Of a DNA stretch of 64,000 bases, positions 1 through 64,000 are shown one piece after another. The notes under the pieces are model-generated. The model was not told the DNA's origin and ran no database searches. It worked only from the letters and a program-made list of their open reading frames with translations. A program made the translations under genes and the position numbers. Each line of letters starts with the position of its first letter. Position 1 is the stretch's first letter. This DNA is from Kiritimatiellia bacterium (GTDB lineage Bacteria > Verrucomicrobiota > Kiritimatiellia > RFP12 > UBA1067), in NCBI GenBank assembly GCA_017454745.1, contig JAFTCL010000011.1:1-64000 (forward strand), in the 5' to 3' direction.

Positions 1-257
1 GCGTCTCCGTTTGTCTGTCTGAAAACCTTTCTCGGTCGCAAAGATCCGCCGCCCCTCGGGCCTGGCCCTGAAAGGCGGAAAAACGGGTGTGTACTTTAGC
101 AAAACCGCCGCGCGGTGTCAACACCAAACCGTAAAAAATTTAAAACTTTTTTATTTTGGGTCAAAAATGAGGAAAATTTTCGGCCGAATTGACAGTCAGA
201 CTGCCATTATGTTAAAATGAAAATAAGCTTTTTGTAAAAGAAAGGAACGTTTGCTGT
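1..257. other. Leading non-coding region
   Basis: No convincing gene is seen before the first start codon. The stretch holds a GC-rich block with a CCGCC...GGCGG hairpin potential (about 48-86), then an AT-rich stretch that leads into the promoter of the first gene. The upstream gene, if any, ends before the window. Confidence 0.5.
189..217 (+). promoter_or_regulatory. Sigma70-type promoter with small palindrome
   Basis: TTGACA at 189-194, 17-bp spacer, TTAAAA at 212-217. A short palindrome CAGTC-A-GACTG at 193-203 overlaps the end of the -35 box and could be an operator for the downstream esterase gene. Seen in sequence; function inferred. Confidence 0.5.
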
Positions 258-2345
258 ATGAAAAAACAGAGAGAATTCGCATCGGCGGCAACGCCAAGGC
301 ATGGGTTATTGCTCTATAAAGCGGAAAAGACGATGCTAATGCTCGCGGCAACCGCATTCTGCGCGGTTTTCGCGGCGAATGGCGTCACCCTGCCGCACGT
401 TTTCGGCGATAACATGGTCTTGCAGCGCGGGCAGCGTGTACCGGTGTGGGGAAAGGGTGCACCGGGCGAAAAGGTGACGGTGTCGTTTGCGGGGCAGTCC
501 GTCTCGACTACGGTAGGCGAGGACGGACGCTGGCGGATATTCCTCGCCCCGCTCAATGCGGACGCGACGGGATCGGAGTTTAGCGTCAAGGGTGCCAACG
601 AAATCTCGTTCAAGAATGTCGTCATCGGTGAAGTGTGGTTCTGCGCCGGGCAGAGTAACATGGAGTTCACGATGAGCGCCCGCCGCAAAGTAAAGGACTG
701 GGAGAAGGAAGTTGCGTCAGCCAAGTTCCCGTTGATCCGCCACTTCCGCCCGCCGCACAAAGTCGCCACGGAGCCGTTGGACGACGTAGAGGCGTCGTGG
801 GTGGAGACATCGCCGGAAACAATTCCGCCGCAAAGTGCCGTCGCGTTCTTCTTCGGCGAGACGCTACACAAGGAGCTGGGTGTGCCGGTCGGTCTTATCA
901 ACTGTTCGTGGGGCGGAACACGCATCGAACCTTGGACTCCCGCCGGCCATCCCGACGACCTCTGGCTGCTGCAGAATATCCACTCGTGGGGGCGGTCGCA
1001 AGACGTTCCGACGGTACTTTGGAACGGCATGGTCGCCGGGATAGTGCCGTTCGCCATAAAGGGCGCGATATGGTACCAGGGTTGCTCCAACCGCACCGAC
1101 GGAGAATCCTATCTCGAAAAGACCGTGTCGCTAGTGAGGGGCTGGCGCCGCGAGTGGGGACAGGGGGACTTTCCGTATTTTCTTGTGCAGCTCGCACCCT
1201 ACAAGTACGACGGCGCGAAGGGAACTTCGCTCGCGTTGATTCAAGAGGTGCAGGCCCGTGTCCCGGAAAAGGTTCCCAACAGCGGCTACACCGTCATCAA
1301 CGATGTCGGCAATGTGAACGACATCCATCCGATCGATAAGCGGACGGTCGGTATGCGCATGGCCGACCAGGCACTCGACCGAGTGTACGGCAAATTCGTC
1401 CGTCCGTGGAAAACACCCGTCGCGACCGGCATCAAGGCGGAAGGCGATGCGCTTCGCGTTTCGTTCGAGAACGCGGAGGGTCTTAAGACTCGCGACGGTC
1501 TCGCCCCGACGGAGTTCGAGATCCGCGGGCTGATAGGTTCGTGGATGTCGGCGGACGCACGCATCGAGGGTTGCGACGTTGTACTGACGGCCAAAGGCGT
1601 GAAGGATCCGCTCGGGGTGCGTTTCGCCACCTACAACGGCTCTACGCCGAACCTTGTAAACGGCGCTGGGTTACCCGCAGGTCCCTTCCGTATGGGCAGG
1701 ACGTGTCCTCTCGGCGCGGCGGAAAGGCTGGCGAAAGACGATGGGTACGTATGCGTGCAACGCTACGATATCCCCGTATGCTGCGATCTGGGCAAATCCA
1801 TGCCGAATACGCTGGCGGAGGTCAAGGAGGTTAAACGCGTCGGATACCTGCTGGAGCTTCAGGCGACAAACGGCGACACCTCGTACGTATTCGCCGAGAT
1901 GGACGCTTTCGCTCCCAATAGCGACGAATTAGTGCTGAACGAAGGAATAAGGGGCCGCGCAACGCGAGCGCCGGTCTCGCATCTTCGCATACGTACCAAC
2001 ACTTCGCTCGTGAAGGAATGCGAAGACTCGGATGGCGGTTTCATCGAGTTTTACGGATGCAGCTACTCGGCCGCGAAGATGCCCGTGCCCGCAAGCGGCG
2101 ACGCGAAGAAATACGATTTCAACGACACGCCCCAGCCCAGCTCCGCAAAGGGTCTCGGCTACGGTTGCCTTCAGATTCACGATATAAAATCCGGTACGAC
2201 CGTGCTCTCGTTCAACCATTTCAACACCGCATCGACACCATGCGATGTCGGGATCGGCAAAGCCCCCGGAGAGCATCCGGACTGGACGTTTTCGCGCAGC
2301 GCGGCCAATTGGAAAGCCCGCCGCATTTCAATCTGGGCGAAATAG
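258..2345 (+). CDS. Secreted sialate O-acetylesterase (SGNH/GDSL type)
   Basis: Predicted to remove O-acetyl groups from sialic acids or other acetylated sugars outside the cytoplasm. The block I-type motif CAGQSNMEF (about residues 129-137) contains the expected catalytic serine of the SGNH family, and the N-terminal beta-sandwich start (LPHVFGDNMVLQRG) is typical of bacterial sialate O-acetylesterases. About 200 residues follow the catalytic part and end in a beta-rich module with DVGIG and HPDWTF motifs that recurs in such enzymes from PVC bacteria. The start at 258 has an AAAGGA element but puts 25 residues before the hydrophobic segment MLMLAATAFCAVFAANG; ATG at 333 would give a conventional signal peptide, so the start is uncertain. 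It is a single-gene unit with its own promoter. Confidence 0.88.
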   Translation: MKKQREFASAATPRHGLLLYKAEKTMLMLAATAFCAVFAANGVTLPHVFGDNMVLQRGQRVPVWGKGAPGEKVTVSFAGQSVSTTVGEDGRWRIFLAPLNADATGSEFSVKGANEISFKNVVIGEVWFCAGQSNMEFTMSARRKVKDWEKEVASAKFPLIRHFRPPHKVATEPLDDVEASWVETSPETIPPQSAVAFFFGETLHKELGVPVGLINCSWGGTRIEPWTPAGHPDDLWLLQNIHSWGRSQDVPTVLWNGMVAGIVPFAIKGAIWYQGCSNRTDGESYLEKTVSLVRGWRREWGQGDFPYFLVQLAPYKYDGAKGTSLALIQEVQARVPEKVPNSGYTVINDVGNVNDIHPIDKRTVGMRMADQALDRVYGKFVRPWKTPVATGIKAEGDALRVSFENAEGLKTRDGLAPTEFEIRGLIGSWMSADARIEGCDVVLTAKGVKDPLGVRFATYNGSTPNLVNGAGLPAGPFRMGRTCPLGAAERLAKDDGYVCVQRYDIPVCCDLGKSMPNTLAEVKEVKRVGYLLELQATNGDTSYVFAEMDAFAPNSDELVLNEGIRGRATRAPVSHLRIRTNTSLVKECEDSDGGFIEFYGCSYSAAKMPVPASGDAKKYDFNDTPQPSSAKGLGYGCLQIHDIKSGTTVLSFNHFNTASTPCDVGIGKAPGEHPDWTFSRSAANWKARRISIWAK

Positions 2346-2364
2346 AAAACATCGGTAAAATGCG

Positions 2365-2386
2365 TGGCGGACACTCTCGTCCGCCA
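2365..2386. terminator. Perfect 8-bp hairpin after the esterase gene
   Basis: TGGCGGAC and GTCCGCCA are exact reverse complements with a 6-nt loop. No T-run follows on the plus strand, so a rho-independent terminator is only possible; it may act as a 3' stabilising hairpin. Confidence 0.4.
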
Positions 2387-2405
2387 AAATTCCCGCGACA
2401 TAGTA

Positions 2406-2434
2406 TTGCAATCTGCCGCAGAAAGGTGTATATT
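2406..2434 (+). promoter_or_regulatory. Sigma70-type promoter
   Basis: TTGCAA at 2406-2411, 17-bp spacer, TATATT at 2429-2434, about 45 bp before the start codon at 2479, which is preceded by a GAGGAG ribosome binding site. Confidence 0.6.
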
Positions 2435-2478
2435 AAGTTTATAGTAACGGTAAGTTAAACCCCTGAGGAGAATGCGGT

Positions 2479-5142
2479 ATGACCAGAAATGCATGGCTGA
2501 TTGGATTGTTTTTTGCGTTAACCGGAAGCGTCGTCCGGGCGCAGGCGGTACCGGAAGTTTTGAGCGACACCGACGGATATGTTCTTTTGACCGCGAGTGA
2601 CGGCGGCGGAACCTCCTCCTTCAACACGAACCTGCACTGGGCCGACGGCGCGGCCCCTTCCGAAGGGAAGCACTATCTTGTGAACGGGAACCGGATCATC
2701 CGAATCCTCGCCACGGGAACCTTTGCGGGCGACTCGCTCACCCTCGATAACGGACGAATCAAATCGGGGTTCAACGGCGGCACCGCGACCATAAACGATC
2801 TCAGAATCTACGGCGGACGGTTGGAAGAGTCGGTGGGCAATTCCACCATGTATTACGCGGGCAACATTTACATCTACGGTACAGCGGACAATCCCTCCCG
2901 CATTTCCGGCTGCTCGACCCGCACCTTCTATATCAATTCGACACTCCACGGCGACACCTCCAGCGCGATCAAAGTCATGATGACCGAAGAGGACAACATG
3001 GACAACAGCAACCTCTTCTGGTGCCGCATCCAGGGTGACAACGCCGACACCTACAGCGGGCGTTTCATCGTGGAGGGTAACACGCAAAAGTCAAACGGCC
3101 ACCGTATCGCCATGGCGGTCACCAATCTTGTCAACCTCGGCAAGGGCGACCTGCCGGACGGCACCTCAGTGATTACTCTGCGGAACCGCGGCATGTTCTT
3201 CGGCCGTACCGGCGCGGAAATCGGCGGACCCAACTACTCCATTACCATTGAGAACGGAGGAACCCTCGGTTCCCAGACCGTCGGCGGACCATACAACTGC
3301 GGCGCGTTCTATAAAGACGGCCTCAAGATTCGCGGCAACGGCGTCCTCTACATCTATGTGGGCGACTCAACGATGGCGATGGACAATGTAGATATCCAAG
3401 GGCCGGACCGCATGGAGATCGAACATGGCTGCCTGCGCATGTACGAGGGTTACGCCTGCTCCGAACTCCCGATCCTGATGAGCGGATCGTCCGCGATGAT
3501 TGCTGGCTATAACCACAACCTCGGCCCGATCACCATGACGAACGAAACCAAGCTCTCGCCCGGCGTCGGGGTCGGCGACATCGCCACCCTGGGAATGGAA
3601 TCCCTGACGGTGAATGGAACCGCAAACCTGATCGCCACGGTAAACACCAACGGAGAAGGGGTCGTGGTCGCCGACTATTTCAACATTAAGGGAAACCTGA
3701 CCAAAGGTTCCGATACAGCAAAGATCGTCTTCCAACAGGACGCCTACCTCTACAACTACGCGGGCGATGTCAAAGCTAAACTCCTCTCCGCGAAGAACCT
3801 CGGCGAGGCCGGCGGTTTCAGCCACGACGATTTTGTGATGAGCTTCCAAGATAATCCGGCCTTCGCTTCCGTTATCCAAGGCGACTTCTCTATCGAGGAC
3901 GATCCCGAGGCGGGAACGAAGCATCTCTACTGGACCTCGACCGCAAAACCCATGATCCGGCTGACCGGTGCGGACGGCGGCGCCCCCACCTCCTTCACCG
4001 CCGCAGGCCTGTGGGAGAATAAACAGGCACCGTCGGACGCATACGACTACATCATCCCGAACGGCAAGCTGCTCCGCGCGCGGGCATCGACCGCTTTCGC
4101 GGGGAACTCGCTGACGATCGACAAGGGCGGGGATTTCGCTATCAACGGCGTCACGGCAACGGTGAACAACCTGTGGATGCTCGGTGGCGGATACCTCTCC
4201 ATCCGGAATGACGGCACAATGAATATCCTGCGCGGAACGGCGACCGTCATTTCCGCCTCCGCGAGCGACTATTTCCAGATCGAGATCGAGCAATCCCAAC
4301 CCTCTGTCTACCGGCGCGGGACGTTTGAGACCGCTTTCACGGGCGACGGCAATATCCGTTTCGGCGAGTATCACGGCACCTCGGCCAACAAGAAGGGCGA
4401 GTTCTTTGTGAGCGGCGACAACAGCGCCTTCACTGGCAAGATACGCCTGCAGGGTTCCGGATTCGTCACTGAGTTCAAGGATGCCAACGCGCTGGGCGGT
4501 TCGCCCGCGATCTTCACCGCTGACGCGTTGAACTTCATCAGCAACGCCGTTCTCCGCGTGGGCGGAATGGCGGACAGCGTATCCACCACCTCCTACACCT
4601 TCGACACCCCGAACCGGGGCATCCAGCTGGGATTGATCGGCGGCATCTTCCGGGTGTCGGACAATCTGTCCCTAACCCTCGCCAACCCGATCTCCGGCAA
4701 CGGAAAGCTCACTAAGGACGGGAACGGAGATTTGGTCTTAACCGGAAACAACACCTTCTCTGGCGGGACTGCTCTCTCGGCCGGACGGTTGGTGACTGGA
4801 AACGCGAGCGCACTCGGAACTAGCGGTTTGACACTGGCCGAAGGTACGAAGCTGCGCATCGACAACGCGGACGGATTGACCGTAAAGGGAGAAACGCCAT
4901 TCACCCTTCCTGAAGGCGGTAAGCTGGATCTTTCGGTCTCCGCGCTCGACACAATCCCCTGCCCCACCACTCAGATTCTCCTGCTGCCGGACGTGACAAC
5001 TTTCGACACCGACATCATCAAACTGACCAATCAATCGCTTAATGGGTCCGTTCTCGTTACCCTCTCGACAACGACTGATGCCGTCGGGGTCCACGTCTAT
5101 GTAAAAGCCATCCCCATCGGGACCACCCTCTTGTTATTATAG
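2479..5142 (+). CDS. Secreted autotransporter-type beta-strand-repeat protein
   Basis: An 887-residue protein with a clear signal peptide (cleavage near VRAQA). Near residues 735-795 it has the glycine-rich pattern NGKLTKDGNGDLVLTGNN followed by TFSGGTALSAGRLV, which is the passenger-associated (PATR, TIGR02601-type) beta-strand repeat. The rest is Gly/Asn/Thr-rich and expected to form a beta-helix. Two halves look duplicated: the segment beginning near residue 37 (SFNTNLHWADGAAPSEG, then TFAGDSLTLDNG) is matched near residue 505 (SFTAAGLWENKQAPSDA, then AFAGNSLTIDKG). No autotransporter beta-barrel and no PEP-CTERM anchor is seen at the C-terminus, so how it is held at the surface is unknown. 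Substrate or partner cannot be named. Confidence 0.8.
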   Translation: MTRNAWLIGLFFALTGSVVRAQAVPEVLSDTDGYVLLTASDGGGTSSFNTNLHWADGAAPSEGKHYLVNGNRIIRILATGTFAGDSLTLDNGRIKSGFNGGTATINDLRIYGGRLEESVGNSTMYYAGNIYIYGTADNPSRISGCSTRTFYINSTLHGDTSSAIKVMMTEEDNMDNSNLFWCRIQGDNADTYSGRFIVEGNTQKSNGHRIAMAVTNLVNLGKGDLPDGTSVITLRNRGMFFGRTGAEIGGPNYSITIENGGTLGSQTVGGPYNCGAFYKDGLKIRGNGVLYIYVGDSTMAMDNVDIQGPDRMEIEHGCLRMYEGYACSELPILMSGSSAMIAGYNHNLGPITMTNETKLSPGVGVGDIATLGMESLTVNGTANLIATVNTNGEGVVVADYFNIKGNLTKGSDTAKIVFQQDAYLYNYAGDVKAKLLSAKNLGEAGGFSHDDFVMSFQDNPAFASVIQGDFSIEDDPEAGTKHLYWTSTAKPMIRLTGADGGAPTSFTAAGLWENKQAPSDAYDYIIPNGKLLRARASTAFAGNSLTIDKGGDFAINGVTATVNNLWMLGGGYLSIRNDGTMNILRGTATVISASASDYFQIEIEQSQPSVYRRGTFETAFTGDGNIRFGEYHGTSANKKGEFFVSGDNSAFTGKIRLQGSGFVTEFKDANALGGSPAIFTADALNFISNAVLRVGGMADSVSTTSYTFDTPNRGIQLGLIGGIFRVSDNLSLTLANPISGNGKLTKDGNGDLVLTGNNTFSGGTALSAGRLVTGNASALGTSGLTLAEGTKLRIDNADGLTVKGETPFTLPEGGKLDLSVSALDTIPCPTTQILLLPDVTTFDTDIIKLTNQSLNGSVLVTLSTTTDAVGVHVYVKAIPIGTTLLLL

Positions 5143-5166
5143 GAACGCGATATGAATTGCGTTTCC
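5142..5166. terminator. Weak hairpin after the repeat protein
   Basis: GGAACGC and GCGTTTCC can pair with one bulge across a 10-nt loop immediately at the stop codon. There is no T-tract, so termination is doubtful. Confidence 0.25.
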
Positions 5167-5230
5167 AGTGTTGCTCATCAACGCTTCTACTCTGCAAGAA
5201 AGAAAAAAATCCCGAAAGACCGGATTTATT

Positions 5231-5260
5231 TTGCACTCCACACCCGGATTTTGGTACAAT
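5231..5260 (+). promoter_or_regulatory. Extended -10 promoter of the plsY operon
   Basis: TTGCAC at 5231-5236, 18-bp spacer ending in TTTTGG, TACAAT at 5255-5260. The TGG directly before the hexamer fits an extended -10 (TGn). Transcription would start about 5267, at the ATG of plsY (5268), which predicts a leaderless mRNA. Confidence 0.65.
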
Positions 5261-5267
5261 ATCTGGC

Positions 5268-5915
5268 ATGAATACGACATTAGTTTGGATTGTGGGCGGG
5301 CTTTTGGCCTATGTGCTGGGTTCGGTTCCTTTCGGTTTTTTGTTCGCGAAAACCCAAGGTAAAGACATCCGGACCCTAGGCAGCGGCAACATCGGCGCGA
5401 CGAACGTTTTTCGTTCCGTAAGCAAGACGTTGGGGCTGCTGACCTTTCTGCTGGATTTTCTAAAGGGACTGGCCGGGGTGCTGCTGGTGCCGCGCATCGC
5501 GATGCTGGTTTGCGGCGGCAGTTTCAACGGGGCGATTCCCGAATACCTCGACCTGCTCTGCGGCATCCTGACCGTGGCTGGGCACAACTGGACCTGCTTC
5601 CTTGGCTTTAAGGGCGGAAAAGGCGTCGCCACCAGCGCGGGTATGCTGCTTGGGCTTACCCCGATCGGCGTGGGCATCGCCTTCGCGGTATGGGTGGTAC
5701 TGTTTGTCTTTTCACGCTACGTCTCCGTGGCGTCCATCGGCGCGGCGTTGACGATGGCCATCGTGGTGTGGCCGTTAATGCGCGGCAAACCGGGCTATCC
5801 GGTAACGCCGGCGGTGCTGACCGCGCTGGCGGCGTTGACGATCTGGAAACACCGTTCCAACATCAAGCGGCTTATTAACGGCACCGAGAACCGTTTCAAT
5901 TTCAAGAGGAAGTAA
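5268..5915 (+). CDS. plsY: Acyl-phosphate:glycerol-3-phosphate acyltransferase PlsY
   Basis: Transfers an acyl group from acyl-phosphate to sn-glycerol-3-phosphate, the first committed step of membrane phospholipid synthesis, in the inner membrane. The 215-residue product has the family motifs GSGNIGATNVFR and GHNWTCFLGFKGGKGVATSAG (split here by reading: GHNWTCF, then GFKGGKGVATSAG) and several hydrophobic membrane segments. ATG 5268 is chosen because the protein then begins at the first membrane segment (TTLVWIVGGLLAYVLGSVPF); an in-frame ATG at 5157 would add 37 unrelated residues and lies upstream of the predicted promoter. gpsA follows after 4 bp, so enzyme and substrate supplier are co-transcribed. 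Confidence 0.95.
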   Translation: MNTTLVWIVGGLLAYVLGSVPFGFLFAKTQGKDIRTLGSGNIGATNVFRSVSKTLGLLTFLLDFLKGLAGVLLVPRIAMLVCGGSFNGAIPEYLDLLCGILTVAGHNWTCFLGFKGGKGVATSAGMLLGLTPIGVGIAFAVWVVLFVFSRYVSVASIGAALTMAIVVWPLMRGKPGYPVTPAVLTALAALTIWKHRSNIKRLINGTENRFNFKRK

Positions 5916-5919
5916 GCGC

Positions 5920-6909
5920 ATGAACATTACCGTCATCGGCGACGGCGGTTGGGGCACCGCCATCGCCATGCTGCTCAACGGTTATGGCCACCGGGTCACA
6001 ATCTGGGGACCGTTTGAGGATTACGTTACCGAAGTGCGGGCATCCCGGGAAAACCGCAAGTTCCTGCCGGGAATCACCCTGCCGCTGGAAATCATGATTG
6101 AATCCGACCCCGAAATTGCCGTACATGATGCCGAACTGGTGATTCTTGCCTCGCCGTCGAAATATCTGCGCCAGGTCTGCGAAAAATTCCGGGGACTGAT
6201 CGACAGCGGCACGAAAGTGGTTTCGCTCACCAAAGGGCTTTGCGAAACCACGCACCGGCGGATGAGCGAGCTGGCGCAGTCGATTCTCGGACTGGAGCGC
6301 ATCGCGGTGATTTCCGGACCCAGCCACGCCGAAGAGGTCGCCCGCGGCATCCCCACTGCGGTGGTTGCCGCCTCGCAGGACCCGAAACTGGCCGAGGATG
6401 TCCAGCAGATCTTCAGCGGCGACCTGTTCCGCGTTTACACTTCGCCGGACCCGGTCGGGGTGGAGATCGGCGGAGCGGTGAAAAACGTGGTGGCCATCGC
6501 GGTGGGGGCATCGGACGGGCTGGGGTTTGGCGACAACACCCGCGCCGCGCTGATCACCCGCGGCCTTCAGGAAATCGTGCGCTTCGGCGTCGCGCAAGGG
6601 GCGCGGCCGGAAACCTTCTCCGGTTTGAGCGGGGTCGGCGACCTGATCGTGACCTGCACCAGCCGCCACAGCCGCAACCACACGGTTGGGGAACGGCTGG
6701 GCAAGGGCGAGAAAATCGGCGACATCTTAAACTCGATGGATATGGTGGCGGAAGGAGTGTGGAACTCTAAAGTAATCCACGCCATCAGCGAATCCAGCGG
6801 GGTCGAGATGCCGATTTCCGGCATGGTGTACGCGGTCTGCTACGAGGATTTCAACGTGAGGCTGGCGGTGGAGACACTGATGAACCGCAGCATGAAGGCG
6901 GAGATGTGA
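5920..6909 (+). CDS. gpsA: Glycerol-3-phosphate dehydrogenase [NAD(P)+]
   Basis: Reduces dihydroxyacetone phosphate to sn-glycerol-3-phosphate, the substrate of the neighbouring PlsY. At 329 residues it has the normal length. It starts with the Rossmann motif GDGGWGTAIAMLL and carries LTKGL, GAVKNVVAIAVG with the catalytic-site lysine, and SGVGDLIVTCTS followed by RHSRNHTVGERL. It lies 4 bp after plsY and its stop codon overlaps the GTG start of tlyA. Confidence 0.97.
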   Translation: MNITVIGDGGWGTAIAMLLNGYGHRVTIWGPFEDYVTEVRASRENRKFLPGITLPLEIMIESDPEIAVHDAELVILASPSKYLRQVCEKFRGLIDSGTKVVSLTKGLCETTHRRMSELAQSILGLERIAVISGPSHAEEVARGIPTAVVAASQDPKLAEDVQQIFSGDLFRVYTSPDPVGVEIGGAVKNVVAIAVGASDGLGFGDNTRAALITRGLQEIVRFGVAQGARPETFSGLSGVGDLIVTCTSRHSRNHTVGERLGKGEKIGDILNSMDMVAEGVWNSKVIHAISESSGVEMPISGMVYAVCYEDFNVRLAVETLMNRSMKAEM

Positions 6910-7646
6910 AGAAAGAGCGGTTAGACACCTTGCTGGTGGCCCAAGGGCTGGCCGAGAGCAAGGAACTCGCCCAACGGCTGATTATGGCGGGCGAGGTGCG
7001 GGTGAACGGTCAGCCCGCCACCAAGGCCGGACACAAAATCCCCGCCGACGCCAAACTTGAGGTTGCCGCAAAACCGCGTTTCGTCAGCCGCGGCGGGGAT
7101 AAACTGGAGGGAGCGTTTGCCGCGTTCGATGGGTTTAGCGTGGATGGGAAGATCTGTCTGGATGTGGGGTCGTCCACCGGCGGCTTCACCGACTGCATGC
7201 TTCAGCACGGCGCGGCGATGGTGATGGCGGTGGACGTGGGAACGAACCAGCTCCACTACTCGCTCCGCACCCATCCCAAAGTTTGGGTGCGCGAGAAATT
7301 CAACGCCCGCTACCTGCAACCGTCCGACCTGCCCGAAGTGCCGTCGGTGGCGGTGACCGACGTTTCTTTCATTTCGCTCAAGCTGATTCTGCCGCCGATG
7401 ACCGATGTTCTGGCCCCCGGAGGGGAGATTGTTTCGCTGATTAAACCGCAGTTCGAGGCCGGGCGGGAAAACGTGCCCGGCGGTGTGGTACGCGACGACG
7501 CGGTACGCCAAGCCGTGGTTGACGACATCCGCCGTTTCGGCACCGAAACGCTCAAACTGGAGTGGCTAGGATGCGTAACCTCCCCGCTCAGGGGACCGGA
7601 AGGGAACGTGGAATTTTTGGCATATTGGAGAAAACAACCATGGTAA
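6906..7646 (+). CDS. tlyA: TlyA-family rRNA 2'-O-methyltransferase (S4 + FtsJ-like)
   Basis: Predicted to methylate the 2'-O of cytidines in ribosomal RNA; family members were formerly called hemolysin A. Residues 1-65 form an S4 RNA-binding domain (RLDTLLVAQGLAESKELAQR...AGEVRVNG), followed by an FtsJ-like SAM-dependent methyltransferase domain with DVGSSTGGFTDCMLQHGA and TDVSFISL. The start is GTG at 6906 in a GTGA overlap with the gpsA stop, which predicts translational coupling. Its 3' end overlaps the next gene by 7 bp. 246 residues is normal. Confidence 0.92.
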   Translation: MKKERLDTLLVAQGLAESKELAQRLIMAGEVRVNGQPATKAGHKIPADAKLEVAAKPRFVSRGGDKLEGAFAAFDGFSVDGKICLDVGSSTGGFTDCMLQHGAAMVMAVDVGTNQLHYSLRTHPKVWVREKFNARYLQPSDLPEVPSVAVTDVSFISLKLILPPMTDVLAPGGEIVSLIKPQFEAGRENVPGGVVRDDAVRQAVVDDIRRFGTETLKLEWLGCVTSPLRGPEGNVEFLAYWRKQPW

Positions 7647-8452
7647 TGAAAACCAAGCTGGCCGGATGCGCTTTGCTGGCGCTGTGCGCTGTCAATGCGT
7701 CCGCCCAATTCACAGTCGGCGACATGATGAAGCCCGCCGCATACACCAACGCCCACGGCAATGTGTCCATGTACCGAATCAGTATGCCGCAGTACCCCAA
7801 ACCAGGACACCGCTATCCGATGATTCTCTTCCTGCACGGCTCCGGGGAGTGCGGCACCAACAATTACAGCCAGATCAAGGCCGGGCTGCCCGCGCTGATG
7901 GGCCAACTCCTAAAGCAGAAGGAACAGGTGATTGTGGTCGCTCCCCAGTGTCGTATCAGTAACAACTGGATCAAGAAACTGGATTTCACCGCCGACTACG
8001 TCGCGTCCAAGGAACCGACCCTCGCACTCCGCGACGCGCTGGCGATTTGCGATTCAATCATCGAGCGGGGGTTGGCCGATCCCGACCGGTTTTACATTAC
8101 CGGGCTTTCGCTCGGCGGGTTCGGCACTTGGGACGCCATACAGCGCTATCCGGAAAAATTTGCCGCAGCGGCCCCGATTTGCGGCAGCGGCGACGTGCGC
8201 AAACTCCCCCCCGGACTGAAAAAACTTCCGCTCTGGGTGGCACACGGGGATATCGACGAAAACGTTCCGGTGGACTGTTCCCGCCGGATGTGCGAAGCCA
8301 TCCACAATTTCGGTAACAAACAACTCATCTACGAAGAATTCCAGGGCGGCAACCACTTGATATGGGATCGGGTTTACGGAGATCCGCAATTCACCAAATG
8401 GCTGCTAAAACAAACCCGGAAAGAGAACAAACCCTGGTGGAAATTCTGGTAA
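7640..8452 (+). CDS. Secreted alpha/beta-hydrolase (esterase)
   Basis: A 270-residue exported serine hydrolase of the PHB-depolymerase/feruloyl-esterase-like group. It has a signal peptide ending near NASAQ, an oxyanion-region motif LFLHGSGECG, nucleophile elbow GLSLGG with Ser157, predicted acid in HGDIDENVP (Asp206) and catalytic His239 in GGNH. ATG 7640 is chosen because a GGAG element lies 10 bp upstream and the signal peptide follows; ATG 7646 is the alternative. It overlaps tlyA and touches the next start codon (TAA-ATG), so it belongs to the operon. It probably cleaves acyl or feruloyl-type esters on plant or mucin glycans; the substrate is not determined. Confidence 0.8.
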   Translation: MVMKTKLAGCALLALCAVNASAQFTVGDMMKPAAYTNAHGNVSMYRISMPQYPKPGHRYPMILFLHGSGECGTNNYSQIKAGLPALMGQLLKQKEQVIVVAPQCRISNNWIKKLDFTADYVASKEPTLALRDALAICDSIIERGLADPDRFYITGLSLGGFGTWDAIQRYPEKFAAAAPICGSGDVRKLPPGLKKLPLWVAHGDIDENVPVDCSRRMCEAIHNFGNKQLIYEEFQGGNHLIWDRVYGDPQFTKWLLKQTRKENKPWWKFW

Positions 8453-9988
8453 ATGGCCCGCCACACGATTGAAGTAATGCCCGCAGGCGAACAGATCGAG
8501 GCCGAAGATAATTCGGTGCTTTCCGACGTTTTGCGCGAACACGGCATTCCGCTGCGGTTGGATTGCGGCGGCCACGGGCTTTGCGGCAAATGCCTGGTGT
8601 GGTGCAACGACGGAACCCGCCGGTCCCGACAGCTGCGGGCCTGCCAATTAGCGGTGACGGGCGACCTGACCGTGTGGCTGCCTACCCAAACCGGAAACGC
8701 CCCGATTTTCACCGAGCTTTACGAGGCGCCGCCCGAAACCGGAGCGCGGCTAGGATGCGCGGTGGATCTGGGCACAACTAACGTGGCATTGGAAATCTAC
8801 GATTTATCAAGCCGCCGCCGAATCGGGTCGGCGCAGTTTGAAAACCCGCAACGGGCGATTGGCGATGATGTGCTTTCGCGCATTGCCGCCATTGGCAAAA
8901 ACCCGCAACAACTGGAACCGCTCGCGTTTTGCGTCCGGGAAAAGATTCGTGCCGCGCTGGACAAGCTGTCCGCCGCCGGTTTCTCCACCGGACAGGTCGT
9001 CCGGTACACTGTGGCGGGCAACCCCGCCATGCAGCAGATATTCCTCGGCATCTCCCCCGCCCCGCTCGGAACCGCCCCGTTCACCCTGGCGTTCCACTCT
9101 GCCCGCGAAACCGCCATCGGCGACCTGGGGTTGCCCGGGCAACCGGACGGAATGGTGACCGCGCTGCCGCAAATCAGCGGATTCGTCGGCGGCGACGCCG
9201 TGGCGGGACTGGACCGACTCCAAAAGCGTTCGAAAACCCTTCCGGCGGTACTGGTGGATTTGGGGACCAACGCCGAATTGGCGCTAATCACCCGGGATCG
9301 GACGGTAACCACCTCGGCGGCGGCCGGTCCGGCGATTGAGGGTGCCACCCTGCAATGCGGGGTTTCCTCCCGACCCGGAGCCATCTGCCACGTAACGGCG
9401 GGTGACGGGCGGCTGAACCTGAAAACCATCGGCGGCGGAACGCCGTGCGGCATCTGCGGAAGCGGGTATATCGATTTGGCGGCGGAGTTGCTCCGGGCCG
9501 GAATCGTAGGTGAAGACGGCGCGTTCGTTTTGGACTGCCGCCATCCGCTGGCCGGGCAGTTGCGCACCGACGCCGAAGGCAATGTGGAGTTCTTGTTGAC
9601 CGCAGCCCTGCCGCAATGCCCGCCGGTAACGCTCACCCAAGCCGACATCCGCAAACTGCAGCTAGCAAAAGCCGCCATTGCCGCCGGAATCGAAATTCTG
9701 CTGGAGCAGTGCGGCTATCAACCGGAAGACATCCAGACTTGGGGACTGGCGGGCGGCATCGGCGAAGCAGTAGACATCCGGAACGCGATGCGGGTGGGAT
9801 TGTTACCCAATGTTCCGCCCGACCGGATCGTTCCCCTCGGCAACAGCTCGCTCGCCGGTGCGGCGGCGCTGCTGAAAGGTGAAACTACGATTGACGACCT
9901 CAACGCCATCCAATCCCGCGCCGAACCGCTCAATCTGGCGGAATGCGCTGAATTCTCGGAGACCTTTATCCGCAAACTGCAATTTTAA
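8453..9988 (+). CDS. 2Fe-2S/ASKHA corrinoid-protein reductive activator-like (RamA/RACE family, DUF4445)
   Basis: Family members use ATP and a reduced iron-sulfur centre to restore the Co(I) state of corrinoid proteins in methyl-transfer systems. Residues 1-90 form a ferredoxin-like domain with Cys38, Cys44, Cys47 and Cys64 in the spacing C-X5-C-X2-C-X16-C, typical of [2Fe-2S]. A C-terminal ASKHA ATPase region starts near residue 97 (GCAVDLGTTNVALEIYD) and includes VDLGTNAELAL and AGGIGEAVDIRNA. At 511 residues it is somewhat shorter than many RACE proteins. The ATG follows directly on the upstream stop codon. No corrinoid protein, methyltransferase or cobalamin gene is present within the window, so the partner is unknown. 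Confidence 0.82.
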   Translation: MARHTIEVMPAGEQIEAEDNSVLSDVLREHGIPLRLDCGGHGLCGKCLVWCNDGTRRSRQLRACQLAVTGDLTVWLPTQTGNAPIFTELYEAPPETGARLGCAVDLGTTNVALEIYDLSSRRRIGSAQFENPQRAIGDDVLSRIAAIGKNPQQLEPLAFCVREKIRAALDKLSAAGFSTGQVVRYTVAGNPAMQQIFLGISPAPLGTAPFTLAFHSARETAIGDLGLPGQPDGMVTALPQISGFVGGDAVAGLDRLQKRSKTLPAVLVDLGTNAELALITRDRTVTTSAAAGPAIEGATLQCGVSSRPGAICHVTAGDGRLNLKTIGGGTPCGICGSGYIDLAAELLRAGIVGEDGAFVLDCRHPLAGQLRTDAEGNVEFLLTAALPQCPPVTLTQADIRKLQLAKAAIAAGIEILLEQCGYQPEDIQTWGLAGGIGEAVDIRNAMRVGLLPNVPPDRIVPLGNSSLAGAAALLKGETTIDDLNAIQSRAEPLNLAECAEFSETFIRKLQF

Positions 9989-10014
9989 CCAACACCGGCA
10001 ACAAGGAGCACGAT

Positions 10015-12480
10015 ATGAAACGTCTGCAAATCTTTACGGGAATCATCGGAATGTGCGCATTAAGTTGCGCCGCCGCAACCGTCAACCGGGTATTCCATCC
10101 CGAGCGCTACAGCCGCGGGGACACCAACATCCGCGTACTCCAGGATATCGACCAAGCCGCTTGGATATGGCATCCCGACGTAACCAAACCGGCCAGCGAC
10201 AACTTCACCCCGTTCCTGCGTTTCCGCAAAGAATTCTCCGCGATTGAAGGGGAGAAGCTTCGGTTCGACGTCAGCGCCGACGAGCGCTACGTGCTGTTGC
10301 TGGACGGCAAAGCGGTTTCCCGCGGACCGCACCGGGGTTTGCCTAAGCACTGGTTCTACCAGAGTTACGAAGTCACCGGGTTGGAACCTGGCAACCACGT
10401 TTTTGAGGCGGTGGTGTGGCAGCTCGGCCCGCACGGACCGCTCGCGCAGCTTTCCGACCCCACCCAGCACGGCGGGTTCATCTTCAAAGCCTCCGGCAAA
10501 TACGATGCGGAACTCTCCACCGGCAAAGCGAAATGGACGGTCGCCATCCTGAAGAACACCCGCATGGCGGGCAAGGGCCACAGCCGAACCTTCGGCGCCG
10601 GAGACCAGTGCGACATCACTGGGACTTCTTTCATTACCGAACTCCCCGATGCCGCCGAATATAAGCCGGCGGGGAATGTGCGCAGTCCGGTCCGCCGCAC
10701 CGGATACGGACTTTTAACCAAGGGATGGGCGCTCTTCCCGACTCCCCTGCCCGATCAGATGTACAGCCTGAAAACGCCGGGAACCTTCCGGGCCGGGCGG
10801 CCCAGTTTCGGAGAAGGCTCAAAATATCTGGCGGACGACGCCAAATTCGCCGCGCTGCCCGACTTCAACGCGCTATTGAAAATCGGCAAGCCGGTGACGG
10901 TTACCGCCAACACCTCGCTGAAGATGGTTTGGGATTTGGAAGACTACTACTGTGCCTACCCGGAACTGACCGTCTCCGGCGGCAAGGGTTCTGAAATCCG
11001 CTGGGGCTGGACGGAATCGCTCCGTGGCGACAAGGACCAGAAGGGCAACCGCAACACGTTTGAAAACAAGGCGTTCAACTGCGGCATGGTCGATTACTTC
11101 AGACCCGACGGCCGCGACGGGGCGTTCTTCACCGCGCCGTGGTGGCGCTGCGGGCGTTGGTGCCAATTCGAGGTTAAGACCAGCGACGAGCCGCTCACCA
11201 TCAGCACGCTTAAAATCGGCGAATCGCGCTACCCAACCCCGCCGACCGCCTCGTTCGAGTGCGACGACCCGACTTTGGCGGCGGTGCAAAAAATCTGCGT
11301 GCGCGGGATGCAAATGTGCATGCACGAAATGTTCTTTGACTGCCCATACTACGAACAGCAAATGTATCCCGGTGACAGCAGGGTGCAGTATCTGACCGTC
11401 GGGGCGCTGAACAACGACGACCGGCTAATCCGTCAGGCGATCTCGCTGTACGATTACGACCGCCGCGACAACGGTATGATTTCGATGAACTTCCCCACCC
11501 GCGGCACTCAAGAATCCGCCACTTACACCATGTGCTGGCTTCTGATGTTCCGCGACTACATGATGTGGCACAACAACCGGGATTGGCTGCGCGAGCGGTT
11601 GCCGGGAATGCGGAACACCTTGTCAGGACTGGAACTTTATGAAAACGGACAGGGATTGCTACAGGATCTGCCGGGATGGAGTTTCATGGACTGGGTGCCG
11701 GATTGGCCGCTAGGCATGGCGCCCAACGGTGATGTCGGACAAGGGGTGAGCGCCCTCAACAACCTCATGTACGTGTACGCTCTCCAAAGCGGCGCGGCGA
11801 CCGAGGCGGCGTTCGGCAACGACCACCTCGCCGCGCATTGGCGTTCGAAGGCCGACCGGGTCGGTCGGGCGGTGGTTGCCGCCTTTTGGGACAACGGACG
11901 CGGCATGATCGCTGACACGACCAAGAAAGACCGCTTCAGCGAGCACGGCCAGTGCCTGGCTTTGCTTTGCGAGATTCTCGACCCGGCCCAGCGCGACGCG
12001 GCGTTCAAAAATCTGGTGGAGGCCAAAGATTTGGCGCGCACCACGGTTTATTTCTCGCACTACCTCTTCGACACCTATATCAAATTCGGCCGCAGCGATC
12101 TTTTCTTGAACCGACTCGACCTGTGGCGCGATTATGTGAAAATGGGGTTGAAGACCCCGCTGGAATCGCCCGGAGACAACGCCCGCAGCGATTGCCACGC
12201 CTGGGGGTCGCATCCGCTCTTCCACCTCCACTCCGGCGTTTTGGGCATCCGTCCGGCGGAACCGTTCTTCCGTTCGGTCACCTTCGCCCCACAACCGGCC
12301 GGATTGAAACACATCAAAGCCGCCACGCCGCACCCGAACGGCGAGATCAAGAGCGATCTGTTTTTTGACGGCGACCGCGTTAAAGGCACGGTTGAATTCC
12401 CGGAGAATCTGACCGGTACCTTCGTATGGAAGGGCAAGCAGTTGAAACTGGTCCCCGGCAAACAGGAAATAAACCTTTAA
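10015..12480 (+). CDS. Secreted GH78-type alpha-L-rhamnosidase
   Basis: Predicted to hydrolyse terminal alpha-L-rhamnose from glycans. It has an N-terminal signal peptide (cleavage near SCAAA), an N-terminal jelly-roll region that contains FRFRKEF-type binding-module features, and an (alpha/alpha)6 barrel. The catalytic segment FDCPYYEQQMYPGDSR places Asp442, Glu447 and Asp454 at the D-X4-E-X6-D spacing known in GH78 enzymes. 821 residues is within the family range. It starts 26 bp after the ASKHA gene, with an AAGGAG ribosome binding site, and is followed after 6 bp by a GH106-like gene. Substrate specificity is inferred from family membership. Confidence 0.85.
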   Translation: MKRLQIFTGIIGMCALSCAAATVNRVFHPERYSRGDTNIRVLQDIDQAAWIWHPDVTKPASDNFTPFLRFRKEFSAIEGEKLRFDVSADERYVLLLDGKAVSRGPHRGLPKHWFYQSYEVTGLEPGNHVFEAVVWQLGPHGPLAQLSDPTQHGGFIFKASGKYDAELSTGKAKWTVAILKNTRMAGKGHSRTFGAGDQCDITGTSFITELPDAAEYKPAGNVRSPVRRTGYGLLTKGWALFPTPLPDQMYSLKTPGTFRAGRPSFGEGSKYLADDAKFAALPDFNALLKIGKPVTVTANTSLKMVWDLEDYYCAYPELTVSGGKGSEIRWGWTESLRGDKDQKGNRNTFENKAFNCGMVDYFRPDGRDGAFFTAPWWRCGRWCQFEVKTSDEPLTISTLKIGESRYPTPPTASFECDDPTLAAVQKICVRGMQMCMHEMFFDCPYYEQQMYPGDSRVQYLTVGALNNDDRLIRQAISLYDYDRRDNGMISMNFPTRGTQESATYTMCWLLMFRDYMMWHNNRDWLRERLPGMRNTLSGLELYENGQGLLQDLPGWSFMDWVPDWPLGMAPNGDVGQGVSALNNLMYVYALQSGAATEAAFGNDHLAAHWRSKADRVGRAVVAAFWDNGRGMIADTTKKDRFSEHGQCLALLCEILDPAQRDAAFKNLVEAKDLARTTVYFSHYLFDTYIKFGRSDLFLNRLDLWRDYVKMGLKTPLESPGDNARSDCHAWGSHPLFHLHSGVLGIRPAEPFFRSVTFAPQPAGLKHIKAATPHPNGEIKSDLFFDGDRVKGTVEFPENLTGTFVWKGKQLKLVPGKQEINL

Positions 12481-12486
12481 CCAACC

Positions 12487-13929
12487 ATGAACATCCCCCG
12501 AAAACCATTGTCGATCGCCTTGATGCTCTCCGGACTCTGCGCCGCCGCCGAACTTCCGGACGCGGCGTTATTTGAGCATCCGCCGGTTACCGCTGGGCCG
12601 ACCGTGCTGTTGGACATCGATTGCGCCGACGAGGCCGGTTTTAGTCGCGCGGAATCGCAACTTGAGCGTGCCAAAGAGTTGGGGTTCGGCATGGTCCTGT
12701 TCCGTCTGCCGGCGGAACGGCCGGAGTTCTGGGAGAAATGGGCGGCAATCAACCGCCACGCCGCCAGATTGAAACTCAAGGCTGGGTTCACCGATTTCCC
12801 GCAATCGGAATCCGATGGGGCGAAAGGCGGTCCCGCCGCCGAAAAACACATCAACCGGATCCTTTCCATGAGTCAGGACAAGCTACCGGAATCCTACGGG
12901 CTGTCACTGGTATGGTGCCAATTGGTCAATCGCGCCGATACCAATATTACGGTCTCGGCTTGGCGGGATAATTTCGCGACACCGATAAGCGAATGCATCC
13001 AGGCCGCTGGTCTTGACGCCGGGATCTGGGCCGACGAAAACCCGTTGCCGCCGGAGGAGAACGGTTTTCTTTTCAAACGGCCCGGCTTCGCGTTTTCCAC
13101 CAACCGGGTTGACCGCCAAACCAACCGGCGGGTGGCGGGCGGCGCGCGCTGCATGGGACGGAATGAAATCCAATGTCGCATCCAATGGCCGTCCGGCGGA
13201 ACGGAGTGGCGTTCCGCCGTCAATGCGGCGCTGGTTGACGGCGCGACCCGCGTGGCGTTTGAGTTTCCGGACGGATTGCCCAATGACAATGAAGCCGTCC
13301 AAATGTTGAAAAACTGCAACGAGTATCTCACCCGCTGCCAATGGCTGATCAATTACGGGCAACCCGTTTCCGACTTGCTGACGGTGGGCGGAGAACTACC
13401 GGAGTTTATGGAGCGGTTTCCTGCCGATTCCGCCACCCCGGCGATGCTGGAGGAAGCGTTCCTGCGCGACCGTCGACTCGTGTTCCCGTCCAGCCGCAGC
13501 TATCCGCGGCTGGCGGTGGCCGCCAATCTTTTGTCCGGCGGCAAGAGCCTTTCGCCGCTGCTGAAAGCCTACCAGAACAACGGACTGGAAATTGGCGTCA
13601 TCCCGACCGCCGACAACGACGGAACCAAGGGTCACGCTTTCCCGATTTGGGATTCGCCGATAAAAATCCCCGTGCAAGCGCCGTTAACCGTCACCAGCGA
13701 AAACCCGCTGCTTAAGTTGGAGTACGCACAGCGGATCAACGGCGATAACAAGCTGGTTTTCATCGCCAACACCACCCGCGAACAAGGGATAGTGACCATA
13801 ACCTTAATCGGGCCGCCCAGAGAGATTCAGCGTTGGAATCCGCAGGACGGAAAAATCCAGAAAACCGGCCCGACATCGACCGTTACCTTCGCCTGTCCTC
13901 CCGACGACACCTTTTTCCTGATTTACTGA
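12487..13929 (+). CDS. Secreted protein, possibly a reduced GH106-like rhamnosidase homologue
   Basis: 480 residues with a signal peptide (ALMLSGLCAAAE). The N-terminal third reads like a TIM-barrel start (TVLLDIDCADEAGF, then ERAKELGFGMVLFR). The segment NCNEYLTRCQWLINYGQPVSDLL and the C-terminal tail NKLVFIANTTREQGIV...RWNPQDG resemble parts of GH106-type glycosidases, but the protein is far shorter than normal GH106 enzymes and I cannot place catalytic residues. It follows the GH78 gene by 6 bp, which suggests a joint role in rhamnose-containing glycan breakdown. An unrelated glycoside-hydrolase-like barrel remains possible. Confidence 0.45.
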   Translation: MNIPRKPLSIALMLSGLCAAAELPDAALFEHPPVTAGPTVLLDIDCADEAGFSRAESQLERAKELGFGMVLFRLPAERPEFWEKWAAINRHAARLKLKAGFTDFPQSESDGAKGGPAAEKHINRILSMSQDKLPESYGLSLVWCQLVNRADTNITVSAWRDNFATPISECIQAAGLDAGIWADENPLPPEENGFLFKRPGFAFSTNRVDRQTNRRVAGGARCMGRNEIQCRIQWPSGGTEWRSAVNAALVDGATRVAFEFPDGLPNDNEAVQMLKNCNEYLTRCQWLINYGQPVSDLLTVGGELPEFMERFPADSATPAMLEEAFLRDRRLVFPSSRSYPRLAVAANLLSGGKSLSPLLKAYQNNGLEIGVIPTADNDGTKGHAFPIWDSPIKIPVQAPLTVTSENPLLKLEYAQRINGDNKLVFIANTTREQGIVTITLIGPPREIQRWNPQDGKIQKTGPTSTVTFACPPDDTFFLIY

Positions 13930-13967
13930 TGTCGCGCTTTTCATCCATTTCAAACGAGGGAAAAACC

Positions 13968-16900
13968 ATGAAACAAACCAAATTGCTTCTGACAATCTTG
14001 CTGTCCATGACCGCGGCCCATTTGTACGCCGCCGACATTAGTCTCGACTTGCGCCCGCAAAAAAATGGCGGGGTGTTGCTGGCGGCGCAACCGCAGACCG
14101 ACGGAACAATCCGGGAAACCAGGCTCGACGCTGGCGCGACAAAAACCGACACCCTTAAAGTCGGCGACACGATTTCGTTACAGCTGTTCGACAACATTTC
14201 GGTCAAGCTAACGCTTGCCGAGCAGACCGAATCGCCGCTGGGCGGCACCTCGTTCCTCGCGGAAGTCACCGGATACGACGGGATAAAGAACGCCGTGGTG
14301 CTGCAAACCGCAGAAGGGCTGCAAGTTGACATTCAGGATTTCCAGAACGGCAAAGTTTACACCGTATTTTCAACCGCCACCGCCACCAGCGTGAAAGAGA
14401 TCAGCCCGGAAACGGAAGCCGTGGCACATTGTGACACGTTGGTTCCCGAACTGCCGGCAGAACCTGCCGCACCGCAGGCGAAGACGCTCGCGGCAACCAT
14501 CGACCAATCGTCCACCGTGGTGGATATGCTAGTGGCTTACGATTCGGCGGCAACCGTTTACGCCATGCGTAACGGTGGTATCACCAACTTCGCCAACATG
14601 GCCGTGCAAAAAATGAACACCGCGCTCGGAAACTCCGGGTTGTCCGCCAATTTCCGCTTTCGGCTGGTTGGGGTAACAACCGTAAACGTATCCGCCGCCG
14701 ATGTCCATTCCGCGCTTTACGCGATTCGCGACAACCAGACCGGATGGGCGGCGATCAAAACCAAACGCGACGAAGTCGGCGCGGACATCGTCTCCACGCT
14801 TATCGACACCGGTTCGTCAAGCGGTAACACCGGAGTCGGTTGGTCGCTTGAAACCACGTCATTCGCGTCATTCTCGGAAAGCGCGTACAACGTGTGCGCC
14901 GTCCGTGCAGTAGCGCAAGGGCACACCATGACCCACGAAGTCGGCCACAACATGGGCGCGGGTCACGCTACGGCGGTGGCGGACGAAAACAACCGCGGGC
15001 CGCAACTCTACAGTTACTCGTCCGGATACTATTTTACGGGAACCGATAACAAAGCCTACCACACCATCATGGCTTACAACACCGACGGATATGGTAACAC
15101 ATACGCTTCCGCACCGCTTTTCTCGTCGCCGGATTACATGTGGGCCGGAGTGCCTGCGGGCGATGAAACCCACAACAACGCATTGACCATCAACAACACT
15201 TTCGCGGCGGCAACCAAATGGCGCTCGCAAAAAGTCGCGTTGTCGTACGACGTATTCTTCTCACCAGAGAGCGGGGCGACATTTGACGACTCGATGACCG
15301 TAACGCTGACTCCCGGCAAGAGCGATTTGCAGATCTACTACACACTCGACGGCACCACCCCGACCACCGCGTCAACGCTCTACACCGGGCCGATTGTCAT
15401 CAGCGATACCACCACCATCCGCGCCATTGCCGTCACTTTCGGTGTTCCGGGAATGATTTACGAAGCCACTTACTCGGTCCGCGACCTCGGTACCGGCGTT
15501 GACGCGCCGCAATTGGAATGGACCACCTCGTCCGACTATCCCTGGACCTTCCAAACCACCAACACCTACGACAGCGTGGACGCGGTGCAAAGCGGCGAAA
15601 TCCCGTCTGGCACCTACGGGAAAGAATCGTGGCTGAAAACCACTGTCACCGGCCCCACCACCATGAGTTTCCGCTATTGTAAAACCATGGCCTACAGCAC
15701 CTTCGCAGTACGTAGCGATAGTAAAACCCTGTTTTATGATAGCAGCTCCGGATTAAAGACCGATTGGGTGTTAGTAGAGGTGGACATTCCGTCCGGCACC
15801 CATGAAATCAAATTCACCTACACGAAGGGAGGGCAATACACCGGACTTTTCAACGGTATTTTGCTTGACACCGTGCGGTTCGACGCGTTGTCGCGTCCGC
15901 CAACAATCTCCCCAGAAACCACAACGGAAGAATCCACGGCGACAGTTTTCAACGGCAACATGACCGTTACGATAACGCCGCCGGTCGACCATGAAGGCAC
16001 CATTTTCTATACTGTTGACCGCAGTGATCCGGCAGGCGAAAGCGGCATCGCCTATACCGGGCCGTTCCAGATAACCGCATCAACGCTGGTCAAAGCGGTA
16101 TTTGTTGAAGGCGGTAAAGATCCAAGCGTTGCCGCCGAAGGACTGTTTTTGGAGCGCCATCCCATTCAACCCGGAGAATGGACCACGGATGTCAACGGGG
16201 CGAAAACCGCCGCTGCCATTAACGGCAAACTGACTTGCGTACTACAGGCAAATCTTGAAACCTGCGGCTGGACCAAAGCGTTCACCCCAATCGCCGAAAG
16301 CCCGGAGTTCCTCGCCTGGGCGCGCGCCAACGGAATATATCTCATTACCGCCGATGCTTCGCGTTACGTCGATGCCGATGCGGCAGACCAATATTTCTGG
16401 ACATTGTACAACAGTTACGGAAGTAACGAAGGCGTACCCTACCCGACTATGTATTTCGCGCTGCCGTCAGATCCCGATACAGCGGTGGACAAAGGTTTGG
16501 CCCGAAACGACGGTTATTCGACCATCGGCACGGAATTGTATCTGGACACGGCACAGTCGCTGATAGCCGGTTTCGCGTCCGTGTTGCAGGAAACCGCGTT
16601 ACCCGCAGCCCCGACCGCCACGCCAGAAACATCACTCGTTGACTCGTTCCCGATTTCGGTTACCCTCGCCAACCCGAACGCGAACGGAGACATATTCTAC
16701 ACCCTTGACGGTACCGCGCCGACAAGAAGCAACGGAACTCGGTACACAGGAGCCATAAGCATCCCGAATTCTGGAATGTCCCTCCAAGCTGCGGTTTGGA
16801 CGGACTCTGCGTTATCCAGCCCAATTCTAATCCGACAGTACAAAACCATAGCCGATGTTTTTGGGACCAAGGGAGTCGTCTGGACTACCGGCGGAGATTA

Positions 16901-17615
16901 CAAATGGGTTGAAGACACCGCATCCGGCGGAACGCTCAGGACACCATACGTGGAAAACACCCAATATTCATCTTGGCTGAAGGCAACGGTTTCCGGCAAA
17001 GGAAAACTGATTTTCGTTTTGAAGGGAGTTTCGTATTCTTCTGCCAACAAGATTGTCGTAAAAAAGAACTCGTCGCAAATCTACTCCTACGGGTATTCCT
17101 CGACAAACGGCACCAGCAAAACGGTTATGTTGACCAGCGAAGTTACCTCGGAAGGCACTACCGATTTCTTGTGGACATATACGATTGGAAGTCCCGCATC
17201 CAATTATTCAGTTTGCGGGGCGTGGCTGGCGGATGTAAAGTGGATCCCGGAGAGCAAAGCCACAGAACAGGGCGTTCCCTACGCTTGGCTGGACACAACA
17301 TTCACCTCGTCAACCGCCCGCGACGCCGCTGCCTACGAAGCCCTTGCGGCTGAGGATTACGATGGCGACGGTTTCGCCAACTGGGCCGAATATGTCTGCG
17401 GCACCAATCCCAAGGCGAAAAGCGAGCGGCCGCAGTGCAACATAGCGATGCGCGGCGATGAACCGGAGGTATCACACAACATCAACATCCCCGATGAAGC
17501 AATCGAGTTCGGTTGGAAACTGTATCTCAAAGGTTCCACCGACCTCAAGAACTGGCATACCGCCAACCCCGCAACGGACACCTTCTTCAAGGCAACGGTT
17601 GAATTGGTGAAATGA
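13968..17615 (+). CDS. Large secreted zinc metalloprotease with CHB_HEX and EF-hand-type modules
   Basis: A 1215-residue exported protease. It has a signal peptide (LLLTILLSMTAAHLYAAD). The metzincin motif HEVGHNMGAGH (His323, Glu324, His327, His333) with a downstream Met-turn IMAYN near residue 367 indicates a reprolysin/M12-like zinc protease. Three chitobiase-type C-terminal (CHB_HEX) domains lie near residues 427-491, 644-714 and 884-951, each with IYYTLDGTTPT-like cores. Jelly-roll-like segments near 515-630 and 970-1100 separate them. Residues 749-875 look thioredoxin-like (NLETCGWTKAF...EFLAWARANGIYLITADAS) but have only one cysteine. A calcium-loop-like repeat DYDGDGFANWAEYVCGTNP sits near 1130-1148. 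ATG 13968 has a GAGGGA site; upstream in-frame starts lie inside the previous gene. Confidence 0.85.
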   Translation: MKQTKLLLTILLSMTAAHLYAADISLDLRPQKNGGVLLAAQPQTDGTIRETRLDAGATKTDTLKVGDTISLQLFDNISVKLTLAEQTESPLGGTSFLAEVTGYDGIKNAVVLQTAEGLQVDIQDFQNGKVYTVFSTATATSVKEISPETEAVAHCDTLVPELPAEPAAPQAKTLAATIDQSSTVVDMLVAYDSAATVYAMRNGGITNFANMAVQKMNTALGNSGLSANFRFRLVGVTTVNVSAADVHSALYAIRDNQTGWAAIKTKRDEVGADIVSTLIDTGSSSGNTGVGWSLETTSFASFSESAYNVCAVRAVAQGHTMTHEVGHNMGAGHATAVADENNRGPQLYSYSSGYYFTGTDNKAYHTIMAYNTDGYGNTYASAPLFSSPDYMWAGVPAGDETHNNALTINNTFAAATKWRSQKVALSYDVFFSPESGATFDDSMTVTLTPGKSDLQIYYTLDGTTPTTASTLYTGPIVISDTTTIRAIAVTFGVPGMIYEATYSVRDLGTGVDAPQLEWTTSSDYPWTFQTTNTYDSVDAVQSGEIPSGTYGKESWLKTTVTGPTTMSFRYCKTMAYSTFAVRSDSKTLFYDSSSGLKTDWVLVEVDIPSGTHEIKFTYTKGGQYTGLFNGILLDTVRFDALSRPPTISPETTTEESTATVFNGNMTVTITPPVDHEGTIFYTVDRSDPAGESGIAYTGPFQITASTLVKAVFVEGGKDPSVAAEGLFLERHPIQPGEWTTDVNGAKTAAAINGKLTCVLQANLETCGWTKAFTPIAESPEFLAWARANGIYLITADASRYVDADAADQYFWTLYNSYGSNEGVPYPTMYFALPSDPDTAVDKGLARNDGYSTIGTELYLDTAQSLIAGFASVLQETALPAAPTATPETSLVDSFPISVTLANPNANGDIFYTLDGTAPTRSNGTRYTGAISIPNSGMSLQAAVWTDSALSSPILIRQYKTIADVFGTKGVVWTTGGDYKWVEDTASGGTLRTPYVENTQYSSWLKATVSGKGKLIFVLKGVSYSSANKIVVKKNSSQIYSYGYSSTNGTSKTVMLTSEVTSEGTTDFLWTYTIGSPASNYSVCGAWLADVKWIPESKATEQGVPYAWLDTTFTSSTARDAAAYEALAAEDYDGDGFANWAEYVCGTNPKAKSERPQCNIAMRGDEPEVSHNINIPDEAIEFGWKLYLKGSTDLKNWHTANPATDTFFKATVELVK

Positions 17616-17967
17616 AATAGGGATTAGTGGTTAGGGATTAGTGGCTAGCAGCTTGTCGATAGTCGTTTGTCGCTTGTCGCTCAAACCGCCTTTGAAGGAA
17701 ATGAAAAACTAAGAATTAAGAGTGAAAAATTAGGGCAAAATTCTTCATTCTTATCTCTTCTTCTTCATTTACAAACTCGTCACTCGTAACTCTTCACTTC
17801 CCTAACCCCTTGCCTATAACTTACCGTTCAGCCACAAGACTTTGGACTTCAGACATCAGACTTCAGGACTCCGCTTCTCAACCCTCAACAGCCTCCCCCG
17901 CCCCACGTTATCCTCATTTACATTCCCGTGCGAAGCACGGGCGGCGGGCTAACCCCTAATTTTCCAA
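17616..17967. repeat. Intergenic spacer made of short repeated words and a large imperfect inverted repeat
   Basis: No gene is seen. The spacer between two convergent genes starts with GGATTAGTGGTTAGGGATTA-like and TTGTCGCTTGTCGCTC words and contains an imperfect inverted repeat at 17699-17770 whose arms are purine-rich (AAATGAA...GTGAAAAATT) and pyrimidine-rich (AATTCTTCATTC...CTTCATTT). Outside this, ACTCGTCACTCGTAACTC and GACTTCAGACATCAGACTTC words follow. The outer parts also tend to pair (GGTTAGGGA with TCCCTAACC). Similar words recur at 21340-21480. Confidence 0.65.
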
Positions 17968-20403
17968 TTACAAATCCACAATCCTGACCTCCAGGGGTTC
18001 CAACTTTATCGTTTCGTTGTATGCCCGACTATTGACGGTTACCGTGCGGGCCTGGTTACCGTCTAAGTTCAAGAGGTAGACACGTTTTCCATAAACCGCG
18101 CATGATACAGCCGCCAAATCCTCGCCGGAAAGGCAGACCCCACCGGCGGGGTGGCTTTGCAACCGTTCCTTCACCAGCTCCGCATACGCCTCCGCCAAAG
18201 GATTGTTTTCGCCCGGATAGTCCCAACCCGCCAATAGCGTGACTCGACCCCGGTTGCGGCGCTGCGCCACCGCCAACGGCTTACCAGAAACGGTTCGCTT
18301 TAAGACCTCCACCCCCGGCGAGAGTTCCAAATCAGCCACGGGGAAACCGTCATCAGGCTGAATACGGCCCAAAACCTTAACATCGATCAATTTCGACAAA
18401 TTACCCTTTCCGAACAAATCGTCAATCGAATACTTGGAATATTCGCGGTCGTTTCGAGTCGAGAAATGCGGAACGCAAATCAGCAAATCACCGCCCTGAT
18501 CAACGTATTCGCGCAGCAAACCCATTATTTCCGGCGTCATGGTATTCCACCCCGCGTACACCAACAGTTCGTATCGGCTCAGATCCGAAAGCCGCCCCTC
18601 GGAGTCAATGTTGACCACATCGGTCTGTCCGAAAGGAGACCCGGCCAGCCAGTAATTCCCATAGGGTTTAAGCACATCGGGATGGAACGGGTAAACAATC
18701 TGCTGAATGGTGCGCCAAGTCTGTTCCGGCAGAGAGCAACGCCAATTACGGTTGCTGGCGGCATTTTCGTGCTGCCCCCACATGGCGAACATCTCATGCG
18801 TCATGCCGACGTACGCATCGTTGTTTCCCAGAACAAACGCCGCCGTTGTCGCGGGGGTCCCGGCCGGGCGTGGATGCGCCGCCACCCAATCGTAAAAACG
18901 CTTCACGGTGTCGCGATAATTCTTTGGCGCGGGATCGCTGTAAAACTGCTTAAGCTTTTTGGCGTCTTTAGTGTACTCGTGGGCTTGGGTGGTCTGCGCG
19001 CCGGATTCCAGCACGATCACCGAGGTTCCCATCAAATACTGCTGGAATAATCCCGCCAAAAGCAAATCGTACTTTTGCCGCGCCTGATAAGGCACCGTGA
19101 ACGTCTGCCACTCCTCGGCCAACCAGCCGCCCCAAAATTCGGGCTTCCATTTCCGCGCCGCACCGCGCATCTCGCTGGTGGCATAAGCGAGATTGTGCGC
19201 CCCCACGGCGTACAGCTCGCAGCACATAAAATCCATTCCCCCCTGCAACTCGTAAGTACCCAGCGGCGAACCGGAGGTAGAGAAAATATAATCGTAGTTG
19301 CGGTGCTGGGACATCACGTAATTGCGGATAAAGCGGTTGATGAACTGGTTGCGCGCCGCGTCAAGATTCATCCCTTGCGGCACCTTGCAGGCCGCGGCCT
19401 CTTTCGGTCCTTGGTAAAGGTAACCGGCAAACTCACCGATGTTATTGCACAGGTATCGGCAGCCCAGCTTGGAGCGTATCCGATCGGTGATTTCACGCGA
19501 ATCGTAACCGTAGATGGTCATGAAATGAATGTCATTGGTGGCAGCCGCCTCGACCATCTGCGGCGGCAGGTTGGTGTAGTCGGTCGCCTTGTTCCACCCC
19601 ACCAGCAGGTTCGCCAAACGGTTGGTGATAATCTCGTCTCGAAACTCCGGGTTGTGGCCGTAAACGCATTGCCCGACCAAAATCTTACCGTCCGGCAATG
19701 GTGCGGCCAGCGGTTGGGGATGCGGCTCGATCCGCACGGTCTGGTCGAACACTCCGTCCTTCCGGGTAATGGCACGGACTTGAACTTCAAACGGTTGGGG
19801 CGATTCTGGAAGCCGCCGCCGAAAAACCGGGAAACGGCTGCGGTGTTCGCTGCCGTCGGGGAATTTGAATACATACTCTTCCGCCGGAAGGTCCGAACAA
19901 TCAATGAAACAATTCCGGTTGGCATTGTCCACCCAGCTGATGAAATCGCAGCGAGGCCCCTTCCAAAACTCAACGGTGATCGGTCCGCCCGACCGGCCGC
20001 CCCATACCATCACCCCGCGGGGACAAACCAAACGCAACCCAGAACAACGCCGTTCAGGCAAACCGAATTTCAACTCCAGCTTACTGCCGGGCTGACGCGG
20101 CCCGCTGTCACCCCAATCGGGATTGACCGGATTTTTCAACGGGAATTTTTCATCACCCGCCGCCAGATAAAGACCGTCCGGGCGGGATGGAATCGCCCAA
20201 GTCCAACCGTGGTTCGGATTGTAAGAGGTCAGCCAGATAGAAATCTCGCGGTCGGCCCAGTCGCCGTCACTCACGCATCCGTCGGGGATTTCAATATCCA
20301 GCGGCATCCGGTTTTCGCTGCTTTGCCTAAACAGCACGGTTTCCGCGGAGGCGAAACCGGCGACAACCGCCAACATAAAGATAATTCTGACCGTGACGAC
20401 CAT
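17968..20403 (-). CDS. Secreted protein of unknown function with glycosidase-like C-terminal part
   Basis: 811 residues with a signal peptide (IIFMLAVVAGFASAE). I do not recognise the family with certainty. The middle part (about 270-560) looks like a TIM-barrel glycosidase-like fold, and residues about 620-680 (YELLVYAGWNTMTPEIMGLL, then REYVDQGGDLLICVPH) resemble the Rossmann/glutamine-amidotransferase-like domain that follows the barrel in beta-galactosidase-type enzymes; the final part is beta-rich. ATG 20403 is preferred over a TTG at 20421 because AGGGA lies about 10 bp upstream and overlaps the stop of the preceding purine phosphorylase gene, so the two are probably co-transcribed. Confidence 0.6.
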   Translation of the reverse strand: MVVTVRIIFMLAVVAGFASAETVLFRQSSENRMPLDIEIPDGCVSDGDWADREISIWLTSYNPNHGWTWAIPSRPDGLYLAAGDEKFPLKNPVNPDWGDSGPRQPGSKLELKFGLPERRCSGLRLVCPRGVMVWGGRSGGPITVEFWKGPRCDFISWVDNANRNCFIDCSDLPAEEYVFKFPDGSEHRSRFPVFRRRLPESPQPFEVQVRAITRKDGVFDQTVRIEPHPQPLAAPLPDGKILVGQCVYGHNPEFRDEIITNRLANLLVGWNKATDYTNLPPQMVEAAATNDIHFMTIYGYDSREITDRIRSKLGCRYLCNNIGEFAGYLYQGPKEAAACKVPQGMNLDAARNQFINRFIRNYVMSQHRNYDYIFSTSGSPLGTYELQGGMDFMCCELYAVGAHNLAYATSEMRGAARKWKPEFWGGWLAEEWQTFTVPYQARQKYDLLLAGLFQQYLMGTSVIVLESGAQTTQAHEYTKDAKKLKQFYSDPAPKNYRDTVKRFYDWVAAHPRPAGTPATTAAFVLGNNDAYVGMTHEMFAMWGQHENAASNRNWRCSLPEQTWRTIQQIVYPFHPDVLKPYGNYWLAGSPFGQTDVVNIDSEGRLSDLSRYELLVYAGWNTMTPEIMGLLREYVDQGGDLLICVPHFSTRNDREYSKYSIDDLFGKGNLSKLIDVKVLGRIQPDDGFPVADLELSPGVEVLKRTVSGKPLAVAQRRNRGRVTLLAGWDYPGENNPLAEAYAELVKERLQSHPAGGVCLSGEDLAAVSCAVYGKRVYLLNLDGNQARTVTVNSRAYNETIKLEPLEVRIVDL

Positions 20404-20417
20404 AACCGAGCCATCCC

Positions 20418-21257
20418 TCAAGCCAACTGGAAATCCAGCGCCAACTGTTGCAAAAACGCGTCCACCAGTTTCGCCATTACCGGCGTGGTTTTCTTGGACT
20501 GCTCCAATACCTCCTCATGGCCGAGATGGCGGTTGCCGATCCCGGCGGCCATGTTGGTGATGCAGCTTAATCCGGCCACGCGAATCCCGCAAGCGCTGGC
20601 GAGAGTACATTCCGGCACGGTGGACATACCCACCGCGTCCGCGCCCATCGCGGCGTAGGCGCGGATTTCGGCGGGAGTCTCGAAAACCGGGCCGGAGGTA
20701 AAGGCGTAAATACCGCGCTTAAGCGGAATGCGGAGCGATTTCGCCGCCTGAGCCAGCACCCCGGTCAACCCCGTATCGTAAACCTCCGACTGGTCGGGGA
20801 AACGTTCCCCCCACCCCGGAACCACCGGACCGACCAGCGGATTCAACCCCGTGGTGTTGATATGGTCGGTGATCGCCATCAGCGTACCGGGGCGGAATTT
20901 CCCGTTGATGCCGCCGGCAGCGTTGGTGACCAACAGGTTTTTCACCCCCATGCGCCGCAACAGTTCCGCCGGCATAACCACCGGTTCCCAACCGCCGCCC
21001 TCGTACCAATGGCGTCTGCCATGGAAAGCGACCACGCGAATGCCGTGCCGGATGTAGAGCGAAACCTTGCCGGCGTGGCCAACCACCGTGCTGGCACCCA
21101 GCCCCGGGATATCGGCATAATCAACTTCCGCCAGCACCCGGTCCGCAGTCAAGGCATTACCCCAACCTGATCCCAAAATCAAACCGCAAGCCGGAGGCGC
21201 GTCAAAAAAATCTTCCGGCAGCGCCGCCGCCGCCTTCTTGAAAACCGAAAGTTTCAT
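20418..21257 (-). CDS. punA: Purine nucleoside phosphorylase (trimeric class I)
   Basis: Phosphorolyses purine (deoxy)nucleosides to free base and (deoxy)ribose-1-phosphate for salvage. The 279-residue protein shows the family signature VTNAAGGINGKFRPGTLMAI followed by DHIN, the phosphate-site HGRRHWYEGG segment, and SGPVFETPAEIRA and VGMSTVPE near the base-binding site. ATG 21257 is chosen for its AGGAG site 8 bp upstream; a longer in-frame start would add only six residues. The secreted 811-residue gene follows 14 bp after the stop. Confidence 0.93.
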   Translation of the reverse strand: MKLSVFKKAAAALPEDFFDAPPACGLILGSGWGNALTADRVLAEVDYADIPGLGASTVVGHAGKVSLYIRHGIRVVAFHGRRHWYEGGGWEPVVMPAELLRRMGVKNLLVTNAAGGINGKFRPGTLMAITDHINTTGLNPLVGPVVPGWGERFPDQSEVYDTGLTGVLAQAAKSLRIPLKRGIYAFTSGPVFETPAEIRAYAAMGADAVGMSTVPECTLASACGIRVAGLSCITNMAAGIGNRHLGHEEVLEQSKKTTPVMAKLVDAFLQQLALDFQLA

Positions 21258-21339
21258 AGGCAAAACTCCTGTCATAAAAAACCGAAGGATACTCTAACAA
21301 AAACTCATAGTTTTTTCAATTCAAAAGCCCGATTATTTT

Positions 21340-21480
21340 AATGGTTGGACAGCCAGACCGTTGGTTAGCCGCTAGTTGTTCTAGTCAAATGACTTCATAC
21401 CTAGGACATAAGACATTCATAACTCTAGCGACTAACAACTCATCTCCAACTCGTCACTCGTAACTTGTCACTCGTAACCA
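21340..21480. repeat. Intergenic short-word repeats with inverted copies
   Basis: Between divergent genes, TTAGCCGCTAGTTGTT (about 21365-21380) is met by an inverted near-copy (CTCTAGCGACTAACAACT, 21423-21440), and CTCGTCACTCGTAAC / TTGTCACTCGTAAC occur in tandem at 21450-21479. The words match those of the spacer at 17616-17967. GACTTCATACCTAGGACATA-type words lie between. Confidence 0.6.
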
Positions 21481-21488
21481 TGTTATCC

Positions 21489-21517
21489 TTGTATCCGGGA
21501 AATGGAAATGATATGAT
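21489..21517 (+). promoter_or_regulatory. Extended -10 promoter of eda
   Basis: TTGTAT at 21489-21494, 17-bp spacer, TGA followed by TATGAT at 21512-21517, about 28 bp before the eda start codon. Confidence 0.55.
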
Positions 21518-21544
21518 AATGTCCATTCTAATAGAGGGCAAACC

Positions 21545-22219
21545 ATGGATTTGACTGAACTGTTGGAGCGAGCCGGGGTGGTCCCGGTGATTGTGATTAA
21601 CGACGCGTCCAAGGCGGTACCGCTGGCGCGCGCTTTGGTGGCGGGCGGGCTGCCGGTATTGGAAGTGACCTTCCGCACCGCTGCCGCCGCGGCGGCGATC
21701 GCCGCCATCAGGGCGGAAGTTCCGGAGGCGACCGTCGGCGCGGGTACCCTATTGACACGGAAACAGGTATCCGCCGCGTATGAAGCCGGCGCGGCTTTTG
21801 GCGTGGCCCCCGGTTTCGATCCCGCCATCGTCAACTGCGCCCAGGCGGCCGGATTGCCGATGATACCCGGCATCGCCACCGCCTCTGAGCTTTCGCAAGC
21901 CCTTACCGCCGGTCTGCGGATTGTGAAATTCTTCCCCGCCGAAGCCAACGGCGGCGTTAAAATGCTGAAAAACCTACTCGGCGCCTTCCGGTTTTCCGGC
22001 GTGAAATTCATGCCAACCGGCGGGATCAACCCGGACAACCTCCGCGATTACCTCTCCGTTCCCGAAGTGGCGGCATGCGGTGGCACCTGGATTGTCCCCG
22101 GCAATGCGCTGGACTCCAACGACTTGGACGCGATCCGCAAGCTGGCGGCAGCCGCCTCGAAAGCGGTGCGGGAAGTCCGACCTGGCACGGCAGCAGCGGA
22201 CAAAAACGCCGCCCGATAA
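21545..22219 (+). CDS. eda: KDPG/KHG aldolase (bifunctional 2-keto-3-deoxy-6-phosphogluconate aldolase)
   Basis: Cleaves 2-keto-3-deoxy-6-phosphogluconate to pyruvate and glyceraldehyde-3-phosphate (Entner-Doudoroff and uronate pathways). The 224-residue class I aldolase shows the catalytic-glutamate strand LEVTFRT, the phosphate and substrate motif VGAGTLLT, and the Schiff-base lysine in IVKFFPAE, plus FMPTGGI. Length is close to the family norm, with a short Ala/Lys-rich tail. It stands alone with its own promoter. No other Entner-Doudoroff gene is nearby. Confidence 0.94.
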   Translation: MDLTELLERAGVVPVIVINDASKAVPLARALVAGGLPVLEVTFRTAAAAAAIAAIRAEVPEATVGAGTLLTRKQVSAAYEAGAAFGVAPGFDPAIVNCAQAAGLPMIPGIATASELSQALTAGLRIVKFFPAEANGGVKMLKNLLGAFRFSGVKFMPTGGINPDNLRDYLSVPEVAACGGTWIVPGNALDSNDLDAIRKLAAAASKAVREVRPGTAAADKNAAR

Positions 22220-22224
22220 ATATT

Positions 22225-22249
22225 GCCGATTGACTTCCGGCTTTTTTTT
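22225..22249 (+). terminator. Possible short-stem terminator after eda
   Basis: GCCG at 22225-22228 can pair with CGGC at 22238-22241 across a 9-nt loop, followed directly by eight T residues. The stem has only four G-C pairs, so termination may be partial; the loop overlaps the -35 box of the next promoter. Confidence 0.35.
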
Positions 22250-22257
22250 CGTTAACT
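22230..22257 (+). promoter_or_regulatory. Putative promoter of proB
   Basis: TTGACT at 22230-22235, 16-bp spacer, TTAACT at 22252-22257. It lies inside the candidate terminator of eda, so read-through and new initiation may be balanced here. Confidence 0.4.
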
Positions 22258-22288
22258 TATCAACGGTTTAACGGTTTCAAAGGGTTTT

Positions 22289-23119
22289 ATGATGAAGCGC
22301 GAAAACGAAATTGACGCAGAGTCGCGATACCGCGAGTTTCTGCCTGAATCACGGCGGGTGGTGGTGAAAATCGGCACCCGGGTGATTGAGCAGAAGTCCG
22401 GCTGCCCCGACCTGCAATCAATCAAACAGCTGGTGAAACAGGTGGCGGAAATGCACCGCCAGGGTTACGAGATTATGATGGTCTCCTCCGGCGCCATCGG
22501 CGCGGGCGTGGACGCATTGGGCATGAAAAAACGCCCAACGCTCGTTCCGGACCTGCAAATGTGCGCGGCGGTCGGGCAGGCCCGGCTGATGGCCCAGTAC
22601 GAGCAACTTTTTTTGGAAGAGGGCATTATCATCGGGCAGGTGTTGCTGACCCACTCCGACTTCCTGCACCGGCTGCGTTTCGCCAACGCCAAACGCACCA
22701 TGGAGCACATGTTGCGGCACGGTGTCATCCCGATCATCAATGAGAACGATGTGGTGGCGGACGAGGAGGTAAAGGCGTCGCTGTCATTGGGCGACAACGA
22801 TTATCTGGCCGCGCTGCTGGTGAAACTGGTCCGCGCCGACCTGCTGGTGATACTATCGACGGTGGACGGGGTTCTGGACGCGGACGGCAAACGGGTGTCT
22901 TGCATCGAGAACATCAACCAAGCTTTCAAACTGGTAAACCACGACGCGGCTGACGGCGGGTTGTCGAAGGGCGGCATGGCATCCAAACTCCGCGCCGCCC
23001 AAATCGCTGTTAGATGCGGGTGCGTCACGGTCATCGCCGAGGGCCGGGCCAAAAACGTACTCACCGATGCCGTTGCCGGACGGGACGTAGGAACCTTGAT
23101 TTTAGGCAGCGCAATCTAA
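22289..23119 (+). CDS. proB: Glutamate 5-kinase (without PUA domain)
   Basis: Phosphorylates L-glutamate in the first step of proline synthesis. The amino-acid kinase fold is shown by VVVKIGTRVI, MVSSGAIGAG, IPIINENDVV, and a phosphate-site LSKGGMASKL. At 276 residues it ends soon after the kinase domain (DVGTLILGSA) and lacks the C-terminal PUA domain found in the ~367-residue E. coli enzyme; short ProB forms are known in other bacteria. ATG 22289 and 22292 are adjacent; an AAAGGG element precedes both. proA is not in the window. thpR follows 13 bp later. Confidence 0.92.
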   Translation: MMKRENEIDAESRYREFLPESRRVVVKIGTRVIEQKSGCPDLQSIKQLVKQVAEMHRQGYEIMMVSSGAIGAGVDALGMKKRPTLVPDLQMCAAVGQARLMAQYEQLFLEEGIIIGQVLLTHSDFLHRLRFANAKRTMEHMLRHGVIPIINENDVVADEEVKASLSLGDNDYLAALLVKLVRADLLVILSTVDGVLDADGKRVSCIENINQAFKLVNHDAADGGLSKGGMASKLRAAQIAVRCGCVTVIAEGRAKNVLTDAVAGRDVGTLILGSAI

Positions 23120-23132
23120 ACGGAGACGCGGC

Positions 23133-23702
23133 ATGAGAGTCTTTATCGCGATCGGATTGCCGGATGACCTCAAGGCCAGATTGTCGGAAGCCGCCGCCCG
23201 GCTTGAACCGATCGGGGAGGGCGTGAAATGGGTTCACCGGGATTTAATGCACGTCACCCTGGCGTTTTTGGGCGAGATAGCGCCGGCTTTCCTGCAGCAT
23301 ATCAACGGTGCCGTGCAAAAGGTGTGCGAAACCTCCACGCGCTTCTCCTGCGAGGTCAGCGGTTATGGTTTCTGGGGCACCAAACGCAACCCGACCGCGG
23401 TTTGGGCGGCGGTAAGCATGCCGCCCGAATTGGAACAGCTTCAGGAGCGGTTGTCCAAGGCGGTGAAAAAGTTCGGCTTTAGCGTTGACACCGATAACTT
23501 CCGACCGCACATTACGCTGGGCAGATGCAGGGAGTCCTGCCGCAACCGCCGCCTGATTGAGGCCATGGACACCGACGAAAACGCCGAATTCGGGCAATTG
23601 GCGGTTAACAAAGTGACGATTTACGAAAGCCGCCTAGGCCCCAAAGGGCCGGTTTACCGCACCTTGATGAAATTCCCGCTTACCGCCGAATTTTCCCCTT
23701 GA
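23133..23702 (+). CDS. thpR: RNA 2',3'-cyclic phosphodiesterase (LigT/ThpR)
   Basis: A 2H-phosphoesterase that opens 2',3'-cyclic phosphates on RNA or nucleotides to 2'-phosphates. Both HXT[L] signature motifs are visible, HVTLAFLG near residue 37 and HITLGRC near residue 128, and 189 residues is the usual length. It follows proB by 13 bp on the same strand. Confidence 0.9.
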   Translation: MRVFIAIGLPDDLKARLSEAAARLEPIGEGVKWVHRDLMHVTLAFLGEIAPAFLQHINGAVQKVCETSTRFSCEVSGYGFWGTKRNPTAVWAAVSMPPELEQLQERLSKAVKKFGFSVDTDNFRPHITLGRCRESCRNRRLIEAMDTDENAEFGQLAVNKVTIYESRLGPKGPVYRTLMKFPLTAEFSP

Positions 23703-23727
23703 TATCCGCAACCGTTTTTGGTATATT
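23699..23727 (+). promoter_or_regulatory. Promoter of the small basic protein gene
   Basis: TTGATA at 23699-23704, 17-bp spacer ending TTTTTGG, TATATT at 23722-23727. The TGG before the hexamer gives an extended -10. It overlaps the end of thpR. Confidence 0.65.
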
Positions 23728-23778
23728 TGTCGGACACTTTTCGAACGAGAAGGCAGTTGACGTAAGGAGAATGAGAAA

Positions 23779-23934
23779 ATGAGCCAGCACAGAAGCTTAA
23801 AGGGTTCCAGCAAGATTGTCGTGAAGCGCAACGTTCTTAAGCGTTTCGAGCGGGTTGACCTGCTCAAAAAGCGCGGCCAGTGGAAAGACGGCGATCGCGG
23901 CCTTGGGCTCCGCAAGACCAAGCCGGAAGAATAA
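23779..23934 (+). CDS. Small basic protein of the PVC superphylum
   Basis: A 51-residue protein, too short for many gene callers, beginning MSQHRSLKGSSKIVVKRNVL and ending LGLRKTKPEE. It matches the pattern I know for the conserved 'small basic protein' of Chlamydiae and Verrucomicrobia (TIGR04137-type), thought to be ribosome-associated but not functionally proven. It is rich in Lys and Arg. ATG has an AAGGAGAATGAGAAA upstream region and a strong promoter. The S1 gene follows 84 bp downstream, which fits a translation role. It is the clearest taxonomic marker in the window. Confidence 0.85.
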   Translation: MSQHRSLKGSSKIVVKRNVLKRFERVDLLKKRGQWKDGDRGLGLRKTKPEE

Positions 23935-24018
23935 CCGGACCATTATTCCGTTTACCCAATCGGTCACACTTGGCAGCGTCCGGGTGTGGCTGATTTGTAT
24001 TCAACGCGAGGAAGCTTC

Positions 24019-25464
24019 ATGGACAAAAAAGTGACCATGGCGGATTTTGATGATTTAATCAACGCCCAAATGAGTTCGTACCGCGGCGGATTTAATCCCG
24101 GCGACAAGGTAAAAGGCACCGTTACCGATATCAACAGCCAATATGTGGTGCTGGATGTCAACGCCAAGCGCGAAGGGCTGGTGCCGCTCGGCGACCTTAC
24201 CCTGGACAACGGAACGTTGCGCTGCGCGATCGGCGACACCGTGGACGTGATTTTTGCCGGAATGCAAAATGGCGCTTTTCTCTTTTCCGGCGGCTACGCC
24301 AAACGCCAAGTGGTCGACCGTACGCTCGCTGACGCCTTTGCCAACGGAATGCCGATTGAAGGTACGGTGGAAAAGGAGATCAACGGCGGTTACGAAGTTA
24401 CCGTGGCCGGACAGCGGGCATTCTGCCCCTATTCCCAAATCAGTCTGTTCCGACAGGAAGGCGCCGAATACGTCGGCCACAAATTCAATTTCCTCATCTC
24501 CGAATACGGCGAGGATGACCGGGGCGTGAACGTGATCGTAAGCCGTCGCGCCGTATTGGAAAAGGAGCGCGAAGCCCAACGCCAAGAGTTGGTCGAGGAC
24601 CTCTATGTCGGCATGATCGCCAGCGGCACCGTAACTCGCATCGTCGATTTCGGCGTGTTTGTGGATCTGGGCGGCGCGGAAGGCTTGATTCCGCTCAAAG
24701 AGATTTCCTGGACCCGCGACACCAAACCCGAGGACGTGGTTAAGCCCGGAGACCAGGTGGATGTACTGATCAAGGATTTGGATTGGGACCGTAACCGCAT
24801 CTCGCTTTCGCTCCGCGGCGCCAAGGGCGACCCTTGGAATGACGCGGTGGCTAAGTTCCCGCAAGGCACGGTGTTCACCGGCAAAGTTACCCACATCGAA
24901 CCGTTCGGAGCGTTCATCGAACTTCTCCCCGGTGCGGAAGGCTTGATTCCCGTCAGCCGCCTGGGCCGCGGAAGAAGGCTCGCTTCTCCACGCGAAGTGC
25001 TCACCGAAGGGCAAGAACTTCTGGTGGAGGTGGACAGCATCGACGTTGACCGCCACCGCTTCTCGCTTAAGCCGGTTGACGAACGGGTCAAGGCGCTCAA
25101 ACCCGGCACCATCGAGCCGGGCGCGAAAATGGAAGGCATTGTCGAGTCGGTCCAAACTTTCGGCGTTTTCGTCAAACTTGCCGAGGACAAGACCGGGTTA
25201 CTCCACGTCAGCGAGACCGGTATCCCCAAAGGCACCAGCCAGTTCGGCAAAATGGAGCATCAGTTCCCGCCTGACAGCAAGGTCGAAGTGGTGGTGAAGT
25301 CGGTGGACGGCAACCGCATTTCCCTTACTTTGCCGGCGGAATGGGACAAGGCCCAAAATGCCGAAGAGGCAAACAACGATGTCTCCACGTGGCTGGACGA
25401 CCAGAAAAAGGCGTCCGGTTCATTCAGTTCGTTAGGCGATGCTTTCGCCTCGCTTAAACTGTAA
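24019..25464 (+). CDS. rpsA: Ribosomal protein S1 / multi-S1-domain RNA-binding protein
   Basis: Binds mRNA and assists its delivery to the 30S subunit. Five S1 (OB-fold) repeats can be read: GDKVKGTVTDINSQYVVLDV; GMPIEGTVEKEINGGYEVTV; GMIASGTVTRIVDFGVFVDL; GTVFTGKVTHIEPFGAFIEL; GAKMEGIVESVQTFGVFVKL. E. coli S1 has six, so this is a somewhat short form of 481 residues. ATG 24019 is preferred to an upstream in-frame ATG (23986) because GAGGAAG precedes it closely and the domain follows directly. The leader (23935-24018) can form a CACAC...GTGTG stem, which might serve autoregulation. Confidence 0.88.
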   Translation: MDKKVTMADFDDLINAQMSSYRGGFNPGDKVKGTVTDINSQYVVLDVNAKREGLVPLGDLTLDNGTLRCAIGDTVDVIFAGMQNGAFLFSGGYAKRQVVDRTLADAFANGMPIEGTVEKEINGGYEVTVAGQRAFCPYSQISLFRQEGAEYVGHKFNFLISEYGEDDRGVNVIVSRRAVLEKEREAQRQELVEDLYVGMIASGTVTRIVDFGVFVDLGGAEGLIPLKEISWTRDTKPEDVVKPGDQVDVLIKDLDWDRNRISLSLRGAKGDPWNDAVAKFPQGTVFTGKVTHIEPFGAFIELLPGAEGLIPVSRLGRGRRLASPREVLTEGQELLVEVDSIDVDRHRFSLKPVDERVKALKPGTIEPGAKMEGIVESVQTFGVFVKLAEDKTGLLHVSETGIPKGTSQFGKMEHQFPPDSKVEVVVKSVDGNRISLTLPAEWDKAQNAEEANNDVSTWLDDQKKASGSFSSLGDAFASLKL

Positions 25465-25466
25465 CC

Positions 25467-26081
25467 ATGTCGCCGCATCCGGAATTGCGGTTTACCGGCG
25501 ATGGCCGGGTGGCGGCGGCCTGGGAAGGCTCGGAATGGATTTTCGAACGCCCGGGCGATCTCGCCGCCGCCCGCGTTAAGGTGTTGCCGCCGCTGGCCGG
25601 CCAAACCCTGGAACTCGACACCGGACGCGATGCTGTGCGCCGGATATTTGACACTTTGCCATTCCTTAGCGAACCGCCCGAAACATTCCTTTTCGCGGGC
25701 GGTTTTACCGAACCCTTCCAAGCCGCCTATTCAGAAATCGCGAAGCCGCCGGCCTTGCCGGACGATGTTTGGTTCATTCGCGGCGAGCCAGACCTGTTTG
25801 CGGTTTGTGCCCATCGTTACCGCCGCCGATGGACAATAGCCGGCGTCAGCTCCGAACCGCTGATTCTCACCACCCGTCTGGAAGACCTATGGTTGCGCCC
25901 CGGCTGCCCGCCGCCTCCGGACACCGTTGACATCCGGCTGATCCGCAATCCCAACGCGCTCGAAGACAAAACAGAACGGGCAATCGAAGAAGTTTTCCCC
26001 GATTGCCCGCCCGACACCAAAGTGGTACTTGAATTGCCAGTAAACGGCGGTTTTTTGATCGAAATCGCCGACGGCGAATAA
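25467..26081 (+). CDS. Protein of unknown function resembling a stand-alone GH97 C-terminal domain
   Basis: 204 residues, no signal peptide. I do not recognise the whole protein. Residues about 85-202 (PPALPDDVWFIRGEPDLF, then RRRWTIAGVSSEPLILTTRL, ending VVLELPVNGGFLIEI) align by eye with the C-terminal beta-sandwich of GH97 glycosidases, which has the pattern of a debt-like W..GEP, a [RK]R..WYVGG strand, and a final GGG strand. No catalytic domain precedes it. It begins 2 bp after the S1 gene stop, so it is probably co-transcribed, and ends 2 bp before the stop of a convergent gene. It could be a remnant or a domain with a new role. Confidence 0.5.
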   Translation: MSPHPELRFTGDGRVAAAWEGSEWIFERPGDLAAARVKVLPPLAGQTLELDTGRDAVRRIFDTLPFLSEPPETFLFAGGFTEPFQAAYSEIAKPPALPDDVWFIRGEPDLFAVCAHRYRRRWTIAGVSSEPLILTTRLEDLWLRPGCPPPPDTVDIRLIRNPNALEDKTERAIEEVFPDCPPDTKVVLELPVNGGFLIEIADGE

Positions 26082-26083
26082 AA

Positions 26084-27562
26084 CTACTTGCCCAGTTCCT
26101 TGATTTTGACGTTACGGAAATAGGGCCGCGCTCCGCCATGCTTTCCTTGGAAACCGATGCTTCCCTTGGTGGGCAACTCACAGAACGGCTTGCTCAGCCA
26201 CGGCGGGATCTTGGTGCCGTCGGGATTAGTCTTGGCATCTTTCCAGATGTTGAGGTCGGTGTCCAGCACGTTGGCACCGTTGAGTGCGATCCGGATGTTC
26301 TTGCCCTCGGCCCAAATCGTCATGTGGTTCCACTCGCCGGCCTTTTTAAGGCTCTGGTATTTGGGACCAATGTGGCCGTACAACCCGGCGTTCTTCAAGT
26401 GCGGAGGATCCTTCTTCCACTTGTCGGAAAAATCATCAAGCAACTGCACCTCGACCGAATTGGGAATCCAATTCCCTTTGTCGCTGCAATAAATCACCAC
26501 CCCGGAATTGGCCGCCGGATCCATTTTGTACTCAAAATCGAGCACAAAATTCTCATATTCGCCCTTCGCCCAAATCGCGCTGTCCTTGGACGCGGTAAAT
26601 GCGTTGTCCTCGTATTTCTCCCAAACGCCTTTCTCAAAATCTGCCAGCTGCTCCAGCTGGTTACCGTCCAGCAGGGTACGCCATCCGGCAGCGCCGGTAT
26701 AGGGATGCACCGAGACAATCCCGGACTTGAGGCACCATTCCCAAACCCGGTCTTTCCAAGTGTCGGCCGGGGTTCCGGGAACCGGATTCCTCATAAAGCA
26801 GTGCGGCTCCTTGGCCATAATATGCAGTTCCGCCGGAATGTGCATGGTGCGCAATTTGTGATAAACGCGTACCGACACCATCGGCGACCAACCGTCGGAG
26901 TCGCCGTGCATCAGACACATCGGCGGCGTGGCGGAGTCGAACTTAAATTCCGGGACCAGGTCAACGGACAGATCGTTGCACTTTTCGACCTCGCTCTTTT
27001 CCGTGTTCGGAACCAAACCGTATGCGGGGTAAACCGGAACCGCCCAGTTTACGTTACACGGCAACTGGTCCAGCTCGTCAATCGGCTCATAAGCCGGAGT
27101 CTGGGAAGAAGTGGCAACCATCAGTGTCAAATGACCGCCGGCGCTGCATCCGGTGAAACCGATGTTGTCCGGGTTCAACCCGCGTTTTTTGGCCTCGCTG
27201 CGCACCATCCGGACCGTACGCTGAGCATCCTGCCAAGCGGTCACGTGCTTCGGCAAACCCTGCGGACGCGGAGTGCGGTAACGCATAGTAACCACCGTAA
27301 CGCCCTTGGAAAGGAAGTAATCGCGAATGGGTGAGACCTCATACCCGTCAATCCCGCATCCCTTGTACGCGCCTCCGGACACGGAGATCAGAATGGCGTC
27401 ACTCTTCAACTCTTTCGGCGTATGCCACACCAAATAGGGTTTGTAAGGCTGATTCGTCTGCGGCGAAGGCATTTTGCCTTCTGGCCACAACGGAACCTCG
27501 TCCGCGCCAAACGCCCATCCGCACAACATTGCGGCGCCAAACACTAGCATCAGTCTGTTCAT
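26084..27562 (-). CDS. Secreted esterase-DUF1080 fusion
   Basis: 492 residues with a signal peptide (MLVFGAAMLCGWAFGA). The N-terminal half (about 30-290) is an alpha/beta-hydrolase of the acetyl-xylan-esterase/lipase type: LISVSGGAYKG as oxyanion region, nucleophile elbow GCSAGG, an acidic site in MHGDSDGWSP and His in KEPHCF. The C-terminal half (about 300-490) is a DUF1080 (3-keto-disaccharide hydrolase-like, concanavalin-type) domain with WRTLLDGNQLEQL and GEWNHMTIWAEGKNIRIALNG. The fusion probably deacylates sugars while binding or cleaving them. It follows the accA-linked membrane gene by 28 bp. Confidence 0.82.
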   Translation of the reverse strand: MNRLMLVFGAAMLCGWAFGADEVPLWPEGKMPSPQTNQPYKPYLVWHTPKELKSDAILISVSGGAYKGCGIDGYEVSPIRDYFLSKGVTVVTMRYRTPRPQGLPKHVTAWQDAQRTVRMVRSEAKKRGLNPDNIGFTGCSAGGHLTLMVATSSQTPAYEPIDELDQLPCNVNWAVPVYPAYGLVPNTEKSEVEKCNDLSVDLVPEFKFDSATPPMCLMHGDSDGWSPMVSVRVYHKLRTMHIPAELHIMAKEPHCFMRNPVPGTPADTWKDRVWEWCLKSGIVSVHPYTGAAGWRTLLDGNQLEQLADFEKGVWEKYEDNAFTASKDSAIWAKGEYENFVLDFEYKMDPAANSGVVIYCSDKGNWIPNSVEVQLLDDFSDKWKKDPPHLKNAGLYGHIGPKYQSLKKAGEWNHMTIWAEGKNIRIALNGANVLDTDLNIWKDAKTNPDGTKIPPWLSKPFCELPTKGSIGFQGKHGGARPYFRNVKIKELGK

Positions 27563-27590
27563 TTTTTCATCCTTTTAAGGTTTAAGGTTT

Positions 27591-28406
27591 TTAAAAATGC
27601 CGCTGTGAAAAATGCGAAGGCCGCTGGGTTTTAACCTTAGGCTGCTCCAAATGCAGCGCGTACCACTGCTCGCCCAGCCCGGCATTTGAAAACTGCTGGA
27701 TACGGTTGTTCGCCAATGCCTCGCGGTTGGCCTTGATAGTGACGTTCTCCATTTTATCGTTGGCTTGGATCAACACCTTGTGCGCGGAATCGTAATCCTT
27801 GCGCTGCACCAGAATCCACGAGTAAAGCGCATAAAGCAACGCGCCTTGACCATAACGCAACCGCAAGGTCTGTTTGCGGAAGAACTTATCCATGCCGTCG
27901 AACTGGTTAAGCATATACATCCGGGCCAGCTTCATCGCCGCCATCAACGGGTCAACCATAAGGGCTTTGGGCATCAACTCGTCCACCTGTTTGAAATCCT
28001 TGATCATCCAGTAGAGTTGAAGCCGCATCGTGGCAATCTGCCGGGTCATCATCGGCACCCACGGAACAAAACATTCCATGCATTTTGATTTTTCCAGCGC
28101 CCGTTTGACCAGCGCCTGCTGGTCATGCTCGATCTCCAGTTGAGCCTGTTTGACACTTCCCGGCGGACGGGTTTGCCAACGGTTGACCTTGGCCTGAAGC
28201 TTCTTCTGGCCGTCGAGCAAAATCTGCTGCACGTCGCTCATCGCGGCCTTGACCCGCTTCTGGATAATCCAGCTGGACAACACCTGCAGCCCGATCATCA
28301 GCAGCATACCCCAGGCAACCGACCAACCCCAGCCGCAGACATACCCCAGACGCAAGCCCAACGTCAGAGCCAGCGCAATCGCCGCGTTAATCAGCACCGT
28401 GTACAT
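27591..28406 (-). CDS. Membrane-anchored helical-repeat protein of unknown function
   Basis: 271 residues. Two hydrophobic segments lie near residues 3-23 and 28-48, followed by a charged helical stretch (about 50-100) and an alpha-helical region with TPR-like features (YALYSWILVQRKDYDSAHKV). I cannot assign a family. The start ATG overlaps the stop of accA by one base (TAATG), which predicts translational coupling, and this suggests a link to fatty-acid synthesis or simply to the membrane, but that is inference only. Confidence 0.6.
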   Translation of the reverse strand: MYTVLINAAIALALTLGLRLGYVCGWGWSVAWGMLLMIGLQVLSSWIIQKRVKAAMSDVQQILLDGQKKLQAKVNRWQTRPPGSVKQAQLEIEHDQQALVKRALEKSKCMECFVPWVPMMTRQIATMRLQLYWMIKDFKQVDELMPKALMVDPLMAAMKLARMYMLNQFDGMDKFFRKQTLRLRYGQGALLYALYSWILVQRKDYDSAHKVLIQANDKMENVTIKANREALANNRIQQFSNAGLGEQWYALHLEQPKVKTQRPSHFSQRHF

Positions 28407-29236
28407 TATTTGCCCTTAACCTCGAAGTACCTGCCCATTGCGCAGAACTTATCATAGCGCTTCGCCACCAACTCGTCGGCGGAAAGACGCATTAACTCCT
28501 TCAGCGCGGCCAGGACGGCCTTTTTTACCGCCGCCGCGGCTGCTTTAGGATCGGTATGCGCACCTTGAGCGGGTTCGGACACGATCTCGTCAATCACCCC
28601 AAGCTTCTTGAGGGATTCGGCGGTAATCTTGAGTGCCTCCGCCGCGACCGGGGCTTTGGAGCCGTCGCGCCACAGGATCGAGGCGCACCCCTCCGGGGAA
28701 ATTACGGAATAAACCGCGTTCTGAAGCATCAGGATCTTGTCGCCTACGGCAATGCCCAACGCACCGCCACTACCGCCTTCGCCGATCACTACCACCACGA
28801 TCGGGGTGCGAAGCGTGGACATGAACTCCAGATTGTGGGCGATTGCCTCCGCCTGGCCACGGGCCTCGGCATCGGCCCCAGGATACGCGCCGGGGGTATC
28901 GATGAATGTCACCACCGGCAAACCGAACTTTTCGGCGATCCGCATCAGCCGCATCGCCTTGCGGTAACCATCCGGACTGGCCATACCGAAATTCGACTCG
29001 ACGTTTTCCTCTACGGTACGGCCCTTACGGTGTCCCATCACCATAACCTTTACGCCGCTAATGGTGGCGAACCCGCCGATTAACGCGCGATCATCGCCGA
29101 ACAGACGGTCGCCGTGCAATTCCACGAAATCCTCGCACATCATGGAAATGTATTCCGTCACGTTCGGACGTCCCGGATTTCGGGCCAGCTGAACCGTATC
29201 CCACGCAGTGCGCTTAACTTGTTTTTTGGTTGCCAT
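28406..29236 (-). CDS. accA: Acetyl-CoA carboxylase carboxyltransferase subunit alpha
   Basis: With AccD forms the carboxyltransferase that makes malonyl-CoA for fatty-acid synthesis. The crotonase-fold sequence has ARNPGRPNVTEYI, DFVELHGDRLFGDDRALIGG, FIDTPGAYPGADAEARGQAE and IGEGGSGGALG, all typical of AccA. At 276 residues it is shorter at the N-terminus than the ~319-residue E. coli protein but covers the catalytic core. accD ends 31 bp upstream on the same strand. Confidence 0.97.
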   Translation of the reverse strand: MATKKQVKRTAWDTVQLARNPGRPNVTEYISMMCEDFVELHGDRLFGDDRALIGGFATISGVKVMVMGHRKGRTVEENVESNFGMASPDGYRKAMRLMRIAEKFGLPVVTFIDTPGAYPGADAEARGQAEAIAHNLEFMSTLRTPIVVVVIGEGGSGGALGIAVGDKILMLQNAVYSVISPEGCASILWRDGSKAPVAAEALKITAESLKKLGVIDEIVSEPAQGAHTDPKAAAAAVKKAVLAALKELMRLSADELVAKRYDKFCAMGRYFEVKGK

Positions 29237-29267
29237 TGCTTAAACTCCTTTCAGTAAAAACCGCCTG

Positions 29268-30098
29268 TCAGAAACCGGCATAGCGAAGACACTTGGCGAC
29301 GAACCCCTTAAGCTCACGGCGCTGCACAATACAGTCCACAAAACCGTGGTCACGGGTGTATTCGGCGGTCTGGAAATCGTCAGGAAGTTTCTGTTTGATG
29401 GTGTTCTCAATCACCCGGCGCCCGGCGAACCCGATCAATGCCTTCGGTTCGGCGATGTTAAGGTCGCCCAGCATCGCGTAGCTGGCGGAGACGCCGCCGG
29501 TGGTGGGATCAGTCAATATCGAGAAGTATGGGAGCCCGGCCTCCTTGACTCGCGCAATGCCCGCGCTGGTTTTGGCCATCTGCATCAACGATATGATACC
29601 CTCGTGCATCCGCGCCCCGCCGGAGGCGGAAACGATAATCAGCGGGCGGTGCAACTTTACGGCCACTTCGGTAGCCAGCAGGATGCGCTCGCCGGCTCCG
29701 CTGCTCAACGAACCGCCGAGGAATTTGAAATCCATCACGGCAATCACCACCGGAATCTTTTCAATCGCGGCGGTACCGGTCACCACCGACTCGAACTCGC
29801 CGGTCTTGGCCTTGGTGGCAGCCGCCTTGGCGGCGTATGTGCCGCTGCCGTCGGAGAAATTCAGCGGGTCGCTGGTTGTAACCTGCGCGTTAATTTCCTC
29901 GAAGCTGTCGGCATCGGTGAGCATTTTAATGCGCTCGCGGCAGGACAAGCGGGCATGGTAGTTGCAACGCGGGCAAACCTTGCCGGCCTGTTTCCAGGCA
30001 TCTTTCTCAACATACGCCTTGCAGGACGGGCAAACCACCCACAACGCTTCCGTAGGCACACGAAGCGGGGTTTCGGCCGACTTCTCAAACCACGACAT
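29268..30098 (-). CDS. accD: Acetyl-CoA carboxylase carboxyltransferase subunit beta
   Basis: The zinc-binding half of carboxyltransferase. A four-cysteine zinc finger (Cys23, Cys26, Cys42, Cys45) precedes the crotonase-like domain with SGGARMHEG and TDPTTGGVSAS. 276 residues is normal. ATG 30098 is chosen because a GAGGAGG ribosome binding site sits just upstream and WFEK follows as in other AccD proteins; the longer in-frame start (30137) would add 13 residues. Confidence 0.97.
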   Translation of the reverse strand: MSWFEKSAETPLRVPTEALWVVCPSCKAYVEKDAWKQAGKVCPRCNYHARLSCRERIKMLTDADSFEEINAQVTTSDPLNFSDGSGTYAAKAAATKAKTGEFESVVTGTAAIEKIPVVIAVMDFKFLGGSLSSGAGERILLATEVAVKLHRPLIIVSASGGARMHEGIISLMQMAKTSAGIARVKEAGLPYFSILTDPTTGGVSASYAMLGDLNIAEPKALIGFAGRRVIENTIKQKLPDDFQTAEYTRDHGFVDCIVQRRELKGFVAKCLRYAGF

Positions 30099-30167
30099 AT
30101 CATCCTCCTCATTAAACCAATGAAACGCGCCGGACATCGAAACAAATCAACCGGCTGAAAACAAGAT

Positions 30168-30196
30168 AATTTACCAAAAAACACGGAAAACCGCAA
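30168..30196 (-). promoter_or_regulatory. Promoter of accD-accA
   Basis: Read on the minus strand: TTGCGG (30196-30191), 17-bp spacer ending TTTTTTGG, TAAATT (30173-30168). The T-run plus TGG repeats the extended -10 pattern seen at other genes in this window. Confidence 0.55.
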
Positions 30197-30281
30197 TGCC
30201 GGATTTGCGTAATTTTTTGGATAAATCGGTCAATCCCGCCGTATCCGCAGCACTACCCAAACTCCAGGCTGGGAGCTTCGG

Positions 30282-33200
30282 CTATTCCACCTCGACCTTG
30301 ATCCTGAAGAACCGTTCCCCTGCCCCGCCCGGGATGTTAAAGATCCAATCTTCCAACGGAAACACCGCATCCAACGGAATGAAGTTGGTGGAGGAGGAAA
30401 GACCTTCCACGGTTTCGGAATAATAGAGTCGTATCACACCGTTAACCGGGCCGAGACGTTCAGCACCGTGAACGGTCAGCCGGGCGGAACCGCGGATTGA
30501 ATTGGACTCGTTCGTCACCCACGGGATATCCAACCCGATTTCCGGTTCGCTTTCCGGTACGGTGTTGACCAGCCAACAATCCGTCAGAGCGTCCGGACCG
30601 CCAGAGAAGGAACTGATTGCGGCCCGGCCGGCGGCAGTCAACCATAACGAATTCAACCAGACGCGAACCCGGTCATTGGCCGCCACCGCGTTGGCGATGC
30701 CGTCTTTGCCGGTATTGTCAGCCGGCGGCACAAACGACGGACGCCATTGATCCTGTTCCGTTACCGATGTGCCGAACTGCTGCGCGATAAAACTCGCACC
30801 GGTACCGTCGCAAGCCTTATCCCACCAATCGGAATCCACCCCGGCGTTTTGAATCAGCGACCCGGCGGCATCGCTCAGCCGCAGATCGACTTTGCCGTTG
30901 GTGATTTTTGTGTCCGGCCAATAAAGTGCCTTGGTAAGCACAAGCGACCCGGCGGGAGGAAGCGACAATCCGGCCGGCAAAACCAGTTCCAGCGAAGCGT
31001 TGGCGCTTCCCGACTTGGCTCCGGCGATCCGTACCCCGGACAAATCAAGCGACGCTGCGGCCAATAGATTGGTCAGCCCGATAAATTCTGCGCCGTCCCC
31101 GTCATTATCGGCGGACACGCTCATAACCTCAGCGACGCGCAACCCCATCGCCAAATCGGAATCCGACGGAGCGACGGTATCGACAATGTCCACCGCCTCC
31201 AACGCGCTCCACTCGCCGGTGGAGGACAGTACCCTAGCCCGTAGCCTCATGCCGGCAGCCGGGACCGCAAGTCCGCCTTCGCTTGACCCCGTCACAGGAT
31301 AGGAAAACGCCAAATCCCAAGCGACGTCAGAACTGGTCGCATTGGCCTGATGCACCTCCGCAGCGATAACATTCGTACCGGCTTTGAGCAAACCGACCGG
31401 AATCGCGTACTCCGCCTCCGCGTCAGCCGGGTTGATGTATCCGGTGGTGTAAGTGCTGTAACTTACCTCCCCGGCAGGAATCAACGAGCTTCTGCCCACC
31501 TCCACGCCATTGACATACAGAATGTAACCGTCGTCAAAATAAGCGGTTACTTTAATCGATGCCGCCTTGGCGGCCGATGCCGGAAGCGTAACCGACTTAC
31601 GGAAGTAATAGGTGGTGACCTGCGTTCCGGACGAAGCGTGGTTGACGTAACGGCTCAGCTTGGTGGAAAAGCTTATGCTGTTCGCGAAACCGAACGACCC
31701 GGTGCCCGAACTCCACCCGGAATCGTTAAATTGAACGGACTTCCACGAATTGCCCGCGGCATCCGTTCCAGGCTCGTTGCCGTTGTCATAATATTTCCAT
31801 GAGGAACCTTTCGAAAACGCTTCGGCATAACCCACCGGCGGCAATCCGCCGGTGTAGGTCAAAGCCGATCCGCTAACGCTACCGCCGCTAACCCGCGGAT
31901 CGGAGCCATCGGTGGTGTAATAAACCGTCCCCGACGTACCGCCGGTCAGATACACCTTCTCGCCGCGTTCCATGACCGACTTGTCGGGTATGGTAGCATT
32001 TCCGGCATTTACCGCCGTGGGGGCGTTTATCGAGGGATACCAACCTACCGAGCGGTACTGCGAAACCATAACGTCCGTACGTGCGCTGATGAACGAAAGC
32101 CGGGCGTTGCAAGCCGAAATCCAAGTGTCCCGGGTACGGCTGCCGCCGCCCCAGCGCGCCGCCTCGCAGACCACTGCGTCATCCAACTCGGCCATACGTT
32201 TTCTAAACCGTTCGCTAGCCTTGGCCACGGTCATCGCGCCGCCCTCGCGCACGCATTCGCGATAAATCAGATCGCCGAACGCCAGTTTGTACTCGGCATT
32301 GTCGCAAAGCTTGTAGTGCATCTCCATCGGGTTGAAATTGGCCAGCGTCTTGAAGTTTGCGTTATAAACCTCCGTGCCGTAGGTCATCAAATTGTCGGTG
32401 GCGCTCTTCCCGTTCGCGCCCATCGAGTGTTCCGCGTCATGGCGGTTGAACACCCATCCACGCTTGGTGATTCCGTCAACAACGTTGGTACCGTCGTAAC
32501 GATTGCGCAACGCCGCCATGTTGTTGGCCTTGGTACCCGCCGCCGGCGCGTCGGTGTCATTGGCGAAATGCGAAGTCAACACGTGAACCATAATATTGGT
32601 GGCGTCAAGGTAAACCGGATAAGCCGGATTGGGCGTTCCGTCAGGATTCAACCCCAGCACCCGGCGGTAGTTGTTCGAATGGCTCGCGCCATACCCTTGG
32701 TTGACGGTGATGTCCCAAAAGTTTTCCCACCCCTTGGTCTCACCCTCAACCACCCCGGTAACGTATCCGGGCTGCGAAGTGCGCACCACGTCGTAATCAT
32801 CCGAATTGCCGCCGAAATAGGACTCGCCGTAATTACCGTCGACACGCTCTTCGGTCTGGTAAACTCCCCAATAGGTACCGTTGATGAAAAGGTTGTAGTA
32901 CCGGCTGCGGTTGTAAGGCTCGCCCATGTCCCGCTGCGAATCGCGGGAGAAGCACTCCTCGATAAAGGTGAATGAGTTGTTGCCGTTCGCCCAAGAGTAG
33001 TTCTGCGCGGTCCGCAAATCAATCTTGTCAAACGTATCAGTCCCCTCGTCGCCAAACAGCGGGAAGTCCAGTTTGCCCATACCGTACTCGCTGCGGAAGA
33101 AAAAGCGGAACGAGTGTTTGGGATAAGAGCTACCCCGGCTGTACGCGCCGCGGATGCGGATTCCGGCCGGAACGCTGAACTCGGCGGCACTGTTGGTAGG

Positions 33201-36047
33201 GCTGATCAGCTCCAGCATGGTTTTGCGTTCCCAACGGCGCCCGTCGCCGGTGGCGTTGACATAAATGCCGGTGGACGAGTTAAAAAGATTGGCCGGGTCG
33301 ATAACCAGCGACAGCGTGTCGATGGAGTTGGTGAAACCCGCCAGAAGCCGGTCTCGGTAGTTGGAGACGATGGTCTGGTTCATGCCGTACACCATCTTCT
33401 GGTTGTTAACCGATTGACTGGCGGGGAAACCGCTCGGCGGATTGGAGTTTTGCACCAACACGTCATTAAGGAACAAATAGGTGGCGGAGGTGTCGATCTG
33501 CAAAATACTGTCCGAGTCCGGCACCGCCGCCCGCACACAGGTGGTTCGGCTGATAGTGATCGGCCCGGTGTAAAGCGTCGAGGCCGCCGAAGGCGAGGTT
33601 CCGTTGGTGGTGTAGTAAATGGCCGCGCCAGGATTGTCGGCACAACTCAATTCCAACTGGAACGGCGCGGTTTTCCAACCGTGCGGCACCGAAAACGCCA
33701 CTTCGCTAGTGGGTCCGCTCCGCCCTGCCCCGTTCTCCGCATTCGGGGTCGGCTTTTCATAATAAACCAATTCGCCGTCGTTATCATTCCATAACACTTC
33801 CGGCGCAAGCAGGAAGTCGGGATCATCGGCACTGTTATTGTAAGCGGTTATCTCTAATGTGTTTTCCCCGTTATGGACCAGAGAAACCGGGATGTCGAAA
33901 TATTCGTACGCCAGCGCTGCTTCCACGCTTCGTTTAGCCGTCGGCACTGACGCGAATTCCACCCCGTTGAGTTTGGCGACAAATCCGTCGGCATAGCGGA
34001 GCCGCAGCAAAAACGAGTCTTTGGCCGGCGGATCGCCATCCATATTGAATGTCCCGCGCCAATCAAGTGACGCAGTTTTGCCCAGCATTTCATCGGCAAC
34101 GTTGACCGCGATATTGGCATCCATCGCCCCGGCATGCCCCACCCCGCTGGCGGCGGAACCGAGCAGATGGAAATCGTCCCGATCTTCCTCCCACGCTTTT
34201 TCGCCAGCCGCCACGCTCAGGTCCAATGCGGCGCCGCCGCCTTTCTCGAAATAGACCAGTCGGAGATCGTACGCACCAGCCTCGGGCAAACTGAACGTGC
34301 TGTGGGTTTGCGCGTAACTACGTGAAGCGGTATATTCCCAAGTCCAGCTTTGGCCGCGACGCGACAGCGCCGCCGTAAAACCGTCGTCGCTACCGCATGA
34401 GAACGTCCATAACCCGGCTTCAGGAATGAGCACCGTACCGGTCACCACCACCACAAAATTGTCGCCCGACACACCGGGAAATGCGGTATAGCTATAACCG
34501 GCGGTTGGGGAACCGTCATCATTAAAAGCGATGGTTTCGCACAAGTTGACGGTCGGATTAGCCAACCAGTGCGAAGGATCCGCCAGCATCGACTCGGCCG
34601 TTTCCGAATCCGTGACTGTGCTGTCCATCCGATACGCCACCACCGTGAACCCGGAGTTCAAGGCCGACATACCGACCGGCCCTGAAACTTCCTGCCATTG
34701 TCCATCGCCGACACGATACTGCGCGTTGCCGTTCTCATTGAAAACCGTACGCTGTATTCCGCCCGACCCCACCGAAATGTCTTTGATCTGCTTGCCAAAG
34801 TCAATTTGCTGAATCTTTACACCATCGGGACTGGCCAGAAACAGCGGTTCGCCGGAGGACGACAGCCCGATTCGGGTGTACGCCTCGTTGGCGGCGAAAC
34901 TGTTGTACGCCTTGTCCGCCCATACGATCTTGAAACTATGGGCGGGAATTACGCACGAACCATGGATTTTCTCCCATTTGGTGATTTTCTTGTCCGGGTT
35001 GTCGGACAAATACCAACCTGTCAAATCAATGTCGAAATCGGCGTCGTTTTTCAGTTCCACCCAGTCTAATCCGGTACCGCCGTTTCTAGTCGTCAGTGTA
35101 TTGCCGTTCGACGCCATAATCTCGTTTATCGAAAGCACCTCCGCCGCCGATGCCACCATCGGACGGCCTTCCTCCGGCAACGTCATCGATTGATCGACCC
35201 TAAAATCCATGCCTGTGCCGTTCGACACATATCCACCGGCGACCTTGAACGCGACCGAAACCAACGCGCCTTCCGGCACCTGGTAATTACCCTCGGCGTT
35301 CGATTCGACCGGCACCCCGGCCACCGTCACTTGGGATACGGTTAAATGATCCAACTCGGGAATCGTCAACACGACCGACGGCACAATGTAATCCGACGCG
35401 CCGCTCAATTGTGACAACTCACCGGTCCCGACGCATTTAACCTTGGTGATGTTAAAAGAATCGTCGGTGCATACAATGTCCAACCAATCCCTGCCGTCCG
35501 CAGTAAGCAGAGTCCCGGCGACCGAATACGAAATCTGCGGCGTACCCCCGGTTTTTCGCATTTTAACATCAATCTGAACTTCCTGGTTCAACACCGGAAG
35601 CAAACCCGACAACTTGATCCATCGGTTGGTCGCGCCAACCGGATCTTTGGCCCACCCGTAGTACGACAAACCTCCGCTTTCGTTACCCGTCACGGTTATC
35701 GCGCCCTTGGCGATATTACTGCATTGCGGCAGCGCCGAGAATGCGGCGGTGAAATTAACCCGCAACGACAACACCAATTCCCCGTCGTTAATCGGACGGG
35801 AAACTGCCGGCAAAAACACCAAAGGGTCTTGGATAGACGATTCGATTTTCAACCTGCGGTTCCCGGCATCGCCCAACAAAGATCCGCCGTAAGTTCCAAG
35901 CCACGTTCCGGTTCCGACCACAATATGGTCGGAACCATCGGTCGGCCAGTCCTCGTAACCGCCGATTCCCGCGTCAAACCACTCCAAGGCCGATGCGCAG
36001 GTCGCAAAAACCAGAAAAAAGGAAAACAAAAACACGTTCTTTTTCAT
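30282..36047 (-). CDS. Giant secreted multidomain protein with CotH kinase-like, lamin-tail, PA14 and CHB_HEX domains
   Basis: 1921 residues with a signal peptide (NVFLFSFFLVFATCASA). Domains in order, by eye: N-terminal beta-rich region (25-230); lamin-tail domain near 303-435 (SINEIMASNG, WVELKNDADFDIDLTGWYLS); PA14-like near 496-620 (WTFSCGSDDGF); CHB_HEX near 786-852 (AIYYTTNGTSP); CotH kinase-like near 886-1330 (GIRIRGAYSR, KHSFRFFF, YYNLFINGTYWGVYQTEERV); second CHB_HEX near 1362-1396 (VYYTTDGSDP); jelly-roll near 1409-1589; second lamin-tail-like near 1639-1732; C-terminal tail. CotH domains phosphorylate spore-coat proteins in Bacillus, but the target here is unknown; a surface or extracellular role is likely. 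ATG 36047 is chosen for the signal peptide. Confidence 0.85.
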   Translation of the reverse strand: MKKNVFLFSFFLVFATCASALEWFDAGIGGYEDWPTDGSDHIVVGTGTWLGTYGGSLLGDAGNRRLKIESSIQDPLVFLPAVSRPINDGELVLSLRVNFTAAFSALPQCSNIAKGAITVTGNESGGLSYYGWAKDPVGATNRWIKLSGLLPVLNQEVQIDVKMRKTGGTPQISYSVAGTLLTADGRDWLDIVCTDDSFNITKVKCVGTGELSQLSGASDYIVPSVVLTIPELDHLTVSQVTVAGVPVESNAEGNYQVPEGALVSVAFKVAGGYVSNGTGMDFRVDQSMTLPEEGRPMVASAAEVLSINEIMASNGNTLTTRNGGTGLDWVELKNDADFDIDLTGWYLSDNPDKKITKWEKIHGSCVIPAHSFKIVWADKAYNSFAANEAYTRIGLSSSGEPLFLASPDGVKIQQIDFGKQIKDISVGSGGIQRTVFNENGNAQYRVGDGQWQEVSGPVGMSALNSGFTVVAYRMDSTVTDSETAESMLADPSHWLANPTVNLCETIAFNDDGSPTAGYSYTAFPGVSGDNFVVVVTGTVLIPEAGLWTFSCGSDDGFTAALSRRGQSWTWEYTASRSYAQTHSTFSLPEAGAYDLRLVYFEKGGGAALDLSVAAGEKAWEEDRDDFHLLGSAASGVGHAGAMDANIAVNVADEMLGKTASLDWRGTFNMDGDPPAKDSFLLRLRYADGFVAKLNGVEFASVPTAKRSVEAALAYEYFDIPVSLVHNGENTLEITAYNNSADDPDFLLAPEVLWNDNDGELVYYEKPTPNAENGAGRSGPTSEVAFSVPHGWKTAPFQLELSCADNPGAAIYYTTNGTSPSAASTLYTGPITISRTTCVRAAVPDSDSILQIDTSATYLFLNDVLVQNSNPPSGFPASQSVNNQKMVYGMNQTIVSNYRDRLLAGFTNSIDTLSLVIDPANLFNSSTGIYVNATGDGRRWERKTMLELISPTNSAAEFSVPAGIRIRGAYSRGSSYPKHSFRFFFRSEYGMGKLDFPLFGDEGTDTFDKIDLRTAQNYSWANGNNSFTFIEECFSRDSQRDMGEPYNRSRYYNLFINGTYWGVYQTEERVDGNYGESYFGGNSDDYDVVRTSQPGYVTGVVEGETKGWENFWDITVNQGYGASHSNNYRRVLGLNPDGTPNPAYPVYLDATNIMVHVLTSHFANDTDAPAAGTKANNMAALRNRYDGTNVVDGITKRGWVFNRHDAEHSMGANGKSATDNLMTYGTEVYNANFKTLANFNPMEMHYKLCDNAEYKLAFGDLIYRECVREGGAMTVAKASERFRKRMAELDDAVVCEAARWGGGSRTRDTWISACNARLSFISARTDVMVSQYRSVGWYPSINAPTAVNAGNATIPDKSVMERGEKVYLTGGTSGTVYYTTDGSDPRVSGGSVSGSALTYTGGLPPVGYAEAFSKGSSWKYYDNGNEPGTDAAGNSWKSVQFNDSGWSSGTGSFGFANSISFSTKLSRYVNHASSGTQVTTYYFRKSVTLPASAAKAASIKVTAYFDDGYILYVNGVEVGRSSLIPAGEVSYSTYTTGYINPADAEAEYAIPVGLLKAGTNVIAAEVHQANATSSDVAWDLAFSYPVTGSSEGGLAVPAAGMRLRARVLSSTGEWSALEAVDIVDTVAPSDSDLAMGLRVAEVMSVSADNDGDGAEFIGLTNLLAAASLDLSGVRIAGAKSGSANASLELVLPAGLSLPPAGSLVLTKALYWPDTKITNGKVDLRLSDAAGSLIQNAGVDSDWWDKACDGTGASFIAQQFGTSVTEQDQWRPSFVPPADNTGKDGIANAVAANDRVRVWLNSLWLTAAGRAAISSFSGGPDALTDCWLVNTVPESEPEIGLDIPWVTNESNSIRGSARLTVHGAERLGPVNGVIRLYYSETVEGLSSSTNFIPLDAVFPLEDWIFNIPGGAGERFFRIKVEVE

Positions 36048-36057
36048 TATGGGGGAT

Positions 36058-36087
36058 ATTTTACCAAAAAACCGGGCGGTTTGTCCA
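36058..36087 (-). promoter_or_regulatory. Extended -10 promoter of the giant CotH gene, near-leaderless
   Basis: Minus strand: TGGACA (36087-36082), 18-bp spacer ending TTTTTTGG, TAAAAT (36063-36058). Predicted start of transcription is about 36051, only about 4 nt before the ATG at 36047; no Shine-Dalgarno is present. Confidence 0.6.
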
Positions 36088-36147
36088 TTACATATCAATC
36101 TTCGGCGACTATTTTTATTACAATGCGAATCGCGGGAAAATTGCACC

Positions 36148-36176
36148 TTGCCAGCGGCGACCACAAATGGTAAAAT
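36148..36176 (+). promoter_or_regulatory. Extended -10 promoter of the DUF1080 gene
   Basis: TTGCCA at 36148-36153, 17-bp spacer ending ATGG, TAAAAT at 36171-36176. It faces away from the promoter of the giant CotH gene in the same spacer. Confidence 0.6.
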
Positions 36177-36232
36177 TGCCACGTTTTTTCATAGGGTTAT
36201 TGTCTAAAACTGGAAACGATAAGGAGCAAGCT

Positions 36233-37018
36233 GTGAATCTGGAAAAAATCAAGTTGGTTTTCGCGGTTTTCGCGGTTGGGGCTGGTTCGTTGGCGTTTGC
36301 CGCCGATTCGGCAAACACCCTTACCGAGCAGGAGCAGAAAGACGGATGGACGTTGCTTTGGGACGGCAAAACCACCAACGGCTGGGTCAGCGCCGGCAAC
36401 TGCAAGGCATTCCCTAAAAAGGGCTGGGTTATGAAAGACGGCGTGTTGACCGTCCTGCCGCGCCGCGCAATCAAAAACGGCAAATGGGTGGATCTGCCCA
36501 AAGAGCAGGCGGCTCTGGGCGGCGGCGGCGACATTTGCACCGTTCACGAATACACCGATTTCATGTTCAAGCTGGACTTCCAACTCACCGAGGCCGCTAA
36601 TAGCGGCATCAAGTATTTCTACGTGCCGGGCGTGAACAAAAGCACCACCCTGGAATACCAGTTGCTGGACAACGGACATCCGGACGCCACGCACGGGCGT
36701 GACGGCAACCGCCGCATCGCGTCGCTTTACGACCTGATTTCCGCCCACGCGGAAAAACTGCTCAAGCCCGCAGGCGAGTGGAACACCGCCATGATCGTCT
36801 CCAAGGGCAATCACGTCGAACATTGGCTGAACGGGCAGAAGGTTTTGGAATACGAACGCGGCACGGAGACTTTCCGCGGCCTGGTCGCCAAATCCAAATA
36901 CGCCTCCTGGGGTACCGACGGCAACAAATGGGGCGAGCTTAAAAGCGGCCGCATTCTGCTGCAGGACCACGGCGACTCCACCGTCAGCTTCAGAAACATC
37001 AAGATCAAAGAACTGTAA
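36233..37018 (+). CDS. Secreted DUF1080 (3-keto-disaccharide hydrolase-like) protein
   Basis: 261 residues starting at GTG 36233, chosen for the AAGGAGC site just upstream and a signal peptide (LVFAVFAVGAGSLAFAAD) right after it; an earlier in-frame ATG would add 80 unlikely residues. The rest is one DUF1080 domain: GWTLLWDGKTTNGWVS, DFMFKLDFQLTEAANSGIKY, GEWNTAMIVSKGNHVEHWLN, and the closing FRNIKIKEL. Such domains in PVC bacteria are associated with keto-sugar hydrolysis or glycan binding. It is followed after 26 bp by a glycosyltransferase gene. Confidence 0.87.
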   Translation: MNLEKIKLVFAVFAVGAGSLAFAADSANTLTEQEQKDGWTLLWDGKTTNGWVSAGNCKAFPKKGWVMKDGVLTVLPRRAIKNGKWVDLPKEQAALGGGGDICTVHEYTDFMFKLDFQLTEAANSGIKYFYVPGVNKSTTLEYQLLDNGHPDATHGRDGNRRIASLYDLISAHAEKLLKPAGEWNTAMIVSKGNHVEHWLNGQKVLEYERGTETFRGLVAKSKYASWGTDGNKWGELKSGRILLQDHGDSTVSFRNIKIKEL

Positions 37019-37044
37019 CGCATTTTGGCGGCACGGGTTCGCAG

Positions 37045-38196
37045 ATGAAAATTTTGCAGATTCTCCCCAGTCTTGAGATGGGCGGCGTCGAGCGCGGCAC
37101 GGTTGAGGTGGCGCGGGCGTTGAAATCTGCCGGTATCGAAAACGCGGTGGCCAGTTCCGGCGGCCCGATGGTCGCGGAACTTGAGGCGATCGGGGTGCCG
37201 CATTTCCAACTGCCGGTCCAGTCCAAGAACCCGTTCACCGTGTGGCGGAACATCGGTCAAATCGCCGAGCTGGCGCGGCGGGAGAAATTCACGCTTTTGC
37301 ACGTGCGCTCCCGGGCCCCGGCGTGGAGCGTTTATTACGCCTCCCGACGTACCGGCATCCCGATGCTCGCCACCTATCACGGCGTTTACGGAACCAGTCC
37401 GGCCTGGCTGAAGATTCCCTATAACCGGATCATGACCAAGGGGATCAAGGTGATTGCCGTTTCCGACCACGTCAAACGGCACATTATCGAAACCTACGGG
37501 GTGCCGGAAAGCAAAATTGTACGCATCCATCGCGGGGCGGACATTAACCTGTTCCGCCCGTCGGCGGAAACTTCAGCCCGGGCCAACGCGCTGAAAACGC
37601 AATTGGGCTTTGCCGCCAGCTTGCCCGTGGTGACCCTGCCGGGACGGCTTACCCGTTGGAAAGGGCAAACCGTGCTGCTTCAGGCGTTGCAACAAATGCG
37701 TAACCAAACGCTGGGCGTGCTGTTCGTCGGTTCCGATCAGGGGCGTTCGGAATACACCGCAGAACTGAAAGCGCTGGCCGCAAAGCTTCCGCCGTCCGTG
37801 CAGGTGGTGTTCCTTTCGCGGTCTGACGACATGCCGGCCGTTTACGCGCTCAGCGCGGTGGTGGCGAACTGTTCGACCGACCCCGAGGCGTTCGGACGTA
37901 CCATACCCGAAGCCCAGGCGATGGGGATAATCACCGTCGGAACCAGCCACGGCGGCGCCTGCGAGACCATCCGCCACGGGATAACGGGGTTCTTGACTCC
38001 GCCGGGCGACGCAGCTGCGCTTGCCCATACTTTGGATTACATCTTGGAACTTCCGGAAACGGCGGCAGCCGCCATCCGTGACGCATCCATCGCTTCGGTG
38101 CGGGAGAATTTCTCCACTGAAAAAATGTGCGCCGCCACGTTGGCGATTTACCGGGATTTATCCTGCAACTCCGCAACGAGGCCAACCAATGAGTGA
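37045..38196 (+). CDS. Glycosyltransferase family 4-type (GT-B fold)
   Basis: 383 residues. N-terminal ILPSLEMGGVERGTVEVAR and C-terminal DPEAFGRTIPEAQAMG (the E-X7-E type retaining GT4 motif) with LPGRLTRWKGQ identify a GT4 enzyme that transfers a sugar from a nucleotide-sugar to a lipid or polysaccharide acceptor in the cytoplasm. No membrane segment is apparent. The next glycosyltransferase-like gene overlaps by 8 bp, so both probably act in the same surface-glycan pathway. Confidence 0.9.
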   Translation: MKILQILPSLEMGGVERGTVEVARALKSAGIENAVASSGGPMVAELEAIGVPHFQLPVQSKNPFTVWRNIGQIAELARREKFTLLHVRSRAPAWSVYYASRRTGIPMLATYHGVYGTSPAWLKIPYNRIMTKGIKVIAVSDHVKRHIIETYGVPESKIVRIHRGADINLFRPSAETSARANALKTQLGFAASLPVVTLPGRLTRWKGQTVLLQALQQMRNQTLGVLFVGSDQGRSEYTAELKALAAKLPPSVQVVFLSRSDDMPAVYALSAVVANCSTDPEAFGRTIPEAQAMGIITVGTSHGGACETIRHGITGFLTPPGDAAALAHTLDYILELPETAAAAIRDASIASVRENFSTEKMCAATLAIYRDLSCNSATRPTNE

Positions 38197-38980
38197 CGAT
38201 AAGGTTAACGTGCTTTGTCTGAAATGGGGTACCCGTTATCCGGCGTATTACGTCAACCGGCTGTACGCCGGGGTGAAGCGTAACTTGAAACGGCCGTTCC
38301 GTTTTGTGTGCGTCACCAACGATTCCCGCGAAGGCATCAACCCGGAAGTCGAATGCGTACCGTTTATCCCCGACCCGAACGTCTTCGACCGCAAATGGCC
38401 GAATATTTTTTCAAAACTTACTCTGTTCAAAAAAGGTTTCGCCGGACTTTCCGGTCCCACTTTGTGTCTGGACGTCGATCTGCTGGTGACCGGCGGATTG
38501 GACGATTTCTTCGATTACCGCCCCGGCGATTTTTGCATCATCCACAACTGGATTGAGTGTTACAAAAAGGTGTTCCGCAAAATCCCCAACATCGGGAACT
38601 CTTCGTGCTTCCGCTTCGAAGCGGGAACCGACGCTTCCGACGGCGTTTATCGGTATTTCCTGCAGGAAATCGAAAAAACCGAATTAAAACCGCAGTTTTC
38701 CAAAGGTTCGCAAAAACTGCAAACGCGAGCGATGTTTGAGAATGGTAAGGTGTCATGGTGGCCGGACGAATGGGTAACCTCGTTCAAACGCCAGTGCATT
38801 CCGGCGTTTCCGCTCAATCTGATTCTCACCCCGAAGTTTCGCAAAGGCAGCCGTATCATCGCTTTCCACGGGCATCCCAATGTACCAGAAGCGATTAACG
38901 GTTATCGCGGCAAAGGAATCCCCGCCCACCTATCCAGCCGCCCGGCGCCGTGGGTGAAAGAACTATGGGAACAGGTTTAA
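38189..38980 (+). CDS. Putative GT-A-type glycosyltransferase
   Basis: 263 residues starting at ATG 38189, with a GAGG site 7 bp upstream; longer in-frame starts lie inside the preceding gene. The motif LCLDVDLLVTGGLDDFF contains a DXD-type metal/nucleotide-sugar site, and YVNRLYAGVKRNLKRPFRFV near the N-terminus resembles LPS-type or family 8-like transferases. The exact family and acceptor are not clear. Translationally overlaps the GT4 gene. Confidence 0.7.
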   Translation: MSDDKVNVLCLKWGTRYPAYYVNRLYAGVKRNLKRPFRFVCVTNDSREGINPEVECVPFIPDPNVFDRKWPNIFSKLTLFKKGFAGLSGPTLCLDVDLLVTGGLDDFFDYRPGDFCIIHNWIECYKKVFRKIPNIGNSSCFRFEAGTDASDGVYRYFLQEIEKTELKPQFSKGSQKLQTRAMFENGKVSWWPDEWVTSFKRQCIPAFPLNLILTPKFRKGSRIIAFHGHPNVPEAINGYRGKGIPAHLSSRPAPWVKELWEQV

Positions 38981-38998
38981 CTTGGCCGACTTGACGGC

Positions 38999-39454
38999 TC
39001 AACCGTTATTTGCGGTCAAAGCCGCCAAAAGCGAGGAACAACCTTTCACCACATCATTGTAGGTCGCGTCAAAATTTCCGGTGTACCACGGGTCAGCGAT
39101 ATCCCTGCTTTCGCCGGCATACTCTAATAGCGAATGTATTTTTGCCCGGTCCGCAGGACGAACCAATCGGCGCAAATCGGAAATGTTGTACCAGTCCATT
39201 CCGATCAGCAAATCGTACTCCGATGCTTTGTCGGGAGTCAACAGCCATGCCGACCGGCGGGTAAACGGGATTCCCATTTCGCGAAGTTTCTCGCGGGTGC
39301 CGCGGTGGATGTCGCTGCCGATTTCATCGGTGTGCAATGCGGCGGATTCCACCTCGATATCCGTTCGTCCGGCTTTTGAAAGCAGATGTTTCATCACAAA
39401 CTCCGCCATCGGGCTGCGGCAAATGTTTCCGTGGCATAAAAACAGGAGTTTCAT
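38999..39454 (-). CDS. Low-molecular-weight protein-tyrosine phosphatase
   Basis: 151 residues with the P-loop CHGNICRS (Cys7 nucleophile, Arg13) near the N-terminus and general acid Asp121 in DPWYTG. Such enzymes often reverse bacterial tyrosine kinases that control exopolysaccharide export, or act on arginine phosphate. ATG 39454 is chosen because the P-loop then has the usual distance from the N-terminus; a TTG at 39469 is an alternative. It converges with the glycosyltransferase pair. Confidence 0.92.
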   Translation of the reverse strand: MKLLFLCHGNICRSPMAEFVMKHLLSKAGRTDIEVESAALHTDEIGSDIHRGTREKLREMGIPFTRRSAWLLTPDKASEYDLLIGMDWYNISDLRRLVRPADRAKIHSLLEYAGESRDIADPWYTGNFDATYNDVVKGCSSLLAALTANNG

Positions 39455-39477
39455 ATACGGGCCATTCAAACCAATGT

Positions 39478-40119
39478 TCAGCCGTTGCGGCCAGTCAATA
39501 ATTCGGCCAGCTGGCCGAAGCTGTCGATCGCGGCATCATATCGCAAACCGCCCGGATGCCCAAGCCCGAACTTGCAGAAACAGCAACGGACTCCCGCCGC
39601 CGCTCCGGCGGCAAGGTCGGTGTGGTTGTCGCCGACCATCCAATCGGCGCGCGACAATACGGTTCCGCATTTTTGGGCAGCGAGCAGCAGGGGATCCGAA
39701 TGCGGTTTGTTGCGTTCGCAATCGCCGCCGCCCACCACCGCGCCGAAAAACTCCGCTATCCCCAACCCGGCCAGAATCTGTTCGGCCAGATCCCGGTTTT
39801 TGTTGGTGGCTACCGCCATTATCCATCCGCCGTCGCGCAACCTCGCCAACGTCTCCGCCACTCGTGGGTAAAGCCTGGTCCGGTTCAGATAGCAAGCCCG
39901 GTAATTCTCCACCTGCAGTTTTACCAACTGCTCCAAAGGCAGCGGTAGTTCGGGAATCGACCGCGAAACCAGTTTACCTATACCGTCGCCGATATAGGAG
40001 ATGATCTCATCCTCCGGTTTCGGGGTCAATCCCAACGACCGGCGTGTGGCGTTGATCGCGTCCGCCAAATCGCCGCCGGAATCGAACAACGTCCCGTCCG
40101 CGTCAAATATCGCCAGCAC
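39478..40119 (-). CDS. HAD-family phosphatase, phosphoglycolate phosphatase-like
   Basis: 213 residues of HAD subfamily IA: motif I DADGTLFDS, motif II VATNK, motif III lysine near NKPHSDP and motif IV GDNHTDLAAG. This is the layout of phosphoglycolate phosphatase (Gph), which clears 2-phosphoglycolate from DNA repair, but related sugar-phosphatases cannot be excluded. Start is GTG 40119, with a GGAGG site just upstream; longer in-frame starts (to 40245) lie within the antiporter gene and do not look like HAD sequence. It overlaps the antiporter 3' end by 17 bp. Confidence 0.82.
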   Translation of the reverse strand: MLAIFDADGTLFDSGGDLADAINATRRSLGLTPKPEDEIISYIGDGIGKLVSRSIPELPLPLEQLVKLQVENYRACYLNRTRLYPRVAETLARLRDGGWIMAVATNKNRDLAEQILAGLGIAEFFGAVVGGGDCERNKPHSDPLLLAAQKCGTVLSRADWMVGDNHTDLAAGAAAGVRCCFCKFGLGHPGGLRYDAAIDSFGQLAELLTGRNG

Positions 40120-42169
40120 TTCCCCCTCCTTCCGCGTTGCCGGAACGCTTGCGGTGTTGGGACAGAAACTCGCCGGCTTTGGCGATTTGCGCGTCATCGC
40201 CCAACAAAAGCACCCGGTCGTTGGCGAAAAGCAGTTCGTCCGCATTGGGATTGACTAGGCAACCGCTCCCGCGCTCGATCCCGATCACACTCGCACCGAA
40301 TCGGTTGCGCAACTTCAAATCCATCAGTGACCGCCCCACCACATAAGCGTCCGGCGGGATAATCACCCGCTCGGTATGGATGTCAAGCAGTTCGGCGGCA
40401 GAATCGTTGGAAGGTTTTTCAACCTCGGCGGTAAGAACGTTGCGCAGCGTCATCAGCGATCTGGCCCCGATGCGCCGAATGTGCTTAATGCCCACAAAGG
40501 CGATTACCAGCATCAGAACGCTGATAATCCGGCGTTCCCAGGGCCGGGTCGGCATTATAGACGCGCTCAACATAGCGGACTCCAAAAACGCCAGAATCAT
40601 CGCCACCGCCACGACGAAGAACCCGGTGAAACGGCGGAAAGCCTGCGCCCACATGGTATCGCGTAGTTTCTCGGCAATCACCATATCCGCCAGAATAACC
40701 CCCAAGGAGCGGCTGCGGAAAAAGATGAACACCAGACACGGCAGAGTAAACAGGCATGCCAACACCCACAGCAATGTCCGCTTGTAATCGTCAACCCAAG
40801 GCGATAACGGGCGGAAATCAAGTTTGGACAGCATTCCCGCAGAGATGAAAATGATGCCGACAATCAGCAGCAGCATAAAAATCAGCAAAAAATGCAGCCG
40901 CATTTTACGGGTGTTTTCCGGGCGGGACGAGACGTTTCGGAAACGCTGTATCCAATTTTCATAAGTAGTCAAAGCTTTGATAAATCGTTTCGGCAGCATT
41001 TTCATCAGCCAATCCGCCAAAGAATCAGACGCCCGCATCAACAACGGGTTAAGCAAAGTGGTTAGCAAAGAAACCCCGATTGCCACCTGATACAAAGAAT
41101 CGTCCGCGACCTTCATACTGATGCCGATCAGCGCCACCATATACGCGAATTCGCCGATTTGAGCCAACCCCATACCGGTTTGCAGTGCGTTTTTGAAATC
41201 CTGTCCGGTGAGTATCGCGCCAAGGGTGCAGTTGAAACTTTTTCCCACCACCACCAATGCCGTCAAACCCAATATCACCGGCAGCAGATTCCAGATGGAA
41301 TGGCAGTTGACCATCATACCGACGGTGACAAAGAAAATCGCGCTGAACACTGTGCGCAACGGAAAGAACAGCCGTTCTATCCGCCGTCCGGCATCGGCCT
41401 CGGCGGTAACGGTGCCGATAAGGAACGCGCCCAGCGCCAAGCTGAAATTAAGTCGGGCCGCCACCAGCGAGACAAAGAAGCAAATCCCCAGCAGAGTCAT
41501 CAGCAGCGAATCGTCATCCCTCAAACGGGCCACGGCGTTAAGTGAACGTGGTACCGCCAAGATGCCGAACACCACCACCGCCACGAGGAACAGCGTCAAC
41601 CCGCCCATACTTTTGCAAATGCCGCCGAAATCCAAACCGCCGGAAACCGCAAAGCCCGTCAGTAAGGCGATCAACCCGATGCAGAAAATATCCTCGACAA
41701 TGGTAATCCCGAAAATATAGCGGGTAAAACCGCGTCCGCCCCACCCCAAGTCATTGATGGTTTTGGCGAGCAACGTGGTAGCTGAATCGCTGATGGCGGC
41801 GCCGAGAAAAAGCGACTGGGTGTCCCCCCACCCCAGAATACGGGTACCCACAAAATGTCCCGCCCACATCATCATCGCCATGTCGAGCATCGCGGTGGGA
41901 GCCGCCACCCTCCCCACCTTGCGGAGTTTACGCAAATTAAACTCCATGCCGAGCGCGAACATCAGGAACACCACGCCCAATTGTCCGAGCACATCGATGC
42001 TTTGCGAATTCAGGATGAACGATCCGCCAAACGAATGCGGTCCCAGCAACACCCCTACCGCAATGTAGCCGATAACCTTGGGCCAACCTAAACGGGTAAA
42101 CACGGCGGAAACCAGACCGACCATGGTCAGCATTACCGCCAAATCCTGAATTAACGTCTGCGTTTCCAT
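40103..42169 (-). CDS. Kef-type cation/proton antiporter with TrkA-C domain
   Basis: 688 residues. About 12 membrane segments in the first 400 residues (CPA2 family: GYIAVGVLLGPHSFGG, LGQLGVVFLMFALGMEFNL, GAAISDSATTLLAKTINDLG) are followed by an additional membrane segment block near 425-560 and a C-terminal TrkA-C-type regulatory domain near 590-670 (AYVVGRSLMDLKLRNRFGAS, VIGIERG, LFANDRVLLLGDDAQI). It probably exchanges K+ or Na+ for protons across the inner membrane. There is no TrkA-N nucleotide-binding domain. The next gene upstream, a NeuD-like acyltransferase, ends 6 bp before. Confidence 0.9.
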   Translation of the reverse strand: METQTLIQDLAVMLTMVGLVSAVFTRLGWPKVIGYIAVGVLLGPHSFGGSFILNSQSIDVLGQLGVVFLMFALGMEFNLRKLRKVGRVAAPTAMLDMAMMMWAGHFVGTRILGWGDTQSLFLGAAISDSATTLLAKTINDLGWGGRGFTRYIFGITIVEDIFCIGLIALLTGFAVSGGLDFGGICKSMGGLTLFLVAVVVFGILAVPRSLNAVARLRDDDSLLMTLLGICFFVSLVAARLNFSLALGAFLIGTVTAEADAGRRIERLFFPLRTVFSAIFFVTVGMMVNCHSIWNLLPVILGLTALVVVGKSFNCTLGAILTGQDFKNALQTGMGLAQIGEFAYMVALIGISMKVADDSLYQVAIGVSLLTTLLNPLLMRASDSLADWLMKMLPKRFIKALTTYENWIQRFRNVSSRPENTRKMRLHFLLIFMLLLIVGIIFISAGMLSKLDFRPLSPWVDDYKRTLLWVLACLFTLPCLVFIFFRSRSLGVILADMVIAEKLRDTMWAQAFRRFTGFFVVAVAMILAFLESAMLSASIMPTRPWERRIISVLMLVIAFVGIKHIRRIGARSLMTLRNVLTAEVEKPSNDSAAELLDIHTERVIIPPDAYVVGRSLMDLKLRNRFGASVIGIERGSGCLVNPNADELLFANDRVLLLGDDAQIAKAGEFLSQHRKRSGNAEGGGSAGDI

Positions 42170-42175
42170 TGCCGG

Positions 42176-42790
42176 CTACCGAATCCTCGCCAACGTGGCC
42201 CCGCCGTCAACATCGCGCAACACGCAGCATCCCGCGCCAACCGTAGCCCAAGCGCCGACATTTCTCAAAGGAATGGTGCAAGCGTTCGATCCCAGCAACG
42301 CGCCTTCTCCGATATCGCAACCACCGGAAACGCTCACCCCTGGGCACAACTGGGCAAAATCTCCCACCCGTGCGTCATGCCCAACGCAAACCCTATGGTT
42401 TACAAGCACCCCTTCGCCGATGACCGCGCCCACCGACACTATGCTCTCCACCCCGACCACGCTCCCCGCGCCAATCGTAACTCCCGGCGCGATAACGGCG
42501 GTCGGATCAATCAACGGGGTGGCGAGAGTGTGTCCGCATACTACCGCGCGTTCGCACAATTCGCGGCGGGTACGGTTGTTGCCAACCGCGCAAAAGAAAG
42601 AAACCGGCGAACTCAACGCCTCCACCGGCCCCAAAAGCGGCAAACCCACCAACTCGCCGGAACTTAAATCCGGGTCATCGTCACAAAATCCCAACAACCG
42701 GAACCGTGGGGCAGCCGAATTGATTCTGGAAACCAGCCAGGCAACCTCGCGGGCAAAACCTCCCGCGCCTAAAATCACCAGTGATTCCAA
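42176..42790 (-). CDS. NeuD/PglD-type sugar O-acyltransferase
   Basis: 204 residues. An N-terminal Rossmann-like PglD-type domain (LVILGAGGFAREVAWLV, then LLGFCDDD) is followed by a left-handed parallel beta-helix of hexapeptide repeats (AVIAPGVTIGAGSVVGVES, IVSVGAVIGEGVLVNHRVC). Such enzymes acetylate amino- or sialic-acid-type sugars for surface glycans. The catalytic-type His lies in VGHDARVGDF. It follows pgk after a strong hairpin. Confidence 0.88.
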   Translation of the reverse strand: MESLVILGAGGFAREVAWLVSRINSAAPRFRLLGFCDDDPDLSSGELVGLPLLGPVEALSSPVSFFCAVGNNRTRRELCERAVVCGHTLATPLIDPTAVIAPGVTIGAGSVVGVESIVSVGAVIGEGVLVNHRVCVGHDARVGDFAQLCPGVSVSGGCDIGEGALLGSNACTIPLRNVGAWATVGAGCCVLRDVDGGATLARIR

Positions 42791-42813
42791 AACTGCTGCC
42801 CCTTCCAGTAATA

Positions 42814-42844
42814 TTCCGGGCCGGCCATCGAATCCGGCCCGGAA
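42814..42844. terminator. Strong 11-bp hairpin between pgk and neuD-like gene
   Basis: TTCCGGGCCGG and CCGGCCCGGAA are exact reverse complements across a 9-nt loop. No T-run follows on the minus strand, so it may be a 3' stabiliser or an attenuating hairpin rather than a full terminator. Confidence 0.45.
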
Positions 42845-42853
42845 GGATAATGG

Positions 42854-44119
42854 TTACTTGTCGTTCAACGCCGCAACGCCGGGCAGCTCCTTACCCTCAA
42901 GGAACTCCAGAGAAGCGCCGCCGCCGGTGGAGATGTGGGACATCTTCGCCGCCATACCGGATTTCTTGACCGCGCTGACGCTGTCACCGCCGCCGATCAC
43001 GGACACGCCGCCGTTGGCCTTAACCTCGGCCACCGCCGCGCAAACGCCGAACGTACCTTTGTTGAACTTCTCCATCTCAAAGCAACCCATCGGGCCGTTC
43101 CAAACCACCGTCTTGGCGCTCTTGATCGCTTCGCTGTACAGCTCAATCGTCTTCGGGCCGATATCCAAGCCCATCCAACCCTCGTCGATATCCGCGCCGA
43201 CCACTCTGGTGTTGGCCTCGGCGTCAAACTTATCCGCCTCGATATTGTCAACCGGAAGCAGGAACTTAACGCCCTTGGCGGCTGCCGTCTCGATCATCTC
43301 CTTGGCATAATCCAGCTGGTCGGCCTCGCAGAGCGAGCTGCCGACGTTATGGCCCTGCGCCTTCAGGAAAGTGTAGGCCATTCCGCCGCCGATGATGAGG
43401 GTGTCAACCTTACCCAGCAAGTTCTTGACCACCGCCAACTTGTCGGAAACCTTGGCGCCGCCGAGAATCGCCACAAACGGACGGGTGGGGTTTTCAACCG
43501 CGTTACCCAGATACTGGATCTCCTTCTCCATCAGGAATCCGGACACCGAAACATCCATAAACTTCGCGATCACCGCCGTTGAGGCATGGGCGCGATGCGC
43601 GGTGCCGAAAGCGTCGTTGCAATAAATGTCGCCGTAGGACGCCAGCTTCTTCGCCATCGCCTCGCGGTCGGCTTTCAGCTGCGCCTTCTTCGTCTGATAC
43701 TCCTCTTCGGTCAGGTGGATCCCCTTCTTAGGGTCATCCTTCTTGACCTTGCCGTCCTCGGCCTTATAAAAACGGGTATTCTCAAGCAGACAAACCTCGC
43801 CCGGCTTAAGCGCCGCGACCTGCGCGTCGGCGTTCATGCAATCCTCGGCAAACACCACCGGCTGGCCCAGCACTTTGGACAAATACTCCGCCACCGGCTT
43901 AAGCGAGAAATCGGCCTCGTAACCCTTGCCCTTCGGACGACCAAGGTGGGACATCAGCACTAGGCTACCGCCCTGCTCCAGCACATATTTGATTGAAGGC
44001 AACGCCCCTTGGATGCGGGTATCGTCCTTAACCTGGCCTTCGCTCATCGGAACGTTAAAATCAACGCGCATAACTACACGCTTGCCCTTGAGTTCGACAT
44101 CTCTCAACGTTTTTTTCAT
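42854..44119 (-). CDS. pgk: Phosphoglycerate kinase
   Basis: Transfers phosphate from 1,3-bisphosphoglycerate to ADP in glycolysis. 421 residues with [51 protein letters not shown]-like core ([13 protein letters not shown]), [15 protein letters not shown] and the ATP site GGGDSVSAV, all typical. It has an insertion of about 25 residues near 120-145 ([18 protein letters not shown], then TEEEYQTKK) compared with compact Pgk. ATG 44119 has a GGAG site at 8 bp; the longer in-frame start would overlap the promoter. Confidence 0.97.
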
Positions 44120-44150
44120 CGCTACTACTCCTTTCGTAAAAGAAAGCAAT

Positions 44151-44179
44151 ATGTTACCGTTTTCGAATCTTTTTGTCGA
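44151..44179 (-). promoter_or_regulatory. Promoter of pgk
   Basis: Minus strand: TCGACA (44179-44174), 17-bp spacer ending ACGG, TAACAT (44156-44151). TSS about 44144, leader of about 25 nt. Confidence 0.55.
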
Positions 44180-44397
44180 GTCAGAATTCCGCATTACCAT
44201 CTTTGCTTTATGTCTTTATGCTTTAAGAGTTTTATTGTGAAACAGGAAATCTGGAACATCCAGCTAGTTTAAACACGCCAAAGCGACACAAAACTTCCAT
44301 TGAGACGAGATGACCAACCCTGCTTTTATGTGTTATCACGTAGAAAAATGAGCAGCGATGGTTTCTGTGTTAGATATTTTGAGAACAGGGATTTGGA

Positions 44398-44474
44398 TGG
44401 TCGGAGCGGAGGGATTCGAACCCTCGACCTTTTGGTCCCGAACCAAACGCGCTACCAGGCTGCGCTACGCTCCG
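44398..44474 (-). tRNA. tRNA-Pro (CGG), CCA encoded
   Basis: Cloverleaf on the minus strand: acceptor CGGAGCG/CGCTCCG, D-stem GCGC/GCGC, anticodon arm TTTGG-TTCGGGA-CCAAA with anticodon CGG, T arm GAGGG-TTCGAAT-CCCTC, discriminator A and an encoded CCA (44400-44398). All stems pair perfectly. Confidence 0.96.
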
Positions 44475-44525
44475 GTTGAGAATCTACAAGGAAACTTGCT
44501 TCCCGCGTTGCAGAAAACGCGCATT

Positions 44526-44554
44526 AAATTATCATAATCGCCCCTTAAAGTCAA
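44526..44554 (-). promoter_or_regulatory. Promoter of tRNA-Pro
   Basis: Minus strand: TTGACT (44554-44549), 17-bp spacer ending TGA, TAATTT (44531-44526). Predicted start about 44519, about 45 nt before the tRNA. Confidence 0.55.
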
Positions 44555-44619
44555 TCCCAGAAACCAAAAAATCTTATTTTTACCAACTGCCGCAATTAGG
44601 AAAGGTTTCGGGGTGTCAC

Positions 44620-46788
44620 CTAATCGCACGGGATTATCTGCACCGCCGCAATGCCGGTCCAGCCCTTGCCGCCGCGCCACTTCATAACCACTTCAAGTTC
44701 AGAGCCAGACAACCTGCGGAAAACCGCATAGTTATTCGCGTCCGGCTCTTCAGCCCCGGCGGATTTGGCGGCGGCAACGTGTTTACCGCCATTCCAAGCG
44801 TAATTAAAGGCGTAACCCTGGATTGTTCCACCCGCCTTTGCGGAAATGTCGCCCTGCACATTATGGATACCCGCGCCCAAATGCACCACCACATCGTAAC
44901 TGGGATATGGGATACCGCGGAAAACCAGTTGCGGATTGGAGGCGAGGTTTCCGCGCTTTAATTTGCTGTCACTGCCATTAAACCCCCAATCCTCGCCGCG
45001 TTCCGGTTTTGCCTCACCTTCAACCGACAACGACACCGCAGTCTCGCCGCCGTCGTTATCAAGCAGTTTCGGCAAACCTTTCTCGCCGGGCGGCAAATTG
45101 TTCCAAAAACCTTGGGCGGTTTCGCCGATACCGGCGACCTCGGTCGGCGCGAACCGTTGCGAAACGTCGTCGGACGACATGAAATTCACGCCAATGCTGC
45201 CTTTAACACCCGGAGCCGTCTTAACCGGCACCTTTACCACTGGACTCGCTTTTAACCCTTCCGCAAACGCCGCCGCCTTAAAAACCGCCGGTTTAGAGAC
45301 CGGTACCGGCGCTTTGTAACGTGCGGATTCTTTTGTCGGGTCGCTACCGTCCAAAGTGTAACAAATCACCGCGCCGGATGTTGCGTTGGAACAGGTCACC
45401 AGCGCCGGCACAGTTCCAGCGAACCCGTTAACCGTCACCTCCGGCGGCAAAGCGCAACCGCAATAGACCCTCACGTAATCGACCCACATATCGCTGCTGT
45501 TCTCATAACGCGCCATGTCAATCGGCCAACCGCTGATGCCGCCGATCGCATAATTGATGAGAAACCACGCCGGCTGCGACAGCGACACCGGGCCGGTGGG
45601 ATGGCGCCCCACCTCGATGTCGTCGAAATAATACACCGTGTCGCGTTCCGTAATGGCCAACCCGTAGGTATGAAAAGTCCACGACCACGAAGATTTCCCG
45701 CCGAGTTTAAGCGTGTCCGGCCAAAAATGGTTCGGACGGTAATCAGGGTTGGCTGAACCGTCGGCTAGTTTTTCCACCGACCACGAAGGACGGGTTTTGT
45801 CCTGCCCCCAAAAATGGGTGGTAATCCCGTAACCTCCGCCGTGGTTGGGATTGCGCGAACCATATCCGCCGTAACACTCTATAACATCCAGTTCATCGCA
45901 CCCCGCTGCCCGCAATTCGTCGTAACCGGGATCGCGACGGTCCATCCCGATTGTACCTTTTGTAAGCGTCCAAAACGCCCCCCACGAACCGGGAGCGCTG
46001 TGGCAAAGGAAACGGCACTCGAAATATGACGGCACCGGAACGCAGACCCCGGTACCGTCAGCCCTCAGTGAGGACAATATACCAGTCCGCCCGCCCGTGG
46101 CCACCGGTTTGCTCGCATGGATCCGCAGATACGTGCCGAACTGTCCAAACGGCTCGTTCTCGCCCAGCGGATCGGAAAACGGCCAACCGCTGAAATCGCC
46201 GCCGCCAGTTTTGTGGGCGGCGTAACACGCCCCGGCTCCATCTTTGGAAATTGACAACGGGCCGTCAAAATCGTCGGAAAAAACCAGCCGCATCCCTTTG
46301 GCGCCTGGCGGATCCTGCGGCGGAATCCCCTGTTTCCACGGTTTGCCGCCGAGATTGTACAATTGCAGCTCGCAATAATCTTGACGGCTACCGCCATCGC
46401 GGGTCTGAATGCGAACTGTAACCGGCCCATTGGGAAAGTCATCGGCATGGAACACGAACAATCCGCGACCGGTTTCCGCGTCAAGTTCCAAATCCGCCAA
46501 CACCGAATCATGACCAAAACTGCCGGGGTGTTCCGGCGTAGGCTGCTGCCAGCATCTCGCCACCGCGCGGCGCATTCCCGGAGCGGTGAACACCACGGTC
46601 ACGTCACCCTGCACGTTAGACCCGTAAGCTGGGGCCAGCACTTTGACCGACTGCACAAAATCAATGCCCTTGGTAGTGTCGCCGGAATAAAAATCCGGAT
46701 ATTCGGCGTTTGCTTTTGATGGTTCAGCCATCGCGCAAAGAGCCGCCAAACCCCATGAGATACATACTGTTTTTAAGTATTCCGGCAT
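44620..46788 (-). CDS. Secreted GH16-family glucanase/galactanase with accessory domains
   Basis: 722 residues with a signal peptide (SWGLAALCAMAE). Residues 45-150 form a beta-sandwich (SVKVLAPAYGSNVQGDVTV) before a GH16 catalytic domain (about 165-445) with the signature ELDVIE, Glu299 as nucleophile and Glu304 as acid/base, and Asp301 between. GH16 enzymes cleave beta-1,3/1,4-glucans, agar, carrageenan and similar. A CHB_HEX-like module lies near 465-520 (VICYTLDGSDPTKESARY), then a C-terminal malectin-like domain (about 530-720, SIGVNFMSSDDVSQRFAP, ending AAVQIIPCD). A GGGAGG site precedes ATG. It starts 48 bp after the end of the upstream coiled-coil gene. Confidence 0.87.
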   Translation of the reverse strand: MPEYLKTVCISWGLAALCAMAEPSKANAEYPDFYSGDTTKGIDFVQSVKVLAPAYGSNVQGDVTVVFTAPGMRRAVARCWQQPTPEHPGSFGHDSVLADLELDAETGRGLFVFHADDFPNGPVTVRIQTRDGGSRQDYCELQLYNLGGKPWKQGIPPQDPPGAKGMRLVFSDDFDGPLSISKDGAGACYAAHKTGGGDFSGWPFSDPLGENEPFGQFGTYLRIHASKPVATGGRTGILSSLRADGTGVCVPVPSYFECRFLCHSAPGSWGAFWTLTKGTIGMDRRDPGYDELRAAGCDELDVIECYGGYGSRNPNHGGGYGITTHFWGQDKTRPSWSVEKLADGSANPDYRPNHFWPDTLKLGGKSSWSWTFHTYGLAITERDTVYYFDDIEVGRHPTGPVSLSQPAWFLINYAIGGISGWPIDMARYENSSDMWVDYVRVYCGCALPPEVTVNGFAGTVPALVTCSNATSGAVICYTLDGSDPTKESARYKAPVPVSKPAVFKAAAFAEGLKASPVVKVPVKTAPGVKGSIGVNFMSSDDVSQRFAPTEVAGIGETAQGFWNNLPPGEKGLPKLLDNDGGETAVSLSVEGEAKPERGEDWGFNGSDSKLKRGNLASNPQLVFRGIPYPSYDVVVHLGAGIHNVQGDISAKAGGTIQGYAFNYAWNGGKHVAAAKSAGAEEPDANNYAVFRRLSGSELEVVMKWRGGKGWTGIAAVQIIPCD

Positions 46789-46835
46789 AATTTCAATCCT
46801 CCCAAGTTTATAAAGGCGGTAACGCTAATCCGGCG

Positions 46836-47690
46836 TCATAAAAACCGGTTGGAGATTTCCTGAACGGAATTTTTCAAGGCGCGGAAATCAGACGGCGTTT
46901 TGGCAATGGTTACCGACAATCCGGCGTAAGACATTTTCCAATGCCGCTTGCCCGACACGAACGCAAAACCCAACCGTTCCAGTTCCGACAGGGTAGCACT
47001 ATCTCGGAACGAGCCCGACTCAAGTAAAATCCGATGCAATTCGTCCCGCCGTTTCTTCAATTCCCCACCGCCGGGATTGGCCGCCAACACCGCGGACAAC
47101 ACCGCATGACGGCGATCCCTGCCCGCGCTTTTGGCATTATCAAGGGATTCCTTTACCACAGCCAACAAATGCTCCCTAATTTCGCCTTGGAAAACTTCAG
47201 CGAAATTGGATGGCGGTGCCAGCAGCCCCTCGACTTTGACCAGCGGCGCAGTTTCCGTAGGGATCGGCGAGTCTTCATGTTTCCGCAATTTGTCCAATGC
47301 CGTCCGCAACCGGTCGTCGCGTCGGATGACCTCTTTTTCTTTCTCCACCAGCTTTGCGTGGCATTGCGAATGCTCTTCCCGCTCCCGACGCAAATTATTT
47401 TCCGCAACAGCAACCGCCTGTTCCGCCGCCGCCAATTTCTTTTTTAGCGTCACCAAATCATCCTGAAGTTTTGCCAGCCGCTCTTCCGTGTCATCCGTAA
47501 CTGATGCAACGGCCGGTTTAGCGTCAGATCCTTTTACCGTTGCCGTGTCCGGCCGCTTAAAATAATCCAAAGCATACTGACCGTCAGAGGGCGACGAAGG
47601 CTTGCCCGCCTGTTTATCAGCCGGGGCCGGAGTCCCGTTTGAAACCATAGATGTCTTTAGCTGGGTAAAATCTTTAAATTCCCTTGCCAT
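46836..47690 (-). CDS. Coiled-coil protein of unknown function, C-terminal HicA-like motif
   Basis: 284 residues, no signal peptide. Residues 70-145 form a charged coiled coil (ERLAKLQDDLVTLKKKLAAA, then EQAVAVAENNLRREREEH). The C-terminal 90 residues (KKRRDELHRILLESGSFRDS, then GFAFVSGKRHWKMSYAG, LSVTIAKTPSDFRALKNSV) show a helix followed by a G-K-x-H-W-K strand, which loosely recalls the dsRBD-like HicA fold with a conserved His; that assignment is a guess by pattern. The gene is followed by GH16 and preceded by the terminator of the Gfo/Idh gene. Function unknown. Confidence 0.55.
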   Translation of the reverse strand: MAREFKDFTQLKTSMVSNGTPAPADKQAGKPSSPSDGQYALDYFKRPDTATVKGSDAKPAVASVTDDTEERLAKLQDDLVTLKKKLAAAEQAVAVAENNLRREREEHSQCHAKLVEKEKEVIRRDDRLRTALDKLRKHEDSPIPTETAPLVKVEGLLAPPSNFAEVFQGEIREHLLAVVKESLDNAKSAGRDRRHAVLSAVLAANPGGGELKKRRDELHRILLESGSFRDSATLSELERLGFAFVSGKRHWKMSYAGLSVTIAKTPSDFRALKNSVQEISNRFL

Positions 47691-47708
47691 GCGTTCACCT
47701 TAAAATTC

Positions 47709-47741
47709 AAAAAATGCCGCGCCCACAACGTGGACGCGGCA
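47709..47741 (-). terminator. Rho-independent terminator of the Gfo/Idh gene
   Basis: On the minus strand a 7-bp stem TGCCGCG/CGCGGCA is extended by 4 bp (CCAC/GTGG) above a single mismatch with a 3-nt loop, followed by six T residues (47714-47709). It sits 25 bp after the stop codon at 47766. Confidence 0.8.
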
Positions 47742-47765
47742 ACTCCTACTTGCTTAAAAAACGGC

Positions 47766-49139
47766 TTAGACGCGAGGCTCGAAACCGGCGCGCTTAAAGC
47801 CCTTCAACATTGCCGTGGCCTCCGGAAGGTCAAACTCTTTCTTCTTCTCGTCCCAGTTGAGTTCCTTGCCGGGGAAGTGCTGCGCGATGCACCCGAAAAG
47901 CAACGCCTCGGTAAGCACCGCCGCGTAATCAAAGCGGGAACCGCATTTGGATGGATCCTTGGCGACACAAGCATCTACCCACTCTTTGTAGTGGTCATAC
48001 TGCCACTTGCCCGGATCCTTAAGAATCTCGTTGCAGGCGCGTTCCGCGTCTTTGGTTTCCTTGCCGAACGGCTTGCCGGTCACCGCGATACATTTCGGCT
48101 TGCTGGCATGCGAACCGCCCATGACGGCGGTCTTGGTGCCGACAATGATGCACCCGTTGCCGCCGACGTCCAACTGCGGATGCGAACCCGCCGGGCGCTT
48201 CGGGAGAATCTTGCTCTCATACCAATAAACGTTGACGCCTTTCGGGCAGACCGGAGTCGGTCCGAAGAAGAAATCAATGGTCGAGAAATCAGGCATCCCG
48301 CCGCCGACCACCGCCGGAGAATCGCACCATGCCTTGATCTTCAGCGGCAATCCGAGTTGAAGCACATAGAACGCCGGATCTAAATTGTGCACCGCCATGT
48401 CGCCGATTGCTCCGCAACCGAAATCGCTCCAGCCGCGCCACTTGAACGGAGTGTACGCCGAAGAGTACGGGCGCTCCTTGGCCGGCCCCAGCCAGCAGTC
48501 CCAGTTGTAGCCGTCGGGCACCTTTTCCGCCTTGGCGGGCTGGCGCATTCCCTGCGGCCACCAACCTTTGGCGCGGTCGGTCCAAGAATGGACCTCAAGA
48601 ACATCGCCCCAAAACTGCTTCTCCAACAAACGCTCGTAACGGTAAACGCCAGGATGCCCCTGGTTGCCCATCTGGGTCACCACGCCGTATTTCTTGGCCG
48701 CAGCCATCAGCATCTCGCACTCTTCGTAACTGTGGGCCAAAGGTTTCTGGACGTAAACGTGCTTACCCAAGCGCATCGCGGCCAACGCGATGGTGGCGTG
48801 GGTGTGGTCGGCGGTCGAAACGCAGACTGCGTCAAAGGTATCCGGCTTGAGGGTCGTCAGCATCTTGCGGTAATCGGTAAAGGTGGGGATGCCGGGGAAG
48901 TCCTTTTTGTTTTTCTCCAAAGTGCCGGGGTTGACATCGCACATACCAACGAACTGCACATGGTTCTTCAGAGAATTGATATCCGCTCCGCCCATGCCGC
49001 CGGAACCGACCTTAAGCACCCGCAACTTTTGGGTACCGGCTTTATGCTGCTGCCCGTAAATGTGCGAAGCGCTAACGAAAAAGCCCGACATCGCGCTGCC
49101 GGCCATAAAGCCGCGGCGTGACACTCCAGATTTAGCCAT
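47766..49139 (-). CDS. Tat-exported Gfo/Idh/MocA-family oxidoreductase
   Basis: 457 residues. A twin-arginine signal (SRRGFMAGSAMSGFFVSA) near the N-terminus predicts export in folded form with bound cofactor. The NAD(P)-binding Rossmann part shows VGSGGMGG and the loop AVCVSTADHTHATIALAAM; the conserved EKP-type motif reads VQKPLAHSYEEC. Such proteins oxidise or reduce sugars, inositols or their derivatives; glycan breakdown outside the membrane is the likely setting, given the neighbours. ATG 49139 has a GAGGAG site at 7 bp. It has its own promoter and terminator, so it is a single-gene unit. Confidence 0.9.
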   Translation of the reverse strand: MAKSGVSRRGFMAGSAMSGFFVSASHIYGQQHKAGTQKLRVLKVGSGGMGGADINSLKNHVQFVGMCDVNPGTLEKNKKDFPGIPTFTDYRKMLTTLKPDTFDAVCVSTADHTHATIALAAMRLGKHVYVQKPLAHSYEECEMLMAAAKKYGVVTQMGNQGHPGVYRYERLLEKQFWGDVLEVHSWTDRAKGWWPQGMRQPAKAEKVPDGYNWDCWLGPAKERPYSSAYTPFKWRGWSDFGCGAIGDMAVHNLDPAFYVLQLGLPLKIKAWCDSPAVVGGGMPDFSTIDFFFGPTPVCPKGVNVYWYESKILPKRPAGSHPQLDVGGNGCIIVGTKTAVMGGSHASKPKCIAVTGKPFGKETKDAERACNEILKDPGKWQYDHYKEWVDACVAKDPSKCGSRFDYAAVLTEALLFGCIAQHFPGKELNWDEKKKEFDLPEATAMLKGFKRAGFEPRV

Positions 49140-49192
49140 AACTATGCTCCTCAATTAAAAACGGTTACACCACAATGATGAAAACATTATCA

Positions 49193-49221
49193 ATAATACC
49201 AAAAATCACGGTAGCAAACAA
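49193..49221 (-). promoter_or_regulatory. Extended -10 promoter of the Tat-Gfo/Idh gene
   Basis: Minus strand: TTGTTT (49221-49216), 17-bp spacer ending ATTTTTGG, TATTAT (49198-49193). Leader of about 47 nt. Confidence 0.55.
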
Positions 49222-49364
49222 CCACAAAATCAAGTTCTTCGCAGACTATTTCGTCTCTGCGGGTTTTGGCGTATTTTCAATCGGGATTCTTCACCTTATT
49301 GATCTTACGGTCAATTCGCCGCCCGCAGACAGGACGATGTCCTATCTTTTCACGAGGAACGATG

Positions 49365-52300
49365 TCAACGCCGCAGCCACGAACGCATGCGCGTGACGAA
49401 TTCAGTCGAGAACGTCTTCTCCAAACGCGGCCAGTCCTTCTCCGCAAACTCCTTCAACGCGGCGTCGCGCTCGGCCAGCAGACGCTGGGTGTCGGCGGGA
49501 TGCGCGGCGATCGCATCGCGCGTTTTCCATACGACTTGCCACGACGTGGGGAGATTGGCGGCCGCTCTCGGCCAGCGGCGGCTGGCAAGGGCGAACCTGA
49601 AGTCCTCCGTAAGAGCGGCAATGCGGGTGTGTTCGCCTTTATGCCCGGAGAGTTCGGCAGTCAGAGGGCTGCCCCCCCTACCATAGACAAGTTCCACCAC
49701 CGTCTCTCGCGTCCCGTCCTGCGGCGGCGTCTTCACCACGACGGCAAGGTCTTCCGCGTCGTAGGTCCATTCGCACGGATTCCCGTTCACGGTTGCCGAC
49801 TTGGGTGGCGCGGCAAGCGGGAACTTAAGCGTGTAAGCCCCCTTTCGCGGCGCTATCGTCACACGGTTTCCTTCGCGCCGGATCGCCGTGCTGCGGAAGT
49901 TGGTCGCGTAGTCTGCGTTGTCTCCGCCATCTTCATAGATAGAGAAAGTTTGAGAATTTGAAAGTCCAAGAGCTTGAGGAGCACATAGGAGCACGAGGTC
50001 GTCGGTACCGGGATTGCCGAGGCGGTTGACGGAATCGGGATACATCGGAATAACCGCGCCCGCCTTCACGAACCACGGCGTCTCCTCCACCGTGTAGCCG
50101 CGCGTCAGCTTGCGTCCGCCCTCCACGATCTCGCCACGCGAAACGTCGTACCACGTGCCCTCCGGGAACCATACCTCAACCTCCGCCTCCTTCGTCACGG
50201 GATCGACGGGCTTCATGACAGGCGCTACGAGGATGTCGTCACCGAACATGTACTGATTGATCGCCTCGTATGCGGCGTCCTCCTCCGGCCAGTCGTAGTA
50301 CATCGGGCGGCACAGGCATACGCCCGTGTCGTATGCCTCGCGCGCGGCGGTGTAGATGTACGGGGCAAGGCGGTAGCGCAGACGGTACGCCTCGCGCAGG
50401 ATGAAGAAGTGGTCGGCGTATTTCCACGGACGGCGATCGGCCCGGGAGTCCTTGGACGGATGGGTGCGGAAGATGGGCGTGAACACGCCGCACTGCATCC
50501 AGCGCGTCAACAGCTCGCCGTTTTCGTTCCTGCCGAACTGGGGACGGTTGTGTCCGCCAAGGTCATGCCCCCAGTATCCATAGCCCACGTTCGAGGCGGT
50601 AGCGGTGAACCACGGAATCGCCTCAAGCATCCGCCACGAGCTTTCGCCGTCGCCGGAGAAGCCGATCTGGTAGCGGTGCGAGCCGAGTCCGCCCCAGCGG
50701 TGGTAGATGATCGGACGACGACCGGGAGGGACGGGCTTCGTCCCGTCCGCGGCCGCGACGGAGCGCGGCCCTCCCGAATGTTCAAAGAATAGGTGGTTGA
50801 GCCAGAAGGTGTTGCTCAACGTGGGCTTGCCCTTCGCCATCAGCCATTGCTGCCAGTCTAGCCAGAAGCAGTCCACCCCCAGCGCCTCCAGCGGTTCGAT
50901 GATATCCTTGAAATAGACTTCCGCCCAGCGCTCCTCGTCGCCGCGGAACGGGATTGTGCCCTTGCCCTTCCAGCCGTAGTCCTTGGCGAAGCGGGGAAAG
51001 ACTTCCTCGCAGTCCGGGATGCCGCACGCGGGGTGCATGTTGAGCGGCGCGTGCAGGCCCTCGCCGTGCAGGAAGCGGAACATCCCCGCAGGGTCGGGGA
51101 AGTAGCGGCGGTTCCACGTGTAGCCGCCCCAGCCCCACATCTGTCCGCCGAGCGGCTGGATGATGTCTGGACGGTCCCCGATGTCCCAGTTTTCGTGCCA
51201 ATACATCTCGATCACACATACGTCCACCGGGATGCCGACGGAATTCATCTCGCGCACGACCTGGCGGTAGTCGGACTCGGTATCGTTCCAGAACCGGCTC
51301 CACCAGTAGCCGAACGCCCACCTCGGCGGCAGAGGGATGCGTCCCGCAACCTTCACGTAGTCGCCGAGGCAACCCTTGTAGTCGTGCCCGTACGCGAACA
51401 CCGTCAAGTCGCGGTACGCGCCCTTCTCGCGCCTCGGACGCTCCTCCACCCATTCCTTCCAGTAGTCGCCGCCCTTCACGAAAAGCGGCTTCTGCGAATC
51501 ATCCACAACGGCCACGCCGCGCCGCGACAAGATGCCCTTCTCCATGCGCGGCAGAAGATCCTTGACGCTGCTGCGCGCGTCGATGGTGCGCATCGTGCCG
51601 AGCAGGTTCTCCTTGTCCTCCGCAAGCACCGCAACTGCCGGGAGGGGTGCGCTCCGTTGCGCCTGCGTCCGCGACGGAGCGCGGCCCTCCCCGATGACGC
51701 TCACGACCAGATTGCTCTCATTGAACGCCCCGCCTGTCCATTCAACCTTCATCCCATCCGTCTCAATCAACGCGCCTTCTCCCATACGCGCGAATGTGTG
51801 CTTGACCGGCGGCATCGCACGATTTATAAAGGTGAGGCTCGGACGATCTTCGAACGAACCGTCCTCGCTCCATTCGCAGCGGATCATGCGGTCGGTGAGT
51901 AGCGTGAATCGCGCCTTGCCCGCGAACTCCGTGTTACCGACCACCACCGCGCACGATGCGGCGCAGACGGACTCGGTGTCTTCCAGCGCCGCGCCCGCCT
52001 TGCCGGAGAAGGCAAGCGCACCCGTTCCCGCATTGGTAAATACCTTGCGCGAGACAGTATCCCACAATACACCTTCCCCGCCCCTCCGCGCAGGTATGAG
52101 ATTCACGAGAGCGTTGCCGTTCGCGTCGTCAAGGCGCACAGAATACCACTTCGCGTGGCAGTAGCGATGCGAAAGGCCGCGGTTGCAGTCGTCGTTCCAT
52201 GAGCAGCCGAGAAGGATCGTCCCCGCGTCCGTGTGAGCGCCGATCGACCCTTCGGCAAGTCCGCTCATCACAGTCTTGCCGTCAAGCGTGGCCGCGCGAT

Positions 52301-52931
52301 TCGCAAGCGCGATGGTGTGCGGCACGTTGAGGTCGCCGAGCGTGAACATAAGGTCGGGCGTCTCGCCGTCCGCCTTCAGCGACTCGCCGCGATAGCGCAT
52401 GTAGAACTGCCCGTCGGCGCCGTTGGCCTTGCGTCCGATGGTGAAGTCATCGGTCGGCAGGCTACCAATCAGCGAAGCCCAGGTGTTGCCGTCCGCCTTC
52501 TGGTAGTCGTTGGGCGAATACTGGAACTTGACTGCGAGTCCGTAAACGGATGTAGACTTGACACCCGTGTCGATGTACTGGTCCTTCCCCAGATACACAT
52601 ATCCGCCGTCCTCAAGTAAGCGCACCTTGCCTGTCGCGAGAACGCGCAACACCTGTCCGGGCGCAATGCCGCCGCGTCTGAATCTGTACTCCGTGGCCTT
52701 CTCCGTGTTGGCCGCGCCACGCCGAACACGATTCGTCTCCGGCCAGGCCGCTGGATCCATGCCCCTGTCCTCGGTGTCCCACACCAGATGCAACGCGGAA
52801 GTCTCGTCCAGCGTTCCCGCCGGAACCTTGGCCACCACGTCGTCTCCGTCAAGGCACACGGAAATCGGCATTGCCGCATTGGCTTGCGCCATGACCGCCG
52901 CCGCAATCACGGCAAGAATGCTGGTACGCAT
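49365..52931 (-). CDS. Secreted GH31 alpha-glycosidase with in-frame repeat insertions
   Basis: 1188 residues with a signal peptide (ILAVIAAAVMAQANA). Residues about 108-300 form a LamG/concanavalin-like module (GGYVYLGKDQYIDTG) set before the GH31 part. The catalytic (beta/alpha)8 barrel has nucleophile Asp692 in FWLDWQQW and acid/base Asp761 in FSGDGESSW; GH31 enzymes are alpha-glucosidases, alpha-xylosidases and related. Residues 414-431 and 719-736 are peptide encoded by two related palindromic DNA repeats; the second lies between the two catalytic residues. A third unusual stretch encodes QALGLSNSQTFS near 983-996. A GH31-typical SIYEDGGDNADY follows. The start has weak upstream context; no clear promoter was assigned. 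Confidence 0.87.
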   Translation of the reverse strand: MRTSILAVIAAAVMAQANAAMPISVCLDGDDVVAKVPAGTLDETSALHLVWDTEDRGMDPAAWPETNRVRRGAANTEKATEYRFRRGGIAPGQVLRVLATGKVRLLEDGGYVYLGKDQYIDTGVKSTSVYGLAVKFQYSPNDYQKADGNTWASLIGSLPTDDFTIGRKANGADGQFYMRYRGESLKADGETPDLMFTLGDLNVPHTIALANRAATLDGKTVMSGLAEGSIGAHTDAGTILLGCSWNDDCNRGLSHRYCHAKWYSVRLDDANGNALVNLIPARRGGEGVLWDTVSRKVFTNAGTGALAFSGKAGAALEDTESVCAASCAVVVGNTEFAGKARFTLLTDRMIRCEWSEDGSFEDRPSLTFINRAMPPVKHTFARMGEGALIETDGMKVEWTGGAFNESNLVVSVIGEGRAPSRTQAQRSAPLPAVAVLAEDKENLLGTMRTIDARSSVKDLLPRMEKGILSRRGVAVVDDSQKPLFVKGGDYWKEWVEERPRREKGAYRDLTVFAYGHDYKGCLGDYVKVAGRIPLPPRWAFGYWWSRFWNDTESDYRQVVREMNSVGIPVDVCVIEMYWHENWDIGDRPDIIQPLGGQMWGWGGYTWNRRYFPDPAGMFRFLHGEGLHAPLNMHPACGIPDCEEVFPRFAKDYGWKGKGTIPFRGDEERWAEVYFKDIIEPLEALGVDCFWLDWQQWLMAKGKPTLSNTFWLNHLFFEHSGGPRSVAAADGTKPVPPGRRPIIYHRWGGLGSHRYQIGFSGDGESSWRMLEAIPWFTATASNVGYGYWGHDLGGHNRPQFGRNENGELLTRWMQCGVFTPIFRTHPSKDSRADRRPWKYADHFFILREAYRLRYRLAPYIYTAAREAYDTGVCLCRPMYYDWPEEDAAYEAINQYMFGDDILVAPVMKPVDPVTKEAEVEVWFPEGTWYDVSRGEIVEGGRKLTRGYTVEETPWFVKAGAVIPMYPDSVNRLGNPGTDDLVLLCAPQALGLSNSQTFSIYEDGGDNADYATNFRSTAIRREGNRVTIAPRKGAYTLKFPLAAPPKSATVNGNPCEWTYDAEDLAVVVKTPPQDGTRETVVELVYGRGGSPLTAELSGHKGEHTRIAALTEDFRFALASRRWPRAAANLPTSWQVVWKTRDAIAAHPADTQRLLAERDAALKEFAEKDWPRLEKTFSTEFVTRMRSWLRR
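49945..49983 (-). repeat. AT-rich word-repeat tract inside GH31 coding sequence
   Basis: Plus strand AAAGTTTGAGAATTTGAAAG followed by TCCAAGAGCTTGAGGAGC is markedly AT-richer and more repetitive (TTTGA, TTGA words) than the flanking GC-rich sequence. It stays in frame and encodes QALGLSNSQTFS where GH31 proteins usually have a short turn before a YEDDG-like strand. Confidence 0.45.
50723..50776. repeat. Palindromic element B (54 bp) inside GH31 coding sequence
   Basis: Begins CGGGAGGG and ends CCCTCCCG, so the ends are exact reverse complements. Inside are an inner hairpin GGACGGG...CCCGTCC and a CCGCG...CGCGG stem. Its last 22 bases are identical to those of element A. 54 bp is 18 codons, so the frame is kept. 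Confidence 0.75.
51640..51691. repeat. Palindromic element A (52 bp) inside GH31 coding sequence
   Basis: A long hairpin: a 22-nt left arm beginning GGGAGGGGTGCGCTCCGT pairs with a 22-nt right arm ending GGAGCGCGGCCCTCCC at 19 of 22 positions, with an 8-nt loop CCTGCGTC. In frame it encodes GEGRAPSRTQAQRSAPLP. Confidence 0.75.
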
Positions 52932-53183
52932 TTAAAACCTCCCTCTTCTACACTACTCCATGAAGATGATAAATCCCGTGCACCTGATGGCAACGGGGAA
53001 AGACGTGGACAGATCCAAGGACACCCTAACACAGACGCATTCCCGCGCACGTTTCCACCCGCGGCAAATGTTGGCTATGGCTGGCGGTTGTCATGGGTTC
53101 AAAGCGTCCCAATTTCCGCGGCGGTCAGACCAAGTCGGTGATTCGGATGGCGATGTAAGCATCCGCCTCTTCCGGTGTCATCT
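52932..53183. other. Spacer between Rpn-type nuclease and GH31
   Basis: No convincing gene. A tiny minus-strand frame (53181-53125, 18 codons) directly follows the nuclease stop and begins MTPEEADAY; it may be a remnant of a longer partner or chance. No clear promoter for GH31 was recognised here. Confidence 0.4.
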
Positions 53184-54065
53184 TTACTTCGTGCAGCCCC
53201 ATAAAGTCTCTACCTCAGTAAGCTTTAAGCCAGTAACCCTTGAAACCTGTTCAACAGACATTCCGACTTCTTTAAGGTTACAAATGGTCTGCCTTAATCT
53301 TTCCTTCGCCGCGTCGCGCTCGGCCACGGCTGCATCACGTTCGGCTACCGCCGCTTTCATGTCGGCCTCTTTTGTCGCCTCGCGACTGGCATAATCCCAG
53401 AACCTCTCGTATGCGTACCTTTCAGCCTCCGTGTATGCCGACTCCCTCACGATCTCCAATGCTTGACCCGTCTGTGGATTGTCGATAAGGTCTTGCGGCA
53501 CTTCATCTGAGCCGTCATGTCCGACCTCGGTAAGGAAACGAAGCCACAGAACCTGCATCTTCTTCTCTGTGATGTTCTTCGCCTTGAACTTGGGTAGCTC
53601 CACGAACACGAGGTGCAACCCCTCCAGAACTTTGTCAGAGTGGAGGTAATGTACAAGTCGGTAGTAGTGGTAATATTCCTCCATGTCCGGCTCGAATGTC
53701 TCATTAACCAAGTTGAGCGAATAGACGGGCTGTAAAAAGTTATACTCGTTGCCCTTCGGCAATTGCCTTACGTATGCCTTTGATGCGTTGAGGAGCACAC
53801 GATGCTTGAAGCTCGCCCGCCACTCCATCTGCATCTCGACGATGAACTTGCGTCCGCCCGTCTCCTCGCACCGCACGTCAACTGAGGTGTCCTTGCGTGT
53901 CGGCGTGTCAGGCACCATTTCAGGCGTCATGTATTCTATCGACTCAACCTGCTTTCCATAATCCAGCGGCAACAAGGCGTTAAGGAGGCTGATGAGGAGA
54001 TCCTTATGCTCCCCGAAAACCTTCTTGAAGGTGACATCCGCCTTCGGATCTAAGTACTTCGCCAT
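53184..54065 (-). CDS. Rpn/PD-(D/E)XK nuclease family transposase-like protein
   Basis: 293 residues. MAKYLDPKADVTFKKVFGEH at the N-terminus and the nuclease core VDVRCEETGG with KFIVEMQMEW identify the Rpn group of recombination-promoting nucleases (often annotated as PD-(D/E)XK transposases). Near the C-terminus is a heptad-like duplication AVAERDAAVAERDAAKERL. ATG 54065 is chosen for its GAGGAGAAGC ribosome binding site; the longer in-frame start is not supported. Such genes are mobile within genomes and occur in many near-copies in gut bacteria. It lies next to GH31 and near a tRNA-Met gene. Confidence 0.88.
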   Translation of the reverse strand: MAKYLDPKADVTFKKVFGEHKDLLISLLNALLPLDYGKQVESIEYMTPEMVPDTPTRKDTSVDVRCEETGGRKFIVEMQMEWRASFKHRVLLNASKAYVRQLPKGNEYNFLQPVYSLNLVNETFEPDMEEYYHYYRLVHYLHSDKVLEGLHLVFVELPKFKAKNITEKKMQVLWLRFLTEVGHDGSDEVPQDLIDNPQTGQALEIVRESAYTEAERYAYERFWDYASREATKEADMKAAVAERDAAVAERDAAKERLRQTICNLKEVGMSVEQVSRVTGLKLTEVETLWGCTK

Positions 54066-54204
54066 TGCTTCTCCTCGCATTCCACTTACAGAACCAAGCA
54101 GTCCCATACGAAACGCCTGTATGATACCAATTACCGCCGACGGTTTCAAGCGGATTTATTTGCGCCCTATCACCGGTGATTTTTATTTTTTATTCTGAAC
54201 ATGC

Positions 54205-54233
54205 TTGACTTAACCCATGAAATATTATAAATT
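54205..54233 (+). promoter_or_regulatory. Promoter of tRNA-Met
   Basis: TTGACT at 54205-54210 followed by an AT-rich -10 region, TATAAA at 54226-54231 (15-bp spacer) or TAAATT at 54228-54233 (17-bp spacer). The tRNA begins at 54252. Confidence 0.55.
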
Positions 54234-54251
54234 ATCGCCTGTTTTTCAAGC

Positions 54252-54326
54252 GGTGGGATAGCTCAACGGTAGAGCAGCAGAATCATAATCTGCGGGTTGA
54301 GGGTTCGAATCCCCCTCCCACCACCA
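54252..54326 (+). tRNA. tRNA-Met (CAT), CCA encoded
   Basis: Acceptor GGTGGGA/TCCCACC, D-arm GCTC...GAGC, anticodon arm GCAGA-ATCATAA-TCTGC with anticodon CAT, T arm GAGGG-TTCGAAT-CCCCC (one A-C mismatch), discriminator A and encoded CCA. The acceptor pairing and absence of initiator features favour elongator Met; a tRNA-Ile with lysidine-modified CAT cannot be excluded. Confidence 0.93.
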
Positions 54327-54333
54327 AAAATGC

Positions 54334-54357
54334 GCCCCGGTTTCCGGGGCTTTTTTA
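54334..54357. terminator. Bidirectional rho-independent terminator
   Basis: GCCCCGG-TTT-CCGGGGC hairpin (54334-54350) with TTTTTTATT on the plus strand, ending tRNA-Met transcription. Read on the minus strand the same stem is followed by GCATTTTTGG, so it can also end the DMT transporter operon whose stop is at 54372. Confidence 0.9.
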
Positions 54358-54371
54358 TTGCACTAAACCCC

Positions 54372-55376
54372 CTATTTATAGGTATTTGGCGCGTTTTTAA
54401 CAATCCGTTTGTGTTTGGCGGTGGCAATCACAACCCCGATTGTGATTATTAAACCGCCTGTCACACTCATAGCGGTCGGGCTTTCCCCAAGAAACATCGC
54501 CGCAAATATAACGCCAATAATCGGTATCAGATAAAGGCATATCGTGGCGTAAACCACCCCTAGATATTTGCAAGCATAGTTCCAAAGGACGAAACAGGCG
54601 GCCGAAGCAAAAACCCCAAGGAACAAGATGTTCATCCAATTCAACGGTATGGAAAAACGTTCAGCGTTAACCTTGCCGGCGAGTGTGACGCGGAACGATC
54701 CGTCCAGCGCATGATACGCAGCGTCAGAAGTCCCCCATATTGCAATCGGCGCAATAATGACAAGTGACCAAAAGAACGCTTTACGCATAACGGTGATTTG
54801 ATCGTACCCGCCCGCGTTCACCTTGTCAATCAAGACGGAATAAGCGCCCCAAGAGAACATTGCCGACAACGCCATAAAGTCGCCCAAGGGGCGCATTTGG
54901 AGATTGGACGCCCCGTCCAACGCCACCAGCGAAGCCCCGAGTACCGCAATTAACGAACCGATAACGAGCGGGAGTGAAAGCGACCTGTCATTGGTGAATA
55001 CGCGCGCCAGAATGGCCGTGGCAATCGGGGCAAAAGAGGTAAGGATCGCGACATTGGTCGCATTGGTGTAATATAGGGCGCAATTTTCGAGAAACTGGTA
55101 CGCTACAATGCCCGTGATCCCCATACCGGCAAACAGCAGTTCATCGCACAATTTTCCTAACCGACGTCCGGCACTTTTGCGAGACGCTTCGTCCGCGGTT
55201 TGATCAGGCCGACGCAATACTTCCATTAACCGTAACACCGCCCAGGCCATTATAAACCGCAGAACCATTATTTCCAGCGCGGAGAACCCGGACAGCAGCG
55301 ACCGGGTAGAGGCAAAGGTCAATCCCCATGCTATTATTGCGAAAGCTGAAGCCGCATAACCTTTTATTCTCACCAT
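54372..55376 (-). CDS. EamA/DMT-family transporter
   Basis: 334 residues with about ten predicted membrane segments in two EamA repeats (GYAASAFAIIAWGLTFASTR ... and LGDFMALSAMFSWGAYSVL). Drug/metabolite transporters export amino acids, nucleosides or other small metabolites across the inner membrane; the substrate is unknown. It is the last gene of a minus-strand run that begins with the Gfo/Idh gene at 61722, separated from aroE by 54 bp and followed by a bidirectional terminator. Confidence 0.88.
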   Translation of the reverse strand: MVRIKGYAASAFAIIAWGLTFASTRSLLSGFSALEIMVLRFIMAWAVLRLMEVLRRPDQTADEASRKSAGRRLGKLCDELLFAGMGITGIVAYQFLENCALYYTNATNVAILTSFAPIATAILARVFTNDRSLSLPLVIGSLIAVLGASLVALDGASNLQMRPLGDFMALSAMFSWGAYSVLIDKVNAGGYDQITVMRKAFFWSLVIIAPIAIWGTSDAAYHALDGSFRVTLAGKVNAERFSIPLNWMNILFLGVFASAACFVLWNYACKYLGVVYATICLYLIPIIGVIFAAMFLGESPTAMSVTGGLIITIGVVIATAKHKRIVKNAPNTYK

Positions 55377-55430
55377 AGTCTTAAAAGCGCAAACCGGGAA
55401 AATGCCTGTTTCGTGAACCGGCAGACCACG

Positions 55431-56270
55431 TCAATTCCGTTTTTCAACCGCCATCCGCATGGCCGAAACATTTGCCTCGCGCCCGGTCCAAATCCTAAAC
55501 GATGCGGCGCCCTGCCGAACCAGCATCCCCAGCCCGTTAGCGACCCAAGCCCCGGCACCTTTGGCCACGGCCATCGTCGGCGTCACCGGACTGGTGTAAA
55601 CAATATCATACAAGTATTGCCCGGGACGGAACGCTTCCGCCGGCAAAGCCGAACTGCCATCGGACATCCCCGCCGTGGTCGCCTGGACTATCAAATCCGA
55701 GTCTCGCGCCACCGCCACCCATTCCGGTAAGGGCACCACCTCGGCCGGGGCGGCACCTTCCGCAGCAAATCCGGCAATCTCTTCCGCAACCCGCTCCGCC
55801 CGTTCGAGCGTACGGTTGGCAAGCCGCAGTTTGGAACAACCTCCCAAAGCACAGGCGATGGCCAAAGCCCGCCCCGCACCCCCGCACCCCACTACCATAA
55901 TGCGCAACCCCAGCGGTATCAAACCGAACTCGGACCGCAAATCCGCGAGAAAACCGGCGGCATCGGTGTTGAATCCGGTCATACCCCCATCCGGATCGAA
56001 TCGAACGGTATTCACCGCCCCAACACGGCGAGCCGACACATCCAACCGCTCCAAAGCGCGGTAAGTCTCCTGTTTGTGCGGCACCGTAACATTCAACCCC
56101 GAAAAACCGTCACGACGGCATTGTTCCAAAGCGGCTGACACCGCTCCCGGCGGAACATCAATGCATTCGTACGTCGCGTCCAGCTTCAACGCTCGAAACG
56201 AAGCCTCATGCATCACAGGAGAAAGCGAATGGGCGACAGGGTGTCCAAGCAAAGCGAATCGGCTAGCCAT
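55431..56270 (-). CDS. aroE: Shikimate dehydrogenase
   Basis: Reduces 3-dehydroshikimate to shikimate with NADPH in aromatic amino-acid synthesis. 279 residues with the substrate-site SLSPVMH and NVTVPHK (catalytic Lys), NTDAAGF and the nucleotide motif GCGGAGRALAIA. ATG 56270 is 2 bp after the dinG-like stop, with a GGAG site located inside the end of that gene, so translation is coupled. The longer in-frame start would lie within dinG. Confidence 0.95.
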   Translation of the reverse strand: MASRFALLGHPVAHSLSPVMHEASFRALKLDATYECIDVPPGAVSAALEQCRRDGFSGLNVTVPHKQETYRALERLDVSARRVGAVNTVRFDPDGGMTGFNTDAAGFLADLRSEFGLIPLGLRIMVVGCGGAGRALAIACALGGCSKLRLANRTLERAERVAEEIAGFAAEGAAPAEVVPLPEWVAVARDSDLIVQATTAGMSDGSSALPAEAFRPGQYLYDIVYTSPVTPTMAVAKGAGAWVANGLGMLVRQGAASFRIWTGREANVSAMRMAVEKRN

Positions 56271-56272
56271 AG

Positions 56273-58927
56273 TTAAAACTCCATGTTTTTCGGGTCGAAC
56301 AATTCGTCCAGCATTTGCAGCAACCGATCCCGGCCATCGACCTGGCGGACGGGACAAGGCAGACTTTTGCGAAAAACCGCGCCATAGTTTTTGGTCATGA
56401 TACGGGGGTCGGCCACCACCACCGCCCCCCTGTCGGTGCGGCTGCGAATCAAACGGCCAAACCCCTGACGGAAACGGATCACCGCCAACGGCAATGCGTA
56501 CTCGCGAAACGAGCTTCCGCCATTTTGGTCAATCTGTTCGCTTCTCGCTTCGACCACCGGATCGCCCACGGCCGAGAAGGGCAACCGCGCCATCACCACG
56601 CAACTCAACGCCTCTCCAACCACATCCACGCCCTCCCAGAATGAATGCGTCCCCAACAACACCGCCGGCACCCCGGAACGGAATATTCGGGTAATCTGGT
56701 CGCGGGTACCGTCCACACCATGGACAAGCAGTTTTATTCCCGCGTCATGCAAAGGAACGGTAAGCAACTTCGCCACCTGGTTCATCATTTGGTAACTGGT
56801 GAACAATCCCATCGCCCGGCCGCGGGTTTTGAGAAAAACGTCCAGCATCATTGCGGACAACTGTTCAACGTACCCCGTGTTCTCCTCGCTGGTGGATCCC
56901 GGCTCCGGCAGGAATGTCGGCGCAATCGCGCGGCACTGGGCGAGGTAATTGAACGGACTGTCCGCCACACAGGCCATCACGCGCTGCGAGTCCTGAAGAT
57001 TGACGCCCAGACGCTTCATCATGTAATTGAAAGAAGAACCGACGCGCAAAGTGGCGGAACAGAACACTACTGATGATTTTTCCTGGTAAAGCATACCGTT
57101 CAATGTCTCGGCTATGCTCAACGGGGCCGCAATCAGCTGCGCCAATCTGGAACTGCGGATGGCTTTCTCCACCCAAAAGACATATTCTCCGTCGGTACCG
57201 GCCCACACGAAATCCAGATCCGCCGCCAATTCGGAAAGCACCCCGATCTGTCCTTCAATCCCAAGCGGCAGATCGTTGTAAAGTCCCAATTCGTCAGTAG
57301 CCGCCCGATTGAGTCCGTCAACCAACTGCTGCATCAGCCCGATTACAATGGCCAGCGCGTCACGGAATTTTTCCTTCAACGCCACTGCGGCAGCTTCGTC
57401 CCAATCCGGCCCAGGACAGACAAACACGCGGTTACGGCAAACCACCCGCACCGGTACCGGTTTGCCGGACTCCATCATATCGATGATATCGCTGACATCG
57501 CGATCCTCCGGCGTGGAATTTACGCACCTGAAACGAATCGAATCAGAAGCCTCCGGAACCAAATCGTAAGCTTGCTCGAAAAATCGACGCGAAGAAGCCC
57601 TTATCCGTTCCAAACCCCGCCGGATTTTCTTCACCAGGTCCGTCAATTCGTCCAACTGGGCGCCATCGGCGGCAATGCCTCCCTTGTACAACTGCCTGGC
57701 CACCTGCTCCAGCACCCCGCCGGCACTCTCACCGCGACCGCGGCTGATCCGGCGCAAGACCATATTGACGCGGCTTGGGGAAAGCTCAACCGACAAATGA
57801 CGCGTAGCAGCATCCTCCAGATTGTGGGCCTCGTCAAAAACGATCTGCGAATAAGCCGGCAAGATACTTCCCGAATTGCGGGCCTCGGCGAACACCAGCG
57901 CATGGTTGGCAATTACCAAATGCGCGGCAGCTGCGGCGGAACGGGCTTTCTGGAGAAAACAACGACGGAAATATCGGCACCGGCGGCCCGGACACTCCTC
58001 GCCGGAAGACGCGATTTTTGACAAAAACGACGAATCGCAGTTGGTTGAACCGGCGAAGGTGTCGAGGTCACCGTCCGGCGTACGCACCAACCAGGCAATC
58101 GCTTCGGCAAAATTGCGCAACTCGTGGCGGTCCAGCTCAAACATCCGGTTGGAGAGCAGCGCGGCCAAGCGGCGAAGACAGAAATAGTTGGCGCGGCCTT
58201 TAATAACAACCGCCCGAAACGGCGTAGATTCACCAGTCGCCTTTTGGAAAGCCTCGAACACTCTCGGCAAATCCTTCTCGATCAACTGGGTTTGCAAATT
58301 TCTGGTGTTGGTGCTGATGATGACCGGCACATCGTTCAAACGCGCCCATGCCGCAGCCGGAATCAGATAGGCCAAACTTTTCCCGACACCGGTTCCGGCC
58401 TCAATCATCAAATGCTTGCCTTCGTTAAAGGCGTGGGTGACCGCTTTGCACATATCCACCTGACCGGGGCGCGATTCATAACCCGGCAGCAACTGGGAGA
58501 ACGATCCGCCAGGCATTAGGTGGGAGGCGACTTGATCTATTTCCAACGGTGAGCAATCTTCATGCGACGGCAAAGCGCGTTGGATTTTCCGGTTGTCGGC
58601 GGCGGCGAAGGTTTCCTGCCATGGAATCTCTTGCGGGGAATGAACGCGGATTTGCGAGGCGATGCCGCTAAAGCACATCGCCAGATCCTCTTCGTCCAAC
58701 TCGCGCAACAAAGACTCGATGGTTTCTACCGCCCACAGCGGCATGGACAGCAACGCGGCTTCAATACGCACCAACCGCTCCTCTAACGGCAATGCGGAAA
58801 AATCGCCACCGCCTTCTTCCCTAGCCATTAGGGGAAAAGCGAGATGGCGAAGTTCCTGCTCTGCGTAACGCTGACCATCGGCGGAAGGGAACAGTCTCGT
58901 GAACGCCTTTACGGATAACACTTCCAT
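56273..58927 (-). CDS. dinG: DinG-family ATP-dependent DNA helicase (XPD-like)
   Basis: 884 residues, superfamily 2 helicase with Walker A EAGTGVGKS (Lys183), DEAH box FDEAHN, and a C-terminal QGFGRLIRS motif VI. Cysteines in YFCLRR, ECPGRRCRYFRRC fit the four-cysteine 4Fe-4S cluster of the DinG/XPD group. About 130 residues precede the helicase core and have no recognised domain. It unwinds DNA in 5' to 3' direction and helps replication past obstacles. The RluA-type gene is 33 bp upstream on the same strand. Confidence 0.88.
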   Translation of the reverse strand: MEVLSVKAFTRLFPSADGQRYAEQELRHLAFPLMAREEGGGDFSALPLEERLVRIEAALLSMPLWAVETIESLLRELDEEDLAMCFSGIASQIRVHSPQEIPWQETFAAADNRKIQRALPSHEDCSPLEIDQVASHLMPGGSFSQLLPGYESRPGQVDMCKAVTHAFNEGKHLMIEAGTGVGKSLAYLIPAAAWARLNDVPVIISTNTRNLQTQLIEKDLPRVFEAFQKATGESTPFRAVVIKGRANYFCLRRLAALLSNRMFELDRHELRNFAEAIAWLVRTPDGDLDTFAGSTNCDSSFLSKIASSGEECPGRRCRYFRRCFLQKARSAAAAAHLVIANHALVFAEARNSGSILPAYSQIVFDEAHNLEDAATRHLSVELSPSRVNMVLRRISRGRGESAGGVLEQVARQLYKGGIAADGAQLDELTDLVKKIRRGLERIRASSRRFFEQAYDLVPEASDSIRFRCVNSTPEDRDVSDIIDMMESGKPVPVRVVCRNRVFVCPGPDWDEAAAVALKEKFRDALAIVIGLMQQLVDGLNRAATDELGLYNDLPLGIEGQIGVLSELAADLDFVWAGTDGEYVFWVEKAIRSSRLAQLIAAPLSIAETLNGMLYQEKSSVVFCSATLRVGSSFNYMMKRLGVNLQDSQRVMACVADSPFNYLAQCRAIAPTFLPEPGSTSEENTGYVEQLSAMMLDVFLKTRGRAMGLFTSYQMMNQVAKLLTVPLHDAGIKLLVHGVDGTRDQITRIFRSGVPAVLLGTHSFWEGVDVVGEALSCVVMARLPFSAVGDPVVEARSEQIDQNGGSSFREYALPLAVIRFRQGFGRLIRSRTDRGAVVVADPRIMTKNYGAVFRKSLPCPVRQVDGRDRLLQMLDELFDPKNMEF

Positions 58928-58960
58928 GTCTGTGTTTTCGCCGGCCGATTCCGCAACGCG

Positions 58961-59860
58961 CTACTTGCCGAGACCAAACAGCTGCAAACAACGTCGGAAA
59001 TCGGCGGGCAACGGGCTGTGGACCTTGATCATCGACTTCGCGTTCACCGGATGCGGCAATTCCAACCCGCACGAGTGCAACATTATGCGAGGAACCGTTT
59101 GCAAACGCAAATCACGAACCGTTTTAAAACCGTACTGACGGTCACCGATAATGGGGTAACGTATAGAGGCCAAATGACGGCGGATCTGGTGGGTACGCCC
59201 GGTCTCGATCCGGACCAGCAGAAAACTCGCGTCCTTGGAAACCTTTTCGCAGCGGATATGGCTGATGGCGTGTTCGCCGTCCAGATCCTGCTGGATAGTG
59301 CTGGACGTCCGTTCGTAGCGCCCCCAGACAATGGTACGGTAAAGTTTGGTCACATGCCGTGTTTTAAAAACCGCGACCGCAGCCTCCCATGCCGCCGTAT
59401 TGGTGGCCATCAACAGGCAACCGGTGGTTTCTTTGTCCAAACGGTGCACGACCCGCAGATCCGGCAAACCAGTCTGCTGGCGCATCACGGTTTCAACGTT
59501 GACCGTACCGCCGGTCGCCAACATCCCACTCGGCTTGTCAACCGCCAGATAATCCCCGTCTTGAAACAGCACGTGCAATTTAGGGGTGTCAGGCAGCTCG
59601 ATTTTGGTTTTGACCAGCGTAACCGCAGAGGTCTGCAATTCAACCGTGTCGCCGCATTTCAAGATATGCCCGGCCATCCACACGCAATGGCGGTTGACCC
59701 AAACCTTTTTGCTGTCCAGCATGGTTTTGGCCGCCCGGTTGGACACCTTAAGCTTCTCGGCCAGGAAAACCTGCAATTTCTTATTCGCGTCAATCCGGTT
59801 TACGATAAAGGTCGTTACCGACGGCTTGGCGCGAAATGTTGATCTGTCGTTCATTCCCAT
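58961..59860 (-). CDS. RluA-family pseudouridine synthase
   Basis: 299 residues. An S4 RNA-binding domain (about 28-75: KKLQVFLAEKLKVSNRAAKT) is followed by the pseudouridine synthase domain with the catalytic Asp142 in HRLDKETTGCLL and GRTHQIRRHL. The family modifies uridines in 23S rRNA or tRNA; which position is not clear. Start at 59860 or 59854 (both ATG). It follows the sugar isomerase gene by 21 bp in a minus-strand run. Confidence 0.92.
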   Translation of the reverse strand: MGMNDRSTFRAKPSVTTFIVNRIDANKKLQVFLAEKLKVSNRAAKTMLDSKKVWVNRHCVWMAGHILKCGDTVELQTSAVTLVKTKIELPDTPKLHVLFQDGDYLAVDKPSGMLATGGTVNVETVMRQQTGLPDLRVVHRLDKETTGCLLMATNTAAWEAAVAVFKTRHVTKLYRTIVWGRYERTSSTIQQDLDGEHAISHIRCEKVSKDASFLLVRIETGRTHQIRRHLASIRYPIIGDRQYGFKTVRDLRLQTVPRIMLHSCGLELPHPVNAKSMIKVHSPLPADFRRCLQLFGLGK

Positions 59861-59881
59861 CCAATCCTAACGGCGGCCCAC

Positions 59882-60712
59882 CTAAAGCGCGGCGCGGAGC
59901 CGGGATACCGCCAAGGCGATGTCACCCGCCCGATCGTTGCCGGCCTCGCGCTCCACCGCCACCGTATCGTTGAAACCAGTGGCCTTAAGCGCCGCCAAAA
60001 ATGCATCGGTGTTGACCTCGCCGTCACCCCAAGGAACTTCGCAACCCCATTCCACGCCAGGATTTGCCGAAACCTTCGCGTCCTTGATGTGGACGCCGCG
60101 AATTCTAGAACCGAGCAACTTAACCGCTTCCACCGGATTTCCTTTACCGTAAAGGATCATGTTGGCCGGGTCGAAGTTAACGAAAACTTCCGGGACTTCA
60201 TTCAAAAAACGCAACAGCTCGTTGGCCGTCTCCTGTCCGGTTTCCAGTGCCACCCCTAGCCCAGACTCACCGGCAACGTCCACCAGAAAGCGGATTCGAT
60301 CCAGATACTTCTGTTTCGCCACCGGGTCGGATTCGTCCAAGAAACCAGCGTGCAGCATCATAAACGGTGCCTTCCATTCCGCGCCGAGTTTAACCGCGCC
60401 GCGAATCAGCCCTTTGTACTCTTCCCAGTGTTCGTCCGGAACAATACCGCCGGTGTAGCGGATGCGTTCGATAGTGGAATAGTCCTCATAGGGGAAGGAA
60501 AGCATAGCGCCGGCAATGTGCCACTCCCCGGCGGCAAGCAAACGTTCGACCAGCGCACGGTCGTCTGCGGCGGCATTGCCGCCATGTCGGGCGTCGCCCG
60601 CCAAAAACGGCATAGTTGCCAAATGCAGGTAATGGACATCCAGTTTCTTCATTTCGCCGGCCACTTCCGCGAGCGGCTTTTGGAAACTCCAACTGCAGCA
60701 TCCGATATTCAC
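59882..60712 (-). CDS. Sugar phosphate isomerase/epimerase-like TIM barrel
   Basis: 276 residues of the AP-endonuclease-2/xylose-isomerase-like fold: MNIGCCSWSFQKPL at the N-terminus, LETGQETANELL, VFVNFDPANMILYG, IRGVHIKDA and VAVEREAG carry the usual metal-ligand Glu, Asp, His and Glu pattern. Likely isomerises or epimerises a sugar or keto-sugar. The start is GTG at 60712 within a GTGA overlap with the stop of the preceding Gfo/Idh gene, so the two products should be made together. Confidence 0.87.
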   Translation of the reverse strand: MNIGCCSWSFQKPLAEVAGEMKKLDVHYLHLATMPFLAGDARHGGNAAADDRALVERLLAAGEWHIAGAMLSFPYEDYSTIERIRYTGGIVPDEHWEEYKGLIRGAVKLGAEWKAPFMMLHAGFLDESDPVAKQKYLDRIRFLVDVAGESGLGVALETGQETANELLRFLNEVPEVFVNFDPANMILYGKGNPVEAVKLLGSRIRGVHIKDAKVSANPGVEWGCEVPWGDGEVNTDAFLAALKATGFNDTVAVEREAGNDRAGDIALAVSRLRAAL

Positions 60713-61722
60713 AGCGTCACCACCTTTCCAGTTTTCGCGCTCTTGCGCTCCGCATCGACGATCGCCACCGAATCGCGGGCCGACTCCGGAGAAACCGGGA
60801 CTTCGCCCAGTTTACCGTTCAGATACGCCAAAAACGCCTTAATCTCTTCTTCGTAACCATCCTTCGCCTTAAACTTCGGCTCGAAGGGTTTCCCTTTTTC
60901 AGGATACACCAACGTGGGCTTGTCGCTATGGGTGTTCGCCACCACCACCGCCTGCTCAAACACCACCCGGAAACCGGACTCCCACGCGAAGGAGGACGAC
61001 ATCGCCCAACTGGAGGATGAGGTCACCACCATGTTGTCGTAGCCAAAATTGGTCGCACTGTGGCGCATCCAACCATCGGCGTGGTACGATGCCAAGGTGG
61101 ATACGGTCTTGGGCATTCCGAAAACATGGCGGATGTAATCGGTGTCATGCAAATGCAGATCCAGAATCACACCGCCGGACTTTGCTTCGTCCAAGAACCA
61201 GCTTGGCCCGTTGTTGGTCCATTTTGGTGCCGCGGACAGCCGCGTAAAATCTGCCGCAACCACCTTGCCGTATTTGCCGCTGTCCACCAAATCCTTGAGC
61301 CAGGCGTACTGCGCGAAGTAACGAACGCACTGCGCGATCATCAACTTGCCTTTTGATTTGGCCGCCGCCTTTATCATCTTGTCGCAGGTTTTGGCGTCAA
61401 TCGCCATCGGCTTTTCGCAAAGCACGTTCAAATCCTTGGACAACGCCTTGATGGCCATTACCGGATGCAGCGGGGTTGGCAGCGTGATATCCACCACATC
61501 CAGTTTCTCCGTCGCAATCATCTCATCGAAATCGGCGTACACTTTCGTACTTTCGGGCAACTTCCCGGAAAACGAACCGCTGATGTTACCCTTGGCGTTC
61601 TGGGTAATCTGCGCCAGATTCGAATCGCAAACCGCCGCTACCTTGACTCCTTTTAGTTTTGACCAGATGCCGTAATGCATCCTCCCCATAAAGCCGAAAC
61701 CGACTACCGCCACTTTTTTCAT
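60709..61722 (-). CDS. Gfo/Idh/MocA-family oxidoreductase
   Basis: 337 residues, cytoplasmic. Rossmann motif VVGFGFMGRMHYGIW and the NAD-linked EKPMAIDAKTC are typical. Partnered by GTGA overlap with a sugar isomerase, which matches known pairs for inositol or keto-sugar metabolism. ATG 61722 follows an AAGGAGC site; the longer in-frame start is not supported. Differs from the exported homologue at 47766-49139 in lacking a signal. Confidence 0.92.
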   Translation of the reverse strand: MKKVAVVGFGFMGRMHYGIWSKLKGVKVAAVCDSNLAQITQNAKGNISGSFSGKLPESTKVYADFDEMIATEKLDVVDITLPTPLHPVMAIKALSKDLNVLCEKPMAIDAKTCDKMIKAAAKSKGKLMIAQCVRYFAQYAWLKDLVDSGKYGKVVAADFTRLSAAPKWTNNGPSWFLDEAKSGGVILDLHLHDTDYIRHVFGMPKTVSTLASYHADGWMRHSATNFGYDNMVVTSSSSWAMSSSFAWESGFRVVFEQAVVVANTHSDKPTLVYPEKGKPFEPKFKAKDGYEEEIKAFLAYLNGKLGEVPVSPESARDSVAIVDAERKSAKTGKVVTL

Positions 61723-61774
61723 GCTTGCTCCTTGTGATTGCGTTAAGAAAAAATGACCTTGAAAAACATTTCTA

Positions 61775-61802
61775 TTATTACTCAAAGCTTCGCGAAAAAC
61801 AA
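61775..61802 (-). promoter_or_regulatory. Candidate promoter of the Gfo/Idh-led operon
   Basis: Minus strand: TTGTTT (61802-61797), 16-bp spacer ending GAG, TAATAA (61780-61775). Confidence 0.35.
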
Positions 61803-61846
61803 GCGCAAAATACCAACCGGCACAGTTTTTTGGGCGTACTGAGGCT

Positions 61847-61876
61847 AAAAGGCGGATGGAGGATATCTCCCCCGCC
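61847..61876 (-). terminator. Rho-independent terminator of gltB
   Basis: Minus strand: GGCGG and GGAG arms pair with CCGCC and CTCC around a 5-nt loop with small internal mismatches, followed by four T residues (61850-61847). It lies about 35 bp after the gltB stop. Confidence 0.6.
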
Positions 61877-61911
61877 CGCCCCGCAAGAAGAAAATGCGCG
61901 ATTGACAGCCG

Positions 61912-64000
61912 TTAAAGCGCAGGCAATGACTCTATCGGCTTCAATTTTGCGAAACGCGGCCTATTCTCACTCCATGCCGACAAGAGCCGTGCCGCCTTTT
62001 GCGACCCGGTGCGCCTCACGTGTTCCTGCAAGAGGGAAATGAGCGTATGTTCATCGTCCGACCCGGCCTCAACCGGGAACAAATCGACGGAATCAAGATT
62101 ACAGTTTAGATCAAGCGTAGCCGACCCATCGTAAACATAAACGGCCCCGCCCGTCATTCCTGCCGCGAAATTCACGCCGACCGGGCCAATAATAACGGCA
62201 ATGCCGCCCGTCATGTACTCGCAACCATGGTCGCCGATCCCCTCGACAACCAGTGTCGCGCCGGAATTCCGGATACCGAAGCGTTCGCCGGCTAGACCGT
62301 TGATGAAAATCGACCCCGATGTGGCGCCGTAAGCGATAACGTTTCCGGCGATAACATTGGTTTCGGGAATAAACGACGGGGTTTCCCGGTTTTCCGGCAT
62401 TTCCGGCGGACGGATGGTTATAACACCGCCAGAAAGCGACTTGCCGATGTAGTCATTCGCCTCGCCCGCCAAATTGAAAGTGATGCCTCTCGCCAAGAAA
62501 GCGCCGAAAGACTGTCCGGCGACTCCGCGGAACTGGACTGTAACCTGGTCAAACGCTTTTTTAGCGTCCGGATCAGAAGAGAAACGGAGTTTTGCCAGAT
62601 AGCCGGACAATGCCGCGCCAACGGCCCGATCGCAATTGGATATGCCACGCTTAAGCTCCGTCACGCCTTCGGAATTTAGATACGGAATCAGTTCGCGCAA
62701 GTCATAATTATCCTTGGCATCGGACTTAAAACCAAAGACCTTCGGCGCGGCGGAAGAATTTCCGAGGTCCGAATTGTTCTGCAGACCATCGCAAGAAACC
62801 TGATCTCCGCCAGTCGGTGAAGGTTCCAGCAAATCGCCAAAATCGAAACTGGCACCCTCTTGCGGCACGAGCAAATCGGTGCGTCCGCGAATCGATGCCA
62901 ACGAATTAACGCCGAGCGAAGCAAGAATCTCCCGGACTTCTTTAGCAAGAAAACGGAAGTACGATTGAAGATGTTCCGGCCTGCCGGCGAACTTGGCCCG
63001 CAACTCATCTTTTTGCGTGGCAATCCCCACCGGACAACAGTTGAGGTTGCAATTGCGGCACTGCACACATCCGAGAGACACCAGCATTGACGTACCGAAC
63101 GCAAATTCGTCTGCGCCAAGTATCGCCGCGATAACGATGTCGCGCCCAGTGCGAATCTGGCCGTCCACCTGAAGCTTTACATGTTCGCGAAGGTTATTTT
63201 TGACAAGTGTCTGGTGGGCTTCAGCGAGTCCGACCTCCCAAGGCAACCCGGCGTGTTTCATCGATGTCAACGGCGCGGCGCCAGTTCCGCCGTCGAAGCC
63301 GGAGATGACTATCGCGTCCGCATGCGCCTTGGCGACACCGGCCGCAATGGTACCAACGCCGGCCTCGGATACCAGCTTCACCGATACCCGCGCCTCCGGA
63401 TTTGCACACTTGAGGTCGTAGATTAACTGCGCCAAATCCTCAATGGAATAGATATCGTGGTGCGGCGGCGGGGATATGAGCGTAGTGCCGGGTTTCGCGT
63501 GGCGCAGGCGCGCCACCAATGCATTTACCTTGTGTCCCGGCAACTGTCCGCCTTCCCCGGGCTTCGCGCCCTGCGCGAGTTTTATCTGCAAATCCTTCGC
63601 GGAGCGGATGTATTCTATCGTCACGCCGAAACGCCCCGAAGCAATCTGCTTAATCGCGCTATTCTTTTCCGTGCCAAACCGCTCGGGATTCTCTCCGCCC
63701 TCGCCGGAATTGGACATGGTGCCAAGCCCGTTCAAAGCAAGAGCAATTGTTTCATGCGCCTCAGGAGAGAGCGATCCAAGTGACATGGCCCCGCCGATAA
63801 AGTGCTTAACGATGGAATCGACGGGTTCGACAAATGTTGTCATTTTGGAATTGTTGCCAGTTTCCAATTGACCATTGGAATTGGCAACATTCGCAAATTT
63901 CAGCTGAGAACGCAGCGTGACATGGCTATGCCGGTCGATGTCGTCGGTGTAACGCTTGAACCGCTCATAGTCGTTGTGGCGGACAGACTCCCTAAAATCA
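61912..64000 (-). CDS. gltB: Glutamate synthase large subunit, C-terminal part (partial)
   Basis: Continues beyond the window: the frame is open to 64000 (the sequence reads DFRESVRHNDYERFKRYTDD at the edge). The visible about 696 residues include the FMN/synthase barrel (GAMSLGSLSPEAH, GEGGENPERFG, GGTGAAPLTS), the cysteine-rich cluster motif GCVQCRNCNLNCCPVGIATQ of the iron-sulfur centre, and the C-terminal GXGXG beta-helix (GGVITIRPPE, GDHGCEYMTGG). It makes glutamate from glutamine and 2-oxoglutarate. An in-frame repeat at 63845-63888 encodes an inserted ANSNGQLETGNN-like stretch before the GAMS motif. Confidence 0.93.
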   Translation of the reverse strand, partial: DFRESVRHNDYERFKRYTDDIDRHSHVTLRSQLKFANVANSNGQLETGNNSKMTTFVEPVDSIVKHFIGGAMSLGSLSPEAHETIALALNGLGTMSNSGEGGENPERFGTEKNSAIKQIASGRFGVTIEYIRSAKDLQIKLAQGAKPGEGGQLPGHKVNALVARLRHAKPGTTLISPPPHHDIYSIEDLAQLIYDLKCANPEARVSVKLVSEAGVGTIAAGVAKAHADAIVISGFDGGTGAAPLTSMKHAGLPWEVGLAEAHQTLVKNNLREHVKLQVDGQIRTGRDIVIAAILGADEFAFGTSMLVSLGCVQCRNCNLNCCPVGIATQKDELRAKFAGRPEHLQSYFRFLAKEVREILASLGVNSLASIRGRTDLLVPQEGASFDFGDLLEPSPTGGDQVSCDGLQNNSDLGNSSAAPKVFGFKSDAKDNYDLRELIPYLNSEGVTELKRGISNCDRAVGAALSGYLAKLRFSSDPDAKKAFDQVTVQFRGVAGQSFGAFLARGITFNLAGEANDYIGKSLSGGVITIRPPEMPENRETPSFIPETNVIAGNVIAYGATSGSIFINGLAGERFGIRNSGATLVVEGIGDHGCEYMTGGIAVIIGPVGVNFAAGMTGGAVYVYDGSATLDLNCNLDSVDLFPVEAGSDDEHTLISLLQEHVRRTGSQKAARLLSAWSENRPRFAKLKPIESLPAL
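63845..63888 (-). repeat. In-frame inserted repeat in gltB
   Basis: The 9-mer TTGGAATTG occurs at 63845-63853 and again at 63875-63883, 30 bp apart. Between and beyond them GTTGCCA (63853) and TGGCAAC (63882) form an imperfect palindrome of about 36 bp with ATTGGAA/TTCCAAT inside. Thirty base pairs is ten codons, so the frame is kept. Confidence 0.6.

Follow-up and report, generated by a model that had tools for sequence, protein, structure and literature searches.

REPs are extragenic by name. REPINs, the inverted doublets of REPs, were defined as extragenic as well (Bertels and Rainey 2011, PMC3116915), and for the comparison with the RAYT/REP system we also relied on Nunvar 2010 (PMC2817692). 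REPs inside genes are not new. Di Nocera 2013 catalogued the GTAG and CGTC REPs, and the intragenic ones came mostly from Opitutus terrae and Rickettsia conorii (PMC3733652). In that record, for example in uvrA of Opitutus terrae, REPs or their dimers lie inside ORFs and encode 20-30 amino acids, sometimes with two per gene and in some cases at the same site in orthologues (PMC3733652). The R. conorii palindromic elements RPE-4 and RPE-6 were classed there as CGTC-tagged REPs, and association with a transposase gene was given as absent for the CGTC REPs (PMC3733652). Some RAYT subclasses have non-canonical flanking structures (PMC6006769). Is there any such system in Kiritimatiellae? Our literature search found no work on such repeats in this group. 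A preliminary description of the DNA studied here had pointed to two palindromes in one gene, likened them to Rickettsia palindromic elements and stated that no named family of this kind was known in the phylum. On this last point the description needs correcting: the elements belong to the known REP/REPIN kind, and in-gene REPs had already been described in Opitutus terrae, itself a verrucomicrobium (PMC3733652).

The window analysed is a stretch of 64,000 nucleotides from a Kiritimatiellia bacterium. Its minus strand holds an ORF of 1188 aa (49365..52931) encoding a GH31 protein, alpha-xylosidase/alpha-glucosidase-like, with an N-terminal extension; it matches Pfam PF01055/PF21365 (PF01055 with E 1.1e-57), and its top PDB match is the alpha-xylosidase 7wj9. 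The N-terminal 340 residues also match a protein elsewhere in the own genome (39%; L034, G000:C22:24675-25637) and one in the sister genome (38%), thus the extension is a shared domain. Within this ORF lie two palindromic elements of 52 bp, both in frame as previously proposed: element A (51640-51691, minus strand), which begins at codon position 2 and encodes GEGRAPSRTQAQRSAPLP, and element B (50724-50775, minus strand), which begins at codon position 3 and encodes SGGPRSVAAADGTKPVPP. The two are therefore read in different frames. Both have the same layout, namely the tag GGGAGGG, a hairpin, a 6-base centre, a second hairpin and the inverted tag CCCTCCC, so that each consists of two inverted copies of a REP unit, GGGAGGG followed by a covarying hairpin and CCG. 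Unit 1 carries the hairpin CCGCG-CTCCGT-CGCGG in A (51669..51691, minus strand) and in B (50753..50775, minus strand). The inverted unit 2 carries GTGCG-CTCCGT-TGCGC, G-T pairs included, in A (51640..51662, plus strand), and ACGGG-CTTCGT-CCCGT followed by CCG in B (50724..50749, plus strand). The middle parts differ, as had been noticed, and they do so by compensatory changes in the hairpin stems. The long hairpins were also borne out: as single-stranded DNA, A folds with -27.6 kcal/mol (z -6.4) and B with -23.1 kcal/mol (z -3.2). The preliminary description had given A its correct length of 52 bp, but its 54 bp for B included one flanking base too many on each side, and the right end shared by A and B, taken to be 22 bases, is in fact 23 bases long (CCGCGACGGAGCGCGGCCCTCCC). 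In 100 shuffles of the window this end had no match, even with 3 mismatches allowed.

Are the two elements part of a dispersed family? A search of the whole own genome with this end, as the preliminary description had suggested, gave 30 REP units when up to 3 mismatches were allowed, and none with the pattern reversed; the surveys of this and other genomes were made by pattern searches and fetched stretches. Unit 1 of A occurs in five other exact copies beyond the GH31 gene. Among the copies of this genome, only A and B form complete REPINs, and only they are convincingly intragenic; nearly all the others lie outside genes, where REPs would be expected from the definition. The stems covary strongly. 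Over six stem positions in 141 distinct units drawn from the own and related genomes, 86.5% of the positions pair, compared with 54.7% (at most 58.4%) when the partners are shuffled. Thus a short tag with a covarying hairpin is dispersed over the genome, in the manner of REPs. The tag itself is GGGAGGG and not the canonical GT[AG]G guide (GTAG/GTGG in REPINs described so far). We read it as a variant tag within the REP kind, since there are RAYT subclasses whose flanking structures depart from the canonical ones (PMC6006769). A further observation concerns five loci of the own genome (L010, L012, L017, L023, L028), where units of about 200 bp with REP ends are enclosed by a larger repeat whose inverted ends read CTAGTGGTTTGGCACA. 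Copies of this kind stand close to the ends of several contigs, which suggests that longer identical copies break the assembly.

A small ORF in the own genome (G000:C23:27856-28308) has REP units with the same hairpin on either side. It matches the NCBIfam model REP_Tyr_transpos with E 2.5e-20 and 72.8 bits, just below the cut-off of 80. A profile built from six of its relatives has as its best PDB match TnpA-REP of E. coli (4er8, E 1.2e-12), which also came first in a fold search with the predicted model of one relative. GGGAGGG-hairpin units adjoin most of the close relatives in related genomes. Like TnpA-REP and the IS200/IS605 TnpA, these proteins have the HUH-Y1 fold and retain the W-Q-x8-R spacing of guide recognition (LWQRDCWDTQLR). 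A and B are REPINs because they are inverted doublets of this RAYT-linked REP. Note that the linked gene was identified from its REP flanks and not from the PF01797 cut-off; the only hit of the own genome above that cut-off, a protein of contig C68, has no REP flanks and was rejected as the linked RAYT. That protein (L031 805-1971) is RAYT-like, has 388 aa with a long C-terminal part, and is encoded beside an hsdS-like gene of a type I restriction system.

The flanking hairpins are not confined to the close relatives. At most of the loci checked in other PVC bacteria, RAYT genes are flanked by GAGG-tagged hairpins, often with TGGAGGG, and GTAG hairpins were missing at 22 of the 23 PVC RAYT loci checked. 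The G-rich tag is therefore broader than the Kiritimatiellae repeat family. Across Verrucomicrobiota and relatives (L336-L402), TGGAGGG-hairpin flanks are common at RAYT genes, a tag that belongs to neither the GTAG nor the CGTC class. Several RAYT genes of genera g13 and g15 have themselves been invaded by in-frame REPs or REPINs (L111, L113, L114, L115, L118, L121, L107), in which they differ from the REPIN/RAYT system described before. The inserts stand just ahead of the PLWQ guide-recognition motif, past the helix that follows the HUH motif. In the predicted model the REPIN-encoded stretch forms a loop of low confidence (block means 41-57, with the core mostly >90), and it is this long loop right before the WQ motif that sets several Kiritimatiellae RAYTs apart from TnpA-REP and the IS200/IS605 TnpA. 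No REP or REPIN inserts are present in the aligned PVC RAYTs from outside the family.

Of the 112 genomes of the family, 57 have complete doublets (GGGAGGG-N30-60-CCCTCCC). The copies number 66 in G008, 60 in G038, 54 in G036, 47 in G039 and 46 in G026, while the reversed controls give 0, 11, 10, 7 and 9, respectively. How many of them live in genes? For six genomes, a REPIN was called intragenic if the frame is open for at least 40 codons on both sides and shows third-position GC (GC3) bias. The intragenic share is 34/50 in G036, 9/15 in G038, 5/17 in G024 and 5/41 in G026, and 0/18 in G008 and 0/17 in G010. In g13 and g15, many or most copies are in genes and in frame, which differs from the extragenic REPINs as defined; the GTAG and CGTC REPs have other tags and are described as mostly intergenic. 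The in-gene copies have two further properties that set them apart from those REPs, lengths in 3n+1 steps and one preferred frame. The length is 3n+1 for 48 of 53 intragenic copies versus 52 of 105 other copies (Fisher p 2e-7), and for G024 and G026 alone the numbers are 9/10 versus 14/48 (p 6e-4). One reading phase is used by 47 of the 53 (binomial p 8e-17). It should be noticed that these counts are not independent events, as some copies of G036 and G038 are orthologous, and that the length class also depends in part on the lineage, since the non-intragenic copies of G036 are likewise 3n+1 in 16 of 16 cases. What may account for the preferred phase? Stop codons do not in G036, where 3%, 12% and 2% of the peptides contain a stop in phases 0, 1 and 2. 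The Arg+Lys share is lowest in the preferred phase there (0.11 vs 0.26-0.28), and in G036, G038 and G024 alike the preferred peptide, xGGSRSCAT..DAQERVPP, has the fewest Arg and Lys of the three frames.

The host genes are of many kinds. Intragenic REPINs occur in genes for prolyl-tRNA synthetase (ProS), a pyruvate-ferredoxin-oxidoreductase-type protein (POR), a PFL-like protein, GH2, GH20 and GH88 proteins and an MmeI methylase; in the ProS, PFL-like, GH20 and methylase proteins, a Pfam match spans the insert. With the RAYT genes added, palindromes stand in frame in many unrelated genes, just as the Rickettsia elements do. In orthologues of GH31, ProS, a decarboxylase and POR, the corresponding loops either have no insert or a different one, and in one genus the loops of ProS, the decarboxylase and POR interchange REPINs, single REPs and other short-repeat inserts. 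The insertion sites behave as permissive loops which take whichever repeat is active. The REPIN-bearing decarboxylase of G036:C75 (L194) also has, further on and in the same frame, an array of another repeat (SGASPLSGPAALSGASPLS...).

How many bases does an insertion add? If it added exactly 52, the frame would shift. The number cannot be read directly because close orthologues also differ in loop sequence; no precise empty site was found among the GH31, ProS, decarboxylase and POR orthologues, and no transposition event was seen. Inspection of the flanks of the listed intragenic REPINs revealed no target-site duplication, only a preference for C at the outer -1 position of the tag (29/48 intragenic ends and 84/160 other ends). 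From this preference together with the length classes, two extra bases seem to be involved: the unit may extend to 54 bp, C-GGGAGGG...CCCTCCC-G, or insertion itself may bring in the two bases.

The GH31 sites can be followed between genomes. At site A, REPINs with different stems and identical junctions are found in the window's gene, G024 and G041, and a partial one in G026; by locus, the orthologues with other REPINs at these junctions are L047 and L048, with a partial one in L049. In other species the site holds a 114-nt GTTGCCAATG repeat in frame, and in more distant species it has no insert. The inserts of G041, G024 and G026 were considered as ancient conservation in distant taxa, and this was rejected because the stems are not the same and, in other genera, the site is vacant or filled by an unrelated repeat. 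Among the orthologues compared, the REPIN of site B is present only in the window's gene, and a REPIN at a third site only in G024. The alignment of homologues, which the preliminary description had also called for, thus shows that at both sites the peptides are missing or replaced by other inserts. The GTTGCCAATG repeat (GTTGCCAATG...CAACATT, about 114 nt), seen in this GH31 loop in L044 (G034:C76), is a second dispersed repeat, with 17-75 matches per genome in a six-genome search, 17 of them in the own genome.

The GH31 gene itself was probably acquired horizontally, judging from its sequence. Its best matches in other genera share 80-92% identity with it, whereas for two housekeeping proteins of the same genome, ProS and POR, the identity to the G036 (genus g15) counterparts is 51% and 65%. 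The one other genome of the own genus has no full-length match. Of the 52 positions of B, 50 agree with the REPIN that G024 has at the third site of this gene, and 49 with a GH88 REPIN of G026. The simplest reading is that A and B probably arrived together with the gene. Because other places in the own genome have the CCGCG half unit as well, later copying inside this genome is possible.

These observations give a scenario. We consider it very probable that A and B are REPINs, likely spread by RAYT, that probably came as passengers of the GH31 transfer, and that they represent in-frame insertions tolerated in loops. The REP unit ([C]GGGAGGG-hairpin-CCG, about 27 nt) would most likely spread as single-stranded DNA by means of the C23 RAYT, and the gene would most likely derive from a related genus of rumen Kiritimatiellae in which REPINs also inhabit genes. 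In the donor lineage, an insertion would survive only in a permissive surface loop and with the frame kept: a REPIN 3n+1 bp long, together with two bases at the junctions, would add 3n bases, in a tolerated frame without stop. The encoded linker, short, hydrophilic and rich in Gly, Ser, Ala and Pro, would be nearly neutral for the host protein. Did A and B instead insert after the gene had arrived, by the action of the own RAYT? This is rather unlikely, though it deserves consideration. The own genome does have a RAYT with REPs, and the CCGCG-CTCCGT-CGCGG unit stands exact at five other places in it. But the genome offers no other complete or convincingly intragenic REPIN, other genera have REPINs at site A with the same junctions, the ACGGGC half of B was not seen among the other own-genome loci examined, and the whole of B closely resembles in-gene REPINs of G024 and G026.

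The likeness to Rickettsia palindromic elements, which are described for that genus as palindromes inserted in frame in many unrelated genes and read as tolerated peptides (PMC3733652), stands for behaviour and for keeping of the frame. It does not extend to a separate identity. The two are alike by behaviour, the phylum is different, and the Rickettsia elements have no stated RAYT link (PMC3733652), while the unit found here is an inverted REP doublet with a conserved unpaired tag, and the same REP flanks a RAYT gene. Moreover, G008 and G010 hold the same kind of element entirely outside genes (0/35 intragenic), and the prior study itself lists RPE-4 and RPE-6 as REPs (PMC3733652). A strict class of coding palindromes without any tie to a transposase is thus highly improbable. 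About equally improbable is that the elements are MITEs, with a DDE transposase acting on their terminal inverted repeats: some copies do form the ends of the ~200-bp units in a larger repeat with inverted ends of its own, but two separate hairpins are present in each unit, the transposase linked to them is a RAYT, and no target-site duplication was seen in the flanks of the listed intragenic REPINs. One might also think of ordinary turnover in loops of low constraint, in which GC-rich sequence became palindromic by chance; loop length varies in all orthologues, and other short-repeat inserts occupy the same sites. Against this stand exact 23-bp copies at unrelated loci, the numbers of complete copies in relatives (46-66, with 0-11 in the reversed controls), and the strong stem covariation, which leave it scarcely any probability.

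According to the literature searched, the tag, the host group, the predominance of in-gene copies, the single frame, the codon-step lengths and the invaded RAYT gene look new. Is the family adapted to life in genes? Tentatively, its unit length and preferred frame could have been shaped by selection on the peptide, with a REP of 27 nt, doublets of 3n+1 and spacer changes mainly in steps of three, and the family has entered its own transposase; we regard this as plausible but a little short of probable. For annotators there is a warning that REPIN peptides are mobile DNA and not domains. To the known RAYT/REP systems the study adds a class with the tag GGAGGG, found repeatedly in the PVC group, and it points to a lineage with REPINs mostly in coding sequence, including that of housekeeping enzymes and of the transposase itself. 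If true, this would be a natural system for how transposable DNA turns into protein sequence, and for which loops tolerate such DNA.
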